A DNA stretch of 64,000 nt from Streptomyces sp. ST2-7A (GTDB taxonomy: Bacteria; Actinomycetota; Actinomycetes; Streptomycetales; Streptomycetaceae), in assembly GCF_021390475.1 (NCBI RefSeq), contig NZ_JAJUWS010000006.1:62001-126000 (forward strand), read 5' to 3'. The notes under the pieces are model-generated. The model did no database searches, was not told the origin of the DNA, and saw only the letters and a list, made by a program, of their open reading frames with translations. Numbering within the stretch: the first letter of the stretch is position 1; every line of letters begins with the position of its first letter. The position numbers were made by a program, and so were the translations under genes. Below are positions 1-64,000 of the stretch, piece after piece.

Positions 1-165
1 AAGGCCAAGGAGATGGTCGGCAAGGTGACCGGTGACCGGCGCAAGGAGCAGGAGGGCAAGACCGACCAGGCCAAGGGCAAGACGAAGGAGACCTTCGACG
101 ACGTCAAGGGCCGGGCCAAGGGCGTCGGTGACTCGCTGGACAACGACCGCTCCCGCGATCACTGA
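1..165 (+). CDS. CsbD family stress protein, 5'-truncated
   Basis: The last 54 codons of a small hydrophilic protein are present; the start lies outside the window. The residues (KAKEMVGKVTGDRR, then Lys/Gly/Asp-rich amphipathic repeats such as KGKTKETFDDVKGRAK, ending DNDRSRDH) fit the CsbD family, ~60-aa general-stress proteins of unknown biochemical role. The stop TGA at 163-165 overlaps the stop region of the converging DUF2071 gene by 7 bp. A strong hairpin lies 26 bp downstream. The family call is firm; the function is unknown even for well-studied members. Confidence 0.85.
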   Translation, partial: KAKEMVGKVTGDRRKEQEGKTDQAKGKTKETFDDVKGRAKGVGDSLDNDRSRDH

Positions 166-1085
166 CGGGTTTCCGAACCCCATCGCTCCGGACGGGCGCG
201 GACCATCGGGTTCCGCGCCCGTCGGCGTGCGCGCGAACGGGGCGGGGCCGTCCCGCCCTCGTTGGTCCCGGAGGACCGGAGGGGCAGGTCGGGGAGTCCG
301 AACCGAACGTCGACCCGGGGGGCGAAGAGTACCCGGGGGGCTCCCCGGGGAGCGGGCAGGCCGCAGGAGACGATCAGGTCCTCCCGGCAGTCGAGCAGTT
401 CCGCCCGGTGCAGCGGCCAGGTGGGGTGCACGTTGGGCAGGTGCAGGGTGGACCCCTCGTGCCATCGGGTGTGCAGCCCCCAGCGGGCGGTGAGGAAGGT
501 GTCCAGCGGATCGGTGTCGCCGGCCGTGGTCCGCTCCCCCACCCGCACCCGCACCATGCTGCTCGGAGCCGGTGCGCCGGGGCGGGCGAGTCGACGGGAG
601 GCCCAGGTCAGCACCCGGTCCTCGCGCCGCCGCGCCATGGCCGCCCAGCGGTAGGGCAGCCGCAGCGCCGCCCGGGCTCCGAGCACCGGTAGCAGACGCT
701 CGCACTCCAGGGTGAGGAAGACCACGCCGCGGCGGCCGAGGGTGTCGACGCCGTAGACGCGCACATTGGTCTCGAGGAAATCCCCGAGCCAGGGCAGCCC
801 GGGGCCCCGGCCGAACCCAAGGCCGCGCATCCGGAAGGGCACCAGGCCCACCCAGGTGACGCCGTCGTGCACGTCGGGTCGCACGCCAGGTGGCAGGAGG
901 GGTGCGACATCGGCCGGGTCGAGCGGCCAGTGCAGGAAGGTCACCTCGAGCCACGCCTGGGAGAGCACCGTGCCGCTCAGGGGGCGGGGGCTGAGGAGGG
1001 TGAGCGGCTCGACCGCTCCCCGGGCGTCGGCTCCGGGCACGGGGGAATCCCCCGGTACGGGGAGGAACTCCGGAACCACACTCAT
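159..1085 (-). CDS. DUF2071 (YqjF-like) protein
   Basis: 308 aa from ATG at 1085, preceded by GGAG; longer upstream readings look non-coding. The body (SQAWLEVTFLHWPLDPADVAPLLPPGVRPD..., then VGLVPFRMRGLGFG...FLETNVRVYG) is the DUF2071/YqjF signature: lipocalin-like proteins with no established biochemical activity. Typical members are about 240 aa. Here there is a low-complexity N-terminal ~30 aa and an Arg-rich tail (about residue 275 on) that reads through the neighbouring CsbD terminator, so the tail is probably a late addition or non-functional. No metal site or membrane segment is evident. Divergent from bioA. Confidence 0.8.
   Translation of the reverse strand: MSVVPEFLPVPGDSPVPGADARGAVEPLTLLSPRPLSGTVLSQAWLEVTFLHWPLDPADVAPLLPPGVRPDVHDGVTWVGLVPFRMRGLGFGRGPGLPWLGDFLETNVRVYGVDTLGRRGVVFLTLECERLLPVLGARAALRLPYRWAAMARRREDRVLTWASRRLARPGAPAPSSMVRVRVGERTTAGDTDPLDTFLTARWGLHTRWHEGSTLHLPNVHPTWPLHRAELLDCREDLIVSCGLPAPRGAPRVLFAPRVDVRFGLPDLPLRSSGTNEGGTAPPRSRARRRARNPMVRARPERWGSETRQ
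191..223 (+). terminator. Hairpin terminator after csbD
   Basis: Perfect 12-bp stem, GACGGGCGCGGA (191-202) pairing with TCCGCGCCCGTC (212-223), with a 9-nt loop. It begins 26 bp after the CsbD stop. It lies inside the 3' end of the opposing DUF2071 frame. Confidence 0.7.
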
Positions 1086-1179
1086 GTTCTCCAGTGTCCC
1101 CCGACACCGGGTGTGACCGCCTTCGGGGTACCGCGGGGCGGGCGGTGCCGACGGGTGGCGGACCGACCCGTGCGCGGGA

Positions 1180-1185
1180 CATGAT
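1180..1185 (+). promoter_or_regulatory. Possible -10 for a leaderless bioA mRNA
   Basis: CATGAT lies 6 nt before the bioA ATG, and no Shine-Dalgarno is visible ahead of that ATG. This geometry fits a leaderless transcript. No good -35 is seen, so this is a weak inference. Confidence 0.3.
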
Positions 1186-1191
1186 CGCGGG

Positions 1192-2541
1192 ATGCGCACC
1201 GATCCCCTCCACTCCCCCGGCCCCGCGTCGGAACCGCCCCCGACCCCGACCCCGACCGAGGACGATCTGCCCATCGGGGAACTGCTGGCCCTGGACCGCG
1301 AGCACGTCTGGCATCCCTACGCGCCGATGCCCGGCACCACGCCCCCGCTTCCGGTCGTCTCCGCCCGGGGCGTGAGATTGTCCCTGGCGGACGGCACGGA
1401 GCTGATCGACGGCATGGCCTCGTGGTGGTCGGCCATCCACGGCTACCGCCATCCCGCTCTGGATCGGGCGGCCCGTCGGCAGCTGGAGCGGATGAGCCAC
1501 GTGATGTTCGGCGGGCTGACCCACGAGCCGGCGGTGCGGCTGGCCGCGCTGCTGGCGCGGATCACCCCCGAGCCGCTGCGCCACGTCTTCCTCGCCGACT
1601 CCGGTTCGGTGTCGGTGGAGGTGGCGCTCAAGATGTGCCTGCAATACCAGGTGTCCCGGGGGCGGCCGGGGAAGCGGCGCCTGCTGACCTGGCGCGGCGG
1701 TTACCACGGGGACACCTGGCACCCCATGTCGGTGTGCGACCCCGAGGGCGGGATGCACCACCTGTGGTCCGGGGCGCTGCCCCGGCAGGTCTTCGTGGAC
1801 GCTCCGCCCGCCGAGTGGGACGAGGGGTACGCCCGGATGCTGGCCGAGGAGATCGGGCGGCACGCCGACGGGGTCGCGGCGGTGATCGTGGAGCCGGTGG
1901 TGCAGGGCGCGGGCGGGATGAGGTTCCACCACCCGGGCTATCTGCGGGTGCTGCGGGAGGCCTGTGACCGGCACGACGTGCTGCTCGTGTTCGACGAGAT
2001 CGCCACCGGCTTCGGCCGCACCGGGGAGTTGTTCGCGGCCGACCACGCGGGGGTGACCCCGGACGTGATGTGCCTGGGCAAGGCACTCACCGGCGGGTAC
2101 CTGACGCTGGCCGCCACCCTCTGCACGCCGGCGGTGGCGCGGGGCATCGCGGAGGGGGAGGTGCCGGTGCTCGCGCACGGACCGACCTTCATGGGCAATC
2201 CGTTGGCCTGCGCGGTGGCGCTGGCCTCGGTGGGCCTGGTGCTCGACGGCGGATGGCGGGTGGACGTGACGCGGCTGGAAGAGGGTCTGCGGACGGGCCT
2301 GGAACCGGCGGTCGGGAGGCCCGGGGTGCGGGACGTCCGGGTGCTCGGCGGGATCGGGGTGATCGAGGTGGAGGGCGACATCGAGATGACCCGCGCCGGT
2401 CGGATCGCGACGGAGCACGGGGTCTGGCTGCGCCCCTTCCGCAACCTGGTGTACGCCATGCCGCCCTATCCCTGTACGACGTCCGAGGTCGGGGCGATCA
2501 CCACGGCGATGCGCGCGGTGGCCGAGGGGGCCCGGTCGTGA
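1192..2541 (+). CDS. bioA: Adenosylmethionine-8-amino-7-oxononanoate aminotransferase
   Basis: 449 aa, class III PLP aminotransferase. It makes 7,8-diaminopelargonate from KAPA using SAM as amino donor, in biotin synthesis. Visible landmarks: [10 protein letters not shown] near the N-terminus, [13 protein letters not shown] (BioA-specific WW), [14 protein letters not shown], the acidic PLP-pyridine contact [13 protein letters not shown], and the Schiff-base lysine K297 in [11 protein letters not shown]. Length is normal (~430 aa). The first ~25 residues are Pro-rich and variable. bioD starts within the stop codon (GTGA overlap), so the two are translationally coupled. bioB and bioF are not in the window. 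Confidence 0.95.
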
Positions 2542-3275
2542 GCGGGGCACGGCGCTGGGTGGTGACCGGCACCGGCACCGGTGTGGGCAAGACGGTGGTG
2601 ACGGCGGCGCTGGCCGCCGCGTGGTGTGCGGCGGGGTGTCGGGTGACGGTGGTCAAGCCGGCGCAGACGGGGGTGGGCGCCGACGAGCCGGGTGACATGG
2701 ACGAGGTGCGGCGGCTCGTCGGCCCGCTCGGCGGAACCGGTGACATCCGCGCCGGCGGGGACGGTGAACCGCTGAGCACCGTGGAACCGGTGCGACTGCC
2801 CGATCCGCTGGCGCCCGCGACGGCCGCCCGGCTGGCGGGCGTCGCGGCCCCGGAGCCCCGATCCGCCGCGCGGCGGATCGTCCCCCTGGCCGTCGGCCGG
2901 GACCTGCTGCTGGTGGAGGGGGCCGGGGGTCTGCTGGTGCCCTTCGACTCGGCGGGCGGCACGATCGCCGACCTCGCCGACGAGTTGGGGGCGGAGTTGC
3001 TGGTGGTGACCGGGATGGGCCTGGGCGCCATCAACGCGACCGCGCTGACCGTGGAGGCGATCCGGAACCGGGGGCTGCCGCTGCGGGGCCTGGTGTGGGG
3101 AGCGGTGCCGCGCGACCCCGACCTCGCGGAACGCACGAACCGGGAGGACATGGCGCGATGGGTGGGGATTCCCGTGGTGGGGGGCGTCCCGGAGGGTGCC
3201 GCCCTGCTGCCACCCGCCCGTTTCGGGGCCGAGGCGTCCGGCTGGTTCGCCCCGGAGGTGCTGCCGGCGGGATGA
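2538..3275 (+). CDS. bioD: Dethiobiotin synthetase
   Basis: 245 aa from GTG at 2538, overlapping the bioA stop by 4 bp. It closes the ureido ring of dethiobiotin from diaminopelargonate, CO2 and ATP. The P-loop GTGTGVGKT is at residues ~11-19; VVKPAQTG is the substrate/Mg lobe; [11 protein letters not shown] is the conserved EGAGG motif. Length matches the family (~225-245). It is co-transcribed with bioA; a GC-rich imperfect hairpin follows the stop. Confidence 0.95.
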
Positions 3276-3286
3276 GTCGCGCGGCG

Positions 3287-3320
3287 GCCCCCGGGGTCGG
3301 TCGCCCCGAACCCGGGGGGC
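3287..3320 (+). terminator. Imperfect GC hairpin after bioD
   Basis: GCCCCCGGGGT (3287-3297) can pair with ACCCGGGGGGC (3310-3320) with one internal mismatch or slip. It starts 12 bp after the bioD stop. Plausible intrinsic-type terminator; no U-tract. Confidence 0.45.
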
Positions 3321-3430
3321 TCCTCCCGGGGCGGGCTCCGCGCCCCTTCGCGCCTTCTCCGGCCACCGGGTGGGCCGCCGCCGGCTCCCCTTCCCCCGTC
3401 CGGCACCGGGATGTCGTCGCCGGGGTCTGG

Positions 3431-3450
3431 CTGAGCAAGCGCTTGGTAAG
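3431..3450. promoter_or_regulatory. Palindromic operator upstream of acyl-CoA dehydrogenase
   Basis: Perfect 10-bp palindrome CAAGCGCTTG (3436-3445) inside a 20-bp imperfect palindrome, about 75 bp before the ATG at 3525. The form AGCAAGCGCTTGGT looks like operators of TetR-type fatty-acid catabolism regulators. No such regulator is encoded nearby, so the binding protein is unknown. Confidence 0.5.
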
Positions 3451-3524
3451 GCATGATGCGACCACGGTCCGGCCATGCAGGCCCCCGTCCCACCCACCTC
3501 CGAGCCGGTGAAGGAGGAGTCGCG

Positions 3525-5390
3525 ATGACCTCGGCGACCTCGACCCCCCAACAGTCCTCCCGCGCCCCGGGACCCTCCCGGGCCCGCGCCTCCGACGGCT
3601 CCACCCTCGTCTCCCGCCGCGACCTGGACTTCCTGCTCCACGACTGGCTCGGCACCGGGGAGTTGCTGAGCAGGGAGCGGTACGCCGAGCACGACCGGGA
3701 GACCGTCGACGACGTGCTCGACCTCTCCGAGGCCCTGGCCACCCGCTGGTTCGCCCCGCACAACCGCGCCGCCGACCTGAACGAGCCGCGGATGGTCGAC
3801 GGGCGGGTCGAGATGATTCCCGAGGTCGGCGAGGCGCTGCGGGCCTTCGGGGAGTCCGACCTGATCTCGGCGACCATGGACGCCGAGGTCGGGGGCCTGC
3901 AATTGCCCCGGGTGGTGGCCACCGCCTGTTTCTCCTGGTTCCAGGCCGCCAACATCGGCACCTCCGCCTACGCCATGCTCACCCGGGGCAACGCCAACCT
4001 GCTGCTCGCGCACGGCACCCCCGGACAGATCGACACCTGGGTGCGCCCGATGCTCGCCGGGCGGTTCCTGGGCACCATGTGCCTCTCGGAACCGGACGCG
4101 GGATCCTCCCTTGCCGACATCACCACCCGCGCCGAACCCCGGCCGGACGGCGGTTACCGCCTGTTCGGCACCAAGATGTGGATCTCCGGCGGCGATCACG
4201 AACTGAGCGAGAACATCGTCCACCTGGTGCTGGCCCGGGTGCCCGGCGGGCCGCCCGGCGTCAAGGGACTGTCGCTGTTCCTGGTGCCCAAGTACTTGCT
4301 CGACCCCGACGGGGGGATCGGTGGGCGCAACGATGTCGTACTCGCCGGCCTGAATCACAAGATGGGCTATCGGGGCACCACCAACGCGGTGCTCAACTTC
4401 GGCGAGGGCGCGCACACCCCGGCCGGCGAACCGGGGGCCGTCGGCGAGTTGGTCGGCCCTCTGCACGGCGGCCTGACCTGCATGTTCCACATGATGAACG
4501 AGGCCCGGATCGGTGTCGGGTCGGGGGCCGCCGCGCTGGGGTACACCGCCTACCTGAAGTCGCTGCAATACGCGCGGACCCGCCTGCAGGGACGACCCTT
4601 CGCCGACCGCGATCCCTCCGCTCCCCCGGTGCCGATCATCCACCACCCGGACGTGCGGCGGATGCTGCTGACCCAGAAGGTGTGGGCGGAGGGGTCGATG
4701 GCCCTGGTCCTGTACTGCGCGCGCCTGGTGGACGAGCGCGAGACGGCGCCCGACCCGCAGGCCCGTCGGGAGGCGGCGACGTTGCTGGACGTCCTGACGC
4801 CGATCGCCAAGAGCTGGCCCTCGCAGTGGTGCACCGAGGCCAACTCCCTGGCCATCCAGGTGCACGGCGGCTACGGCTACACCCGCGATTACGACGTCGA
4901 GCAGCACTACCGCGACAACCGGCTGAACCCCATCCACGAGGGCACCCACGGCATCCAGGGACTGGACCTGTTGGGCCGCCGGGTGCGGGCGGAGGGTGGG
5001 GCGGCCCTGGAACTCCTGCTGTCCCGCGTCGCGGCCACCGTGGCCCGGGCGGAGGAGGCCGGCGGGGAGCGGGCCGACTTCGGCCGGGACCTGACGGCGG
5101 CGGTGGACCGGATCCGCGCGGTGACCGCGCGGTTGCACTCGGAAGGGGGACGGGAGGCGATCCCGGCCGCGGCGACCGCCTACCTCGAGGCGTTCGGCCA
5201 CACCGTGCTGGCCTGGCTGTGGCTGGACGTCCACCTGGCCACCGGAGAGTCCGGGGACGCCTTCCACGAGGGGAAACGGCACGCCTGCCGCTTCTTCTTC
5301 CGGCACGAGGTGCCGCGGGTCGGGGCGATGCTGGCGCCGGTGGAGGCCGGTGACGACACGATCGACCGCACGGATCCCGCCTGGCTGTGA
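3525..5390 (+). CDS. Long-type acyl-CoA dehydrogenase (FadE/DmdC-like)
   Basis: 621 aa from ATG at 3525 behind a strong AAGGAGGAG. FAD-dependent alpha,beta-dehydrogenation of an acyl-CoA. Domain order: N-terminal helical domain to ~160, central beta domain with CLSEPDAGSS and KMWISGGDHE (FAD/substrate loops), then the C-terminal helical domain with VHGGYGYTRDYDVEQHYRDNRLNPIHEGT; the Glu in HEGT occupies the catalytic-base position. A further ~150-aa C-terminal helical extension places it in the ~600-aa class (FadE5/DmdC-like) rather than the 380-aa class. Substrate chain length cannot be read from sequence. Monocistronic by spacing. Confidence 0.9.
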   Translation: MTSATSTPQQSSRAPGPSRARASDGSTLVSRRDLDFLLHDWLGTGELLSRERYAEHDRETVDDVLDLSEALATRWFAPHNRAADLNEPRMVDGRVEMIPEVGEALRAFGESDLISATMDAEVGGLQLPRVVATACFSWFQAANIGTSAYAMLTRGNANLLLAHGTPGQIDTWVRPMLAGRFLGTMCLSEPDAGSSLADITTRAEPRPDGGYRLFGTKMWISGGDHELSENIVHLVLARVPGGPPGVKGLSLFLVPKYLLDPDGGIGGRNDVVLAGLNHKMGYRGTTNAVLNFGEGAHTPAGEPGAVGELVGPLHGGLTCMFHMMNEARIGVGSGAAALGYTAYLKSLQYARTRLQGRPFADRDPSAPPVPIIHHPDVRRMLLTQKVWAEGSMALVLYCARLVDERETAPDPQARREAATLLDVLTPIAKSWPSQWCTEANSLAIQVHGGYGYTRDYDVEQHYRDNRLNPIHEGTHGIQGLDLLGRRVRAEGGAALELLLSRVAATVARAEEAGGERADFGRDLTAAVDRIRAVTARLHSEGGREAIPAAATAYLEAFGHTVLAWLWLDVHLATGESGDAFHEGKRHACRFFFRHEVPRVGAMLAPVEAGDDTIDRTDPAWL

Positions 5391-5584
5391 CCCCGGGGCG
5401 GCCCACGCGGCCGGTCGGGAACCGCGCGGGTCGATGCCCGACCGGTCCGATGCGCCCGGATGACGCATGGTTTCGCCGGGACCGGGGACCCGCAGGGGAC
5501 GGGCGGTGCCGGTGGCGACCGGTACCGCCCGGACCCGTCGGGCCGCGTGGCCGGGGTCACGAGGTCCGAAAGGAAGTGATCGAC

Positions 5585-6130
5585 GTGCAGGTGGCCTTTC
5601 TCGTGGCGCCCGAGGGCGTGGAGCAGGTGGAGTTGACCGACCCCTGGGAGACGGTGCTGGAGACGGGCGGCACGCCGAAGCTGCTGTCGACCGGCGGCGG
5701 CCAGGTGCAGGCCTTCAACCATCTCGACCGGGGCGACACCTTCGCCGTGGACGGGGAGGTCGGGAAGGCGTCCGTGGAGGAGTACGACGCGCTGGTGCTG
5801 CCCGGTGGCGTGGCCAATCCCGACCTGCTGCGCTCCGACGAACAGGCGGTGGCGTTCGTACGGGACTTCTGCGCCTCGGGCAAGCCGGTGGCGGTGATCT
5901 GTCACGGCCCCTGGACCCTGATCGAGGCGGACTCGGTGCGCGGACGGACCCTGACCTCCTGGCCGAGCCTGGCCACCGACCTGCGCAACGCCGGTGCCAA
6001 CTGGGTGGACCGACCGGTGGTGGTGGACGAGGCCGGACCGGGGCCGCTGATCAGCAGCCGGAAGCCCGATGACCTGCCGGCCTTCCGGGAGGCCCTGGTA
6101 CGGGCGTTGAGCGGCTCCAACGGCCGCTGA
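5585..6130 (+). CDS. DJ-1/PfpI family protein
   Basis: 181 aa from GTG at 5585, chosen because GAAAGGA ends 10 nt upstream; the in-frame GTG at 5576 is too close to that site. Class I glutamine amidotransferase-like fold. The nucleophile elbow is AVICHGPW (Cys-His adjacent) and the N-terminal acidic motif is APEGVEQVE, as in YhbO/PfpI. Members act as glyoxalase/deglycase, chaperone or cysteine peptidase; the sequence does not decide between these. Length (~180 aa) is typical. Followed by a strong hairpin shared with the converging ctaG-like gene. Confidence 0.9.
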   Translation: MQVAFLVAPEGVEQVELTDPWETVLETGGTPKLLSTGGGQVQAFNHLDRGDTFAVDGEVGKASVEEYDALVLPGGVANPDLLRSDEQAVAFVRDFCASGKPVAVICHGPWTLIEADSVRGRTLTSWPSLATDLRNAGANWVDRPVVVDEAGPGPLISSRKPDDLPAFREALVRALSGSNGR

Positions 6131-6164
6131 GCCGGAAACCGGGCGGAGACGGTCGGCGCGAGGA

Positions 6165-6195
6165 CGGCGGGGCCCCGGTGGCCGGGGCCCCGCCG
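6165..6195. terminator. Bidirectional hairpin terminator
   Basis: Perfect 14-bp stem CGGCGGGGCCCCGG (6165-6178) and CCGGGGCCCCGCCG (6182-6195), loop TGG. It sits between the converging stops of the PfpI-like gene (6130) and the CtaG-like gene (6224), so it can serve both. Confidence 0.8.
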
Positions 6196-6223
6196 CGGTG
6201 TGTCGGGCGTCGGACGGCGGTGC

Positions 6224-7279
6224 TCAGCGGGCGGTGCCCGCCGGGGGCGCGGTGGTGGTCGGGACGGGCACCGGATCCTCCTCCGCCCCGGCCGGGGCCA
6301 CGGGGATCGGGGGCGCCGGGGTCGGGGTCCGCCCGGCACCGCCCAACGAGGCCAGATAGGCGTTGTAGGCGACCAGTTCCCGGTCCTCCCCGCTGCGGTC
6401 CGCGGTGCGGTCCCGACGGCGGGCGACCCGCTGATCGGAGACGAACCACTGCACCAACAGGGCGATCAGCACGATGACGGTGGGGATCTCGCTGAACGCC
6501 CAGGCGATGCCGCCGGCCGCGTTCTGATCGCTCAGGGGGTCGGTGCCGAGCGATGCCGGCGGGTCGGAGTAGGCACCGATCAGCGGGGCGGTCGCCATCA
6601 TCAGCGCGATGCCGAAGAAGGCGTGGAACGGCATGGTGGCGAACAGTTCCAGCATCCGCATCAGGTGGCCCGGTCGGTGGGGTCCGGGATCCACTCCCAT
6701 GATCGGCCAGAAGAAGACGAGCCCCACCGCGAGGAAGTGGATCATCATCGCGATGTGTCCCGGCCGGGAGGACATCAGGAAGTCGAACAGCGGCGTGAAG
6801 TACAGGCCGTAGAGGCTGGCGATGAACATCGGGATGGTGACCAGGGGGCTGGTGACCGTCCGCGTGTACCGGCTGTGCAGGAGGGAGACCAGCCACTCGC
6901 GGGGGCCGCGGCGGCCGCGACCGGCGGTGGGCAGGGCGCGCAGCGTCAGGGTGACGGGTGCGCCGAGCAGCAGCAGGATCGGCGAGAACATGCTGATGAT
7001 CATGTGCTGCACCATGTGCACGCTGAACAGGAGCATCCCGTAGTCGTTGATGACGGTCCCGGTGACCGCCCACACGCTGAGTACGCCGAGGACGAACGCC
7101 ACCGTCCGGCCGGGGGACCAGGCATCGCCGCGCCGGCGCAGCCGGATCACCCCCCACAGGTAGAGCGCCAGGACGACGGCGCAGCCCACGGCGAAGAAGG
7201 TCTCTCCGCCGGGCTGGAGCCCGCGCAGCAGGGTGAAGGGCGGCAATTCCGCCGTGATGCCGTGATCGGCGTGGTCCAT
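6224..7279 (-). CDS. ctaG: Cytochrome c oxidase assembly protein, CtaG (caa3) type
   Basis: 351 aa integral membrane protein with about seven hydrophobic segments (first near residues 28-48, AVGCAVVLALYLWGV). It belongs to the caa3_CtaG family, implicated in formation of active caa3/aa3 oxidase in Bacillus and actinomycetes. Conserved His-rich helices are visible: SVHMVQHMIISMFSPILLLLG, HIAMMIHFLAVGLVFFWP and MPFHAFFGIALMM. The C-terminal ~40 aa are Pro/Ala-rich and cytoplasmic-like. Stands alone. A terminator of the gatD-murT operon lies just upstream, so it needs its own promoter, for which I see no clear consensus. Confidence 0.88.
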   Translation of the reverse strand: MDHADHGITAELPPFTLLRGLQPGGETFFAVGCAVVLALYLWGVIRLRRRGDAWSPGRTVAFVLGVLSVWAVTGTVINDYGMLLFSVHMVQHMIISMFSPILLLLGAPVTLTLRALPTAGRGRRGPREWLVSLLHSRYTRTVTSPLVTIPMFIASLYGLYFTPLFDFLMSSRPGHIAMMIHFLAVGLVFFWPIMGVDPGPHRPGHLMRMLELFATMPFHAFFGIALMMATAPLIGAYSDPPASLGTDPLSDQNAAGGIAWAFSEIPTVIVLIALLVQWFVSDQRVARRRDRTADRSGEDRELVAYNAYLASLGGAGRTPTPAPPIPVAPAGAEEDPVPVPTTTAPPAGTAR

Positions 7280-7370
7280 CCGCGTACTCCCGAGGTGTTC
7301 CGGTGGCCCCGGAACAGCATAGAAAGTCCCCCGGTCACCGGGAGGACCGGGGGCGGGGTGGGTCCCCGGC

Positions 7371-7398
7371 CCGGTCCCGCCCGGCGGGGCGGGACCGG
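7371..7398 (-). terminator. Terminator of murT-gatD
   Basis: Perfect 12-bp stem CCGGTCCCGCCC (7371-7382) and GGGCGGGACCGG (7387-7398) with a 4-nt loop, 10 bp beyond the gatD stop on the minus strand. Confidence 0.75.
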
Positions 7399-7408
7399 TG
7401 GACCGGGG

Positions 7409-8140
7409 TCAGGCGGGGTCGACGGTGGCGACCGCGATGCGCTCGGCGCGCAGTGCGTCGTACCAGTGGTCGTCCACCGGCGGCAGGGCGTTGACGTCCA
7501 GCGCCAGCTTGATCAGCAGATCGGCGAGGAGGGGGTTGCGGGCGAGGACCGGGCCGTGCAGGTAGGTGCCGAGCACGGTCTCCCGCCAGACACCCTCGGT
7601 GCCGTCACCGGCGCCGTTGCCTCGACCGAGTCGGACCCGGGCCAGGGGGCGGGCGGTGGGACCCAGGTGGGTGACGCCCTGATGGTTCTCGAAGCCGGTC
7701 AGCTGGGGCAGGCCGAGGCGCTCGTCCACATCGGCCAGGACGTCGCCGACACAGCGCTCGCCCTCGCCGCGCACGGTCGTGATGTCGAGCAGGCCCAGGC
7801 CCGGCTCGCTGCGCCCCAGATCGTTGACGAACTCGTTGCCGAGGATCTGGTACCCCGCGCAGACGCCGAAGATGATGGCGCCGTTGTCCGCGGCCCGCTG
7901 CAGGCCGCCGTCGCGGCGCAGGCGTTCGGCGGCCAGCCGCTGCGGTCGGTCCTCCCCGCCGCCGATCAGGTAGATGTCCCCGGAGGTCGGCAGGGGCTGG
8001 TCCGACCGGACGTCCTGACGGGCGACCTTCAGGCCGCGCTGCCGGGCACGGCGTTCGACCACCAGGACGTTGCCCTGGTCGCCGTAGGTGCTCAACAGGT
8101 CGGGGTAGACCCAGACCACGCGGAGACTGGATTCACTCAT
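7409..8140 (-). CDS. gatD: Lipid II isoglutaminyl synthase, glutaminase subunit GatD
   Basis: 243 aa. Partner of MurT: GatD hydrolyses glutamine and passes ammonia to MurT, which amidates the D-Glu of lipid II to D-isoglutamine. CobB/CobQ-like class I amidotransferase: nucleophile Cys in GVCAGYQILG, catalytic His in GTYLHGPVLARNP, and the N-terminal YPDLLSTYGDQGN typical of GatD. Length matches Staphylococcus GatD (243 aa). Transcribed after murT with a 119-bp gap. Acts in the cytoplasm on membrane-bound lipid II. Confidence 0.93.
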   Translation of the reverse strand: MSESSLRVVWVYPDLLSTYGDQGNVLVVERRARQRGLKVARQDVRSDQPLPTSGDIYLIGGGEDRPQRLAAERLRRDGGLQRAADNGAIIFGVCAGYQILGNEFVNDLGRSEPGLGLLDITTVRGEGERCVGDVLADVDERLGLPQLTGFENHQGVTHLGPTARPLARVRLGRGNGAGDGTEGVWRETVLGTYLHGPVLARNPLLADLLIKLALDVNALPPVDDHWYDALRAERIAVATVDPA

Positions 8141-8259
8141 GGCTCGGTGTCCTCGCTGTCCTTCGGTGTGCGGCGCGGTGTGCGGCGTCGCCCCGACGCC
8201 GGGGTCCCGACGCCGGGCGACCGGCACGGGTCGGGCCGGGGCCCGCGTCCGGCTGTCGT

Positions 8260-9498
8260 TCAGTTCCCCACGGTCCGGCGCAGGTCCTGGAAGGCCGTGT
8301 AGTTGGCGATCGCCTCGATGCGACCCGGGGGACTGACCCGCAGGGCCTCCGTGAGGTTGTCGCAGACCCGGAACTCCAGCCCGGCGACCTCCAGGCGCAC
8401 CGCCAGGTCGAGTTTGCGGTCGCCCAGGACGGCGATCGGGTGACCGGCCAGGCGGGTGTAGTCCACGTCCCACAGCCAGGAGGTGTCGGTGCCATCGGCA
8501 CCACGGGCGTTGACGGAGAGGATGACCGGGGTCGGCGGCGGGTCGATGAGGGAGAAGGTCTCCAGCCATCCGGCGGGATTCTTCGCCAGCAGCAGCCGGA
8601 TGTCGCGCCCCTGGTGGGTGACGACGTCGTAGCGACCGGCCACGGCGGTGACCGAGAACATCCGCTCCAGCGCGGTCTGCGGGGGGACCCCGAAGACCGC
8701 GGCGACGGCGGCGGCGCTGGTGGCGTTGGCACGATTGGCCCGGCCGGGCAGCTGCAGGCGGATGGGCCAGGCCGAGCCGTGGGGGTCGACGACCTTCTCG
8801 CCGGAGAGCTGCCAGGTGGGAGTGGGGCGCTCGAAGCCGCAGTCCCCGCAGACCCAGTGCTCGTCGGGCCGCTGGAGGACGCCGCCGCAGGCGGGGCAGG
8901 ACCAGGCGTCGTCCTTCCACTCCTGACCGGCGGCGACCCACACCACGTTGGTCGCGGAGGAGGCGGCCCACACGATCAGCGGGTCGTCGCAGTTGGCGAC
9001 GACGGTGGCCGGGGAGCCCTCGAGTCCGTCACGCCAGTGGTCGGCCATCATGCGGGTCTCGGCCGCCCGGTCGAGCTGGTCGCGGGAGAGATTCAGCAGG
9101 GCGATGACCTTGGGCGAGACGTCCCGGGCCACGGCGTGCAGGTACTTCTCGTCCACTTCCAGGACCCCGAAGCGGGCCCTGGCCCCGGCGGCCAGGGCCG
9201 AGGTGATGCCCGCGGGCATGTTGGCGCCCAGCGCGTTGGAGACCACCTCGCCGCCGGCCCGCAGCGCCTCGGCGATCAGACGGGTCGTGGTGGTCTTGCC
9301 GTTGGTCGCGGAGACCAGGACGACGTCGAGGTGGCCGGCGAGCCGGCCGAGCAGGTCGGGATCGACCTTGAGGGCCACCCGGCCGCCGATGACGGATCCG
9401 CTGCCGCGTCCGGCGGCCCGGGAGACGGCGGCCGCCGCCTTGCCCGCCGTGACGGCGAGCCGGGCTCGCGGGGTGAGCGGCTCGGTGCTCTCTGGCAT
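8260..9498 (-). CDS. murT: Lipid II isoglutaminyl synthase, MurT subunit
   Basis: 412 aa from ATG at 9498 with an AAGGAGG site. Mur-ligase family ATPase subunit of MurT/GatD. The ATP loop SATNGKTTTTRLI follows residue ~60; a zinc ribbon with two CxxC pairs (CPACGG...CGDCG), inserted in MurT relative to MurC-F, is visible near residues 200-225; the C-terminal DUF1727 portion is present. It makes the ligase-like acyl phosphate used for amidation of lipid II glutamate. Operon with gatD. Confidence 0.93.
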   Translation of the reverse strand: MPESTEPLTPRARLAVTAGKAAAAVSRAAGRGSGSVIGGRVALKVDPDLLGRLAGHLDVVLVSATNGKTTTTRLIAEALRAGGEVVSNALGANMPAGITSALAAGARARFGVLEVDEKYLHAVARDVSPKVIALLNLSRDQLDRAAETRMMADHWRDGLEGSPATVVANCDDPLIVWAASSATNVVWVAAGQEWKDDAWSCPACGGVLQRPDEHWVCGDCGFERPTPTWQLSGEKVVDPHGSAWPIRLQLPGRANRANATSAAAVAAVFGVPPQTALERMFSVTAVAGRYDVVTHQGRDIRLLLAKNPAGWLETFSLIDPPPTPVILSVNARGADGTDTSWLWDVDYTRLAGHPIAVLGDRKLDLAVRLEVAGLEFRVCDNLTEALRVSPPGRIEAIANYTAFQDLRRTVGN

Positions 9499-9532
9499 GG
9501 TCAGTGTTCCTCCTTGCCCCTGGTTCCGGGCC

Positions 9533-9562
9533 AGCCTATCGACCCCGGGGCCGGGACCCGAA
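9533..9562 (-). promoter_or_regulatory. Candidate murT promoter
   Basis: On the minus strand TAGGCT (9533-9538) is a good actinomycete -10. The best-spaced -35 (9557-9562, TTCGGG, 18-nt spacer) is weak. The predicted start would give a ~30-nt leader containing the AAGGAGG. Confidence 0.4.
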
Positions 9563-9741
9563 TCCCACCGGGGCGAGCGGGGTTGCGGATCACCCGCCGT
9601 GTGGCGGCGGTGTTTCCTCCCCGGGTCCGGAAGGGTGCGCCGGACGGGCTCCGGGGTCCCCGCCGCACGCTGCGCGGCGGGGGCGGTTCGGGTCCGGCGT
9701 CCGGTTCGCCCCACCTCCGCGGCGCCCGCCCCCGGGGCGGG

Positions 9742-9836
9742 ACGGGTGACCGGGCGGACGAGGCGTCACCCGTGTGAGCGGATGGGACTGTTGTTCCTTT
9801 GATCCCGTATTAGGTTTTTCATACTCATTGGTTATC
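9742..9836. other. Inverted repeat followed by AT-rich island
   Basis: In the 353-bp gap between divergent murT and the 64-aa membrane protein, ACGGGTGAC (9742-9750) is repeated inverted at 9765-9773. It is followed by ~50 bp (9785-9836) of clearly lower GC, containing TTGTTC, TATTAGG, CATACT and TTATC. This is surely the promoter region of the plus-strand gene pair, but no -35/-10 pair with normal spacing can be assigned. The rest of the gap (9563-9741) shows nothing else. Confidence 0.5.
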
Positions 9837-9851
9837 GCCCGGGAGGGTCGG

Positions 9852-10046
9852 ATGGTGCTGTCCATCTCCGGAGTTCTGCTGTTCGGGATCATCGTGTTCC
9901 TCTTCTTCCGCAAGGACGGCCTGAAGCCGTCCCACGCCGTGGTCTGCTCGCTGTTCGGCTTCTACCTGGCGGGCACCACGATCGGCCCCAGCATCCACGC
10001 CGGTGGTGCGAGCCTGGCGAACCTGCTGGGCGGGATCTCCCTGTGA
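9852..10046 (+). CDS. Small conserved membrane protein
   Basis: 64 aa from ATG at 9852 after GGGAGGG; an upstream in-frame GTG (9774) is rejected because the added part is AT-rich promoter DNA. One strong N-terminal hydrophobic segment (LSISGVLLFGIIVFLFF, residues 3-19), a charged turn RKDGLK, then a second hydrophobic stretch to ~47 and a Gly-rich end. No catalytic motif. Followed 67 bp later by the FtsK/SpoIIIE-like gene, so the pair may form an inner-membrane unit. The protein looks strongly conserved in character, but I cannot name a function. Confidence 0.75.
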   Translation: MVLSISGVLLFGIIVFLFFRKDGLKPSHAVVCSLFGFYLAGTTIGPSIHAGGASLANLLGGISL

Positions 10047-10113
10047 GAACCGAGCGGTCCCCCCACCGGGCGGGGCCGGCCGCGGCCGGCACGAACGGGA
10101 AGGGTGCCGGCCG

Positions 10114-11856
10114 ATGAGCGGCCGGACGGCGCTCCGGGGGACGGCGCGGTACGCGGCGGTGCCGGGACGCGGAAGCGTCCGGCTCTGCCGATCCGCGCGC
10201 CGACGGTGGGAGAAGCTGCCGCCGGAACGACGCGGCCCGACGGCTGCGGCCGTCGTGGTCGGGGCGGTCCTCGTGTGGTTGATGCCCCTGGGCGTACCCG
10301 TGGCGGGAATCGCCGCGCTGGTGGCCGTGGTGGTGGCCGGCCTGCGTCCCGCCCCGGAGCCGGGGGAACCCGGGGATCCCGTGGAGGATCCGGACGCGCC
10401 CGCCGTCCGCGAGCGGTGTCTGGCGATGCTGCGCGAGGCCCTGACCCCGTGGCCCGGCGGAACCGGCCCCTTCGGCTTCCCGCCCGACGGCGGCCCCGAC
10501 TCCCCGGGCGGGGCCGACGCGGGGGACGCCGGGACGGACTCCGGCGAGCCCGGCGAGCCGTCGGGTGACGGCGACGGGGACGACCGGGAGCCCGTGCGCG
10601 GTGTCTTCGACCACCGGGGCCGCCCGGTGGCGCTCGGGATCCGCTACCCCGGCTCCTTCCCCGACTGGGACCCCACGGCCCGCGAGCGGGTCGAGGGGTT
10701 GGTGACCCGACGGCTGGGACACCGGGGGGACGTCCGGTTCGACTGGGACGGCGAACGCGGCGTGCTCGCCGTCCGGCCGGCCGACCGACTCCCCGACGGC
10801 ATCGGCGCGCAACCGTTCGTCACCCCTCCCGACACCATCGTGCTCGGCTTCACCGACCCGGAGTCCGGCGACCGCACCGTGCCGGTGCGGCGCCTGCCGG
10901 CGGACGACCCCGGTCGGGAGACGGTGGTGCACGCCCCTCCCCTGGTGTGGCGGACGGGTCCGGCGTCGCCGGCGCCGCACCTGCTGGTGGTCGGTGAACC
11001 CCGTTCCGGGGTGACCGGGCTGCTGCGGTCGGTGGTGTTGCAGGCGCTGCGACGCGAGGGGCCGGTGGAGGTGGCGGTGGTGGACGGCGCCGGTGGCGGG
11101 TGGGAGTTCCTGCGGGGACGCCACGGCGTTCGCGCGGTGGAGCACGGACCCACCGGGGCCGCCGCACTGGTCGAGTGGGCGGCGGTGGAGACCGAGCGCC
11201 GGTTGCGGAGCCGCGGGTACCGGAGAGACGCGCCGCCGGCCCTGTGGCTGGTACTCGATCGTCCCTCGGTGCCGCTGGCCGCGGGCGCGGCGGATCCGGT
11301 GGTGGCCGCCCTGTTGCGCCGGGGCCGGGCCGCCGGGGTCACGGTGGTGGTCGGCGAACAGATCGACCACCTCCCCCCGGCCCCGGGATGGGCGGCGGAC
11401 CTCCGCGCCGCGGTCGTACTGGGGGCCGTGGGGGCCCGGGACATCGCCGCCGTGGTGGGTCCGTCCCCGTGGCGGCCCGGCGAGGGACCCGGCGCCGCCC
11501 CGCCCACCGGCTGCGGCTTCGCCCGCCTCGACGGCACCGGCGTGCACCGCCTGCGGGTGCCCGTGACCCCCGCGCCGGACGACGTCACGGCCCCCGACGC
11601 GTGGCGCCGGGCGGTGCTCGCACTGGCCCCGGAGCGCCCGGTGTCCCTGGAGCGGGTCGCTCCCCCGCCCCGGGCCGAGGGGCCGGAGCCGCTGGGACCG
11701 GCGGTGGTCGGTCCGTCGACGGACGGGGAGAACCGGGAACGGCGGACGGCGGACGGGGAGCCGTGCCCGGCCGGACGGGCGGGGCCATCCCCGACCGACG
11801 CGCCTCCCACCCCTCCCCGGGCCGCCGGGCCGGGGCCCGGGGTTCAGGCGATGTAG
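10114..11856 (+). CDS. FtsK/SpoIIIE-like membrane protein with degenerate P-loop
   Basis: 580 aa from ATG at 10114. Basic N-terminus, two hydrophobic segments at ~43-58 and ~60-76, an acidic Gly/Asp/Pro linker (~80-160), then an FtsK/SpoIIIE-like P-loop domain. HLLVVGEPRSGVTGLLRS (residues 289-306) sits where HLLVAGxTGSGKS is expected, but the Walker A lysine is Val; Walker B is LWLVLD (377-382). The C-terminal ~90 aa are Pro-rich. Without the lysine, normal ATP hydrolysis is unlikely. Expressed after the 64-aa membrane protein. Its last 13 bp overlap the converging MocR gene. Role unknown; DNA translocation is doubtful. Confidence 0.7.
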   Translation: MSGRTALRGTARYAAVPGRGSVRLCRSARRRWEKLPPERRGPTAAAVVVGAVLVWLMPLGVPVAGIAALVAVVVAGLRPAPEPGEPGDPVEDPDAPAVRERCLAMLREALTPWPGGTGPFGFPPDGGPDSPGGADAGDAGTDSGEPGEPSGDGDGDDREPVRGVFDHRGRPVALGIRYPGSFPDWDPTARERVEGLVTRRLGHRGDVRFDWDGERGVLAVRPADRLPDGIGAQPFVTPPDTIVLGFTDPESGDRTVPVRRLPADDPGRETVVHAPPLVWRTGPASPAPHLLVVGEPRSGVTGLLRSVVLQALRREGPVEVAVVDGAGGGWEFLRGRHGVRAVEHGPTGAAALVEWAAVETERRLRSRGYRRDAPPALWLVLDRPSVPLAAGAADPVVAALLRRGRAAGVTVVVGEQIDHLPPAPGWAADLRAAVVLGAVGARDIAAVVGPSPWRPGEGPGAAPPTGCGFARLDGTGVHRLRVPVTPAPDDVTAPDAWRRAVLALAPERPVSLERVAPPPRAEGPEPLGPAVVGPSTDGENRERRTADGEPCPAGRAGPSPTDAPPTPPRAAGPGPGVQAM

Positions 11857-13391
11857 TCGCCCGGCGCCCCGACGGTCCCGAGCCGGCCGTCCGCCACGGC
11901 CCGGGCCGCCGCGGCCAGCCGGGTGACCGCCTCCACGGCGACGACCGGGGGAAGGGTGAAGGGCAACCGCAGGTGCCCGTCGAAGGCCCCGTCGATGCCG
12001 AACCGGGGGCCGGACGGCACCCGCACGCCCAGGCGTTCCCCGGTCTCCGCGATCCGGGACCCGGACACCCCCCCGGTGCGGGTCCACAGGGTCAGGCCCC
12101 CGGAGGGAACCTCGAAGCGCCAATCGGGAAGGTGCCGGCGCAGGGCCTCCACCAGCGCGTCACGGTTGACCCGGACCTCGGCTCGGCGCAGGCGGACCGC
12201 CTCGTCCCAGCCGTCACCGGTCAACAGCCAGGTGAGGGCGAGTTGTTCCAGGACGGGGCTGCCGAGGTCGGCGTGGGCCCGACCGGCGACCAGCCGTCGG
12301 ATGAGTTCGGGAGCGGCCCGGACCCAGCCGATGCGCAGCCCGGCCCAGAAGGTCTTGCTGGCCGAGCCGACGGTGACCACCGCCGCCCCGCCCGGGTCCA
12401 GGGCCGCGACCGGGCGCGGGATCCCCTCCGGCGGAGTGTCCAGCCGCAGGTCGGCCATCGTCTCGTCGACGATGAGCACGGTGCCCGCGGCCCGGGCGGC
12501 GGCGACGAGTTCCCGGCGCGCGTCGTCCGGGGCCAGGGCCCCGGTGGGGTTGTGGTAGTCGGCCACCACGTAGGCCAGCCGCGGCGCGCCACCCCGTAGC
12601 ACCGCGCGCCAGGCCGGGAGGTCCCAGCCGCCCAGGCCCTCCCGCATGGCCACCGGCACCAGTCGCAGACCGCTCTGCCGCATGAGCTGCAGGACGTTGG
12701 CGTAGGAGGGGTGCTCCACCGCGACCCGCTCACCGGGCGGGGCGAACAGCCGACGGACGGCGGCGAGACCGCCCATGGCCCCGGTGGTGACCATGATCTG
12801 CTCGGGCATGGTCGACACCCCCCGCGCGGTGTACCGGTCCGCCAGCGCCTCGCGCAGGGCGGGCAGGCCGGCGGGGAAGTCGCCGTGTGTCCGGGCGGCG
12901 GGGGGCAGCGCGTCCAGTGCCCCGGTGAAGGCACGGGTGAGGAGCTCCTGCGGGGCCGGCAGGGCCGCGTACCCGAGGTCGATCACACCCGGATCGCCGT
13001 CGGGGGGCAGCGGGTCCAACCCCCGGGTGGGCAGCGGACGCCCGGCGGGGACGGTGGTCCAGCTGCCGGATCCCCGGCGGGAGGCGATCCACCCCTCGGC
13101 CCGCAGGCGCTGGAAGGCGGCCGCGACGGTGGTGCGGCTGACCGACAGCGCGGCGGCGAGTTCGCGTTCGGCGGGCAGGCGGGCGGCGGTGGGCAACCGT
13201 CCCTCGGCCACCAGCATCCGGATCCCCTCGGCGAGGGACCGGTAGGCCGGTTCCGATCGGCGGTCCGCACCGCTCGCCCCCGGCCGGGTGGGTCCGGTGC
13301 GGTCGGTACCGGCGTCGGCCCCGGTGCCCGGGGCGTTCAGCATCCGGGCCAGGCGGGGGGCACCGACGGTCGAGGTCCACACAGGGGTCAT
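11844..13391 (-). CDS. MocR-type regulator (GntR HTH + class I aminotransferase domain)
   Basis: 515 aa from ATG at 13391. Winged HTH at ~45-115 (RLPAERELAAALSVSRTTVAAAFQRLRAEGWI), a short linker, then a fold-type I PLP domain with ADYHNPTGALAP and the PLP-lysine motif SASKTFWAGLRIGW. MocR proteins use the aminotransferase domain as a PLP/amino-compound sensor rather than an enzyme. The target is not obvious: the divergent neighbour is rbpA, 425 bp away. An AT-rich palindrome and a 12-bp inverted repeat upstream are candidate control elements. Confidence 0.9.
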   Translation of the reverse strand: MTPVWTSTVGAPRLARMLNAPGTGADAGTDRTGPTRPGASGADRRSEPAYRSLAEGIRMLVAEGRLPTAARLPAERELAAALSVSRTTVAAAFQRLRAEGWIASRRGSGSWTTVPAGRPLPTRGLDPLPPDGDPGVIDLGYAALPAPQELLTRAFTGALDALPPAARTHGDFPAGLPALREALADRYTARGVSTMPEQIMVTTGAMGGLAAVRRLFAPPGERVAVEHPSYANVLQLMRQSGLRLVPVAMREGLGGWDLPAWRAVLRGGAPRLAYVVADYHNPTGALAPDDARRELVAAARAAGTVLIVDETMADLRLDTPPEGIPRPVAALDPGGAAVVTVGSASKTFWAGLRIGWVRAAPELIRRLVAGRAHADLGSPVLEQLALTWLLTGDGWDEAVRLRRAEVRVNRDALVEALRRHLPDWRFEVPSGGLTLWTRTGGVSGSRIAETGERLGVRVPSGPRFGIDGAFDGHLRLPFTLPPVVAVEAVTRLAAAARAVADGRLGTVGAPGDYIA

Positions 13392-13498
13392 CGTGGTCCA
13401 CCTTCTCCGAATCGGCCCCGGAGAACCGGGCCACTTCCCGTCCCATGGTGCCACGGGGTCGACTCCCGGGGCCCGCGACCGTTCCCCCGGGGGACCCT

Positions 13499-13589
13499 CG
13501 TGAGGGCGCGTGCGGGAGATAAAGAAGCCGGGGGCGCACCGAGGAGGGGAATTGGGTGTGGACCGCGCCCTCACGGTAAGATTCATCTT
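13499..13589. promoter_or_regulatory. Inverted repeat and small palindrome upstream of mocR
   Basis: CGTGAGGGCGCG (13499-13510) is repeated inverted at 13564-13575 as a perfect 12-bp match over a 53-nt spacer. Next to it AAGATTCATCTT (13578-13589) is an AT-rich palindrome with 5-bp arms. Both lie in the 425-bp mocR/rbpA gap. They could be MocR operators or a structured leader of mocR. A CTCTCGAGAG palindrome also occurs at 13653-13662. Confidence 0.4.
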
Positions 13590-13728
13590 TGACCTACCGG
13601 GCTCCGGGCCCCCGATCCACGGTCCCGACCCCGTGGACACCGGGTGACATCTCTCTCGAGAGGTGACAAACCGGGCGCCGGTGGGTACACGCAAGGGGCG
13701 GCACGACGGACGACGCATCTCCCTGAAC

Positions 13729-13755
13729 GGGAATCTTCACCGCCGACCGGACGTT
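13729..13755 (+). promoter_or_regulatory. SigR (thiol-stress) promoter of rbpA
   Basis: GGGAAT (13729-13734), 18-nt spacer, GTT (13753-13755): an exact match to the SigR consensus GGGAAT-N18-GTT of Streptomyces. It ends 61 bp before the rbpA start. rbpA is an established SigR target in S. coelicolor, so assignment is strong. Confidence 0.85.
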
Positions 13756-13816
13756 GACCGGATGACGACGACAGCGACACCTGTCCTGTGGGCGACCAGC
13801 CCGGGAGGCACGATTC

Positions 13817-14191
13817 ATGAGTGAGCGAGCTCTGCGCGGCACGCGGCTCGTGGTGACCAGCTACGAGACCGACCGCGGCATCGATCTGGCGCCGCGCCAG
13901 GCTGTGGAGTACGCATGTGAGCGGGGGCACCGTTTCGAGATGCCCTTCTCCGTGGAGGCCGAGATCCCGCCGGAGTGGGAGTGCAAGGTCTGCGGGGTGC
14001 AGGCGCTCCTGGTGGACGGAGAGGGTCCGGAGGAGAAGAAGACCAAGCCCGCTCGTACCCATTGGGACATGCTGATGGAGCGGCGCACCCGCGAGGAGCT
14101 GGAAGAGGTGCTGGCCGAGCGGCTGGCCGTCCTCCGGTCCGGCGCGATGAACATCGCCGTCCACCCGCGGGACAGCCGCAAGTCGGCCTGA
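13817..14191 (+). CDS. rbpA: RNA polymerase-binding protein RbpA
   Basis: 124 aa. Actinobacterial activator that binds the principal sigma factor and RNA polymerase, stabilises open complexes and affects basal rifampicin tolerance. N-terminal MSERALRGTRLVVTSYETDRG, the Cys-containing core YACERGHRFEMPFSVEAEIPPEWECKVCG, the basic linker GPEEKKTKPARTHWDMLMERR, and the sigma-interaction helix RTREELEEVLAERLAVLR are all intact. Length is as in S. coelicolor RbpA. Behind a SigR promoter. Followed by a strong terminator. Confidence 0.97.
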   Translation: MSERALRGTRLVVTSYETDRGIDLAPRQAVEYACERGHRFEMPFSVEAEIPPEWECKVCGVQALLVDGEGPEEKKTKPARTHWDMLMERRTREELEEVLAERLAVLRSGAMNIAVHPRDSRKSA

Positions 14192-14250
14192 GGAACGGCG
14201 AGGCACCCCCGTCGGCACCGCGAGGCGGAACGGCCGGGCACGGGAGTGGT

Positions 14251-14289
14251 ACGGGGCGGGGCACCGGGAGATCCGGCGCCCCGCCCCGT
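14251..14289. terminator. Bidirectional terminator rbpA / fxsA
   Basis: Perfect 12-bp stem ACGGGGCGGGGC (14251-14262) and GCCCCGCCCCGT (14278-14289). The loop carries its own small CCGG/CCGG hairpin. It lies between converging rbpA (ends 14191) and fxsA (ends 14382). Confidence 0.8.
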
Positions 14290-14381
14290 CGGCGTGCCCG
14301 CGTGGCGACGGGCCCCATCCGGGTGCGTCCGCACGGGGCAGCACCCCCCTTCGTCCGGGGACGCGGTCGCGTCGCGCGGGA

Positions 14382-15098
14382 TCAGCCCCCGGAGCGGTCC
14401 GGACCGTCGGCACCGGGGAACGCCGGGCCGCCGTCCTCCCGGATCACCCTGCTCCGCGGGGCGTCTCCCCCCTCCGGGGCCTCCGGGGACGGGACACCCT
14501 CCTCCCGGACGACCTCGCCGGGAACCACCCGACCATCCGGGCGGTGGATGCGCATTCCGTCGTTCGCCGCTCGCAGGTCCCGGTAGGTCGCCCCGACCGG
14601 GCCGCGGCCGGTGGAGGCGACCCGCCGCAGACCGGCGCGGAGCAGGGCGGCCGTGGGCGGCAGGACGCACAGCAGGCCGGCGAGGTCGGAGAGCAACCCG
14701 GGAAACATGATCAACAGGCCGCCGGCCATCGTCATGGCCTCACCCCCGCGCCGACCGGGAGCGGGCTCGGCGGCCGGATCGATCGGCTCCCGCCCTTCCC
14801 GGGCCGCCTGCTCCGCCCGGGCCTGCCGCTGCGCGGACTCCACCAGTCGGTTCCACGCCCGGCGCCCGGCGTGACGCACCACGAGCGAGCCGACGACGAA
14901 TCCCCCGGCGAGCGCCAGCAGGACGGCCCAGCCGCCCGCCCATCCCCCCAGCAGGGTCAACAGCCAGATCTCCGTCAGGGCCCACAGGGCCACACCCACC
15001 GCCACCAGCGGCCGGGCACGGCCGGGACGGGACCCGCCGGCGGGGGGAACGGAGCGACGGGTACGGGGGTCACGCGGTTGCGGAGTGGCGGAGGTCAT
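14382..15098 (-). CDS. fxsA: FxsA family membrane protein
   Basis: 238 aa. FxsA proteins are small integral membrane proteins; overexpression in E. coli alleviates phage T7 exclusion by F plasmid, but the normal role is unclear. Hydrophobic segments at ~32-50 (LVAVGVALWALTEIWLLTLLG), ~54-72 and a pair near 122-155 (MAGGLLIMFPGLLSDLAGLLCVLPPTAALLR, the FxsA hallmark GxLLIxPGxxxD). The C-terminal ~70 aa are charged and cytoplasmic. Starts 3 bp from the ppm stop, so it is downstream in the lnt-ppm-fxsA operon. Confidence 0.9.
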   Translation of the reverse strand: MTSATPQPRDPRTRRSVPPAGGSRPGRARPLVAVGVALWALTEIWLLTLLGGWAGGWAVLLALAGGFVVGSLVVRHAGRRAWNRLVESAQRQARAEQAAREGREPIDPAAEPAPGRRGGEAMTMAGGLLIMFPGLLSDLAGLLCVLPPTAALLRAGLRRVASTGRGPVGATYRDLRAANDGMRIHRPDGRVVPGEVVREEGVPSPEAPEGGDAPRSRVIREDGGPAFPGADGPDRSGG

Positions 15099-15101
15099 GC
15101 G

Positions 15102-15938
15102 TCAAGTGTGCCCGCGACCGACCAGTGCGCGGAAACGGGAGGCGACCCCCCAGGCCGTGACCCGCCACAGGGCCTCCGCCACGATCTCCCGGCTCATCTT
15201 GCTGTCCCCGGCGGTGCGCTCCACGAAGGTGATGGGAACCTCCACCACCCGCAGACCCGCCCGCACCGCCCGGTGGGCGAGGTCGACCTGGAAGCAGTAG
15301 CCGCGTGCGGCCACGTCCGTCATCAGCCCTCCCGCGAGGACACCGCGGCGCAGTGCCCGGTATCCGCTGGTCACATCGCGCAGCGGGAGGCCGAGCAGCA
15401 GCCGGGAGTAGCCGCTGCCGCCGCGCGAGAGCAGTTGGCGGCGACGCGGCCAGTGCACGACGCGGCCCCCGGGCACCCAGCGGGAGCCGATCACCAGGTC
15501 GGCCCGGCTCAGCGCGGTGAGCAGTCGGGAGAGTTGCTCGGGGAGGTGTGAGCCGTCTCCGTCCATCTGGACCAGGCTGCGGTAGGAGCGCTCCAGTCCC
15601 CAGTGGAAGCCGTCCAGGTAGGCGGCACCCAGGCCGTCCTTACCCGCCCGGTGCAGCACGTGGACGGCGGGGTCGGCGGCGGCCAGGCGGTCGGCGATAC
15701 GGCCCGTGCCGTCGGGACTGTTGTCGTCGACCACCAGGACATCGGCGTCGGGGACCGCCCGCCGCAGCCGCTCGACCAGCGGGGGGAGATTGGCCGCCTC
15801 GTTGTAGGTGGGGATCACCACCAGTACGGGCAGTACCGGGTCCACCGGATCCGGGGGTGCCACGGGCTCCACGGGGTCGGCCGGCCCGGGAGTCCCCTCC
15901 CCCGTGCCCTCCGCGCCGGGACGGTGCGGGCCGCTCAC
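15102..15938 (-). CDS. ppm: Polyprenol monophosphomannose synthase
   Basis: 278 aa from GTG at 15938, overlapping the lnt stop by 4 bp (GTGA). GT2 glycosyltransferase moving mannose from GDP-mannose to polyprenyl phosphate, the donor for protein O-mannosylation and, in mycobacteria, lipoglycans. Motifs: VVIPTYNEAANL, DADVLVVDDNSPDGTG, GAAYLDGFHWGLER, MDGDGSHLPEQL (metal-binding DxD), and VPITFVERTAGDSKMS. The first ~40 aa are Pro/Gly-rich. No C-terminal membrane domain, as in the catalytic half of mycobacterial Ppm1. Confidence 0.93.
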   Translation of the reverse strand: MSGPHRPGAEGTGEGTPGPADPVEPVAPPDPVDPVLPVLVVIPTYNEAANLPPLVERLRRAVPDADVLVVDDNSPDGTGRIADRLAAADPAVHVLHRAGKDGLGAAYLDGFHWGLERSYRSLVQMDGDGSHLPEQLSRLLTALSRADLVIGSRWVPGGRVVHWPRRRQLLSRGGSGYSRLLLGLPLRDVTSGYRALRRGVLAGGLMTDVAARGYCFQVDLAHRAVRAGLRVVEVPITFVERTAGDSKMSREIVAEALWRVTAWGVASRFRALVGRGHT

Positions 15939-17755
15939 GCCGGAACGTCCCGGGACCGTTCGCCCCCCGACGGCAGCGGGTCGGCGGTGCCGGTCGTCCC
16001 GCCCGTCCGCCCCGCCCGCCGGTCGCGCAGCAGGACGCCTCCCCACGCGGCCAGACCGAGCAGCGCCAGGCCCCACTCGGGGGCCGCGCCCACCCGGTCG
16101 GCGACGGTGCGCTCGTCACGCAGCGGGAGTTCGCCCACCAGCACGTCCCGGGTGAACTCCTCGGTGCGCTGCACGATGGTCCCGTCCGGGGCGACGATCG
16201 CGCTGATGCCGCTGGTGGCGGCGGTGACGATCGCCCTGCCGTGCTCGACGGCCCGCAGTTCCGACATGGCCAACTGCTGCTCGGGTTGACCGGTGTGGCC
16301 GTAGGTGGCGTTGTTGGTCTGGATCACCAGGGCCCGGGCGCCGGCGTTGACGGTGTCGCGGACGATGCCGTCGTAGGCGACCTCGAAGCAGATGACGTCG
16401 CCGAGTCGGGCCGGGCCGACGTCGAGGACCCCGGTCTCCTCGCCGGGCCAGAAGTCACGGGGTACCCGTTCGAGCCGGGTGATCACCTTGCTCAGCTGGG
16501 GGCGGAAGGGGACGTACTCCCCGAAGGGCACCGGATGCTGCTTGGTATAGGAGTCGCCGGGGCCGGTCACCGGGTCCCAGACGATGCCCTGGTTCTCCAC
16601 GTACCCGGCCTCGGTCGGGTGGTCGACCAGGGCACCGACGAGGATCGGCACCCCGATCGAGCGGGCCGCGCGGTCGATCGCGGCGCGGGCCCGCGGGTGG
16701 CGGTGGGGGTCGAGGTCGGAGGCGTTCTCCGGCCAGATCACCAGGTCGGGACGCTCGACACGACCCTCCCGAACGTCACGGGCCAGTTCCAGGGTGGCGT
16801 CCACGTGGTTGGTGAGGATCATCATCGGTCGACCGAGGAAGTCCATACCGGGCTGTTGGACGTTGCCCTGGACCACCGCGATCCGCACGGTCTCCGCGGG
16901 TTCGGTGGGCACGGGTACCGCCCGACCGGCCAGCATGGTGCCGCCGGCCGCCAGGAGCGCCAGGGCGGCGCCCGCGAGGGGCGGCAGGGGGCGGGGTCGG
17001 GCGGGGCGCCCCGGGCTGTCTCGCGCCCGGAGGGCCGTGACCAGGCGGAGGCCGACGAGGGCCAGCAGCGCGCCGGTGAGGGCCACCGCGAAGGTCACCA
17101 GGGGCGCCCCGCCCCACGCGGCGAGGGGCGTGAAGGGAGTGGAGGTGTTGGCGAAGGCCAGCCTTCCCCAGGGAAACCCGCCCAGCGGGACCCGGTCGCG
17201 GGCCCACTCCTGGGCGACCCACAGACAGGCCGTCCACAGCGGCCACAGCGGGAGACGGGAGACCGCCGCCAACCCGGCGCCCAGTGCCGCGAGGAAGAGC
17301 GCCTGCAGGAACGCCAGCCCCAGGACCGCGTCCCAGCCGATGACGTGGAGCCACTTCAGCAGCACCACGAAGAAGGGCAGGCCCAGACAGAGACCGATCC
17401 ATGCCCCCCGCCGGGCCCCGGCGCCCCGGACCAGCAGGCTCAGAGTCGCGACGGCGAGTACCGACAGCGGCCACCAGCCGTAGGGGGGGAAGGCGAGGGC
17501 GAGGGCCACCCCGGCGAGGACCGCGCCCGCGGTCCGGGCCACCACGCCGCGCGACGCCGCCCGTATCCGCTGCCCCTTCCGGGGGCCGGGAGCCGGCACG
17601 GCACCGGTCACGGCTCCGGCCGGGGTGCCGGAGTCGGCGGAGTCGGTGGGAACGGCCGCGGCTCCGGCCGGCCGGCCGGAGCCGCCGGGCTCGTCCCCGG
17701 CACGGCCGGCACGGTCGTCGTCGGCGACGGGAGCGGTCGGGTGGCCGGCCGGCAT
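15935..17755 (-). CDS. lnt: Apolipoprotein N-acyltransferase
   Basis: 606 aa from ATG at 17755 with GTGAGGA upstream. Transfers a third acyl chain to the N-terminal Cys of lipoproteins. Ala/Gly-rich N-terminal ~65 aa, about seven membrane helices (~70-285), then an extracytoplasmic nitrilase-like domain with the triad Glu in WPENASD, Lys in SYTKQHPVPFGEYVPF, Cys in DVICFEVAYDG. A last helix at ~565. Longer than E. coli Lnt (512 aa) because of the N-terminus and tail. Coupled to ppm; in M. tuberculosis the two are one fused protein. Confidence 0.93.
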   Translation of the reverse strand: MPAGHPTAPVADDDRAGRAGDEPGGSGRPAGAAAVPTDSADSGTPAGAVTGAVPAPGPRKGQRIRAASRGVVARTAGAVLAGVALALAFPPYGWWPLSVLAVATLSLLVRGAGARRGAWIGLCLGLPFFVVLLKWLHVIGWDAVLGLAFLQALFLAALGAGLAAVSRLPLWPLWTACLWVAQEWARDRVPLGGFPWGRLAFANTSTPFTPLAAWGGAPLVTFAVALTGALLALVGLRLVTALRARDSPGRPARPRPLPPLAGAALALLAAGGTMLAGRAVPVPTEPAETVRIAVVQGNVQQPGMDFLGRPMMILTNHVDATLELARDVREGRVERPDLVIWPENASDLDPHRHPRARAAIDRAARSIGVPILVGALVDHPTEAGYVENQGIVWDPVTGPGDSYTKQHPVPFGEYVPFRPQLSKVITRLERVPRDFWPGEETGVLDVGPARLGDVICFEVAYDGIVRDTVNAGARALVIQTNNATYGHTGQPEQQLAMSELRAVEHGRAIVTAATSGISAIVAPDGTIVQRTEEFTRDVLVGELPLRDERTVADRVGAAPEWGLALLGLAAWGGVLLRDRRAGRTGGTTGTADPLPSGGERSRDVPA

Positions 17756-17857
17756 GGGCGTGGTCCTCACGGGAGAAAAGACGGTTCGGTGATCGACCGT
17801 ACCGCGTCCCGGCCGGTGGGGAACCGGCCGGGGAGGTGCCGGCCGCCCGCCGGGCGG

Positions 17858-17948
17858 CGGGTGGGGCCCGGTGCTCTTCGGGCCGGCCCCGGGGTCGCTG
17901 GCTGCGGCACCCCGGGGTCGTTGTCTGTTGAGCACCGGACCCCACCCG
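17858..17948 (-). promoter_or_regulatory. Long stem-loop in the lnt leader
   Basis: GGGTGGGGCCCGGTGCTC (17859-17876) and GAGCACCGGACCCCACCC (17930-17947) pair over 18 bp with a single mismatch, plus one flanking C-G pair. The 53-nt loop contains two copies of GACCCCGGGG-type sequence on the minus strand. It begins about 100 nt before the lnt start. Could be an attenuator, a terminator for an upstream transcript, or a stability element. Confidence 0.45.
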
Positions 17949-18106
17949 GGTCTCACCCGTCCGGTCGATGGCACCCGCCATCCGCCCGCGCCGACACCGG
18001 ACCTGGCTCCCGGCGGGGGTCGTGACAACCCGCCACCCTGTGATCCGACGGCTTTCGGCGGACGCACGGACACACCGACCGGTACGTCCCGTGGTGGACG
18101 CGGCCG

Positions 18107-18137
18107 AACCTACCCCTCGGCTCCAACCGACTGTCAA
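18107..18137 (-). promoter_or_regulatory. Candidate housekeeping promoter toward lnt
   Basis: On the minus strand TTGACA (18132-18137), a perfect -35, is followed after 19 nt by TAGGTT (18107-18112), a good -10. The spacer is 1-2 nt longer than usual. It would give a ~345-nt leader before lnt. Confidence 0.5.
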
Positions 18138-18351
18138 CACGTCCCCGACCTGGAAAGACCTCGCGAAACCGCAGGTCGGGAAGACGTGACCGGCGGGACG
18201 TCCGGCGTGTCGGAACGGCCGGGCGCCCCGCCGGCCCGGCACCGCGCGGCGGGGCGGTCACCGGTCGGATACCGATGAACCACCCGTTCGGAGCAGTGGC
18301 GACGGCGCCGGGCCGGCCGGGCGCCGTGGAACGGGGCGGGCCGGGGTCGGC

Positions 18352-20019
18352 TCAGTCCGCCGTGTGGATCACCCGGCCGGCGACCACCGTGCGCAGACAC
18401 TCCGGGGAGGGCTCTCCGGGGGAGAGGTCGGGAAGACCGGGAGTGGCGGAGCGGGGGTCGGTGGACCACCGGGCGACCCGGTCGTCCGGAGCCTGCACGA
18501 CCAACTCCCCCACCCGCCACACCGCGTAGTCGGCCGGGGCTCCGGGGACCAGCACCCCGCCGTCGTCGCGGCCCAGGGCCCGCCAACCGCCCCGGGTGTG
18601 GGCGGCGAAGGCGGCCCGGACGGAGACCCGGTGCGCCGGGTTCCGGTGGTGGGCGGCGGCCCGCAGCGCCCCCCAGGGGTCGAGCGGCGTCACGGGCGCG
18701 TCGGATCCCAGCGCGAGGGGCACCCCGGCGCGCAGGAGTGCCGCGAAGGGGTTGAGCCCGGCGGCGCGTTCGCGCCCCAGCCGCATCGCGTACATGCCGT
18801 CCGGGCCGCCCCAGGCCGCGTCGAAGGCCGGCTGCACCGAGGCGGTCAGGGCCAGGTCGGCGAAGGCGGCGACGGTGTCGGGGGTGAGCATCTCGGCGTG
18901 CTCGACCCGGTGGCGCAGGGCACGGACGCGGTCGGTGCCCACCCGCTCGGCGGCGGTTCGCACACCCTCCACCACGGTGGTCACGGCCGCGTCGCCGATG
19001 GCGTGGAAACCGGCCTGCACCCCGGCCAGCGTGCAGGCGGCCACGTGGTCGGCGACGGCCCGGGCGTCCAGGTGGGCGGTCCCCCGACTGTGCGGGGCGT
19101 CGGCGTACGGGGCGTCCAGCAGGGCGGTGCGCGACCCCAGGGAGCCGTCGACGAACAGGTCCCCGGCGGCGCCGACGGCACCGAGCTCCCGGATCGCGGT
19201 GGCGGCCCCCGGCTCGGTGACCGCCTCGGCCCAGTAGCCGTGCACCCGCGGGGCCGGCTCACCGGCGGCCAGCCGGAGCAGGGCCGTGAGGTCCTCGGTG
19301 GAGGAGATCTCCGGACCGGCGCACTCGTGCAGCCCGCCGATGCCCAACCCGGCCGCCCGGCGGAGGGCGGCGCGCTGGGCCGCCGCGCGCACGGCGGGCC
19401 CGATGGAGCCGTGGGCCGCCCGGCGCACCGCGTGGTGGGCGGCGGCGGTGAGGGGGCCGTCGGGGTCGAAGCCGGGGTGTCGGGCGACATCGACCACCCG
19501 GTCCAGCAGGGCGGTGGAGGCCAGCGCGGAGTGGACATCCACCCGGGTGAGGTAGACGGGTCGGCCCCCCGCCGCCGCGTCGAGCCGGTCCCGGCCCGGC
19601 GGCCGGGGGTCCGCCCAACCGGTGGTGTCCCAGCCGTGGCCGAGGACGACCTCGTCGGCGGGCAGGTCGCGGGCGTGTTCCCGCACCCGGCGCAACAGGT
19701 CCTCGGCGTCCCGGGCGCCGGTCAGGTCCAGGCCGGTGAGGGCGAGTCCGGTGGCGGTGGCGTGCACGTGGGCGTCGACGAAGGCCGGGGCGACCAGGGC
19801 TCCCCGCAGTTCGACGATCTCGTCGACGGTCTCCGCGAAGGACGCGGCGGCGCCCTCGGCCCCGACCCAGGCGACGGTGTCACCGCGCACCACCATGGCG
19901 GTGGCGAAGGGATCGGCCGGGGTGTGGACGGTGCCGCCGCGCAGCAGCACGGTGCGGGGCGGGGCCCCGGCCTCGGGGGCGGGGGGTCCGGGTTCTTCGG
20001 GTGTGATGCGCCGACTCAT
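18352..20019 (-). CDS. Amidohydrolase, YtcJ-like (amidohydrolase 3 family)
   Basis: 555 aa from ATG at 20019. Metal-dependent hydrolase with a composite beta-sandwich/TIM barrel. Metal-ligand motifs in order: AFVDAHVHATATG, GFHAIGDAA, LRHRVEHAEM, and LGSDAPVTPLDPWGAL near the C-terminal end of the barrel. YtcJ relatives deacylate N-formyl or N-acyl compounds; the substrate here is unknown. Length is typical (~540). The Lrp regulator gene lies 61 bp upstream on the same strand and might be co-transcribed. Confidence 0.85.
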   Translation of the reverse strand: MSRRITPEEPGPPAPEAGAPPRTVLLRGGTVHTPADPFATAMVVRGDTVAWVGAEGAAASFAETVDEIVELRGALVAPAFVDAHVHATATGLALTGLDLTGARDAEDLLRRVREHARDLPADEVVLGHGWDTTGWADPRPPGRDRLDAAAGGRPVYLTRVDVHSALASTALLDRVVDVARHPGFDPDGPLTAAAHHAVRRAAHGSIGPAVRAAAQRAALRRAAGLGIGGLHECAGPEISSTEDLTALLRLAAGEPAPRVHGYWAEAVTEPGAATAIRELGAVGAAGDLFVDGSLGSRTALLDAPYADAPHSRGTAHLDARAVADHVAACTLAGVQAGFHAIGDAAVTTVVEGVRTAAERVGTDRVRALRHRVEHAEMLTPDTVAAFADLALTASVQPAFDAAWGGPDGMYAMRLGRERAAGLNPFAALLRAGVPLALGSDAPVTPLDPWGALRAAAHHRNPAHRVSVRAAFAAHTRGGWRALGRDDGGVLVPGAPADYAVWRVGELVVQAPDDRVARWSTDPRSATPGLPDLSPGEPSPECLRTVVAGRVIHTAD

Positions 20020-20080
20020 GTCGATCAGTCTCGCGCGAACCCCGCGCGGACCGGTGCCCGGGGTCGTGGGGACCGGGGGT

Positions 20081-20521
20081 TCACACCCGGGGCGGGCGTG
20101 CCTCGTAGGGCGTGGAGAGGACCACGGTGGTTCGGGTGGAGACACCGGCCAGCGACCGGACCCGGGCCAGGAGGTTTTCCAGATCGGCCGGGCCGGCGAC
20201 CCGGACCTTGAGGATGTAGTTCTCCTCGCCGGCGACGCTGTGGCAGGCCTCGATCTCGGGCACCTCCGCGAGCCGGTCGGCGATGTCGTCGGGGGCGCTG
20301 GGGTCGAAGGGCTTGACCGAGATGAACGCGGTGAGGGGCAGTCCCAACGCGTCGGGGTCCACGACCGCGGCGTAGCCGCGGATCACGCCGCGGCGCTCGA
20401 GCCGGCGCACGCGTTGGTGGACGGCCGAGGTGGACAGGCCGGTGGCTTTACCCAGGTCGGTGTAGCTCATGCGGCCGTCGCGCACGAGCAGTTCCACGAT
20501 GTGCCGGTCCAGTTCCTCCAC
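20081..20521 (-). CDS. Lrp/AsnC family regulator
   Basis: 146 aa from GTG at 20521; the longer in-frame upstream part is Pro/Arg-rich and not Lrp-like. N-terminal HTH (DRHIVELLVRDGRMSYTDLGKATGLSTSAVHQRVRRLERRGVI), then the RAM effector domain with PLTAFISVKPFD, EIEACHSVAGEENYILKVRV. A GGTAGG site lies ~10 nt upstream. Divergent from the Cys-motif protein gene across a 263-bp region carrying two matching palindromes. Ligand unknown; amino acids are usual. Confidence 0.9.
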   Translation of the reverse strand: MEELDRHIVELLVRDGRMSYTDLGKATGLSTSAVHQRVRRLERRGVIRGYAAVVDPDALGLPLTAFISVKPFDPSAPDDIADRLAEVPEIEACHSVAGEENYILKVRVAGPADLENLLARVRSLAGVSTRTTVVLSTPYEARPPRV

Positions 20522-20647
20522 AGTCGGCCAACCTACCCGCAGCCGGGGTGGGGGAACAGTCGGAGGCGGGCCGTGCACACCGGGTGGTCGTGATCGGCCG
20601 TCCCGAATCCCGCCCCGGCGCACGGGGGCGCATCCGGCCATCCGGCC

Positions 20648-20663
20648 TGTGGCCAAGACCACA
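20648..20663. promoter_or_regulatory. Palindrome TGTGG-N6-CCACA, copy 1
   Basis: TGTGGCCAAGACCACA: 5-bp arms around a 6-bp centre. Lies in the divergent lrp / 20785 region, 79 bp (centre to centre) from a second copy of the same design. Confidence 0.55.
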
Positions 20664-20725
20664 ACCGTGTCGCCGTGTGCGGCGGTGCGCCGCGATTACC
20701 GGGGCCCCGCCACGGGCAGTGCTTG

Positions 20726-20743
20726 CTGTGGCCCGGGCCACAG
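20726..20743. promoter_or_regulatory. Perfect 18-bp palindrome, copy 2 of TGTGG-N6-CCACA
   Basis: CTGTGGCCCGGGCCACAG reads the same on both strands. It lies 41 bp before the ATG at 20785 and shares the TGTGG/CCACA arms of the site at 20648. A likely operator pair; the Lrp regulator encoded next door is the obvious candidate binder, though this is inference. Confidence 0.6.
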
Positions 20744-20784
20744 TTCGGCGCCCACGGGTCACAGTTCCGCATCTGGGGGATGCC

Positions 20785-21441
20785 ATGCGCACCGTGAAGA
20801 CCGTTCACCGCACCGTCCGGGACGCCGCCGAGCACCGCCCGGAGCGTTCCGTCCCGGCCCCGACGACCACCGGTGCCCGGGGTCGGACCCTCCTCGCCGG
20901 CCCCCGGGGGCACCTGACCCCGGTGGAGGACGACACGAGGACCGGACGGCCCGATCCCGCCGCGGAGACCGACCCGCCGCCGAGCCCGACCACACCCGCC
21001 ACACCCGCCGAATCCACCGCGCCCACCGACGCCGACGGGCCGGGGGGACGCGGGCGCCCCGCTCCGCTCTCCCTGGTCGGGACGGAAGCCCGGGACGCCC
21101 GGACCCCCGGGGACACGGGAGACGACCCGACGCCGGTGGAGTCCCGGGTGGCGTGCCCGGAGTGCGGCCAGCGGATCGCCCTGCCGCCCGGCCCTGGTCT
21201 CCTTCCGGTACACGCGCTGTGCCCGACCCCCTGGAACCCCTTCGGTCTCACCGTGTGCCGGGGCACCGGTCGCCCGGTGCCGGAAGGGCTCGACGACCCG
21301 GCGGAGGGTGTCGACGCGCTCGTGGAGGCGCTCCCGACGGCGCTGCCGGAAGGGTTGGACTGGCGCCTGCGGCCGTTCTCCCACCAGGGCGGTCCGGGTA
21401 CCCGGCCGATGCGGGTGCCCGCCATCCGTCGCGCGGCCTGA
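20785..21441 (+). CDS. Hypothetical protein with CPECGQR motif
   Basis: 218 aa from ATG at 20785 after GGGGGA. N-terminal MRTVKTVHRTVRDAA, then a long disordered Pro/Thr/Asp-rich stretch (~25-120), then a compact C-terminal part starting VACPECGQRIALPPG...LPVHALCPTPWNPFG. Only three clear cysteines in that region, so a complete zinc site is uncertain. No membrane segment or known catalytic motif. Divergent from the Lrp gene behind two palindromes, suggesting it is regulated by that or another repressor. Function unknown. Confidence 0.65.
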   Translation: MRTVKTVHRTVRDAAEHRPERSVPAPTTTGARGRTLLAGPRGHLTPVEDDTRTGRPDPAAETDPPPSPTTPATPAESTAPTDADGPGGRGRPAPLSLVGTEARDARTPGDTGDDPTPVESRVACPECGQRIALPPGPGLLPVHALCPTPWNPFGLTVCRGTGRPVPEGLDDPAEGVDALVEALPTALPEGLDWRLRPFSHQGGPGTRPMRVPAIRRAA

Positions 21442-21499
21442 ACACGCCCGGAACGACCGGGGGCCCCGCCCGGTACGGGGCCCCGGCGCCGGGGACGGC

Positions 21500-22678
21500 T
21501 CAGTCCCGCTCCGGCGGGCCGATCAGGTCGCGGGAGATGACCACCCGCTGGATCTGGTTGGTGCCCTCCACGATCTGCAGCATCTTCGCCTCCCGCATGT
21601 ACCGCTCGGCGGGGAAGTCGGAGGTGTAGCCGTAGCCGCCCATGAGCTGCACCGCGTCGGTGGTGACGCGCATGGCCGCGTCGGTGCAGAACAGCTTGGC
21701 CATCGCGGCGTGTCGGGCGACCGGCTCGCCGGCGTCGTGTCGACGCGCCGCCTCCAGGTACAGGGCCCGGCCCGCCTCGACGGCGGTGGCCGCGTCGGCG
21801 AGCATGAACCGCACGCCCTGGAAGTCGGAGATCGGTCGGCCGAACTGGCGACGGCCGGTCACGAAGTCGATGGCCTCGTCCAGCGCGGCGCGGGCCAGCC
21901 CGATCGCGCAGGCGGCGATACCCATGCGCCCGGCCTCGAGCGCGTCCAGCGCGATCCGGAAGCCCTCCCCCTCCTCGCCCACCCGCCGGTCGTCGACGAC
22001 CCGCACCCCGTCGAGGTGGAGCTGTGCGGTGGGGGATCCGTTGAGGCCCATCTTGCGCTCGGGCGCGGCCGCGCCGAGCCCGGTGGCGTCCCCGGGCACG
22101 AGGAAGGCGGTGATGCCCCGCGCGCCGGGGCCGCCGGTACGCGCCAGGACGGTGTGGAAGTCGGCGATCCCGCCATGGGTGATCCAGGCCTTGGTGCCGG
22201 TGATCACCCAGGCGTCGCCGTCCCGCACGGCACGGGTCCGCAGGTCGGCTGCGTCGGAGCCGGCCGCGGGCTCGGAGAGGCAGTAGGCGCCCAGCAGTCC
22301 GCCTCCGAGCATCGCGGGCAGGTACTCGGAACGCTGTTTCCCCGTGCCGTGGCGGGCCAGGGCGTGACAGGCCAGGGAGTGCACCGAGACACCGAGGCCG
22401 ACGGTCAGCCGGGCCGCCGCCAACTCCTCCAGGACCTGCAGGTACACCTCGTAGGGCTGGCCCCCGCCACCGTGTTCGGACGGGTACGGCAGGCCGAGCA
22501 GTCCCAGTTCGGAGAGGGCGCGGAAGGTCTCGCGCGGGAAGCGGCCGGCGGCCTCCTCCTCGTCGGCCGCGGGGCGGATCTCGCGTTCGGCGAAGTTCCG
22601 CACCAGCTCCATCAGGGCCCGGGTCTCCCCGGTATCGGGGGTGGGCCGCGTGGGCAGCGGATCGGGGGCGGGGGTCAT
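21500..22678 (-). CDS. Acyl-CoA dehydrogenase (short/branched-chain type)
   Basis: 392 aa from ATG at 22678 with GGGAGGA. FAD-dependent. AYCLSEPAAGSDAADLRT and ITGTKAWITHGGIADF are the two family signature loops; FGRPISDFQGVRFMLAD contacts FAD; LMGGYGYTSDFPAERYMREAKMLQIVEGTNQIQ carries the Glu (VEGT) at the catalytic-base position of the short/medium-chain class. Length is standard. The substrate cannot be fixed from sequence. Preceded by a plausible promoter. Confidence 0.92.
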   Translation of the reverse strand: MTPAPDPLPTRPTPDTGETRALMELVRNFAEREIRPAADEEEAAGRFPRETFRALSELGLLGLPYPSEHGGGGQPYEVYLQVLEELAAARLTVGLGVSVHSLACHALARHGTGKQRSEYLPAMLGGGLLGAYCLSEPAAGSDAADLRTRAVRDGDAWVITGTKAWITHGGIADFHTVLARTGGPGARGITAFLVPGDATGLGAAAPERKMGLNGSPTAQLHLDGVRVVDDRRVGEEGEGFRIALDALEAGRMGIAACAIGLARAALDEAIDFVTGRRQFGRPISDFQGVRFMLADAATAVEAGRALYLEAARRHDAGEPVARHAAMAKLFCTDAAMRVTTDAVQLMGGYGYTSDFPAERYMREAKMLQIVEGTNQIQRVVISRDLIGPPERD

Positions 22679-22807
22679 CTCGCTCGTCCTCCCTCTCGGG
22701 CACGGGGCAGCGGACGTCCCGGGTGCGGCGCCGCTGCCGTGGTGGGCCGGTGCGGCCGGTCCGCCGGATCGCGGCGGAGTCGGCTGATCGCTCCGGATCG
22801 CGTGTGG

Positions 22808-22836
22808 AGTATGACTGATCAGCGGCGTCGCGTCAC
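22808..22836 (-). promoter_or_regulatory. Promoter candidate for acyl-CoA dehydrogenase 21500-22678
   Basis: Minus strand: GTGACG (22831-22836), 17-nt spacer, CATACT (22808-22813). Predicted leader about 120 nt. Several TGATC(A)G elements lie around the -10 and downstream. Confidence 0.4.
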
Positions 22837-22848
22837 GGGTGGGAGGGA

Positions 22849-24228
22849 TCAGCGCACCCCGGCCCGGCGCAGGGCGGCCCGTTGCGCGGCGTCGGGCCGC
22901 CGGGGGTGGATCAGGTAGCACACCCCGCCGCTGCCGCTCCCGGTACCGCCGCCCGCCAGGGGACGACGGGTGCGCAGCCAGACGGTTTCGAAGGCCCGAC
23001 GCGGATACACCCGCCGCACGTCGGCGTTGTCGCGGCCCGCCGGGTCACGGACCACGATGTCGCCGTCGTCGGTGAAGCCGGCGACGACCAGCAGGTGACC
23101 GGGGGTGTTGTAGCCGGCACCGGGGACTTCCTCCGCGCGGAAGGCCTGCGAGGTGATCACCGGGAGTCCGGCGGCGATCAGGTGCTCCAGGGGGGCCAGC
23201 GAGTCCAGTCGGGTGACGACGGCGGCCAAGCCGGGGTGGTGGGCGGCGTACGCGGTGTTGAAGGGCCAGTTGCCGCAACCCCGGTATACGTGGTCGTAGG
23301 TGTGGCGGGCGGCGTGGCAGATCCAGGGATCGTCGTGATCCGGGTCGTGGTCGGCGAGATCCTCCGGGGAGGCGGCGTGTCCGTGGTGGGCGAGGACCAT
23401 CTGGGTGGAGGCGGGGCTGCACCAGGCCTCTCCCCCACCGGCGTACTCGGGATGGCGACCGGTATGGACGTACTGCGACCAGGCGGGTACGTCCAGTTCG
23501 ATGCCGCGCGCCGGCCCCGGCGGCACGGCGGGCACGGTGTCCCGGTCGGGGAGGTCGGAGGCCATGACCGCGAGCCGGCGCAGGGTGGGTACGGCCGTGA
23601 CGCCGGGGGCCCGCCGGAACGACACCCGCACCCGGCAGCCGATCATGCGCACGGGGCCCCGCGCGTCGTCGAGGGCGATGGTGTCGGTGAGCACCCGGCT
23701 GACGCCGTCGCCCTGTCCGGCGACGGAGCCCCGGCGCGGATCGAGGTCGGTGTCGTGCAGGGCCCATTCGGCGAGGGTGTAGCGGGGGGAACGGCCGGTG
23801 TCGGAGTAGCGCACCTCGGCCTCGATCAGGACGGCGGTGCCCGGCGGGGTGTCGGCGTTCCAGGAGACGATGATCTCGTCGGCGGGGACGACGGGGCGCA
23901 GCCAACGGGAGGTCCACCGGGCGGTGTCGGAGTCCTCCCGGGGGACGACCCCGGCGCCGTCGGACCCGGAGGTCGGCCGGGTGCCGTCGAGGGTGCCGGT
24001 GGCCCAGTGGTCGGCCGTGTGCAGGACGATCAGGTCGACGGGGGCGTTCCGGTCGCCGGCGCCGACGGCGGATCCGGTCGCGGCCCGGGCGGTCGTGGAG
24101 GTCGTCGGGGCGAGGAAGCCGCCGAGCGCCCCGCCGAGCAGGGCGCGCCGACCGGTGGACCACGAAGCCGCGGGGCCGTCGTCGGGGATCCGGGGCTCCG
24201 GGGTGACGGGTCGGACGGAGTCGGTCAC
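22849..24228 (-). CDS. Tat-exported C39-like peptidase (peptidase_C39_2)
   Basis: 459 aa from GTG at 24228 behind GAGGGGAG. A twin-arginine signal is visible (STGRRALLGGALGGFLAP, RR at 27-28, cleavage near ARA~49). An N-terminal ~190-aa beta-rich domain of unknown role is followed by a papain-fold C39-like domain: C270 in EAWCSPASTQMVL, H378 in TPGHLLVVAGF, D395 in VVRDPAG. C39_2 proteins outside transporters are secreted cysteine peptidases of unknown substrate. No metal or carbohydrate-binding module recognised. Divergent from the kinase-EccA-like pair. Confidence 0.85.
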   Translation of the reverse strand: MTDSVRPVTPEPRIPDDGPAASWSTGRRALLGGALGGFLAPTTSTTARAATGSAVGAGDRNAPVDLIVLHTADHWATGTLDGTRPTSGSDGAGVVPREDSDTARWTSRWLRPVVPADEIIVSWNADTPPGTAVLIEAEVRYSDTGRSPRYTLAEWALHDTDLDPRRGSVAGQGDGVSRVLTDTIALDDARGPVRMIGCRVRVSFRRAPGVTAVPTLRRLAVMASDLPDRDTVPAVPPGPARGIELDVPAWSQYVHTGRHPEYAGGGEAWCSPASTQMVLAHHGHAASPEDLADHDPDHDDPWICHAARHTYDHVYRGCGNWPFNTAYAAHHPGLAAVVTRLDSLAPLEHLIAAGLPVITSQAFRAEEVPGAGYNTPGHLLVVAGFTDDGDIVVRDPAGRDNADVRRVYPRRAFETVWLRTRRPLAGGGTGSGSGGVCYLIHPRRPDAAQRAALRRAGVR

Positions 24229-24373
24229 GCGGTGGCTCCCCTCGGGTGCGCGGCCGATCGGCCGCCCGGTTCCGAGCCCAGTGTGACCGGAGTGGCGGGA
24301 GCCCGCCGGCATTGGGCCGTCGGGGGGCGGGGCGCGGGCGCCGGACGCCCGGTCCCCGTGGACACGGCGCGCG

Positions 24374-24379
24374 TACGCT
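24374..24379 (+). promoter_or_regulatory. -10 for a leaderless transcript at 24386
   Basis: TACGCT ends 6 nt before the GTG at 24386, the spacing expected when the first transcribed base is the start codon. No Shine-Dalgarno precedes the GTG. No clear -35. Confidence 0.45.
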
Positions 24380-24385
24380 GGCCCG

Positions 24386-25054
24386 GTGGAGGACGCGCGG
24401 AGGCCAGGGTCGGACCGCCGGGGGAGGGAGCCGGGCGGGTGGGCACGGTGGTGCGCCGAACGAGTGCTCGCCCTGCCGCCCTCCGTGGGACCGGTGCGCC
24501 TGGTGGGCATCGACGGGTGGGCGGGATCGGGCAAGAGCACCGCCGCCGATCGACTGGCCCGGGAACTGGACGACGCGCCGGTGGTGCGTCTGGACGATCT
24601 GGCCGACCACACCTCGCCGATCGCCCCCGCCGAGCGGGTGCTGGCGGCGTTGGTGGCACCGTGGGGTCGGGGGGTCACGGCCCGATTCGGCGTGTACGAC
24701 TGGGAGTCGCGGCGGATCGGTCGCCGGTCCCGGGTGCCGCCCGCCCCGGTGGTGGTCCTGGAGGGGGTGGGCGCCGTCCGCCGTGCCCTGCGCCCGCATC
24801 TGGCGTGGTCCGTCTGGATGGATGTGCCGGCCGCCACCGCGCGGGAACGGGGCCGGTTGCGGGACGGGCCGGAACAGGCGGATTTCTGGGCTCGCTGGGT
24901 CCCCCTGGAGAGGGAACACTTCGCGAACGATCCGTCACGGGCACACGCGGATTGTCTGCTTGTCCCATGGGGGGCGGGATACCATGCCCGGGTACGGACA
25001 TGCCCGGAATACGACGGGTCGAGGTGGGAAGAGCCGTTGAGGGAGTCGTCATGA
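24386..25054 (+). CDS. P-loop kinase, uridine-kinase-like
   Basis: 222 aa from GTG at 24386. P-loop LVGIDGWAGSGKSTAADRLA (~38-57), RLDDLADHTS as the substrate/acidic motif, the YDWESR motif of uridine-kinase-like proteins, and VVVLEGVGAVRRALRP (Walker B-like with Glu). Typical of actinobacterial small nucleoside/nucleotide kinase-like proteins whose substrate is unknown. The stop overlaps the ATG of the downstream TPR-AAA gene (ATGA), so expression of the two is coupled. Confidence 0.8.
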   Translation: MEDARRPGSDRRGREPGGWARWCAERVLALPPSVGPVRLVGIDGWAGSGKSTAADRLARELDDAPVVRLDDLADHTSPIAPAERVLAALVAPWGRGVTARFGVYDWESRRIGRRSRVPPAPVVVLEGVGAVRRALRPHLAWSVWMDVPAATARERGRLRDGPEQADFWARWVPLEREHFANDPSRAHADCLLVPWGAGYHARVRTCPEYDGSRWEEPLRESS

Positions 25055-27057
25055 GTGCCGGCGCGGGCGAACGGCGCGAACCCCGGGCGACGGCCGACCT
25101 GGCCTGGTTGCGCGGCACCGAAGCCCATGCGGCGGGGGTGTACGCGGAGGCCGAGGAGTGTTTCCGGCTGGCGGTTCGCGACGATCCCGGGATGGCGGAC
25201 GCCTGGCTGGGACTGCACGCCCTGCGCGCGGACGCCGGGACGGCGTTGGTCCGGATGTACGCCCACCGAGACCGCTTCGGGGATCAACGCGTCCGCCACG
25301 GAAGGCCGTTGGCCTCGTGGTACTGGTTGGGCTGGTGGGTGCAGCCGGTGTTGGAGACCCGGCGCGACCTCCTTCTGGCACACGCCTCCCACCTGCTGGA
25401 CGGGCGCCGGTTGTCGGAGTTGGACCGTGCGCTGGCCGAGTGTCCCTCCCCCGCCTCCGACCCGGCCGCGGGCTTCCTGCACGCCTGCCGGGCCTACCTG
25501 GCGCGGGACTGGGAGACCCTCTACCGACGCACCTCATCTCTTCTGGAGGACCCCCAACTGGGTGTGGAGGCCGGGCTGTTCGCCGGGATGGCCCGGGTAC
25601 GGATGGACATGTTCGACCAGGCCGAACCGATTCTCGCGACGGCCCTGGCACGGTGTCGCAGCGAACAACCCCAGCGCAAGGAACTGCGGTACTGGTTGGC
25701 CAGGGCCCGGGAGGGCAACGGCCGGGGGGCGGCGGCGATCGCGCTCTACCGCTCGGTGCTGGGGGCCGACCCGGAGTTCATGGACGCGGCGGCCCGTCTC
25801 CAGGCACTGGTGGACGAGGACCCCATGATCATGGCCTGCGACCTCGACCTGCCGGGTCGCCACGGCGCGCACGACCGGTACGGCCGCGACGGGGTCGGTC
25901 CCGACACCGGGCCCCGGGACTCCCACCCCGGGGGGCAGGAGCGATCCTCCCCACCGGTCGGAGCCGCCGCGGAGCCGTCGCCCCCATCCGGTACGGGAGG
26001 GTCCGATGACGCGCCGGAGGGGGCGGGGGGCGGATCCCCCGGTCCCGGCGGGCTCCCCCCGAGGGGGAACGGCGACGCGGCGGGCCCGCCGACGGCGGGC
26101 GACCGGTGGGGACACACCGTCCTGCGGGAGCCCCTCGACGGCCCGGGGGACGCGGCCGGCGATCCCGGCGGGACGGCCGAGGAGGCCGTCGCCGAACTGG
26201 AACGCCTGGTGGGCCTGGAACCGGTCAAGGAGCGGGTGCGGGCGATGGCCGCCCGGGCGCGCATGGACCGCCTGCGCTCCGGCCGGGGCATGCCGGTGCG
26301 GCCCCCCGGTCGGCACTTCGCGTTCACCGGCCCTCCCGGCACGGGCAAGACCACGGTGGCCCGGATCATGGCCCGGGTACTGCACGGGTTGGGCGTCTGC
26401 CGGCACCGCCGACTGGTCGAGGTCGGCCGGGCCGACCTGGTCGGGGAGTTCCTGGGTCAGACCGCGGTGAAGACGAACCGGGTGATCGAGTCGGCCCTGG
26501 GCGGGGTGTTGTTCATCGACGAGGCACACGCGCTGGCGCAGTCGGGATACGGCCGCGGAGACGCGTACGGGGACGAGGCGCTGCAGGTGTTGCTCAAGCG
26601 CGCCGAGGAGGCCGGCGACGAACTCGTGGTCATCCTGGCCGGACATCCGGTGGGAATGGGACGGCTGTTGGCATCCGACCCGGGCATGACCTCACGGTTC
26701 CCGGTGATCGAGTTCCCCGGCTACGGCCCCGCCGAGCTGACCGCCATCGGGGAGGCGGTCGCCGCGGCGCGCGGTGACGTCTGGGACCCGGAGGCGACCG
26801 AGGAGCTGCGCAGCATCTGCGAGCACGTGGTGGCCGAGGGGTGGGTGGACGAACTGGGAAACGGCCGGTTCCTGCGGTCCCTGCACGAGGCCAGCTGCGC
26901 CTTCCGCGACGTGCGGCTGAGCGCGGCGGGCACCACACCCGGTCGGGAGGATCTGCGCACGCTGCGGCTGGCCGACCTGATGCGGGCCTACGGCGAGGTG
27001 GTGTCCGAACGCGGGATGCCCCGCCCCGACGACCGGGGCGTCCCCCCGGGATCCTGA
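25051..27057 (+). CDS. TPR + CbxX/CfxQ AAA ATPase, EccA-like
   Basis: 668 aa. N-terminal helical TPR-like half (residues 1-260, e.g. AHAAGVYAEAEECFRLAVRDDPGMADAW), a ~110-aa disordered Gly/Pro linker, then an AAA+ domain of the CbxX/SpoVK/EccA class: Walker A GPPGTGKT (427-434), Walker B VLFIDEAH (486-493), pore-loop region VGEFLGQTAVKT, sensor VVILAGHP, and arginine region SRFPVIEF. The architecture is that of type VII secretion EccA (TPR + AAA), but no esx, eccB, eccC, eccD or mycP genes are in the window. Coupled to a kinase-like gene. Probably a protein-remodelling ATPase. Confidence 0.85.
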   Translation: MSAGAGERREPRATADLAWLRGTEAHAAGVYAEAEECFRLAVRDDPGMADAWLGLHALRADAGTALVRMYAHRDRFGDQRVRHGRPLASWYWLGWWVQPVLETRRDLLLAHASHLLDGRRLSELDRALAECPSPASDPAAGFLHACRAYLARDWETLYRRTSSLLEDPQLGVEAGLFAGMARVRMDMFDQAEPILATALARCRSEQPQRKELRYWLARAREGNGRGAAAIALYRSVLGADPEFMDAAARLQALVDEDPMIMACDLDLPGRHGAHDRYGRDGVGPDTGPRDSHPGGQERSSPPVGAAAEPSPPSGTGGSDDAPEGAGGGSPGPGGLPPRGNGDAAGPPTAGDRWGHTVLREPLDGPGDAAGDPGGTAEEAVAELERLVGLEPVKERVRAMAARARMDRLRSGRGMPVRPPGRHFAFTGPPGTGKTTVARIMARVLHGLGVCRHRRLVEVGRADLVGEFLGQTAVKTNRVIESALGGVLFIDEAHALAQSGYGRGDAYGDEALQVLLKRAEEAGDELVVILAGHPVGMGRLLASDPGMTSRFPVIEFPGYGPAELTAIGEAVAAARGDVWDPEATEELRSICEHVVAEGWVDELGNGRFLRSLHEASCAFRDVRLSAAGTTPGREDLRTLRLADLMRAYGEVVSERGMPRPDDRGVPPGS

Positions 27058-27062
27058 CCGGG

Positions 27063-28454
27063 TCACCGGACCACCGGGTCGCCCGGAGCGGTCGTGCCCG
27101 GGGCCTCCCCCGCCGCCGGGGCGGGGACCGGGGGCAGGCGCAGCGCGAGCACCGCCATGTCGTCGTGGCCGTCGCCGGGATGGTGTTCCATCAGCTCCTC
27201 GCACAGCCGTCGTGGGGAAAGGCCCCTGCGCCGGTCCGCGAGTCGGGCCAGTTCGGTCAACCCCTCGTCGAGGGAGTGACGCGGGTGTTCCACCAGGCCG
27301 TCGGTGAACAGCACCAGCACCGCGCCGGGCGACAGCGAGCGGTGGTGGCCCGGCCGTTCACGGTCGGGGTCGACTCCCAACGGCAGGCCCGGCTCGCCGC
27401 GCAGATACCGGACCCCGCCGGCGGGGTCCAGGAGCAACGGTGGCGGGTGACCCGCAGTGCTCCAGGTGACGCCCCAGCTCCCCTCCCCGGGACTCCGGGG
27501 GTTCCGGGGGCTCTTCGGGTTCCCGGCGCTCTCCGGGGCGACCCGGACCAGGCAGGCGGTGGTCATCGGGTTGTCCGTCATGGCCGCTCCCATGCGATCC
27601 AGCCGACGCAGCACCTCCGCCGGCGATTCGCGCCGGTCGCACAGGAGGGCGCGCAGCATGTTGCGGGTGCGGGACATGGTGGCCGCCGCCCGCAGGTCGT
27701 GGCCGATGACGTCACCGATCACGGCCACCAGCGCGCCGTCGGGCAGGGACAGTGCGTCGTACCAGTCCCCGCCGAGCCGACCCGGTACGGCGGCGGGCCG
27801 GTAGGCGCCCGCGACGGTGAAGGGGCGGGGGTCGGGCAGCTCGGGCAGCAGCAGGCGCTGGAACTGCTCGGCGCCGGCACGGACCCGCTCGAAGAGACGG
27901 GCGTTCTCGATCGCCACCCCGGCGGCCCCGGCCAGGGCCACCAGCACCTCCTCGTCGCGCTCGTCGAAGGGCCGACCGTCGCGACGGTCGGCGAGGTAGA
28001 GGTTGCCGTACCTGCCGCCGCGTGCGGAGAGGGCGATGCCCAGCAGGGTGCGCATCGGGGGGTGGCCGGGCGGGAATCCCACGGAGGCGGGGTGCTCCGC
28101 GATGTCGGGGACCCGCAGCGGGCGGGGATGCTCGATGAGCATCCCCAGCACGCCCCGTCCCCGGGGCCGGTGGGTCCCCGCCAGGGCGGCGAGTTCGCGC
28201 TCGTCCAGGCCGGCGGTGATGAACTCGGCCAACTCGCGACCGGTGTCGTCCAGGACACCCATCGCGCCGTACCGGGCGTCCACCATCTCCATCGCGGTGG
28301 TGACGATGCGGTGCAGCACCACCGGCAGGTCGAGATTGCCGCCCAGCGCCGTCACCGCGCGCAGCAGCTCGCCCGTCCGGTCGGCGAGAGGTGGGCCGAC
28401 GTCCCTCCCTTCCCGGGCCGGGCCGGGCGCGTCCGCGCCGTCCCCCGCCGTCAC
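27063..28454 (-). CDS. GAF-PP2C (SpoIIE-type) phosphatase
   Basis: 463 aa from GTG at 28454 with GGGGGAG. GAF domain (~25-190: LDLPVVLHRIVTTAMEMVDARYGAMGVLD...LGIALSARGGRYGNLYLADRR) followed by a PPM/SpoIIE phosphatase domain: GGDWYDALSLPDGALVAVIGDVIGHDLRAAATM (metal-binding Asp), FTDGLVE, and GHDDMAVLALR. Such proteins dephosphorylate anti-sigma antagonists in partner-switching cascades in response to signals sensed by GAF. No anti-sigma kinase or antagonist gene is adjacent. Converges with the EccA-like gene with only 5 bp between stops. Confidence 0.9.
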   Translation of the reverse strand: MTAGDGADAPGPAREGRDVGPPLADRTGELLRAVTALGGNLDLPVVLHRIVTTAMEMVDARYGAMGVLDDTGRELAEFITAGLDERELAALAGTHRPRGRGVLGMLIEHPRPLRVPDIAEHPASVGFPPGHPPMRTLLGIALSARGGRYGNLYLADRRDGRPFDERDEEVLVALAGAAGVAIENARLFERVRAGAEQFQRLLLPELPDPRPFTVAGAYRPAAVPGRLGGDWYDALSLPDGALVAVIGDVIGHDLRAAATMSRTRNMLRALLCDRRESPAEVLRRLDRMGAAMTDNPMTTACLVRVAPESAGNPKSPRNPRSPGEGSWGVTWSTAGHPPPLLLDPAGGVRYLRGEPGLPLGVDPDRERPGHHRSLSPGAVLVLFTDGLVEHPRHSLDEGLTELARLADRRRGLSPRRLCEELMEHHPGDGHDDMAVLALRLPPVPAPAAGEAPGTTAPGDPVVR

Positions 28455-28648
28455 GGCCGCTCCCCCGCCGGCGGGGGACGGCGATGGGGGTATCGCGACA
28501 CCGGGACGGACATGGGACTCGCTTCCCGCTGGAGCCGGACGGTACCCCACCCATGGTGGAAGCCGACGACCGAGCCGGCGAGCCGGGACCACCCGTTCGG
28601 GCGGGCCGGTGTCACCCGAACGGCCCGTCCTCGAGGGCGGGGCGGTGC

Positions 28649-29146
28649 TCAGCCCCCGGAACCGGCGGTGCCGTACTCCTCCACCAGGCGGCGCAGGGCG
28701 CGGGTCTCGGAGATCGCCCGTTCCCTGCCCACACCGGGCTGGATGGCCATCACCGCCATGGTGCTGCCGTCCTGGAGGTCCAGCGAGACCCAGGGGTCGC
28801 CCGACCGCAGGTTGACGCCGACGATCTCGGGCCACTCCAGGGTGCGGCGACGGGTCAGGTTCACCACCGTCAGGCCATCGGGTCGGGCCACCGCCCGGGG
28901 TCTGCTGAGCAGGGCGAGCACCGCCCAGATCAGCAGGCCGCTGAGGGCGATGGCCACCTTCTCCGCCACGCCCCAGGCGACGGCACCGCCGGCCGGAAGG
29001 AGCACGGCGATGACGGTGAGGATGGCGAAGGACAGGGCCCCGAGCGTCATCAGCACGACCCGGGTGCGGGTGGGGCTGAAGACCATGGGCAGGGTCGGGG
29101 GCTCGGACCCGGTGGGGTCGGCCGGACCGGTGTGTCGCGGGGTCAT
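28649..29146 (-). CDS. PH-domain membrane protein
   Basis: 165 aa. Two membrane helices (~31-58 and ~65-82) followed by a small beta-rich PH-like domain (VARPDGLTVVNLTRRRTLEWPEIVGVNLRSGDPWVSLDLQDGS). Proteins of this type are common next to hisG in Streptomyces; biochemical role unknown. It follows hisG after a hairpin, so it may be partly separated from the rib-his operon. Confidence 0.8.
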   Translation of the reverse strand: MTPRHTGPADPTGSEPPTLPMVFSPTRTRVVLMTLGALSFAILTVIAVLLPAGGAVAWGVAEKVAIALSGLLIWAVLALLSRPRAVARPDGLTVVNLTRRRTLEWPEIVGVNLRSGDPWVSLDLQDGSTMAVMAIQPGVGRERAISETRALRRLVEEYGTAGSGG

Positions 29147-29178
29147 GCGAGGTGTCTGTTTCCGGGTGGTGGGGTGGA

Positions 29179-29202
29179 GCCCCGGCGGGGGTCCGCCGGG
29201 GC
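29179..29202 (-). terminator. Hairpin after hisG
   Basis: Perfect 10-bp stem GCCCCGGCGG (29179-29188) and CCGCCGGGGC (29193-29202), loop of 4 nt, 13 bp beyond the hisG stop on the minus strand. Confidence 0.6.
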
Positions 29203-29215
29203 GGGCGTCACGGGG

Positions 29216-30064
29216 TCACAGGCGGCAGGCGTGGATGGTGGTCGTCAGGATGGCCCGGGCGCCCAGTTCGTCCAGGTCGTCCATGATCCGCTGGGCCTCG
29301 CGGGTGGGCACCATCGAACGGACGGCGACCCAGCCCCGGTCGTGCAGCGGGGAGACGGTCGGGGACTCCAGGCCGGGGGTCAGCGCGACCGCCTTCTCCA
29401 CCAGTTCCGCCCGGATGTCGTAGTCCATCATCACGTAACGACGGGCGACCAGAACGCCCTTGAGGCGGCGCAGGAACTGCCGCACCTTGGGGTCGGCGGT
29501 GTCGGCGCCGCGCCGGCGGGCGACCACCGCCTCGGAGGCGAGGACGGGGTCACCGATGATCTCCAGGCCGGCGTTGCGCAGGGTGGTCCCGGTCTCCACC
29601 ACATCGGCGATCACGTCGGCGACGCCGAGTTGGATGGCGGTCTCCACCGCGCCGTCCAGGCGCACCACGGAGGCGTTCACACCGTTCTCCCCGAGGTGGT
29701 GCTCGACCACCCCGGCGAAGGAGGTGGCCACGGTGAGACCGTCGAACTGGGAGACGTCGCGCACGCCGCCGGGGCGGGCGGCGTAGCGCAGCGTGGAGGC
29801 GGCGAAACCGAGCGCCATGATCTCCTCGGCCTCGGCACCGGAGTCCAACAGCAGGTCACGGCCGGTGATGCCGATGTCGAGCTTGCCGGAGCCGACGTAG
29901 ACGGCGATGTCCCGGGGGCGGAGGAAGAAGAACTCCACCTGGTTGTCGGCGTCGATGAGGACCAGTTCGCGGCTGTCCTTGCGCTGCCGGTAACCGGCCT
30001 CCTGCAACATGGTCGCCGCGGGGCCGGAGAGCGAACCCTTGTTGGGGACGGCGATGCGCAACAT
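29216..30064 (-). CDS. hisG: ATP phosphoribosyltransferase, long form
   Basis: 282 aa. First step of histidine synthesis: condenses ATP and PRPP. Long-form HisG: catalytic N-terminal domains (MLRIAVPNKGSLSGPAATML, FFFLRPRDIAVYVGSGKLDIGITGRDLL, ASTLRYAARPGG, DGAVETAIQLGVADVIADVVETGTTL for PRPP binding) and a C-terminal regulatory ACT-like domain from ~205 that mediates histidine feedback. Length is normal for the actinobacterial enzyme. 75 bp after hisE. Confidence 0.97.
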   Translation of the reverse strand: MLRIAVPNKGSLSGPAATMLQEAGYRQRKDSRELVLIDADNQVEFFFLRPRDIAVYVGSGKLDIGITGRDLLLDSGAEAEEIMALGFAASTLRYAARPGGVRDVSQFDGLTVATSFAGVVEHHLGENGVNASVVRLDGAVETAIQLGVADVIADVVETGTTLRNAGLEIIGDPVLASEAVVARRRGADTADPKVRQFLRRLKGVLVARRYVMMDYDIRAELVEKAVALTPGLESPTVSPLHDRGWVAVRSMVPTREAQRIMDDLDELGARAILTTTIHACRL

Positions 30065-30139
30065 GACGGGGCTTCCTTTGCGGGTGATGTGACGGGAAAC
30101 GGGCGCGGGCGGGCGGGACCCCCGGGAAGGGGGACCCGC

Positions 30140-30412
30140 TCACAGATGCTCGTACACGTCCCGGAGGGAGATGCCCCGGGCGATCATCATCACCTGGAGG
30201 TGGTAGAGGAGCTGGGAGATCTCCTCGGCGGTGCGCTCGGCGCCCTCGTGCTCGGCGGCCATCCACACCTCCGCCGCCTCCTCGACGACCTTCTTGCCGA
30301 TCGTATGGACACCGGCGGCCACGAGCTCGGCGGTGCGGGAGGTTGCGGGGTCGCCGGTGGCGGCCTTCTGCTGGAGCTCGGCGAAGAGCTCCTCGAACGT
30401 CTTGTTGGCCAT
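30140..30412 (-). CDS. hisE: Phosphoribosyl-ATP pyrophosphatase
   Basis: 90 aa from ATG at 30412. MazG-fold pyrophosphohydrolase, second step of histidine synthesis. [31 protein letters not shown] and [37 protein letters not shown] carry the EExxE/D metal motif. Length normal. Lies directly after ribH (40 bp) and before hisG. Confidence 0.96.
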
Positions 30413-30452
30413 GGTGCGGCCCAGCCTACGCGGTGCGCGGGCCGGGCCGCTC

Positions 30453-30938
30453 TCAACGCCAGGGTTCGGACACGGTGCGCAGCACGGCGGCGGTGGCGAC
30501 CGCGGCGGTGACCGCCTCGTGGCCCTTGTCCTCGGTGGATCCGGGCAGCCCGGCGCGGTCGAGGGCCTGTTCCTCGGTGTCGCAGGTGAGCACACCGAAG
30601 CCGACCGGGACCCCGGTGTCCACGGCCACCCGGGTCAGCCCTTCGGTGACGCCGTGGCACACGTAATCGAAGTGCGGGGTACCACCGCGGATCACGACGC
30701 CGAGGGCAACGACCGCGTCGTAGCCGCGACCGGCCAACACCTTGGCAACCACCGGCAGTTCGAAGCTGCCGGGCACCCTGAGCAGGGTGGGCTCGTGGAT
30801 GCCGAGCTCGCCCAGGGCGCGCAGGGCGCCGTCCACGAGGCCGGTCATGACCTGCTCGTGCCACTGGGCCGCGACGACCGCGACGCGCAGGTCCGCGCAC
30901 TCGCGGACGGTGAGTTCGGGGGCGCCCTTGCCGCTCAC
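30453..30938 (-). CDS. ribH: 6,7-dimethyl-8-ribityllumazine synthase
   Basis: 161 aa from GTG at 30938 with GAGGAGA. Penultimate step of riboflavin synthesis; forms 60-mer or pentamer capsules. [37 protein letters not shown] (substrate loop), [26 protein letters not shown] (catalytic His) and [17 protein letters not shown] are intact. Fifth element of the FMN-controlled operon. Confidence 0.97.
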
Positions 30939-31070
30939 GCTGTCTCCTCGGGTTGACGGTAACGGTTGACGGGGTGACACCGGACGACGCGGGTCGCCGG
31001 GGAGCACCGGGAAAGCGACGGATGGGGCCGGGACCGGTGGGAACGTGCCGGCGGGGCGCGTCCCCACCGG

Positions 31071-32549
31071 TCACCGGCCGGGGCAGCCGGAGAGCGGTGC
31101 GACCGTGCCGGGAAGGGCCGTGTCCAGCCAGGGCAGTTCGTGCCCCATCCGGTCCCGCTTGGTCCGCAGGTAGCGCAGGTTGTGCTCCCCGACCGAGACC
31201 GGTACGGGTTCGCGGGCGGTCACGGTCAGACCGTGCCGGCGCAGGGCGTCCACCTTCTCCGGATTGTTGGTCAGCAGACGGATCGAGCGCGCCCCCAGAT
31301 CCTCCAGGACCCGGGCGGCGACGGCGTAGTCCCGGGCATCGGCCGGCAGGCCCAACTCCAGGTTGGCGTCGAGGGTGTCACGGCCGTGCTCCTGGAGCTC
31401 ATAGGCGCGCAACTTCGGCAGCAGGCCGATGCCGCGTCCCTCGTGACCGCGCAGGTAGACCAGTACGCCCCGCCCCTCCTCGGCGATCCGGGCCAGGGAG
31501 GAGCGCAACTGGGGGCCACAGTCGCAGCGCAGCGAACCCAGGACGTCGCCGGTCAGGCACTCCGAGTGCACCCGGACCGGGAGATCCTCGGCCCCCTCCG
31601 GGTCCCCCGCGACGAGGGCTATGTGCTCCACCCCGTCGGCGGCCCGGTAGCCGTGGGCGCGGAAGGGTCCGTACTCGGAAGGCAGGGCGGTGCTGGCCTC
31701 CCGGCGCACCGGGCTCGGCGGCAGCGGCACACCGGATCCGCCCGCGTCGGGAGCGGGGGTGTCGAGGGCGGAGGGGACGGTGACCGGGGTCCCGGGGAGG
31801 GGGGCGCCGGGGGCGGGGGCGTGCCCGGCCGACTCCCCGGCCTCCAGGTGCCGGCGGTGGGCGATGAGGTCCTCGATGGAGATCAGGGTCAGGCCGTGCT
31901 TGCGGGCGAAGGGCACCAGGTCCGGGAGCCGGAGCATGGTGCCGTCCTCCCCGGCGATCTCCACGATGGCGGCGACGGGCGGCAGACCCGCGAGGCGGGC
32001 GAGGTCCACGCCGGCCTCGGTGTGTCCGGGCCGGGCGAGCACGCCGCCGGGACGGGCCCGCAGCGGGAAGACGTGGCCGGGGCGGGCGAAGTCGGCGGCC
32101 CGGGCGGTCGGTTCGGCCAGCAGCCGGATGGTGGTGGCCCGGTCGGAGGCGGAGATCCCGGTGGTCACACCGTGTTCCGCGACGGCGTCCACGGAGACGG
32201 TGAAGGCCGTTCCCATGGACTCGCTGTTGGTGGCGACCATCTGCGGGAGGTCCAGCCGGTCGAGATCCCCGCCCTCCATGGGAACGCAGATCAGGCCGCG
32301 GCACTCGCTCATCATGAAGGCGACGACCTCGGGGGTGATCGCGGAGGCGGCGACGATCAGGTCGCCCTCGTTCTCGCGGTCGGCGTCGTCCACGACGACC
32401 ACGGGACGGCCCGCCGCGATGTCGGCGATCGCCCGTTCGACGGGGTCGAGGACGAGGATCTCCGGAGCCCCGACGGAGTCGGGCTCCGTCACGGGCAGGT
32501 CGGCGGCCGTGGGACCGAAGGGATGGTGCGGGGGTCGGACGGGATTCAC
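31071..32549 (-). CDS. ribBA: Bifunctional 3,4-DHBP synthase / GTP cyclohydrolase II
   Basis: 492 aa from GTG at 32549, overlapping the ribM stop by 4 bp. The N-terminal half (to ~235) is Rib[47 protein letters not shown] ~45-aa Pro/Ala linker follows, then RibA (~285-492) with the zinc motif [20 protein letters not shown] and the catalytic/substrate segment [22 protein letters not shown]. It supplies both precursors of lumazine. No RibD is in this operon. Confidence 0.96.
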
Positions 32550-33244
32550 TGCGCGGTTCCTTCCCGGGCGGTGGTGTCGATCGCGGGGACGGGGGTCGCG
32601 GGGTCGGCCCGCCCGTCGGTGTCGCCGGCGCGGGTCCGCAGCCACCAGGAGCGCAGCCCCCACAGGACCAACACGAAGTACAGGATGTAGACCAGGCCGG
32701 AGAAGGCCAGCCCACTGGAGAAGGCGAGGGGGACCCCGACCAGATCGACCAGCAGCCAGGCGAACCAGAACTCCACCAGACCGCGGGCCTGGGCGATCAT
32801 CGCCACCAGGGTGCCGACGAAGATGTAGGCGTCGGGCCACGGGTTCCAGGACAGTACGGGGAAGGCGGTGAACAGTCCGCCGACGGCCAGGGTTCCGCCG
32901 ATCGCGCCTGCGGTGAGCAGCAGGCGTTCACGACCGGTCGCGAACCGGACGACGATCCGGTCGTCCGCCCCGTCCCGGGGCCCCGCCCGCCACCGGTGCC
33001 AGCCCCACACGGCGACGGTCATCACCAACAACTGCTTCCCCACTCCCCCGCCGAGTTCGACGGAGGCGTAGGCGGCGACGAGGATCAGGCCGGAGGCCAG
33101 CTGCACCGGCCAGGTCCACACCGAGCGGCGCCAGCCCAGGGCGAGGGCGGTCAGGCCGAGGAGGTTGCCGACGAGATCGGACCAGATGACCCGCTGGCCG
33201 AGCACCTCGAAGACGGTGGAGTCGAGTCCGTCGAGCAGGCTCAT
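32546..33244 (-). CDS. ribM: PnuC-like transporter, probable riboflavin importer RibM
   Basis: 232 aa membrane protein of the PnuC fold with about seven hydrophobic segments (e.g. [62 protein letters not shown]). Overlaps the ribE stop by 4 bp and the ribBA start by 4 bp. PnuC-type proteins in FMN-riboswitch operons of Streptomyces and Corynebacterium are riboflavin facilitators (RibM/PnuX). The PnuC family otherwise moves nicotinamide riboside, but context strongly favours riboflavin. Confidence 0.85.
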
Positions 33245-33897
33245 CGGCCCGCCTCCGCGCCCGGGTGGTGCCCGGCCACGGCGGTCGGGGAGCCGGGGGC
33301 GAGGAGGCGCTCGACATACTTGGCCAGCACGTCGACCTCCAGATTCACCGGGTCACCGGGCCGCTTGTGGCCGAGGGTGGTCAGGGCGAGCGTGGTGGGG
33401 ATCAGGCCGACCCCCAGGACCGGCCCGCCGGCACCGTCCGCGGTGGGCGCCTCGATCACCGTCAGGCTCACCCCGTCGATGGTGATCGACCCCTTCTCCA
33501 CGATGTAGCGGGAGAGCCGGCCCGGGACGGAGAAGCGGACGGTCTCCCAGTGCTCACCGGGCACGCGCTCGACCAGTGCGCCGGTGCCGTCCACGTGCCC
33601 CTGCACGATGTGACCGCCCAGACGGGCGCCGAGGGCGAGCGCGCGTTCGAGGTTGACCGGGGAGCCGGGGGTGAGGGACGCCAGGGCGGAGCGGTTCAGG
33701 GTCTCGGCCATGACGTCGGCGGTGAACTCCCCGCTCTCGACGGCCACGACGGTCAGGCAGACGCCGTTGACGGCGATCGAGTCGCCGTGCCGGGCGTCGG
33801 AGACGACCCGGGGGCCGCGGATGCGCAGGCGGGCGGCGGCCTCGAGCCGTTCGACGGCGACGACCTCGCCGAGTTCCTCGACGATTCCGGTGAACAC
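33241..33897 (-). CDS. ribE: Riboflavin synthase alpha subunit
   Basis: 218 aa from GTG at 33897, giving the canonical N-terminus VFTGIVEELGEV, with GAGGAGT upstream. Dismutates two lumazines to riboflavin. Two lumazine-binding repeats: GDSIAVNGVCLTVV...MAETLNRSAL and HIVQGHVDGTG...GSITIDGVSLTV. Trimer-forming C-terminal helix EVDVLAKYVERLL. An in-frame GTG at 34047 with a perfect AGGAGG 5 nt before it would add 50 aa, unusual for RibE. First gene after the FMN riboswitch. Confidence 0.95.
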   Translation of the reverse strand: MFTGIVEELGEVVAVERLEAAARLRIRGPRVVSDARHGDSIAVNGVCLTVVAVESGEFTADVMAETLNRSALASLTPGSPVNLERALALGARLGGHIVQGHVDGTGALVERVPGEHWETVRFSVPGRLSRYIVEKGSITIDGVSLTVIEAPTADGAGGPVLGVGLIPTTLALTTLGHKRPGDPVNLEVDVLAKYVERLLAPGSPTAVAGHHPGAEAGR

Positions 33898-34193
33898 GGG
33901 GGACTCCTCGGTGGGTGCGGGCACGGCGGCGGGACGGACTCCCACGGGGGTGGGGCCGGGCGGGGCGGGGACGCCGAGCGGTGCGCGCACACACGGGAGG
34001 CCGTACGGGAGACGGGACATCTCGACCGCGGCACGGGAGTCGGCCACCGGGTCCTCCTGCCTGCTCGGGCATGGACTCCGGGGCGCGCCGACGGCGCGTG
34101 GGACAACGAGCGGACCGGGGTTCGGGGATATCGGGCGGGCCACGCCGGCACAGCCGGACGCGGCGGTCGCCGGGACCACCGACCCGTTCCGCC
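33898..34193 (-). other. Leader between FMN aptamer and ribE
   Basis: About 296 nt separate the aptamer from the canonical ribE start. The stretch is open in the ribE frame and contains AGGAGG (34053-34058) 5 nt before a GTG (34045-34047). No classic terminator with U-tract is visible, so FMN probably acts on translation or on a factor-dependent terminator here. Confidence 0.5.
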
Positions 34194-34320
34194 GCGCACT
34201 GCCTCCCATCCGGACTTTCACCGTCGGTCCAGGAGTTTCACCTGGTCAACCGATCACTGGAGGTGACCGGGTCGCGGACTGTAACCGCCGGTTCGGAATT
34301 ACACCGACCCCGGAGTGCGC
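34194..34320 (-). promoter_or_regulatory. FMN riboswitch (RFN element)
   Basis: On the minus strand the element opens with P1 GCGCACT (34314-34320) and closes with AGTGCGC (34194-34200). Between them are the invariant blocks GGGTCGGTGTAATTCCGAACC, GGCGGTTACAGTCCGCGACC, and the 3' GACGGTGAAAGTCCGGATGGGAGG. It is the RFN aptamer. It senses FMN and controls the ribE-ribM-ribBA-ribH operon downstream. Confidence 0.97.
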
Positions 34321-34498
34321 TTGCGTCACTGGTACGCGTCCCAGTGTGCCATGCCGGTCGCCGTCCGCACAGGGGTATCCGTGCGTGGTTCTCCTCACCC
34401 GACCGGGTCACGACCACGGAGGACGGGACGTCGGGGCGGGGCCGGAGTCGGGGTCGATCGGTTGGTGGCGGGAGGTCGCGCCGGGGTGACGGGGTCGT

Positions 34499-35767
34499 TC
34501 ACCGACGGGTGAACAGTTCCCGTCGCGCGGCGTCCAGGGCGGTGACCAGCCCGCCGCCCAGAACCGGGCTGCCGCTCACCGTCCCGGCCCGCACCTCGGT
34601 GCGCAGCGGGGTCAGTGTCCCCAGCCGCGCGGCCACCGCCTTCGCGAGCACCGTCCCCCCGGCCCGCCCCACCTCCCCGCCGAGGACGACACAGCCCGGG
34701 TCCAGGACCGCCACCACCGCTGCCGCGCCCACCGCCACCCGTTCGGCGAGTTCGGCCAGAAAGACCCGGTGGGCGGGCTCGTCAGGCGTCGCCACGGCCC
34801 GGGCCACCACCTCCTCCGCCGCACCCGGTGCCTCGTCCCCGGGGACGCCGGGGACGAGGCCGTGGCGGCTCGCCGCCTCGCGTACGGCCGCCCCGCCGAC
34901 CAGAGCGTGGAATCCCCCGCCGCAGTCGGTGGCCGTCGGCAGACCGGCGGTGCCGGGGACCGGGAGGAAACCGATCTCGCCCGCGCCGCCCGAGGCCCCC
35001 CGCCGCAGCGCGCCGTCCAGGAAGAGGGACGCGCCGATGCCCTCTCCCAGCCACAGCAGGACGAAGGTGTCCCGGTCGCGGACCGCGCCGAGGCGGTGCT
35101 CCGCGACGGCGGCCAGGTTGACCTCGTTCTCGACGACGACGTTCCCGACCACGACGTTTCCCTCCGGGCCGGGACCGACGGGCTCGCCGGAGCCGGCGGC
35201 GACGGCCCGCCGTTCCCCCCGTTCCCGCAGCAGGCGGGCGAGTTCGCGGTGCCAGGCGGGCAGTGCGAGGAACCCGTCGAGTGCGCCCGTGGCGGGATCG
35301 ATCAGACCGGGCGCCCCCATCACCAGGGTGTGCGGGGTGGTGACACCCGCCGTCCGTAGGGCCCCGTCGACGACGGCCAGCGCGACGGACCCGGGTTCCC
35401 CCTCCGGGGTGTCACCGACCGGGACGGGGTGATCGGCGCGGTGGACGGTGCGGCCGGCCAGGTCGGCCAGCGCCACCGAGACGTGGTCGGTGCGCACATC
35501 CAACGCGGCGACGTGGGCGCGTTCCCCGATCAGGCCGTACAGACGGGCGTTGGGGCCGCGACGGCCGGCCCCGCCCTCCCCCACCACGGTGACCAGCCCG
35601 CGTTCGCGCAGTCGTCCCACCAGATCGGAGACGCTGGGCCGCGACAGGCCGATGCTCTCCTTGAGTTGAGCGGCCGTCAGCGGGCCGCGTTCGGCCAGGA
35701 TCTCCAGCGCGATGCGGTCGTTGATGGCGCCGGCCGTGCGAGGGGAGGCGGTGCGCTCACGGGTCAT
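34499..35767 (-). CDS. ROK family transcriptional regulator
   Basis: 422 aa. N-terminal winged HTH (INDRIALEILAERGPLTAAQLKESIGLSRPSVSDLVGRLRERGLV) then a ROK sugar-kinase-like domain (HVAALDVRTDHVSVALADLAG, LWLGEGIGASLFLDGALRRGASGGAGEIGFLP, and the CxCG-like zinc region reduced to ATDCGGGF). ROK repressors usually sense sugars. Divergent from the MFS gene; the palindrome at 35905-35923 is the probable operator for both. Confidence 0.92.
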   Translation of the reverse strand: MTRERTASPRTAGAINDRIALEILAERGPLTAAQLKESIGLSRPSVSDLVGRLRERGLVTVVGEGGAGRRGPNARLYGLIGERAHVAALDVRTDHVSVALADLAGRTVHRADHPVPVGDTPEGEPGSVALAVVDGALRTAGVTTPHTLVMGAPGLIDPATGALDGFLALPAWHRELARLLRERGERRAVAAGSGEPVGPGPEGNVVVGNVVVENEVNLAAVAEHRLGAVRDRDTFVLLWLGEGIGASLFLDGALRRGASGGAGEIGFLPVPGTAGLPTATDCGGGFHALVGGAAVREAASRHGLVPGVPGDEAPGAAEEVVARAVATPDEPAHRVFLAELAERVAVGAAAVVAVLDPGCVVLGGEVGRAGGTVLAKAVAARLGTLTPLRTEVRAGTVSGSPVLGGGLVTALDAARRELFTRR

Positions 35768-35897
35768 GACGGGGATCCTCGCAGACCGGCGGGGTGGGGG
35801 TGTCCGGGACCTCGGGGCGCGGGCGGGTACCGGCCGAGGGGGAGCCGGTGATCGACTCCCCGGCTCCCGGCACCATCGGAATCCCGTCCGAAAACCC

Positions 35898-35928
35898 TTG
35901 TTTCATCAGGAAGGCTTCCTGATAGTTT
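35898..35928 (+). promoter_or_regulatory. Promoter of a leaderless MFS transcript
   Basis: TAGTTT (35923-35928) is a good -10 placed exactly 6 nt before the ATG at 35935, with no Shine-Dalgarno directly ahead. TTGTTT (35898-35903) is a -35 with a 19-nt spacer. The operator fills the spacer. Confidence 0.6.
35905..35923. promoter_or_regulatory. ROK-type operator
   Basis: ATCAGGAAGGCTTCCTGAT: perfect 8-bp arms around GGC. The AGGAA-N3-TTCCT core is the pattern bound by actinobacterial ROK regulators such as CsnR. It sits between -35 and -10 of the MFS promoter, ideal for repression, and between divergent rok and mfs genes. Confidence 0.75.
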
Positions 35929-35934
35929 ATCGCC

Positions 35935-37293
35935 ATGCCGTCCTCCCGCTCCTCCCGTCGGGGTCCCTCCGACTCCGCCGGGCACAAGTCCGGCATCGCC
36001 CTCCCCTCCCCCGACGTCCGGCGGGCCCGTCGCTCGGTGGGTGCCGTCTTCACCGTCCACGGGGCGGTGACCGGCTGCTTCGCCACCCGCATCCCGTGGA
36101 TCCAGGAACACCTCGGGCTGAGCACCGGTCAACTCGGCCTCGCTCTGGCCTTTCCCGCCATCGGCGCGGCGGTGGCCATGCCGATGGCGGGGCGGATCGT
36201 GCACCGGTGGGGAGCGAGAGCCGCCCTGCGCACCCTTCTCGTGCTGTGGTGCCTGGCCCTGGCCCTGCCCGCCCTCGCGCCCCACCCGATCGCCCTCTGC
36301 GCGGCGCTGGCGATCTTCGGCGCCACCGCCGGCATGGCCGACGTGGTGATGAACGCCCAGGGCGTGGAGGTCGAGGAACGGTACGGCCGCTCGATCATGT
36401 CCGGCCTGCACGGCCTGTGGAGCGTCGGAGCCCTGATCGGCTCCGCCGTCGGCGTGGCCGTCGTCCACCTCGGGGTGGACGCCCGGATCCACCTCCCCGC
36501 GGCGTCGCTGGCGTTGGCGGTGCTCGCCCGCTTCGCGGTGCGCGGGGTGCTCGACGTGCGCGCGAAGCCCGGCGAGACGGCCCCACCCCGCTTCACGCTG
36601 CCCCCGAGATCCGCCCTGTTGATCGGGGCGATCGGCATGTGCGCCGTCTTCGGCGAGGGCGCGGGAATGGACTGGTCCGGGGTCTACCTGCGGGAGGTCA
36701 CCGGCAGTTCGGAGACCGTGGCGGCGGCCGGCTACACCGGCTTCGCCTGCACCATGGCCATCGCCCGACTGCTCGGCGACTCGGTGGTGCGGCGGATGGG
36801 CGTGGTGCGCACCGTGCGGGCCGGCGGACTCCTGGCCACGGCCGGCGGCGCGCTGGTCGTGGTGGCCCCGGTACCGGCCGTCGGCGTGGCCGGGTTCGCC
36901 CTGCTGGGCGTGGGCATCGCCGTGGTGGTGCCGCTGACCTTCGCCGCCGCAGGTCGCAGCGGCGCGCAGCCGGCCCGGGCGATCGCGGGCGTGGCGACCA
37001 TCACCTACACCACCGGCCTGGTCGCGCCGGCCGTGATCGGCATGCTCGGCGAGGTGTCCTCGCTGCGCCTTTCCTTCGCACTGGTGACCGGGGCCGCCGT
37101 GGTGCTGTTCCTGTGCGCCGGGGTGCTGGCTCCCGGCCGGCAGGGTCCGGCCGGCGGGACCTCGGTCACCGGCGGGGCGGGAGCGGCCGGCGGGGCGGGG
37201 GTCGTCCCCGCCTCGGGCCCCGACCCCGGCGGCGCGGCCGCCTCAGTCGGCGGCGGCCATGCGGCGCACGGCCTCGGCGAGCACGGCCGGTGA
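35935..37293 (+). CDS. MFS transporter (YbjJ-like)
   Basis: 452 aa, about 12 membrane helices. HGAVTGCFATRIPWIQEHLGLSTGQLGLAL is the N-terminal signature of the YbjJ/FucP-like group; the cytoplasmic loop GRIVHRWGARAAL is the MFS motif A. GEGAGMDWSGVYLREVTGSS and GFALLGVGIAVVVPLTFAAAGR are also characteristic. C-terminal ~55 aa are Gly/Ala-rich. Probably leaderless; repressed by the ROK regulator. Substrate unknown, sugar-like by regulator type. The 3' end overlaps the converging aminotransferase gene by 51 bp. Confidence 0.9.
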   Translation: MPSSRSSRRGPSDSAGHKSGIALPSPDVRRARRSVGAVFTVHGAVTGCFATRIPWIQEHLGLSTGQLGLALAFPAIGAAVAMPMAGRIVHRWGARAALRTLLVLWCLALALPALAPHPIALCAALAIFGATAGMADVVMNAQGVEVEERYGRSIMSGLHGLWSVGALIGSAVGVAVVHLGVDARIHLPAASLALAVLARFAVRGVLDVRAKPGETAPPRFTLPPRSALLIGAIGMCAVFGEGAGMDWSGVYLREVTGSSETVAAAGYTGFACTMAIARLLGDSVVRRMGVVRTVRAGGLLATAGGALVVVAPVPAVGVAGFALLGVGIAVVVPLTFAAAGRSGAQPARAIAGVATITYTTGLVAPAVIGMLGEVSSLRLSFALVTGAAVVLFLCAGVLAPGRQGPAGGTSVTGGAGAAGGAGVVPASGPDPGGAAASVGGGHAAHGLGEHGR

Positions 37294-38523
37294 GCACGCC
37301 AGGTTGATCCGGGCCCTCCCCTCTCCCCCGGTGCCGAAATCCGGCCCGGGGGAGAGCGCCACCCGTCCGCGTTCCAGGAGGCGGGCGGCGGGGTCGGGCT
37401 CGTCGGGCCACCTCTCCCGGAAGTCCGGCCAGGCGAGGTAGGTCCCCTCCGGTTCGCGGAGCCCCACCCCGGGCAACAGGAGGTCCAGCAGGCGGGTCAA
37501 CAGGCGCCGGTTGGCGGCGATTCCGGCGAGGAACCCGTCCAGCCACGCCCCGCCCTCCCGCAACGCCACCGTGTGCGCGAGCACCCCGAGGTGGCTCGCG
37601 GCGTCCCCCAGGTGAATTGGGAGTGCCGCCAGGTCCCGCCCGGCCTCCGGACCGGCGACCACCAGCGCCGCTTTCACCCCCGGCAGGTTCCAGCTCTTGG
37701 AGGCGGAGAAAACGGAGAAGCCGCGCTCCGACCCCGGCCGGGAGAGCCAGGGCGTGAAGCGCGCGCCGGGCGGGACGATCGGGGCGTGGATCTCGTCCGC
37801 GACCACCCGCACCCCGTACCGTCCGGCCAAGCCGGCGAGGGTGTCCAGTTCGTCCGCGCGGGGCACCGTGCCGGTGGGGTTGTGCGGATTGCACAGCACG
37901 TACACCGACCCGGGAGCGGTTCGGAAGGCCCGTTCCAGCGCCTCCGGGTCCAGGCGCCCGGCCGGATCGAGCGGGGCCTCGACCACCCGACGCCCCCGGT
38001 GGCGCGCCATCACCGCGATCGGCGGGTACAGCGGGGGGCTGATCACCACCGTGCCGTCGGGCGGGGTGAGCAGGGCGACCAGTTCGGTGATGCCCTGGAT
38101 CACGTCGCCCACCGGGACGGTTCGCTCCTCCGGTACCGGCACGCCCCATCGTTCACGGGAGAAGGCGTCGAGGGCACCGACGTACCCGAGGTGGTCCGCC
38201 GGGTAACCCAGGTCGCCCAGGTCGATCGCCTCGCGCAGGGCCCGGGCGACCGGTTCGGGGGTGGGTACGTCCGCCTCCGCCACCCACAGGGGCAGCACGT
38301 CCGCGGGATGGAAACGCCACTTGGCGGAGGTGCGCCGGCGCAGGTGCTCCTCGCCGAGCGCGACCAACGGACCGTCGGGGGCCGCGGCCTCCGCCTCCGC
38401 CACCGCCCGGGCGACCGCGTCCGAGGGGTCGGAGGGGACCGTGGTGGGGCGCAGCGGGGATATCCCCGACGGGTCGGTGGCCCCCACGGGGTCGGGTGCG
38501 GGGGCGGAGTGGTCCAACGGCAC
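37243..38523 (-). CDS. MalY/PatB-type PLP enzyme (aminotransferase or C-S lyase)
   Basis: 426 aa from GTG at 38523 behind GAGGAGAG. Fold-type I PLP enzyme of the MalY/PatB group: RRTSAKWRFHPADVLPLWVAEADVP, VVISPPLYPPI, CNPHNPTGTVPR, VADEIHAPI and the PLP lysine in FSASKSWNLPGVKAA. Such proteins are cystathionine beta-lyases or aminotransferases. Transcribed 83 bp after the DavB-like gene, so it may belong to that operon, but a role in 5-aminovalerate metabolism is only a guess. N-terminal ~35 aa are variable. Confidence 0.85.
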   Translation of the reverse strand: MPLDHSAPAPDPVGATDPSGISPLRPTTVPSDPSDAVARAVAEAEAAAPDGPLVALGEEHLRRRTSAKWRFHPADVLPLWVAEADVPTPEPVARALREAIDLGDLGYPADHLGYVGALDAFSRERWGVPVPEERTVPVGDVIQGITELVALLTPPDGTVVISPPLYPPIAVMARHRGRRVVEAPLDPAGRLDPEALERAFRTAPGSVYVLCNPHNPTGTVPRADELDTLAGLAGRYGVRVVADEIHAPIVPPGARFTPWLSRPGSERGFSVFSASKSWNLPGVKAALVVAGPEAGRDLAALPIHLGDAASHLGVLAHTVALREGGAWLDGFLAGIAANRRLLTRLLDLLLPGVGLREPEGTYLAWPDFRERWPDEPDPAARLLERGRVALSPGPDFGTGGEGRARINLACSPAVLAEAVRRMAAAD

Positions 38524-38606
38524 GGCGGGCTCTCCTCTGGTGACCGGGGCCGCGGCATGACGGGTGCCACCGCGGTGTGACGGGTGCCCGGGGGGCGACC
38601 GCCACC

Positions 38607-40331
38607 TCAATCCTCCGGCAACTCCACCGGTGCCAGCTCGTCGAACAGATCGCCCGGGCCGGGATTGGCCGGATCACAGGCACCGCCGAAGTGGCTCATG
38701 ACGCCCCAGACGGCGTTGAGGGCGGTCTGCACCGCGCCCTCGGCCCACCCCGCGGTCCAGGAGATGTCGTCCCCGGCGAGGAACAGGCCGCGCCGATCGG
38801 CGGGCAACCGATCCTGCACGAAGTGGGTGAACAGGCGGCGCTGGTAGCGGTAGTGACCCGGCAGGTTCGCCTTGAAGGCGCCCATGAACCAGGGTTCGTT
38901 CTCCCAGGAGACGGTGATCGGGTTACCGATGACGTGCCGTCGGATATCGACATGCGGATAGATCTCCCGCAGGGACTTCAGCATCACCTCCATCCGTTCG
39001 CGGGCGCTCAGCGGCAGCCACTTGAGGCTGTCGTCGCACCACGTGTACGAGAGGCAGATGACGGCGGGACGGTCCGGGCCGTCGTCCAGCAGGTAGGTGC
39101 CCCGGGTCATCCGGTCGGTGAGGGTCATGCTCATGGTGTCCCGACCGGTGCGCTCGTCGCGGTCCAGCCAGAAGGGCCGATCCACCGGAACGAAGAGCTT
39201 GGAGGATTCCATGTAGTGGGTGCGCTCGACGGCGGTCCAGTGGTCGATGGGCAGCAGGTCGTCGTCGCAGTCGATGCGCGAGAGCATCAGCCAGGACTGG
39301 GCCGTGAAGATCGCCGCCCGGTAGGTGCGCACGTCCCCGTCCGCGTCGGTGACGGTGATCCGGTTGCCCGCCGTGCGGTGCAGGCGGGTCACGGCGGGAC
39401 GGGTGCGGCCCTCGTGCAGGGAGCGCAGGGAGGTGCCGCGCGGCCAGTGCACCAGTTTCTGCGGCTCGTCCTCCCACAGTCGCAGGGGCAGTTGCCGACT
39501 GCCGCCGACGATGCCGCGGTGGTCGTCGTCGGCACCGGTGTAGACGACGCGCAGGATCTCCAGGATGGAGTTGGGGAAGTCGGTGTCCCAGCCCCCGGTG
39601 CCGAAACCGACCTGACCGAAGGTCTCGCGGTCCCGGAAGGAGGAGAAGGCCGGGGAGTCGCACAGGAAGCCGTAGAAGGTCCGGTTGTCCAGGCGCTCCA
39701 CCAGGCGGGACCAGATCTCCCGGATGCGCGGCACGTCCCGTTCGCGGATGGCGCGCTGCATCGCGCCGAACTCCGCCCCCTCCTCCAGCGCGGTGTTCCA
39801 CGCCTCCATGACCCGGTGGTAGACCGGCGGCAGATCCTCCAGGGTGCGCGCGTAGTGGGTCTCGCCCTTGAGGTCCACGACCGTGGAGGGGGTACCCGGG
39901 GCCAGCGGGTTGGGGAAGGGCCGCGACTCCAGGCCGACCAGATCGGCGTAGTGCCAGAAGGCGGTGGAGGAGGGCGGGAAACGCATCGCCCCCATCTCCG
40001 CGGTCAATCCCGGGTCGCACCCCTCGAAGGTCTCGGTGCGCAGCCGGCCGCCGAGCCGATCCGCCTCGTACACCACCGGCCGCAACCCCATCCGCATGAG
40101 CTCCCGGGCCGCCACCATGCCGGAGAGTCCGCCGCCGATGACGGCGACCTCGGCCCCGTGCTCCGTCGCCGGGATCTGGCCGAGGCCCGCCGGATGGGCG
40201 AGCCAGTCGTCGTAGGCGAAGGGGAAGTCGGGACCGAACATGGTCACGGTCGGTTCGGGGCGGGCGTCGGTGGGCGGGTGCTGCTCCGCCTCCCGGGCGT
40301 CGTGGGCGACGTTGGGCACCGTGGAGGTCAT
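38607..40331 (-). CDS. davB: Flavin amine oxidase, L-lysine 2-monooxygenase-like (DavB)
   Basis: 574 aa. FAD Rossmann motif EVAVIGGGLSGMVAARELMR (GxGxxG at 66-71, ribose Glu at 89), MGAMRFPPSSTAFWHY, and a C-terminal FAD/substrate segment GLFLAGDDISWTAGWAEGAVQTALNAVWG. Matches from my memory of Pseudomonas DavB are extensive: FGPDFPFAYDDWLAHPAGLG, GFGTGGWDTDFPNSILEILRVV, MSMTLTDRMTRGTYLLDDG, GHYRYQRRLFTHF, DPANPGPGDLFDE. DavB decarboxylates and oxygenates L-lysine to 5-aminopentanamide. Tryptophan 2-monooxygenase is the alternative within the family. The DavA-like amidase lies 107 bp upstream in the same direction, supporting lysine. Confidence 0.82.
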   Translation of the reverse strand: MTSTVPNVAHDAREAEQHPPTDARPEPTVTMFGPDFPFAYDDWLAHPAGLGQIPATEHGAEVAVIGGGLSGMVAARELMRMGLRPVVYEADRLGGRLRTETFEGCDPGLTAEMGAMRFPPSSTAFWHYADLVGLESRPFPNPLAPGTPSTVVDLKGETHYARTLEDLPPVYHRVMEAWNTALEEGAEFGAMQRAIRERDVPRIREIWSRLVERLDNRTFYGFLCDSPAFSSFRDRETFGQVGFGTGGWDTDFPNSILEILRVVYTGADDDHRGIVGGSRQLPLRLWEDEPQKLVHWPRGTSLRSLHEGRTRPAVTRLHRTAGNRITVTDADGDVRTYRAAIFTAQSWLMLSRIDCDDDLLPIDHWTAVERTHYMESSKLFVPVDRPFWLDRDERTGRDTMSMTLTDRMTRGTYLLDDGPDRPAVICLSYTWCDDSLKWLPLSARERMEVMLKSLREIYPHVDIRRHVIGNPITVSWENEPWFMGAFKANLPGHYRYQRRLFTHFVQDRLPADRRGLFLAGDDISWTAGWAEGAVQTALNAVWGVMSHFGGACDPANPGPGDLFDELAPVELPED

Positions 40332-40438
40332 CTGGGGGTTCTCCCGGGTCGTGCGACGGAGGTGCTGGGGCTCTGGGGTGCCGGGCCGGACGGGTACGAC
40401 CGGCCGCGCGGGGGGATCGGAAAGGGGGTGAGGGGGTG

Positions 40439-41329
40439 TCAGTCGATCGGGGCGGGAACGGGGCCCGGGTGGGGCGACCCGTCGAGGGGATAGAGCCCGG
40501 GACGGCGGTCCGCCAGGTACGGGGTGATCCGTCGGGCGGCGTCCACCGCCCGCGGATCGACCTCCGCGAACAGCAGTTCCCCGCCCTCCCCCGCCCGGGC
40601 GGGGACGCTCCCGTCCGGGGCGGCCAGACAGCTCAGGCCGGTGAACCGGAGGTCGCCCTCCGCGCCGCAGCGGTTGGCGTAGGCGACGTACATCCCGTTC
40701 TCCGCCGCCCGGACGGGTACCAGCTGCCGGGCCACGAAGTCGTGCGGGGCCATCAACGCGGTGGGCACCAGCAGCAGCTCGGTGCCGGCCAGGGCGTGGG
40801 CGCGCACCACCTCGGGGAATTCCACGTCGTAGCAGATCAGCAGCCCGACCCGGACTCCCGCCAGCACGGCCCCGACCACCGGGCGGTCACCGGGGACGAA
40901 CGCCTTCCGCTCCCACTCCCCGTACAGGTGCGTCTTGCGATACTCCGCGAGCGTCGCGCCGTCGGGGCCGGTCAATCGGACGGTGTTGTGGATCCCCCGC
41001 CCGGAGAGTTCCGGCCGCCCGTGCGCGATCGCCACGCCGTGCCGGGCGGCGATCCGGGCCACCGCGCGGTCGGTGGGGCCGTCCGCGGGTTCCGCGAGGT
41101 CGGGGAGGCGGTCGCCCAGGACGTATCCGGTCATCGACAGTTCGGATCCGACCAGCAGGGCGGCGCCGCCGGCGGCCGCCCGGGCGGCGGACGCGTCCAG
41201 GTCGGCCAGCGCCGCCTCACGGGAGGCGGGCAGTCCCTCCGGGCCCTGTCGCAGGGCCAGGCGCAGGATGGCCCCGCCGGATTCGTCGGCGGGCACGGCC
41301 GGGCGGGCGGTGTGGACGGGGCGGGACAT
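40439..41329 (-). CDS. davA: Carbon-nitrogen hydrolase, 5-aminopentanamidase-like (DavA)
   Basis: 296 aa. Nitrilase-superfamily amidase with triad E63 (SELSMTGY), K132 (YRKTHLYGE) and C166 (LICYDVEFPE). Segments VPTALMAPHDFVARQLVPVRAAENGMYVAYANRCGAEG and ITPYLADRRPGLY parallel Pseudomonas DavA, which hydrolyses 5-aminopentanamide to 5-aminovalerate. The substrate assignment rests on this similarity plus pairing with the DavB-like monooxygenase. First gene of the apparent davA-davB(-malY) unit, with its own promoter and phased upstream repeats. Confidence 0.82.
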   Translation of the reverse strand: MSRPVHTARPAVPADESGGAILRLALRQGPEGLPASREAALADLDASAARAAAGGAALLVGSELSMTGYVLGDRLPDLAEPADGPTDRAVARIAARHGVAIAHGRPELSGRGIHNTVRLTGPDGATLAEYRKTHLYGEWERKAFVPGDRPVVGAVLAGVRVGLLICYDVEFPEVVRAHALAGTELLLVPTALMAPHDFVARQLVPVRAAENGMYVAYANRCGAEGDLRFTGLSCLAAPDGSVPARAGEGGELLFAEVDPRAVDAARRITPYLADRRPGLYPLDGSPHPGPVPAPID

Positions 41330-41415
41330 GGCACCTCGGTGCGGACGGCCGGTGGGCGGGGCGGTTCACCGGCTCGGGCCGGCGACCGGCCGGAACGCGG
41401 CCGGATACACCTCCG

Positions 41416-41445
41416 ACGCTAACGGCCGCCGACGGGGCACGACAA
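41416..41445 (-). promoter_or_regulatory. Promoter of davA
   Basis: Minus strand: TTGTCG (41440-41445), 18-nt spacer, TAGCGT (41416-41421). Predicted leader ~80 nt to the davA ATG. Three phased TTGCGC repeats lie just upstream of the -35. Confidence 0.5.
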
Positions 41446-41455
41446 GAAGCGTCGA

Positions 41456-41514
41456 TTGCGCGTCCGGGCGGTTTTCGTTGCGCTTTCACCCCGATCACCG
41501 GCGATTCATTGCGC
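41456..41514. repeat. Three helically phased TTGCGC direct repeats
   Basis: TTGCGC at 41456-41461, 41478-41483 and 41509-41514, i.e. 22 and 31 bp apart, close to two and three DNA turns. On the minus strand the units read GCGCAAT/GCGCAAC followed in two cases by GAA. They lie upstream of the davA promoter, consistent with cooperative binding by an Lrp-type octamer. The remaining ~257 bp to the lrp stop (41515-41771) shows nothing else. Confidence 0.5.
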
Positions 41515-41771
41515 GGGGCCCCTCCCGCCCCCGGGCACGGAGACCACCGGCGCGTTGACGGTGACGATCACCGCGATCGCCGCCCGGGAGAGCGGGTCGA
41601 GCCACCGACCCGACACCGCCACCCCGGCCGGGGGCGAATACCGGGTTGACGCCCCTGGGGATCCCGAACCGGTGGGCCGGGACCCGACTCGGCGCGAACG
41701 GATCGGTGCGGAAGGGCACCGCGGAGGAGAGTGCCCCCGCCGACGCACCGGGCGGGCCCCGGGCGGGGCGG

Positions 41772-42332
41772 TCAGGCCGGCAGGTCCGGGGCGTGCCGGC
41801 GCAGCAGCGGGGAAAGCACCAGCACGGACTTCGTCCGCTCCACGAAGTCCTCCCCCGCGATGCGTTCCAATACCCGCTCGAAGTGCCGCATGTCGGAGGC
41901 GAAGACCTGCACCACGGCGTCCGCCTCACCGGTGACCGTGGAGGCCGAGGCCACCTCGGGATAGCGGGCCAGGGCGCGACGGATGTCGGCCGGGGCGGTG
42001 CGCGAACGGCAGTACAGCTCGATCAGTCCCTCGGTGCCGCGTCCCATCACGGCCGGATCGATCCGGACCGTGAAGCCGGTGATGGCACCGCGGGCGCGCA
42101 GCCGGTCCACCCGGCGCTTCACCGCGGGGGCGGAGAGGCCGACCTCGGCGCCGATGTCGGCGTACGCCCGGCGGGCGTCCTCGGCCAGGGCCCGCACGAT
42201 CCGCTCGTCCAGGGCGTCCAGGCCGATCGGGGGCGCCCCCGTACCGGCCACCGGGCCCGTGGGGTGTGCCGGCCGGGAGGCGTCGCCGTCACGGTGCCGG
42301 TCCGGGGCGGCGGGAACGTCGTCGTGTCGCAC
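41772..42332 (-). CDS. Lrp/AsnC family regulator
   Basis: 186 aa from GTG at 42332; an in-frame GTG at 42362 is an alternative and neither has a good Shine-Dalgarno. A ~40-aa Pro/Arg leader precedes the Lrp HTH (LDERIVRALAEDARRAYADIGAEVGLSAPAVKRRVDRLRARGAI) and RAM domain (TEGLIELYCRSRTAPADIRRALARYPEVASASTVTGEADAVVQVF). Immediately upstream, in genome order, of the lysine-type davA-davB unit, so it may be its amino-acid-responsive regulator. Lies ~80 bp downstream of guaB1. Confidence 0.85.
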   Translation of the reverse strand: MRHDDVPAAPDRHRDGDASRPAHPTGPVAGTGAPPIGLDALDERIVRALAEDARRAYADIGAEVGLSAPAVKRRVDRLRARGAITGFTVRIDPAVMGRGTEGLIELYCRSRTAPADIRRALARYPEVASASTVTGEADAVVQVFASDMRHFERVLERIAGEDFVERTKSVLVLSPLLRRHAPDLPA

Positions 42333-42410
42333 CCGCGCAGTACACCACGGGCCCCCGACCACCGCGACGCCCGGGGCGAGGGCCCGCCGCCCCGGGGATC
42401 GCGGGGAGGA

Positions 42411-45031
<2,621 letters not shown>

Positions 45032-45300
45032 CTCGCTGTTCTTCCGGCTCGACTCCCGCCCGTCCCCCGGGACCTTCATCCTCCCAGATCCGACGGGTCG
45101 CCGGCGCCACCCGTGGCCGGTGCATCCGGTGGGAAAAGCGTGCGGCCCGTCCCCGGCACCCGGTCACCGAACGGCGGGTGGACGGGTGCCGGCCGGCGGA
45201 CCACGTCCGGTGGAACACCGGACCGGCCGCGGTGGGAACGGCCGGCGGGCAGCGGTCCGGTTCTTCGGGGAAGAGGGCCCGGGGCCGGGAACCGGTGTGC

Positions 45301-45975
45301 CTACGCCTCCGGGGCGGTGGGCGCGACGGCCTCGGCCCGGGCCCGCAGGGACTTCACCGCGGCGGCCGGGTCCTGCGCCCCGTAGACGGCGGATCCGGCG
45401 ACGAAGACATCCGCCCCCGCCTCCGCACAACGTTCGATGGTCTCCTCGGACACCCCGCCGTCCACCTGGAGCCACAGCTCCAGGCCGTGGCGCTCGATCA
45501 TCCGTCGGGCCCGGCGGATCTTGGGCAGGGTGAGGTCGAGGAACGCCTGGCCGCCGAAGCCCGGCTCGACCGTCATGATCAGCAACATGTCGAGCTCGGG
45601 GAGCAGGTCCTCGTAGGGCTCGACGGGGGTGGCCGGGCGCAGCGCCATGGAGGCGCGGGCCCCCTGCGCGCGGATCTCGCGGGCCAGCCGCACCGGGGCG
45701 GCTGCGGCCTCGACGTGGAAGGTCACCGACCCGGCGCCCACCTCCGCGTAGCGGGGGGCCCACCGGTCGGGGTCCTCGATCATGAGATGGCAGTCGAGCG
45801 GGGTGTCCGTGGCCCGCAGCAGCGCCTCGACGACGGGCAGGCCCAGCGTCAGGTTGGGGACGAAGTGGTTGTCCATGACGTCCACGTGGAGCCAGTCGGC
45901 CCCCTCGACCGCCCGGGCCTCCTCGGCGAGGCGGGCGAAGTCGGCCGACAGGATGCTGGGATTGATCTGCGCCAT
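45301..45975 (-). CDS. rpe: Ribulose-phosphate 3-epimerase
   Basis: 224 aa from ATG at 45975, stop TAG. TIM-barrel enzyme of the pentose phosphate pathway. [42 protein letters not shown] (metal-binding His, Asp), [45 protein letters not shown] and [11 protein letters not shown] are all intact. Length normal. 79 bp downstream of rsmB. The 269 bp from its stop to the sorC start shows no assignable element. Confidence 0.97.
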
Positions 45976-46054
45976 GCGACCAGTATCGGGCACCCCGCCC
46001 CCTCCGGACCGGCCCGGGGCCGGCCGGTTCGTCGGGGGCCGCCCCGGCCCTCCT

Positions 46055-49574
<3,520 letters not shown>

Positions 49575-49662
49575 GGCCGGCGGGCCGGACGCCCCGCCCC
49601 GGGCCCTCCGATGGTCCGCTCCCGGCAGGGCGTCGTCCGGTTCGGCCGGGCCCCGGGAGGGT

Positions 49663-51837
49663 TCAGCCGATCTCCCGCGGGTCGACCCGCACCCGGGCGA
49701 TCTCCCGCTCCCGACGGGCGAGCCGGGCCGCCAGGGAGGCTCGCAAGGCGCGGGCCATCTCCGACCCCCGGCCCGGCGGCACTCTCACCAGGGCCCGTTC
49801 CCACTGCTCCCCCGGCGCCGGCGCGCCCGGCCTGCGGGGGGCGCCCGGCGGGGTGCGGGGCAGTTCCACCGGCCCCAGGATCTCGGCCTCCGGGGGTAGT
49901 TCGGCTCCCTCCAGCAGTCGACGCACGGCCTCCGGCGGGCCGCTGACGGCCGCCATCCGACTGACCGGCGGGAAGGCCAGTTCGGTCCGATCGGCCAGCT
50001 CCCGCTCCGCGAAGCCGACCGGGTCCCAGCGGACCAGCGCCTGCACCGGGCGGAGCGTCGGCTCCGCCGGCACGACCACCGCCCCGCCCTCGCCGGCCGG
50101 GCGGACCAGGGCGGCGGCGCCCAGCCAGCGCCGCAGGGTCTCCTCCCCCGCCCGCAGACCGGGGCGGTTGAGGAGCACCCGACCGTCCAGCAGCAGGGCC
50201 GCGGCGTAGCCGGGGCCGTCGGCGACCCGGGGTTCGGCTCCGGGGGTGCTGACCACCAGCGCGGGGGTGTCGGGGACCTCGTCCGGCACGTCGTTCCCGT
50301 CGTTCCCGCCCTCCCCACCGCGCCCGGAGGTGCGCACGGGAATCCCGGGAAAGGCCCGTCCCAGCTCCTCCGCGGTGCGTCGGACGCCCACCGCGCGGGC
50401 CCGCGCCCGGCGACCGCCGCACGCGGGGCAGTGCCAGTCGGGGTGGGCCGACCCGCACCACCCGCAGGCCGGGGGGGTGTCCGGCGCGTCGGCTGCGAGC
50501 GGCCCGCGGCAGGCGGGACAGCGGGCCGGTTCGCGGCAGCGGTCGCAGGACAGCGCCGGAACATAACCCCGGCGCGGGACCTGCACCAGGACCGGGCCCA
50601 GCCGCAGCGCGTCCCGGGCGATCCGCCAGGCGAGGGTGGGCAGGCGGGCGGTGTGGGCGGCCTCGTCACCGGCACGGTCGTCGTCGCCGAGGGTGCGGAT
50701 CAGCGGGGCGGCGGCACGGACCGCGCTCCGGTCGGGGGTCAACGGGGCCGCCCATCCGGTGGTCATCAGCCGGGCGCCCTCGGCGGTGCACGCGTGCCCG
50801 CCCAACAGGACCCCCGCACCGGCGCGGGCCGCACGCAGCAGCAGCACCTCGCGGGCGTGGGGGTGGGGGGCGCGGTCGTCGCCGTGGGAGGCGTCACCGT
50901 CGTCCCAGCAGATCACCAGGCCCGGGTCGCGGACGGGGGCGAACATCGCCGCGCGGGTGCCGATCACCGCCCGTACCGAGCCCCGACTGACCGCCAGCCA
51001 GCGCCGGTAACGGGCCTCGGGACCGGCGTCGGCGGTCAGCAGGACGTGTCGGTCGGGCCCGAGGAGGGCGGTGAGGGCGGCGTCCGCCCGGGCCGCGGTA
51101 CGGCCGTCGGGGAGCACCGCGACGACGCCCCGGCCGGAGGCCAGACAGGCGGCCGCCGCGCGGGCGAGTTCGTCGGGCCAGCCGGGCCCGGGCAGCGCGG
51201 TCCACACCGCCCGGGGGGATCCGCCACCGGCCAGGGATTCCAGATAGGCGGGACCGCGGGGGTACCGGTTCCAGCCGCCGGGGTCGGGCGCCGGCGGAGG
51301 TGGGAGCGGGGCCGGGGAGTCGATCCGCTCGGCCCTGGCCATCCGGGGCGGCACGGCGAGTTGCACGACGTCGGCCAGGGAGCCGGCGTACCGGTCGGCC
51401 ACGGCCCGGCACAGGTCCAGCAGTTCGGGGCTCAGGACGGGTTCGGAGGAGAGCACCCGGGCCAGGGGGGCCAGTCGGCCGGGAAAGTCGCTCTCGGCCA
51501 GTCTCCCGACGACGAATCCGTCGACCAGGCGCCCTCCCTCCCGACGTCCGCCGCGTTCCCCCGCGCCGAAGCGGACCCGGACCCGGACACCCGGCAGAGC
51601 GGTCTCCGCCATCGCGGCGGGGACGGCGTAGTCGAAGTAGCGGTCGAGGTGCACCAGCCCCTTGTCCACCAGGACTCGCGCCACGGGGCGGTCCTCCGCG
51701 AGCGGACGGCGGCGGGCCGGACGGGGACGGGGCGCGGTCTCCCGCAGCAGGGCGAGCTGTTCGGCGGCACGCGCGGCCCCCGACCCCCCGCCCGCCGGAC
51801 GGGGGACGGGTCGGTCGGGGGGAGGTTCGCCGGTCAT
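49663..51837 (-). CDS. priA: Primosomal protein PriA, helicase-dead actinobacterial form
   Basis: 724 aa from ATG at 51837. 3'BD domain at ~50-170 ([23 protein letters not shown]), then remnants of the helicase core, the zinc region [16 protein letters not shown]...[18 protein letters not shown], and a C-terminal domain. Where the Walker A should be there is [15 protein letters not shown], and the DEEH box is replaced by VICWDDGD. Actinobacterial PriA proteins are known to lack ATPase residues and are thought to act structurally in replication restart. Follows metK after a strong terminator, so it probably has its own promoter. Confidence 0.92.
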
Positions 51838-51877
51838 GGGGTCAGTACACCAAAGGGGTCGGACGGCGCGAAGGTTC

Positions 51878-51932
51878 CGCGCCCCGTCACGGGCGCGCGT
51901 CGGGCCCGGTGACGCGCCCGTGGCGGGGCGCG
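51878..51932 (-). terminator. Long hairpin after metK
   Basis: A 20-bp stem, 51878-51897 with 51913-51932, with a single non-Watson-Crick position (51887/51923), 15-nt loop. Core arms CACGGGCGCG and CGCGCCCGTG. It starts ~38 bp after the metK stop. Confidence 0.8.
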
Positions 51933-51970
51933 CCACCGGGCCCGATGGCGAGGGGAGGAGCCGGGAGGGC

Positions 51971-53179
51971 TCAGAGACCGGCGGCGGCGCGCAGGGCGTC
52001 GACGCGGGCGGTGGTCTCCCAGGTGAAGTCGGGCAGCGGACGGCCGAAGTGACCGTAGGCCGCGGTCTGCGCGTAGATGGGCCGCAGCAGGTCCAGGTCG
52101 CGGATGATGGCGGCCGGACGCAGGTCGAAGATCTCCTTGACGGCCCGCTCGATACGGGCCGGCTCCACCGCCTCGGTGCCGAAGGTCTCCACGAACAACC
52201 CCACCGGCTCGGCCTTGCCGATCGCGTAGGCGACCTGCACCTCACAACGCCGCGCCAGACCGGCGGCCACCACGTTCTTGGCGACCCAACGCATGGCGTA
52301 GGCGGCCGAGCGGTCCACCTTGGAGGGGTCCTTGCCGGAGAAGGCGCCGCCGCCGTGGCGGGCCATGCCACCGTAGGTGTCGATGATGATCTTGCGACCC
52401 GTCAGGCCGGCGTCGCCCATCGGGCCGCCGATCTCGAACCGTCCGGTGGGGTTGACCAGCAGACGGTAGTCGTCCACCGCCAACCCGATGCCCTGCCCCG
52501 CCAGGGCCGCCAGTTCCGGCTCGACCACGAACTCCTTGATGTCCGGGGTCAGCAGGGAATCCAGGTCGATGTCGGAGGCGTGCTGGGAGGAGACCACCAC
52601 GGTGTCCAGGCGCACCGGCCGGTCACCGTCGTACTCGATGGTGACCTGGGTCTTACCGTCCGGACGCAGGTAGGGGATGGTCCCGTTGCGCCGCACATCG
52701 GTCAGTCGGCGCGACAGACGGTGCGCCAGCGTGATCGGCAGCGGCATCAACTCGGGGGTCTCGTCGCAGGCGTAACCGAACATCAGGCCCTGGTCGCCCG
52801 CGCCCTGCCGGTCCAACTCATCACCCTCGCCCTCGACCCGGGACTCGTAGGCGATGTCGACGCCCTGCGCGATGTCCGGGGACTGCGAGCCGATGGACAC
52901 CGACACGCCGCACGAGGCGCCGTCGAAGCCCTTCTTGGAGGAGTCGTACCCGATTTCCAGGACGGTGTTGCGCACCAGGGTCGCGATGTCCGCGTACGCC
53001 TTGGTGGTCACCTCACCCGCCACGTGCACCAAACCGGTGGTGATCATCGTCTCGACGGCGACCCGTGAGGAGGGGTCCTCCTTCAGGAGTGCGTCGAGAA
53101 TGGTGTCGCTGATCTGGTCGGCGATCTTGTCGGGATGACCCTCGGTCACGGACTCCGAGGTGAACAGACGACGGGACAC
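51971..53179 (-). CDS. metK: S-adenosylmethionine synthetase
   Basis: 402 aa from GTG at 53179 behind AGGGAG. Makes SAM from methionine and [30 protein letters not shown] (Met/ATP-binding His), [24 protein letters not shown] (loop over active site), [35 protein letters not shown] (phosphate P-loop GGGAFSGKD) all intact. Length normal. Has its own promoter overlapping the end of coaBC. Confidence 0.97.
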
Positions 53180-53253
53180 ATCGCTCCCTGGGTTTGCAGC
53201 GGCTGCTGACTGGGACGGGCGGAGCGGCCCGTGGGCGGGCGCGGCTCGCGGAC

Positions 53254-53283
53254 AGTCTATCCGGCCGGCACCCGAACGGGTCA
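53254..53283 (-). promoter_or_regulatory. metK promoter
   Basis: Minus strand GTGACC (53278-53283), 18-nt spacer, TAGACT (53254-53259), 75 bp before the metK GTG. The -35 overlaps the coaBC stop codon. No SAM riboswitch-like structure in the short leader. Confidence 0.55.
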
Positions 53284-54603
53284 CCCCCCGCCGGAGGTGG
53301 GCCGAATGTCTCGCTCCCCGGACCACCGACGGCCCACCGCGTCCCACACCCGGTGGGCGAGATCCTCCTTCGGGCCACGGGGGATCTCCTCCCGGGGGCC
53401 GCGGGCGTCCAGCAGGACCGCCTCGTTGTCCTCGGTGCCGAAGGCCACCCCCTCCCCCACCCGGTTGACGACCAGCAGGTCGCATCCCTTGCGGGCGAGT
53501 TTCGCCTCACCGTTGGCCAGGACGTCGTCGGTCTCGGCGGCGAATCCGACGACCACGCGCCGGGGGTCGGAGCGATCGGCCGCCAGTTCGGCCAGCACGT
53601 CGGGGTTGCGGACCAGCCGGATCGGTTCGGGGTCCTCGCCCTCCCGCTTCTTGATCTTTCCCGCGGCTCGGTGGGCGGGGCGGAAGTCCGCCACCGCGGC
53701 GGCCATGACCACGGCGTCGGCACCGGTGGCGGCGGCCAGCACGGCTTCGCGGAGTTCGGCGGTGGTCTCCACCGTGATCGTCTCCACCCCCTCGGGGTCC
53801 GGCAGTGAGGTGTTGGCGGCCACCAGGACGACCCGGGCGCCGCGGGCCGCGGCGGTGCGGGCGAGGGCGTACCCCTGTTTGCCGGAGGAGCGGTTGCCGA
53901 GGAAACGGACGGGGTCCAGCGGTTCGCGGGTGCCACCGGCGCTGACCACGACGCGGCGCCCCGCGAGGTCGTCGGACCGGTCGGCGGGGCGCGCGGACAC
54001 GACGGCGGGTTCCCCGGGTTCGGTCGGGCCGCCGGGCACGTCGGGGAGGGAGGTGTCCCCCTCCGCCCGGGTCAGCGCCGCCCGGCACTCCGCGAAGAGG
54101 TCGGCCGGGTCGGGGAGCCGACCGCGCCCGGTGTCGGCACCGGTCAACCGGCCGACGGCGGGCTCCACCACCGTTACGCCGCGCCGGCGCAGGGTGGCGA
54201 CGTTCTCCCGGGTGGCGGGGTGTTCCCACATCTCGGTGTGCATGGCGGGGGCGAGCACCACCGGGCAGCGGGCGGTGAGGAGGGTGTTGGTGAGCAGGTC
54301 GTTCGCCAGGCCGTGGGCGGCGCGGGCCATCAGGTCGGCGGTGGCGGGGGCGACGACGACCAGGTCGGCCCGTTGTCCCAGGCGCACGTGGGGCACCTCG
54401 TGGACATCCACCCAGACCTCGTCGGCCACCGGCCGACCGGAGAGGGCTGCCCAGGTGGGGGCGCCGACGAAGCGCAGCGCGGAGGCGGTGGGCACGACGG
54501 TGACCGCGTGGCCGGACTCGGTGAGGCGTCGCAACAGCTCGCACGCCTTGTAGGCGGCGATACCGCCGCTCACCCCCAGGACCACCTCGGGTCTGCGCGT
54601 CAT
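53281..54603 (-). CDS. coaBC: Phosphopantothenoylcysteine decarboxylase / phosphopantothenate-cysteine ligase
   Basis: 440 aa. Bifunctional CoA synthesis enzyme. The N-terminal flavin-dependent CoaC half ([60 protein letters not shown]) and the C-terminal CTP-dependent CoaB half ([61 protein letters not shown]). A ~45-aa linker is longer than usual. Downstream of the rpoZ terminator. Confidence 0.96.
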
Positions 54604-54693
54604 CGTCCGCCGCCTCTCGCCGTCGTCTCAATCCAGCCCCGCCATCCTGCCCCGGGGGAGGCCGTCGGGTTCGGCCGGGCCCCGGACACACCG

Positions 54694-54733
54694 ACGGGCC
54701 CGTCGCCGCGTCGGGGACGCGGGTCGGGCCCGT
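54694..54733 (-). terminator. Two-tier hairpin terminator after rpoZ
   Basis: Outer arms ACGGGCCCG (54694-54702) and CGGGCCCGT (54725-54733) enclose an inner perfect stem CCGCGTC (54706-54712) and GACGCGG (54716-54722). Ends 35 bp past the rpoZ stop on the minus strand. Confidence 0.75.
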
Positions 54734-54767
54734 GGGATTCGGAGGGGTCGATCGGTCGAGGGGCCGA

Positions 54768-55040
54768 TCAGTCGGCCGGGCCCTCCACGGCCTCGGAGGT
54801 GAGCAGGCCGGCGTTGATCTCGCGCAGGGAGATCGACAGCGGCTTCTCGTGGACGTGGGTGTCGACCAGGGGGCCGACGTACTCCAGCAGGCCCTCACCG
54901 AGCTGCGAGTAGTACGCGTTGATCTGCCGGGCGCGCTTGGCTGCGTAGATCACCAGGCTGTACTTCGAGTCGGTGGCCTCGAGCAGCTCATCAATCGGCG
55001 GATTGATGATGCCCTCGGGAGTGGTGATGGGAGAGGACAC
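54768..55040 (-). CDS. rpoZ: RNA polymerase omega subunit
   Basis: 90 aa from GTG at 55040 with [47 protein letters not shown] is the conserved omega core, which latches the beta' C-terminus. Length typical for actinobacteria. 67 bp after gmk, a near-universal pairing. Confidence 0.97.
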
Positions 55041-55107
55041 GCTCTGCCTTCCGGAAGACGGGAACGAAGATGGTGACCGGGACGGACGCGCGGGGCGCGC
55101 ACGGGGG

Positions 55108-55704
55108 TCAGGATTTGCTGACCAAGGCTAGCAGCTCGGCCGATACGTGCTCGACCGACGTGTTGGTCAGGGTGGTGTCGAACTCCGGCTCGGCGGCCAG
55201 CTCGACCCGGGCCGCCGCCAACCTGCGCTCGATGACCTCGGGGGGCTCGGTGCCGCGGCCGGTGAGCCGGCGGACCAGTTCCTCCCAGGAGGGGGGCGCC
55301 AGGAAGACCAGCCGGGCGTCGGGCATGGCCTCCCGCACCTGCCGTGCCCCCTGGAGGTCGATCTCCAGGAGGACGGGCTCACCGCGCTCGAGCCGTTGGA
55401 GCACGGGCCCGCGCGGCGTGCCGTACCGGTTGCCGGCGAACTCGGCCCATTCGAGCAGCTCACCGTTGGCGACGAGCTTGTCGAACGCGGCGTCGTCCAC
55501 GAAGAAGTACTGCACACCCTCGCGCTCGCCGGGACGCGGCGCACGGGTGGTGGCCGAGACCGAGAGCCAGAGTTCGGGGTGGGCACGGCGCAGATGCGCG
55601 ACGACCGTGCTCTTACCGACCCCCGAGGGGCCGGAGAGCACGGTCAGTCGCGGACGGCCGACCGGGGTCGCGGGGGTCTCGCCCCGGGGCGCAGCAGCTT
55701 CCAT
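55108..55704 (-). CDS. gmk: Guanylate kinase
   Basis: 198 aa. GMP to GDP. P-loop [23 protein letters not shown]-binding [34 protein letters not shown] and [13 protein letters not shown] (Walker B). N-terminal ~18 aa extension. 36 bp after mihF and before rpoZ. Confidence 0.97.
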
Positions 55705-55740
55705 GCGGCGATTATCCCGGTTCCCCGCGACACGGTGAAA

Positions 55741-56064
55741 TCAGGCCTGGTTGACGCCGAACTCGCGCTCCAGCGAGGCGATCTGGTTGGAGCCCAGGCC
55801 GCGGACGCGGCGGCTCTCGGAGATGCCGAGCCGCTCCATGATCTGCTTGGCGCGGACCTTGCCCACGCCCGGCATCGACTCCAGGAGTGCGGAGACCTTC
55901 ATCTTGCCGATGACCTCGTTCTCCTGGCCCTGCTTGATGACCTCCTGCAGGGATGCGCCGGAGTGCTTGAGGCGGTTCTTGACCTCGGCGCGCTCCCGGC
56001 GAGCCGCGGCGGCCTTCTGGAGCGCGGCTGCGCGCTGTTCAGGGGTAAGGGGCGGAAGAGCCAC
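55741..56064 (-). CDS. mihF: Actinobacterial integration host factor mIHF
   Basis: 107 aa from GTG at 56064 with GAGGTGA; longer readings add a Pro/Ala-rich N-terminus. Nucleoid-associated protein: basic helical N-terminus (ALPPLTPEQRAAALQKAAAARRERAEVKNRLKHSGASLQEVI) and the helix-two-turn-helix SALLESMPGVGKVRAKQIMERLGI that binds DNA non-specifically. In Streptomyces sIHF affects nucleoid compaction, sporulation and antibiotic production. First gene of the mihF-gmk-rpoZ unit. Confidence 0.96.
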   Translation of the reverse strand: MALPPLTPEQRAAALQKAAAARRERAEVKNRLKHSGASLQEVIKQGQENEVIGKMKVSALLESMPGVGKVRAKQIMERLGISESRRVRGLGSNQIASLEREFGVNQA

Positions 56065-56172
56065 GCCTGCGTCACCTCGGGTATCGGAACTGTCGGATAC
56101 GGAAGCGGTGGGGGCCGACGGCCCCGCACCGGCGGGGCGATGGGCCTCGCCCGGCATCCCCGCTCTGCTCGG

Positions 56173-56201
56173 AGACTAGCGGCCCGAGGCGCCGGAGTCA
56201 G
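56173..56201 (-). promoter_or_regulatory. mihF promoter
   Basis: Minus strand CTGACT (56196-56201), 17-nt spacer, TAGTCT (56173-56178). Predicted leader ~100 nt. Upstream (56205-56290) is a lower-GC tract with inverted AAACTCC (56214-56220) / GGAGTTT (56275-56281), possibly a regulatory site of this growth-linked gene. Confidence 0.5.
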
Positions 56202-56398
56202 CGAGAACAGCCGAAAACTCCTGGTCAGCCTCCCGAAAAAGGGAAACAAAGCGACATTTCACCCCTCCGGCGGGGAGTTTCTTTACCGACTCCTTGCCGG
56301 GACCCCGCACCGGAATCCGGCATTCCGCCGACTTCCGGACTCTTGCGGCGTGTCGCCCGGGGCTCCCGCGCCGGCTCCCCGACCCCCGGGAACGGAAT

Positions 56399-56419
56399 AC
56401 CCCGGGGTGACCCCGGGGT
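56399..56419 (-). terminator. Hairpin after pyrF
   Basis: Perfect 9-bp arms ACCCCGGGG (56399-56407) and CCCCGGGGT (56411-56419), loop TGA, 15 bp beyond the pyrF stop. It ends the pyrimidine operon transcript before mihF. Confidence 0.65.
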
Positions 56420-56434
56420 TCCGACCCGCCGGAC

Positions 56435-57369
56435 TCAGGGGGTCGCGCCGTCCAGACCCGCCCGCACCTCCCCCGTCCAGCGGTCGGCGGCGGCCCGCAG
56501 CGCCGCGATGTCCGGACCGGCCCCCAGCACTCCCCGACCGACCGTGGGGACCACCTGCCGCAGGGCGGCACCGAACACGCGCGGCAGATCGGCCGCGCGG
56601 GCGCCCTGGGCGCCGAGCCCGGGGGCCAGCAGGGGGCCGTTGACCGCCGTCAGCGCGCGCTCCGAGACCGCGGCCGCGGTCTCGCCCAGCGGGGGCAGGG
56701 TGGCCCCCACCACCGCGCCCAGGCTGCCCAGGGGCTCGGCACCGGCGTTCCGGGTCGCCAGGTGGTCCAGCACCGTCTCGGCCACCGTCCGTCCGTCCGC
56801 CGCCACGGCGCGCTGGACCTCGGCCCCCTCCGGGTTCGAGGTCAGCGCCAGGACGAACAGGCCCCGCCCGTGCTCGCGGGCCAGTTCGACGGCGGGCGCC
56901 AGGGAGCCGAACCCCAGGTAGGGGCTGACGGTCAGGGCGTCCGAGGAAAGGGGCGCGTCGGGCGTCAGGAAGCTCTCCGCGTAGGCGGCCATGGTGGAGC
57001 CGATGTCCCCGCGCTTGGCATCCGTGATCACCAGCGCGCCCGCGGCCCGGGCGTCGGCCACGGCCCGTTCCAGCACCGCCAGGCCCCGGGAGCCGAAGCG
57101 CTCGAAGAAGGCGACCTGCGGCTTGAGCGCCGCCACCCGGTCGGCGAGTGCCTCCACCACCGTACGGGTGAAGCGCTCCAGGCCCGTGAGGTCGTCCGAC
57201 AGGCCCCATTCGGCCAGCAGGGAGGCGTGCGGGTCGATGCCCACGCACAGCGGATCCCGGACCTCCATGGCGCGGTGCAGGCGGGCACCGAACGACTCCG
57301 GGGCGGACGGCCCCGTCGGTGCGGTCGGGTCGGTGCCCGGGCTGCCCGGGGATCGCGGTGCGGCGTCGG

Positions 57370-57373
<4 letters not shown>
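56435..57373 (-). CDS. pyrF: Orotidine 5'-phosphate decarboxylase, type 2
   Basis: 312 aa from GTG at 57373, overlapping the pyrD stop by 4 bp. Final step to [60 protein letters not shown] (catalytic DxKRGD) and APGLGAQGA show the actinobacterial type 2 form. The first ~30 aa are Pro/Ser-rich. Confidence 0.96.
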
Positions 57374-58500
<1,127 letters not shown>

Positions 58501-58638
58501 GGGGGACGACCTCCGTCGGGGGCTCGCCGGTGGGCGGGCCCGGTGCGGTGCCGAGGCCCGTCGACGGTCGGGACCCGACCGGGGGACGGGCGTTCGGGGC
58601 GTGCTCGGATGGGGGTGGGGCGGCGTTCCCGCCGCCCC

Positions 58639-58662
58639 GGACACGGACACGGACACGGACAC
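58639..58662. repeat. GGACAC hexamer, four tandem copies
   Basis: Exact (GGACAC)x4 in the carB-pyrD gap. Short, possibly slippage-prone. It lies next to the carB terminator; no function apparent. Confidence 0.7.
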
Positions 58663-58669
58663 GGGTGCG

Positions 58670-58702
58670 GGCCCGTCCCGGACGGGTCGTCCGGGACGGG
58701 CC
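58670..58702 (-). terminator. Strong hairpin after carB
   Basis: Perfect 14-bp stem GGCCCGTCCCGGAC (58670-58683) and GTCCGGGACGGGCC (58689-58702), loop of 5 nt, 14 bp after the carB stop. It may separate carAB from pyrD-pyrF, or only attenuate. Confidence 0.75.
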
Positions 58703-58716
58703 GGGAGGCGCGCGCG

Positions 58717-62017
<3,301 letters not shown>

Positions 62018-62025
<8 letters not shown>

Positions 62026-63193
62026 GCTGGGCCTCCATCAGAGAAACGAAGCGGTCGAAGAGGTGGGCGGCGTCGTGCGGACCGGCCGCCGCCTCGGGGT
62101 GGTACTGGACGCTGAAGGCCGGGCGGTCGAGCAGCCGCAGCCCTTCCACCACGTCGTCGTTCAGGCAGATGTGGGAGACCTCGGCCCGGCCGAAGGGGGT
62201 GTCGGAGGGCTTGTCGAGGGGGGCGTCGACGGCGAAGCCGTGGTTGTGGGCGGTGACCTCCACCTTCCCCGTCGTACGGTCCTGCACCGGCTGGTTGATG
62301 CCCCGGTGCCCGTACTTCAGCTTGTAGGTCCCGAAACCCAGCGCGCGGCCCAGGATCTGGTTGCCGAAGCAGATCCCGAAGAGCGGGATGCGGCGCTCCA
62401 GTACCGCCCGCATCAGCTCCACCGGGTGGTCGGCGGCGGCCGGGTCGCCCGGGCCGTTGGAGAAGAACACGCCGTCCGGGCCGCCCGGCGCCACCGCCAG
62501 CAGTTGCTCCACCGAGGTGGTGGCCGGCAGCACGTGCACCTCGATGCCGCGCTCGGCCATCCGGCGGGGGGTCATGCCCTTGATGCCGAGGTCCACCGCG
62601 GCCACGGTGAACCGCTTCTCGCCGATGGCGGGTACCACGTAGGGCTCGGTGCAGGCCACCTCGGCGGAGAGGTCGGCGCCCTTCATCCGCGGGATCGCCC
62701 GCACCCGGTCGGCCAGTCGTTCCGGGTCGGCACCCTCCAGGGCGGGCCCCGAGAAGATGCCCACCCGCATGGCCCCGCGCTCGCGCAGGTGACGGGTGAG
62801 TGCCCGGGTGTCCACGCCGCTGATACCGACCACGTCCTGCGCGGTCAGTTCCTCGTCCAGGGAGCGGCGGGAGCGCCAGTTGGAGGAGCGGCGGGCGGGG
62901 TCGCGGACCACGAAGCCGGAGACCCAGATCCGGCCCGACTCCGGGTCCTCGTCGTTCACGCCGGTGTTGCCGATGTGGGGGGCGGTCATCACCACCACCT
63001 GCCGGTGGTAGGAGGGGTCGGTCAGCGTCTCCTGGTAGCCGGTCATGCCGGTGGAGAAGACCGCCTCGCCGAAGGTCTCGCCGACGGCACCCCAGGCGCG
63101 TCCGCGGAAGACGCGGCCGTCCTCCAGGACCAGCAGGGCCGGTCCGGACGCGGTGGTGGGGCTCTTTGTCGTGGAGGGGGCGGAGGTCGTCAT
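62018..63193 (-). CDS. carA: Carbamoyl-phosphate synthase small subunit
   Basis: 391 aa. Glutaminase subunit feeding ammonia to CarB. N-terminal CPSase domain ([50 protein letters not shown]) and class I amidotransferase domain with nucleophile Cys in [15 protein letters not shown] and His/Glu in [23 protein letters not shown] also conserved. The ATG overlaps the stop of the upstream membrane-protein gene. Confidence 0.98.
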
Positions 63194-63918
63194 CGTGCGC
63201 CTTCCTGGTCGTGCGGGCCGGTGGTGCCGGCGGGGGATTCGGAAGCGTCATCGGTACCGGGACTCGCCGCGGTGGCGGGGGACGGGGCGGGGACGGGGAC
63301 CGGGGCCCCCGCGGGGGTCCGCGTCCCCTCGGCGGCCTCGGCGGCCGCGCGGTGGACCGCCTCCAACCACTCCCGGTGCTCCTCGGCGCGGTCGGAACGG
63401 AATCCGGAGTCCAGGACCCGCTCCCCGTGGCGCCAGGTGAGCACCAGCAGGCCGCCGTCGGTGAGCACCTTCCCGGCGATGCCCCGGTCCAGCCGGGCCC
63501 CGATCAGGCGGTCGGCGGGGACGAAGAAGTCCCGCGCGCCGGGGCGCACCACGCGCACCCCGTGATCGGTGAGGGTCAGCTCGGCCGTGCTGCGGGTGCC
63601 CAGCCCCCGGGTGACGATGCGGTCCAGCCACTGCTCGGTGGTGGTGGAGCCGAAATAGCGGCCCCGCAGCACCAGGCGGGCCGGTGCGTCCGGGGCCGGG
63701 TCGACGGGCAGCTCCGGCAGGTCGGAGTGGAAGGATCCCCGGCGGGCCCAGCCCCGGCCCATCAGCCAGTAGAGCAGGACCACGACCAGCAGCATCCCGA
63801 TGGTCCAGGAGATGTATCCCGGCCAGTGGATCTCGGGGCGCTCCACTGCGAGCGCGACCACCGACGTGTCGGGCGCGGCGGGCGTGTCGGGCGCGGCGGG
63901 TGCGGAGAGGGTGATCAC
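63190..63918 (-). CDS. Membrane-anchored protein between pyrC and carA
   Basis: 242 aa from GTG at 63918, overlapping the pyrC stop (GTGA), and its own stop overlaps the carA ATG. One membrane helix at ~36-52 ([20 protein letters not shown]) followed by a small soluble domain ([72 protein letters not shown]) with a PH-like beta pattern, then a disordered Pro/Ala tail. Locked into the pyr operon by overlaps at both ends. No known role in pyrimidine synthesis; function unknown. Confidence 0.8.
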
Positions 63919-64000
63919 GCGGGCTCCCCCTCCACGACGGTGGCCCGACCGCGCAGGAAGGTGTACCGGACCCGGCCCGGCAGTTCCAGCCCTCGATACG
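63915..64000 (-). CDS. pyrC: Dihydroorotase, C-terminal fragment
   Basis: Only the last 27 codons and stop are in the window ([27 protein letters not shown]). This matches the C-terminus of actinobacterial dihydroorotase, where the beta-sandwich ends. The upstream gene order pyrB-pyrC expected in this operon fits. The stop overlaps the start of the next gene. Confidence 0.85.
   Translation of the reverse strand, partial: YRGLELPGRVRYTFLRGRATVVEGEPA

Follow-up and report, generated by a model that had tools for sequence, protein, structure and literature searches.

The window, a stretch of 64,000 nucleotides from Streptomyces sp. ST2-7A, contains a two-enzyme oxygenase module that probably converts arginine via 4-guanidinobutyramide to 4-guanidinobutyrate, on a route to GABA. 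The module comprises a flavin-dependent basic-amino-acid 2-monooxygenase (FMO; 38607-40331, minus strand, 574 aa; Pfam Amino_oxidase, E=4.5e-55) and a nitrilase-superfamily amidase (40439-41329, minus strand, 296 aa; CN_hydrolase, E=8.5e-46). These are best read as an arginine 2-monooxygenase and a 4-guanidinobutyramide hydrolase, respectively. Alignment of the amidase located a catalytic triad, E63-K132-C166, which we take to be the nitrilase-superfamily motif. A predicted tandem operator (41449-41514, minus strand) lies upstream of the amidase, followed by an Lrp/AsnC regulator gene (about 41772-42251, minus strand; start approximate) in whose product both AsnC domains were found. The earlier note had listed Lrp/AsnC, amidase, FMO and MalY-type genes in this order; all four are real, so arranged, and on the minus strand.

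The FMO was present in 383 of 393 Streptomyces genomes, with weaker or partial best matches in 6 of the 383. The amidase lay beside the FMO on the same strand in 78/78 named loci of at least 6 kb (the best-scoring 80 of at least 592, minus two shorter loci), and an Lrp/AsnC relative was found inside the stretch in 67 of these 78. The amidase-FMO pair is a Streptomyces core trait, and this conservation rules out a chance arrangement.

The closest solved relative of the FMO was L-AAO/MOG from Pseudomonas sp. AIU 813 (EC 1.13.12.2/1.4.3.2; PDB 3WE0, 5YB6-5YB8), a lysine enzyme with 57% identity over the full length (phmmer E=8.3e-235, 784 bits). Seven residues are shared (3WE0 numbering: D238, R102, W235, Y416, W418, F473 and W516), and A515G, Q258H and C254A are changed. 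Asp238, Arg102, Tyr416 and the aromatic cage were kept in the window protein and in all 135 aligned core sequences, some of which share a genome. Among the substrate-contacting residues listed in PMC5832979, A515 and Q258 alone differ. Since Cys254 sets the oxidase/monooxygenase balance of the Pseudomonas enzyme (PMC5832979), alanine at this position could shift that balance. The score, the retained Asp238 and the CN_hydrolase partner support the original description of a flavin-dependent basic-amino-acid 2-monooxygenase paired with an amide hydrolase.

The window FMO was 62-74% identical to actinobacterial copies near SpeB-family genes and 61-64% identical to copies beside polyketide-starter genes (loci L151-L154 and L156). 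In a tree rooted on a single distant outgroup, the window clade grouped with family f19 and then, at UFBoot 88, with a Tsukamurella/f30 branch whose copies have SpeB or GabT nearby. A separate clade (UFBoot 100) held the Pseudomonas lysine enzyme together with Paracoccus/Thioclava and families f5/f35. Polyketide-linked and SpeB-linked f3 copies were placed outside the clade (UFBoot 93) that unites the window branch with that of Pseudomonas, whereas L159, which is SpeB-linked, was on the Pseudomonas side. The window FMO did not group with the polyketide-linked, f3 or f35 copies, and arginine use by those copies and by the Tsukamurella/f30 branch is itself presumed. Eight alignment columns had one fixed state in four proteobacterial enzymes and another in 11 enzymes linked to SpeB or polyketide genes. 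The window FMO had the SpeB/polyketide-linked state at 8/8, including pocket residue 515, and the proteobacterial state at 0/8. Both the tree and the columns are confounded by phylum.

The SpeB-family gene of the window genome (G000:C13:29180-29998) scored 236 bits, above the curated agmatinase-model cut-off. A SpeB-family gene was located in the same 10-20 kb stretch as the FMO in 8 of 24 surveyed loci, two of them polyketide-linked. SpeB was near the FMO in Tsukamurella, f30, f3 and f35; the gene order on a Tsukamurella plasmid was speB - permease - amidase - FMO. Such linkage was confined to other genera and to second copies that have a ligase beside them. The FMO of L150 had no gene call in the locus survey and was recovered by blastp. 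Wherever Streptomyces genomes were checked, SpeB was at a locus of its own (on a separate contig in the window genome), and its role as a guanidinobutyrase is putative. A Streptomyces ureohydrolase, Medi2865, hydrolyses 4-guanidinobutyrate (PMC5704753).

SpeB matches of at least 215 bits, a cut picked after the scores were seen, were present in 19/19 and 40/40 FMO-containing Streptomyces genomes in two sets that may overlap. The first set was drawn from 20 genomes with L052 left out; the second omitted G398, G426, G460, G466, G478 and G548, whose FMO matches were odd; all six have SpeB. Among other FMO-containing actinobacteria, 16 of the 18 tested (28 such genomes are known) had SpeB at this cut, and both that lacked it have ligase-linked FMOs (L154, L156). 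The corresponding count for actinobacteria lacking the FMO was 11 of 66 tested, although 39 of these 66 carry some SpeB-family gene at E<=1e-10. Seven Streptomyces genomes, forming one clade in a GuaB1 tree, lack both the FMO and core-type SpeB, and three scattered FMO-lacking Streptomyces genomes retain SpeB. Fisher tests of the association gave 1.2e-6 within the genus and 2.8e-8 outside it; leaving out the bit-score cut changed these to 1.2e-4 and 4.7e-3, respectively. Because the seven double-lacking genomes are one clade, these values are not independent-event probabilities, and co-absence within Streptomyces rests on one event.

In the proposed mechanism, the FMO would take up a basic L-amino acid into an elongated pocket that Asp238 closes at the far end, oxidise the alpha-amino group with FAD, and then decarboxylate the imine with oxygen to yield an amide one carbon shorter. 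The amidase would convert this amide to the acid and ammonia. The substrate is most probably L-arginine, for which we infer the products 4-guanidinobutyramide and 4-guanidinobutyrate. The remote SpeB-family protein would then release urea and GABA from 4-guanidinobutyrate, and GabT would pass GABA into central metabolism. A GabT-type GABA aminotransferase over its curated cut-off is encoded elsewhere in the genome (G000:C8:107097-108347) and would serve either a GABA or a 5-aminovalerate route. Arginine is favoured over lysine on the basis of identity, the 8/8 columns, the SpeB-linked tree branches and SpeB co-occurrence.

A genome labelled S. griseus carries one FMO, which is the core gene (E<=1e-15). 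The classical S. griseus arginine 2-monooxygenase is presumably EC 1.13.12.1, and no sequence for it was found in the literature searched. SCO1454 is presumably the S. coelicolor orthologue of the core FMO; a literature search by this name returned no paper. It was in S. griseus that a route from arginine to 4-aminobutyrate was originally reported (PMC2242806), in the same genus and with the same end product as proposed here; in that paper, however, it is written through 2-ketoarginine where our route has the amide, and its first enzyme is uncharacterised. According to PMC3293853, S. coelicolor can grow on arginine although no standard arginase gene was found in it, and arginine doubles its gabT. 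The same paper lists arginine deiminase genes, as well as homologues of a further arginine route that are scattered, with no arginine response except for gabT, so a missing arginine route in this species is not certain. One published result speaks against arginine: S. lividans carrying the azalomycin cluster gave product only when fed 4-guanidinobutyramide, and the authors state that the S. lividans genome contains no arginine monooxygenase (PMC5082578). An S. lividans with the core gene would imply that this gene does not use arginine or was unexpressed.

The earlier note had read the pair as a possible DavB-DavA lysine module. On this reading lysine would pass through 5-aminovaleramide to 5-aminovalerate, and a remote GABA/5-aminovalerate aminotransferase would drain the latter. 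A near-universal pair of this kind could easily receive a lysine monooxygenase/DavA annotation. In favour of lysine, the FMO keeps Asp238 and shares 57% identity with an enzyme that has lysine 2-monooxygenase activity, a DavA-superfamily amidase adjoins it in all 78 loci (from the best 80 of at least 592), and the genome has the GABA aminotransferase described above. Nevertheless, lysine is not the best reading, given the higher identity to SpeB-near copies, the position outside the Pseudomonas/Paracoccus clade and the absence of the proteobacterial state from every discriminating column. A lysine module would also leave the SpeB linkage unexplained, and class III aminotransferase/aldehyde dehydrogenase appeared in none of the 28 scanned neighbour clusters (34 listed), although both a GabT and an aldehyde dehydrogenase gene were seen close to the FMO of L164, a non-Streptomyces genome. 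Streptomyces lysine catabolism is moreover reported mainly via cadaverine. We regard the lysine module as unlikely; it retains some weight because the Pseudomonas enzyme takes Lys, Orn and Arg (PMC5832979), and the S. lividans result (PMC5082578) also counts in its favour. That substrate range equally underlies a slightly less probable proposal, a generalist oxygenase: FMO and amidase, controlled by a single Lrp, would together scavenge nitrogen from arginine, ornithine and lysine. L-AAO/MOG shares Asp238 with the window FMO and prefers Orn and Lys over Arg, its monooxygenase kcat/Km falling from 200 for Orn to 74 for Lys and 24 for Arg (PMC5832979), and A515G could widen the pocket; against this, the linkage and co-occurrence of SpeB suggest that the intermediate is a guanidino compound.

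Two further explanations carry very little probability. A tryptophan 2-monooxygenase/auxin pair of the IaaM-IaaH type, or a general L-amino acid oxidase, would belong to the same Pfam family, and some plasmid matches are annotated iaaM; those plasmid proteins, however, are only about 29-30% identical. In the comparison with tryptophan enzymes suggested by the earlier note, the window FMO scored 216 bits against tryptophan 2-monooxygenase 4IV9 (E=1.1e-62) and 36 bits against phenylalanine oxidase 2YR4, versus 784 bits for L-AAO/MOG. It retains Asp238, and its partner is a CN_hydrolase rather than amidase PF01425, a marker separating the two types of monooxygenase pair in PMC12462448; the tryptophan pair was rejected by score and partner. 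Least credible of all is a supplier of guanidinobutyryl starters for polyketides rather than a catabolic unit. The azalomycin-type arginine monooxygenase and 4-guanidinobutyramide hydrolase share the same two-enzyme logic, and the neighbours of some homologues resemble the azalomycin ligase step (both in PMC5082578). An AMP-ligase lies beside L151-L154 and L156, and a VinK-like acyltransferase beside L151-L153 and L156; these copies are putative azalomycin-type members judging from their neighbours, and the amidases of L154 and L156 are 53% identical to that of the window. No PKS gene was identified near L151-L154 and L156, and no amidase relative was found within the L151-L153 stretches. The Streptomyces examples are separate second copies (G031, G035 and G343; 61-65% identity), and ligase and acyltransferase clusters occurred in 0/80 core loci (the best 80 of at least 592). 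The core copy lacks a CoA ligase or acyltransferase beside it and has W516 where the polyketide-linked copies have F.

The tandem operator comprises half-sites GCGCAATGAATCG (41514-41502) and GCGCAACGAAAAC (41483-41471) and a weaker GCGCAATCGACGC (41461-41449), spaced by 31 and 22 bp, with a TTGTC -35-like element starting at 41445 next to it. A double-site pattern built from it gave a single match in 13/20 genomes, always before the amidase, and no match in the other 7. Half-sites of the GCGCAACGAA type were absent upstream of SpeB or gabT in the loci fetched, where matches were mostly of a different sequence, GACTGCAACGAC. One GCGCAACGAAAG match was seen in L196, far from SpeB. This dedicated operator is probably the means by which the neighbouring Lrp/AsnC protein controls the promoter of the amidase-FMO pair; the protein may in some species also control a nearby amino-acid permease. 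Its role as operator reader, like its ligand, is proposed. The operator offers a simple handle on regulation of the pair.

On the preferred reading, the pair becomes a tangible candidate for the path from arginine to GABA, which may explain part of Streptomyces arginine use. We put at close to even the broader proposal that the pair and the remote SpeB are the genus's genetically unassigned arginine oxygenase route, with a single-copy tandem operator read by Lrp and with the polyketide-priming enzymes as an older side branch. If correct, primary arginine catabolism would be linked to the 4-guanidinobutyrate of antifungal polyketide producers. What is new is the assignment, together with the operator, and not the chemistry, for which there is precedent.

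The MalY/PatB-type PLP enzyme gene (37243-38523, minus strand) was absent from 78/78 FMO loci (from the best 80 of at least 592) and from the matching stretches of five further relatives. Its position beside the FMO, as first described, holds for the window and for sister genome G690 (85% identical) but is not conserved, so the gene was judged a local neighbour outside the conserved unit and dropped as a functional partner. Its start is likelier GTG 38523, preceded by GGAG, than the mechanical ORF start at 38610, and the best PDB match of its product was a putative beta-cystathionase (3FDB).

The window (C6:62001-126000 of genome G000; 6.18 Mb, 90 contigs) carries on its minus strand, in transcription order, guaB1, an Lrp/AsnC gene (approximately 41772-42251), a CN_hydrolase amidase (40439-41329), an Amino_oxidase-family flavin amino-acid 2-monooxygenase (FMO; 38607-40331) and a MalY/PatB-type gene (37243-38523). 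The last four had been read in an earlier note as a DavB-DavA module taking lysine to 5-aminovalerate, with an Lrp regulator and a MalY-type PLP enzyme, and all four genes were found. In sequence searches the FMO matched 3WE0, the L-amino acid oxidase/monooxygenase of Pseudomonas sp. AIU 813, at E=8.3e-235 and tryptophan 2-monooxygenase at E=1.1e-62; in the proposed comparison of lysine with tryptophan enzymes it is thus nearer to 3WE0.

An FMO was present in 37/37 Streptomyces of the first genome sample, 27 of the 28 Streptomyces listed for the class-level sample, 383/393 Streptomyces genus-wide and 45/296 genomes of the whole class sample. Gene neighbourhoods were counted for 78 named loci that span 6 kb or more; they belong to the 80 top-scoring loci out of at least 592. 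The amidase was on the FMO's strand in 78/78; the stretch also contained an Lrp relative in 67, GuaB1 in 62 and an APC-type amino-acid permease in 41, usually between GuaB1 and Lrp. The window has no such permease between 42251 and 42411. On these counts the conserved unit consists of amidase and FMO; Lrp usually accompanies them, and the permease often does. MalY was carried within the stretch by 0/78 named loci; downstream of the FMO it was seen, as far as the survey extended, in the window and sister genome G690 only (85% identical), and was not retained as a module member. A DUF5995 gene lies on the opposite strand near the FMO in many Streptomyces (cluster c4, 62 members, e.g. 3468-4142 of locus L055); no c4 member was found in the window.

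The amidase-FMO module is real and conserved, and is probably a dedicated catabolic module. This much of the earlier reading stands, whereas its lysine label is less likely given eight discriminating alignment columns, the FMO tree and the context of SpeB, an agmatinase-family ureohydrolase read as a guanidinobutyrase. Arginine is preferred, with moderate confidence. Lysine is considered an unlikely substrate, and mixed use of basic amino acids slightly less likely again. PMC5832979 states that the Pseudomonas enzyme takes lysine, ornithine and arginine, that its Asp238 (3WE0 numbering) binds the terminal charge of the substrate, and that arginine activity was no longer detectable in the D238E mutant. 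Inspection of the pocket, as had been proposed, showed that the window FMO retains Asp238 and the cage, unlike the D238E state, but differs from the Pseudomonas enzyme by A515G, Q258H and C254A. Eight fixed columns separate four proteobacterial enzymes from 11 SpeB- or polyketide-linked actinobacterial enzymes; the window FMO has the latter state in 8/8, although these columns partly reflect phylum.

A single distant homologue, L155, served as root of the FMO tree. The window clade joined family f19 first, and the two then joined Tsukamurella and f30 (UFBoot 88); Paracoccus/Thioclava grouped with the Pseudomonas enzyme, on the same side as f5 and a SpeB-linked f35 copy, L159 (UFBoot 100). The two halves united at UFBoot 93, with the f3 SpeB-linked and polyketide-linked copies outside. 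SpeB linkage is therefore scattered across the branches, a distribution that would be compatible with ancestral use of arginine and later recruitment of lysine. The L159 match (G178:C25:5575-7251) contains one internal TGA. The window amidase was 53% identical to ligase-linked amidases, 49% to that of Tsukamurella and 43-45% to those beside the Paracoccus FMO.

SpeB co-occurrence was scored at ≥215 bits or, alternatively, at E≤1e-10 without a bit cut-off. At ≥215 bits SpeB was present in 19/19 and 40/40 FMO-positive Streptomyces (two samples), 16 of 18 tested other FMO-positive actinobacteria (28 known; both misses carry ligase-linked FMOs) and 11/66 tested FMO-negative actinobacteria. At E≤1e-10 the counts were 19/19, 40/40, 17/18 and 39/66. 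Within f3, SpeB was found in 3/3 tested FMO-positive and 0/4 FMO-negative genomes. Ten FMO-negative Streptomyces comprised three with SpeB at ≥215 bits, two with lower-scoring members only (198 and 114 bits) and five without; GuaB1 was retained in 10/10. Seven Streptomyces lacking both FMO and core-type SpeB (G284, G365, G437, G438, G472, G501 and G576) formed a single clade in the GuaB1 tree, so their co-absence counts as one event; this clade offers a natural comparison for arginine use.

On a Tsukamurella plasmid the order is speB, permease, amidase, FMO. SpeB-family cluster c39 was found in 8/24 loci (L147-L170), including ligase-linked L152 and L153, and in genome G078 gabT (GABA aminotransferase) adjoins the FMO with SpeB approximately 9 kb away. 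An AMP-ligase lies near the FMO in five loci (L151-L154, L156), four of which also have a VinK-like acyltransferase. These are likely guanidinobutyryl polyketide-starter genes, by likeness to the azalomycin and primycin systems (PMC5082578, PMC7522111). Position 516, W in the core enzyme, is F in their FMOs.

S. coelicolor grows on arginine without a standard arginase gene; its two arginine deiminase genes and scattered decarboxylase-route homologues were unresponsive to arginine, and gabT doubled (PMC3293853). The Streptomyces ureohydrolase Medi2865 converts 4-guanidinobutyrate to 4-aminobutanoate (PMC5704753). One result speaks against arginine: S. lividans equipped with the azalomycin cluster required fed 4-guanidinobutyramide, and its genome is said to lack arginine monooxygenase (PMC5082578). 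According to PMC2242806, a route from arginine to 4-aminobutyrate was originally reported from S. griseus; the paper draws it via 2-ketoarginine and calls its first enzyme uncharacterised. The single FMO of a genome labelled S. griseus subsp. griseus is the core copy. The S. griseus arginine-route enzyme is presumably the FAD monooxygenase EC 1.13.12.1. The Streptomyces gene pair was not found named in the open-licence papers searched. The enzyme family and chemistry are already known; the substrate reassignment and an operator are new.

The operator half-site GCAA[CT]GA[AC] occurred within 350 bp upstream of the amidase in 72/78 loci, the permease in 10/41 and Lrp in 1/66, and upstream of FMO (0/80), GuaB1 (0/61) and the MFS gene (0/63) in none, against a background of approximately 0.017 per 350 bp. 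Where two copies were found, 29/31 spacings were 31 bp. In the window, half-sites start at 41514, 41483 and 41461 (minus strand), 31 and 22 bp apart, which is close to three and two turns of the helix; a TTGTC element follows at 41445 (minus strand). The window contains two copies of the 10-mer GCGCAAYGAA (0.12 expected), both at the operator. A double-site pattern derived from the upstream-of-amidase sequences matched exactly once in 13/20 whole genomes and not in seven; all 13 matches lay 1.0-1.2 kb upstream of FMO, and a reversed control pattern gave no match. A match at the FMO locus follows from how the pattern was built; what the search adds is that it found no further site. The Lrp adjoining the amidase would be the candidate reader of the tandem half-sites. 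A second Lrp/AsnC-type gene (20081-20521) falls in the same sequence cluster as this Lrp; near it, within 18352-20521, the start of another gene resembles an amidohydrolase by eye.
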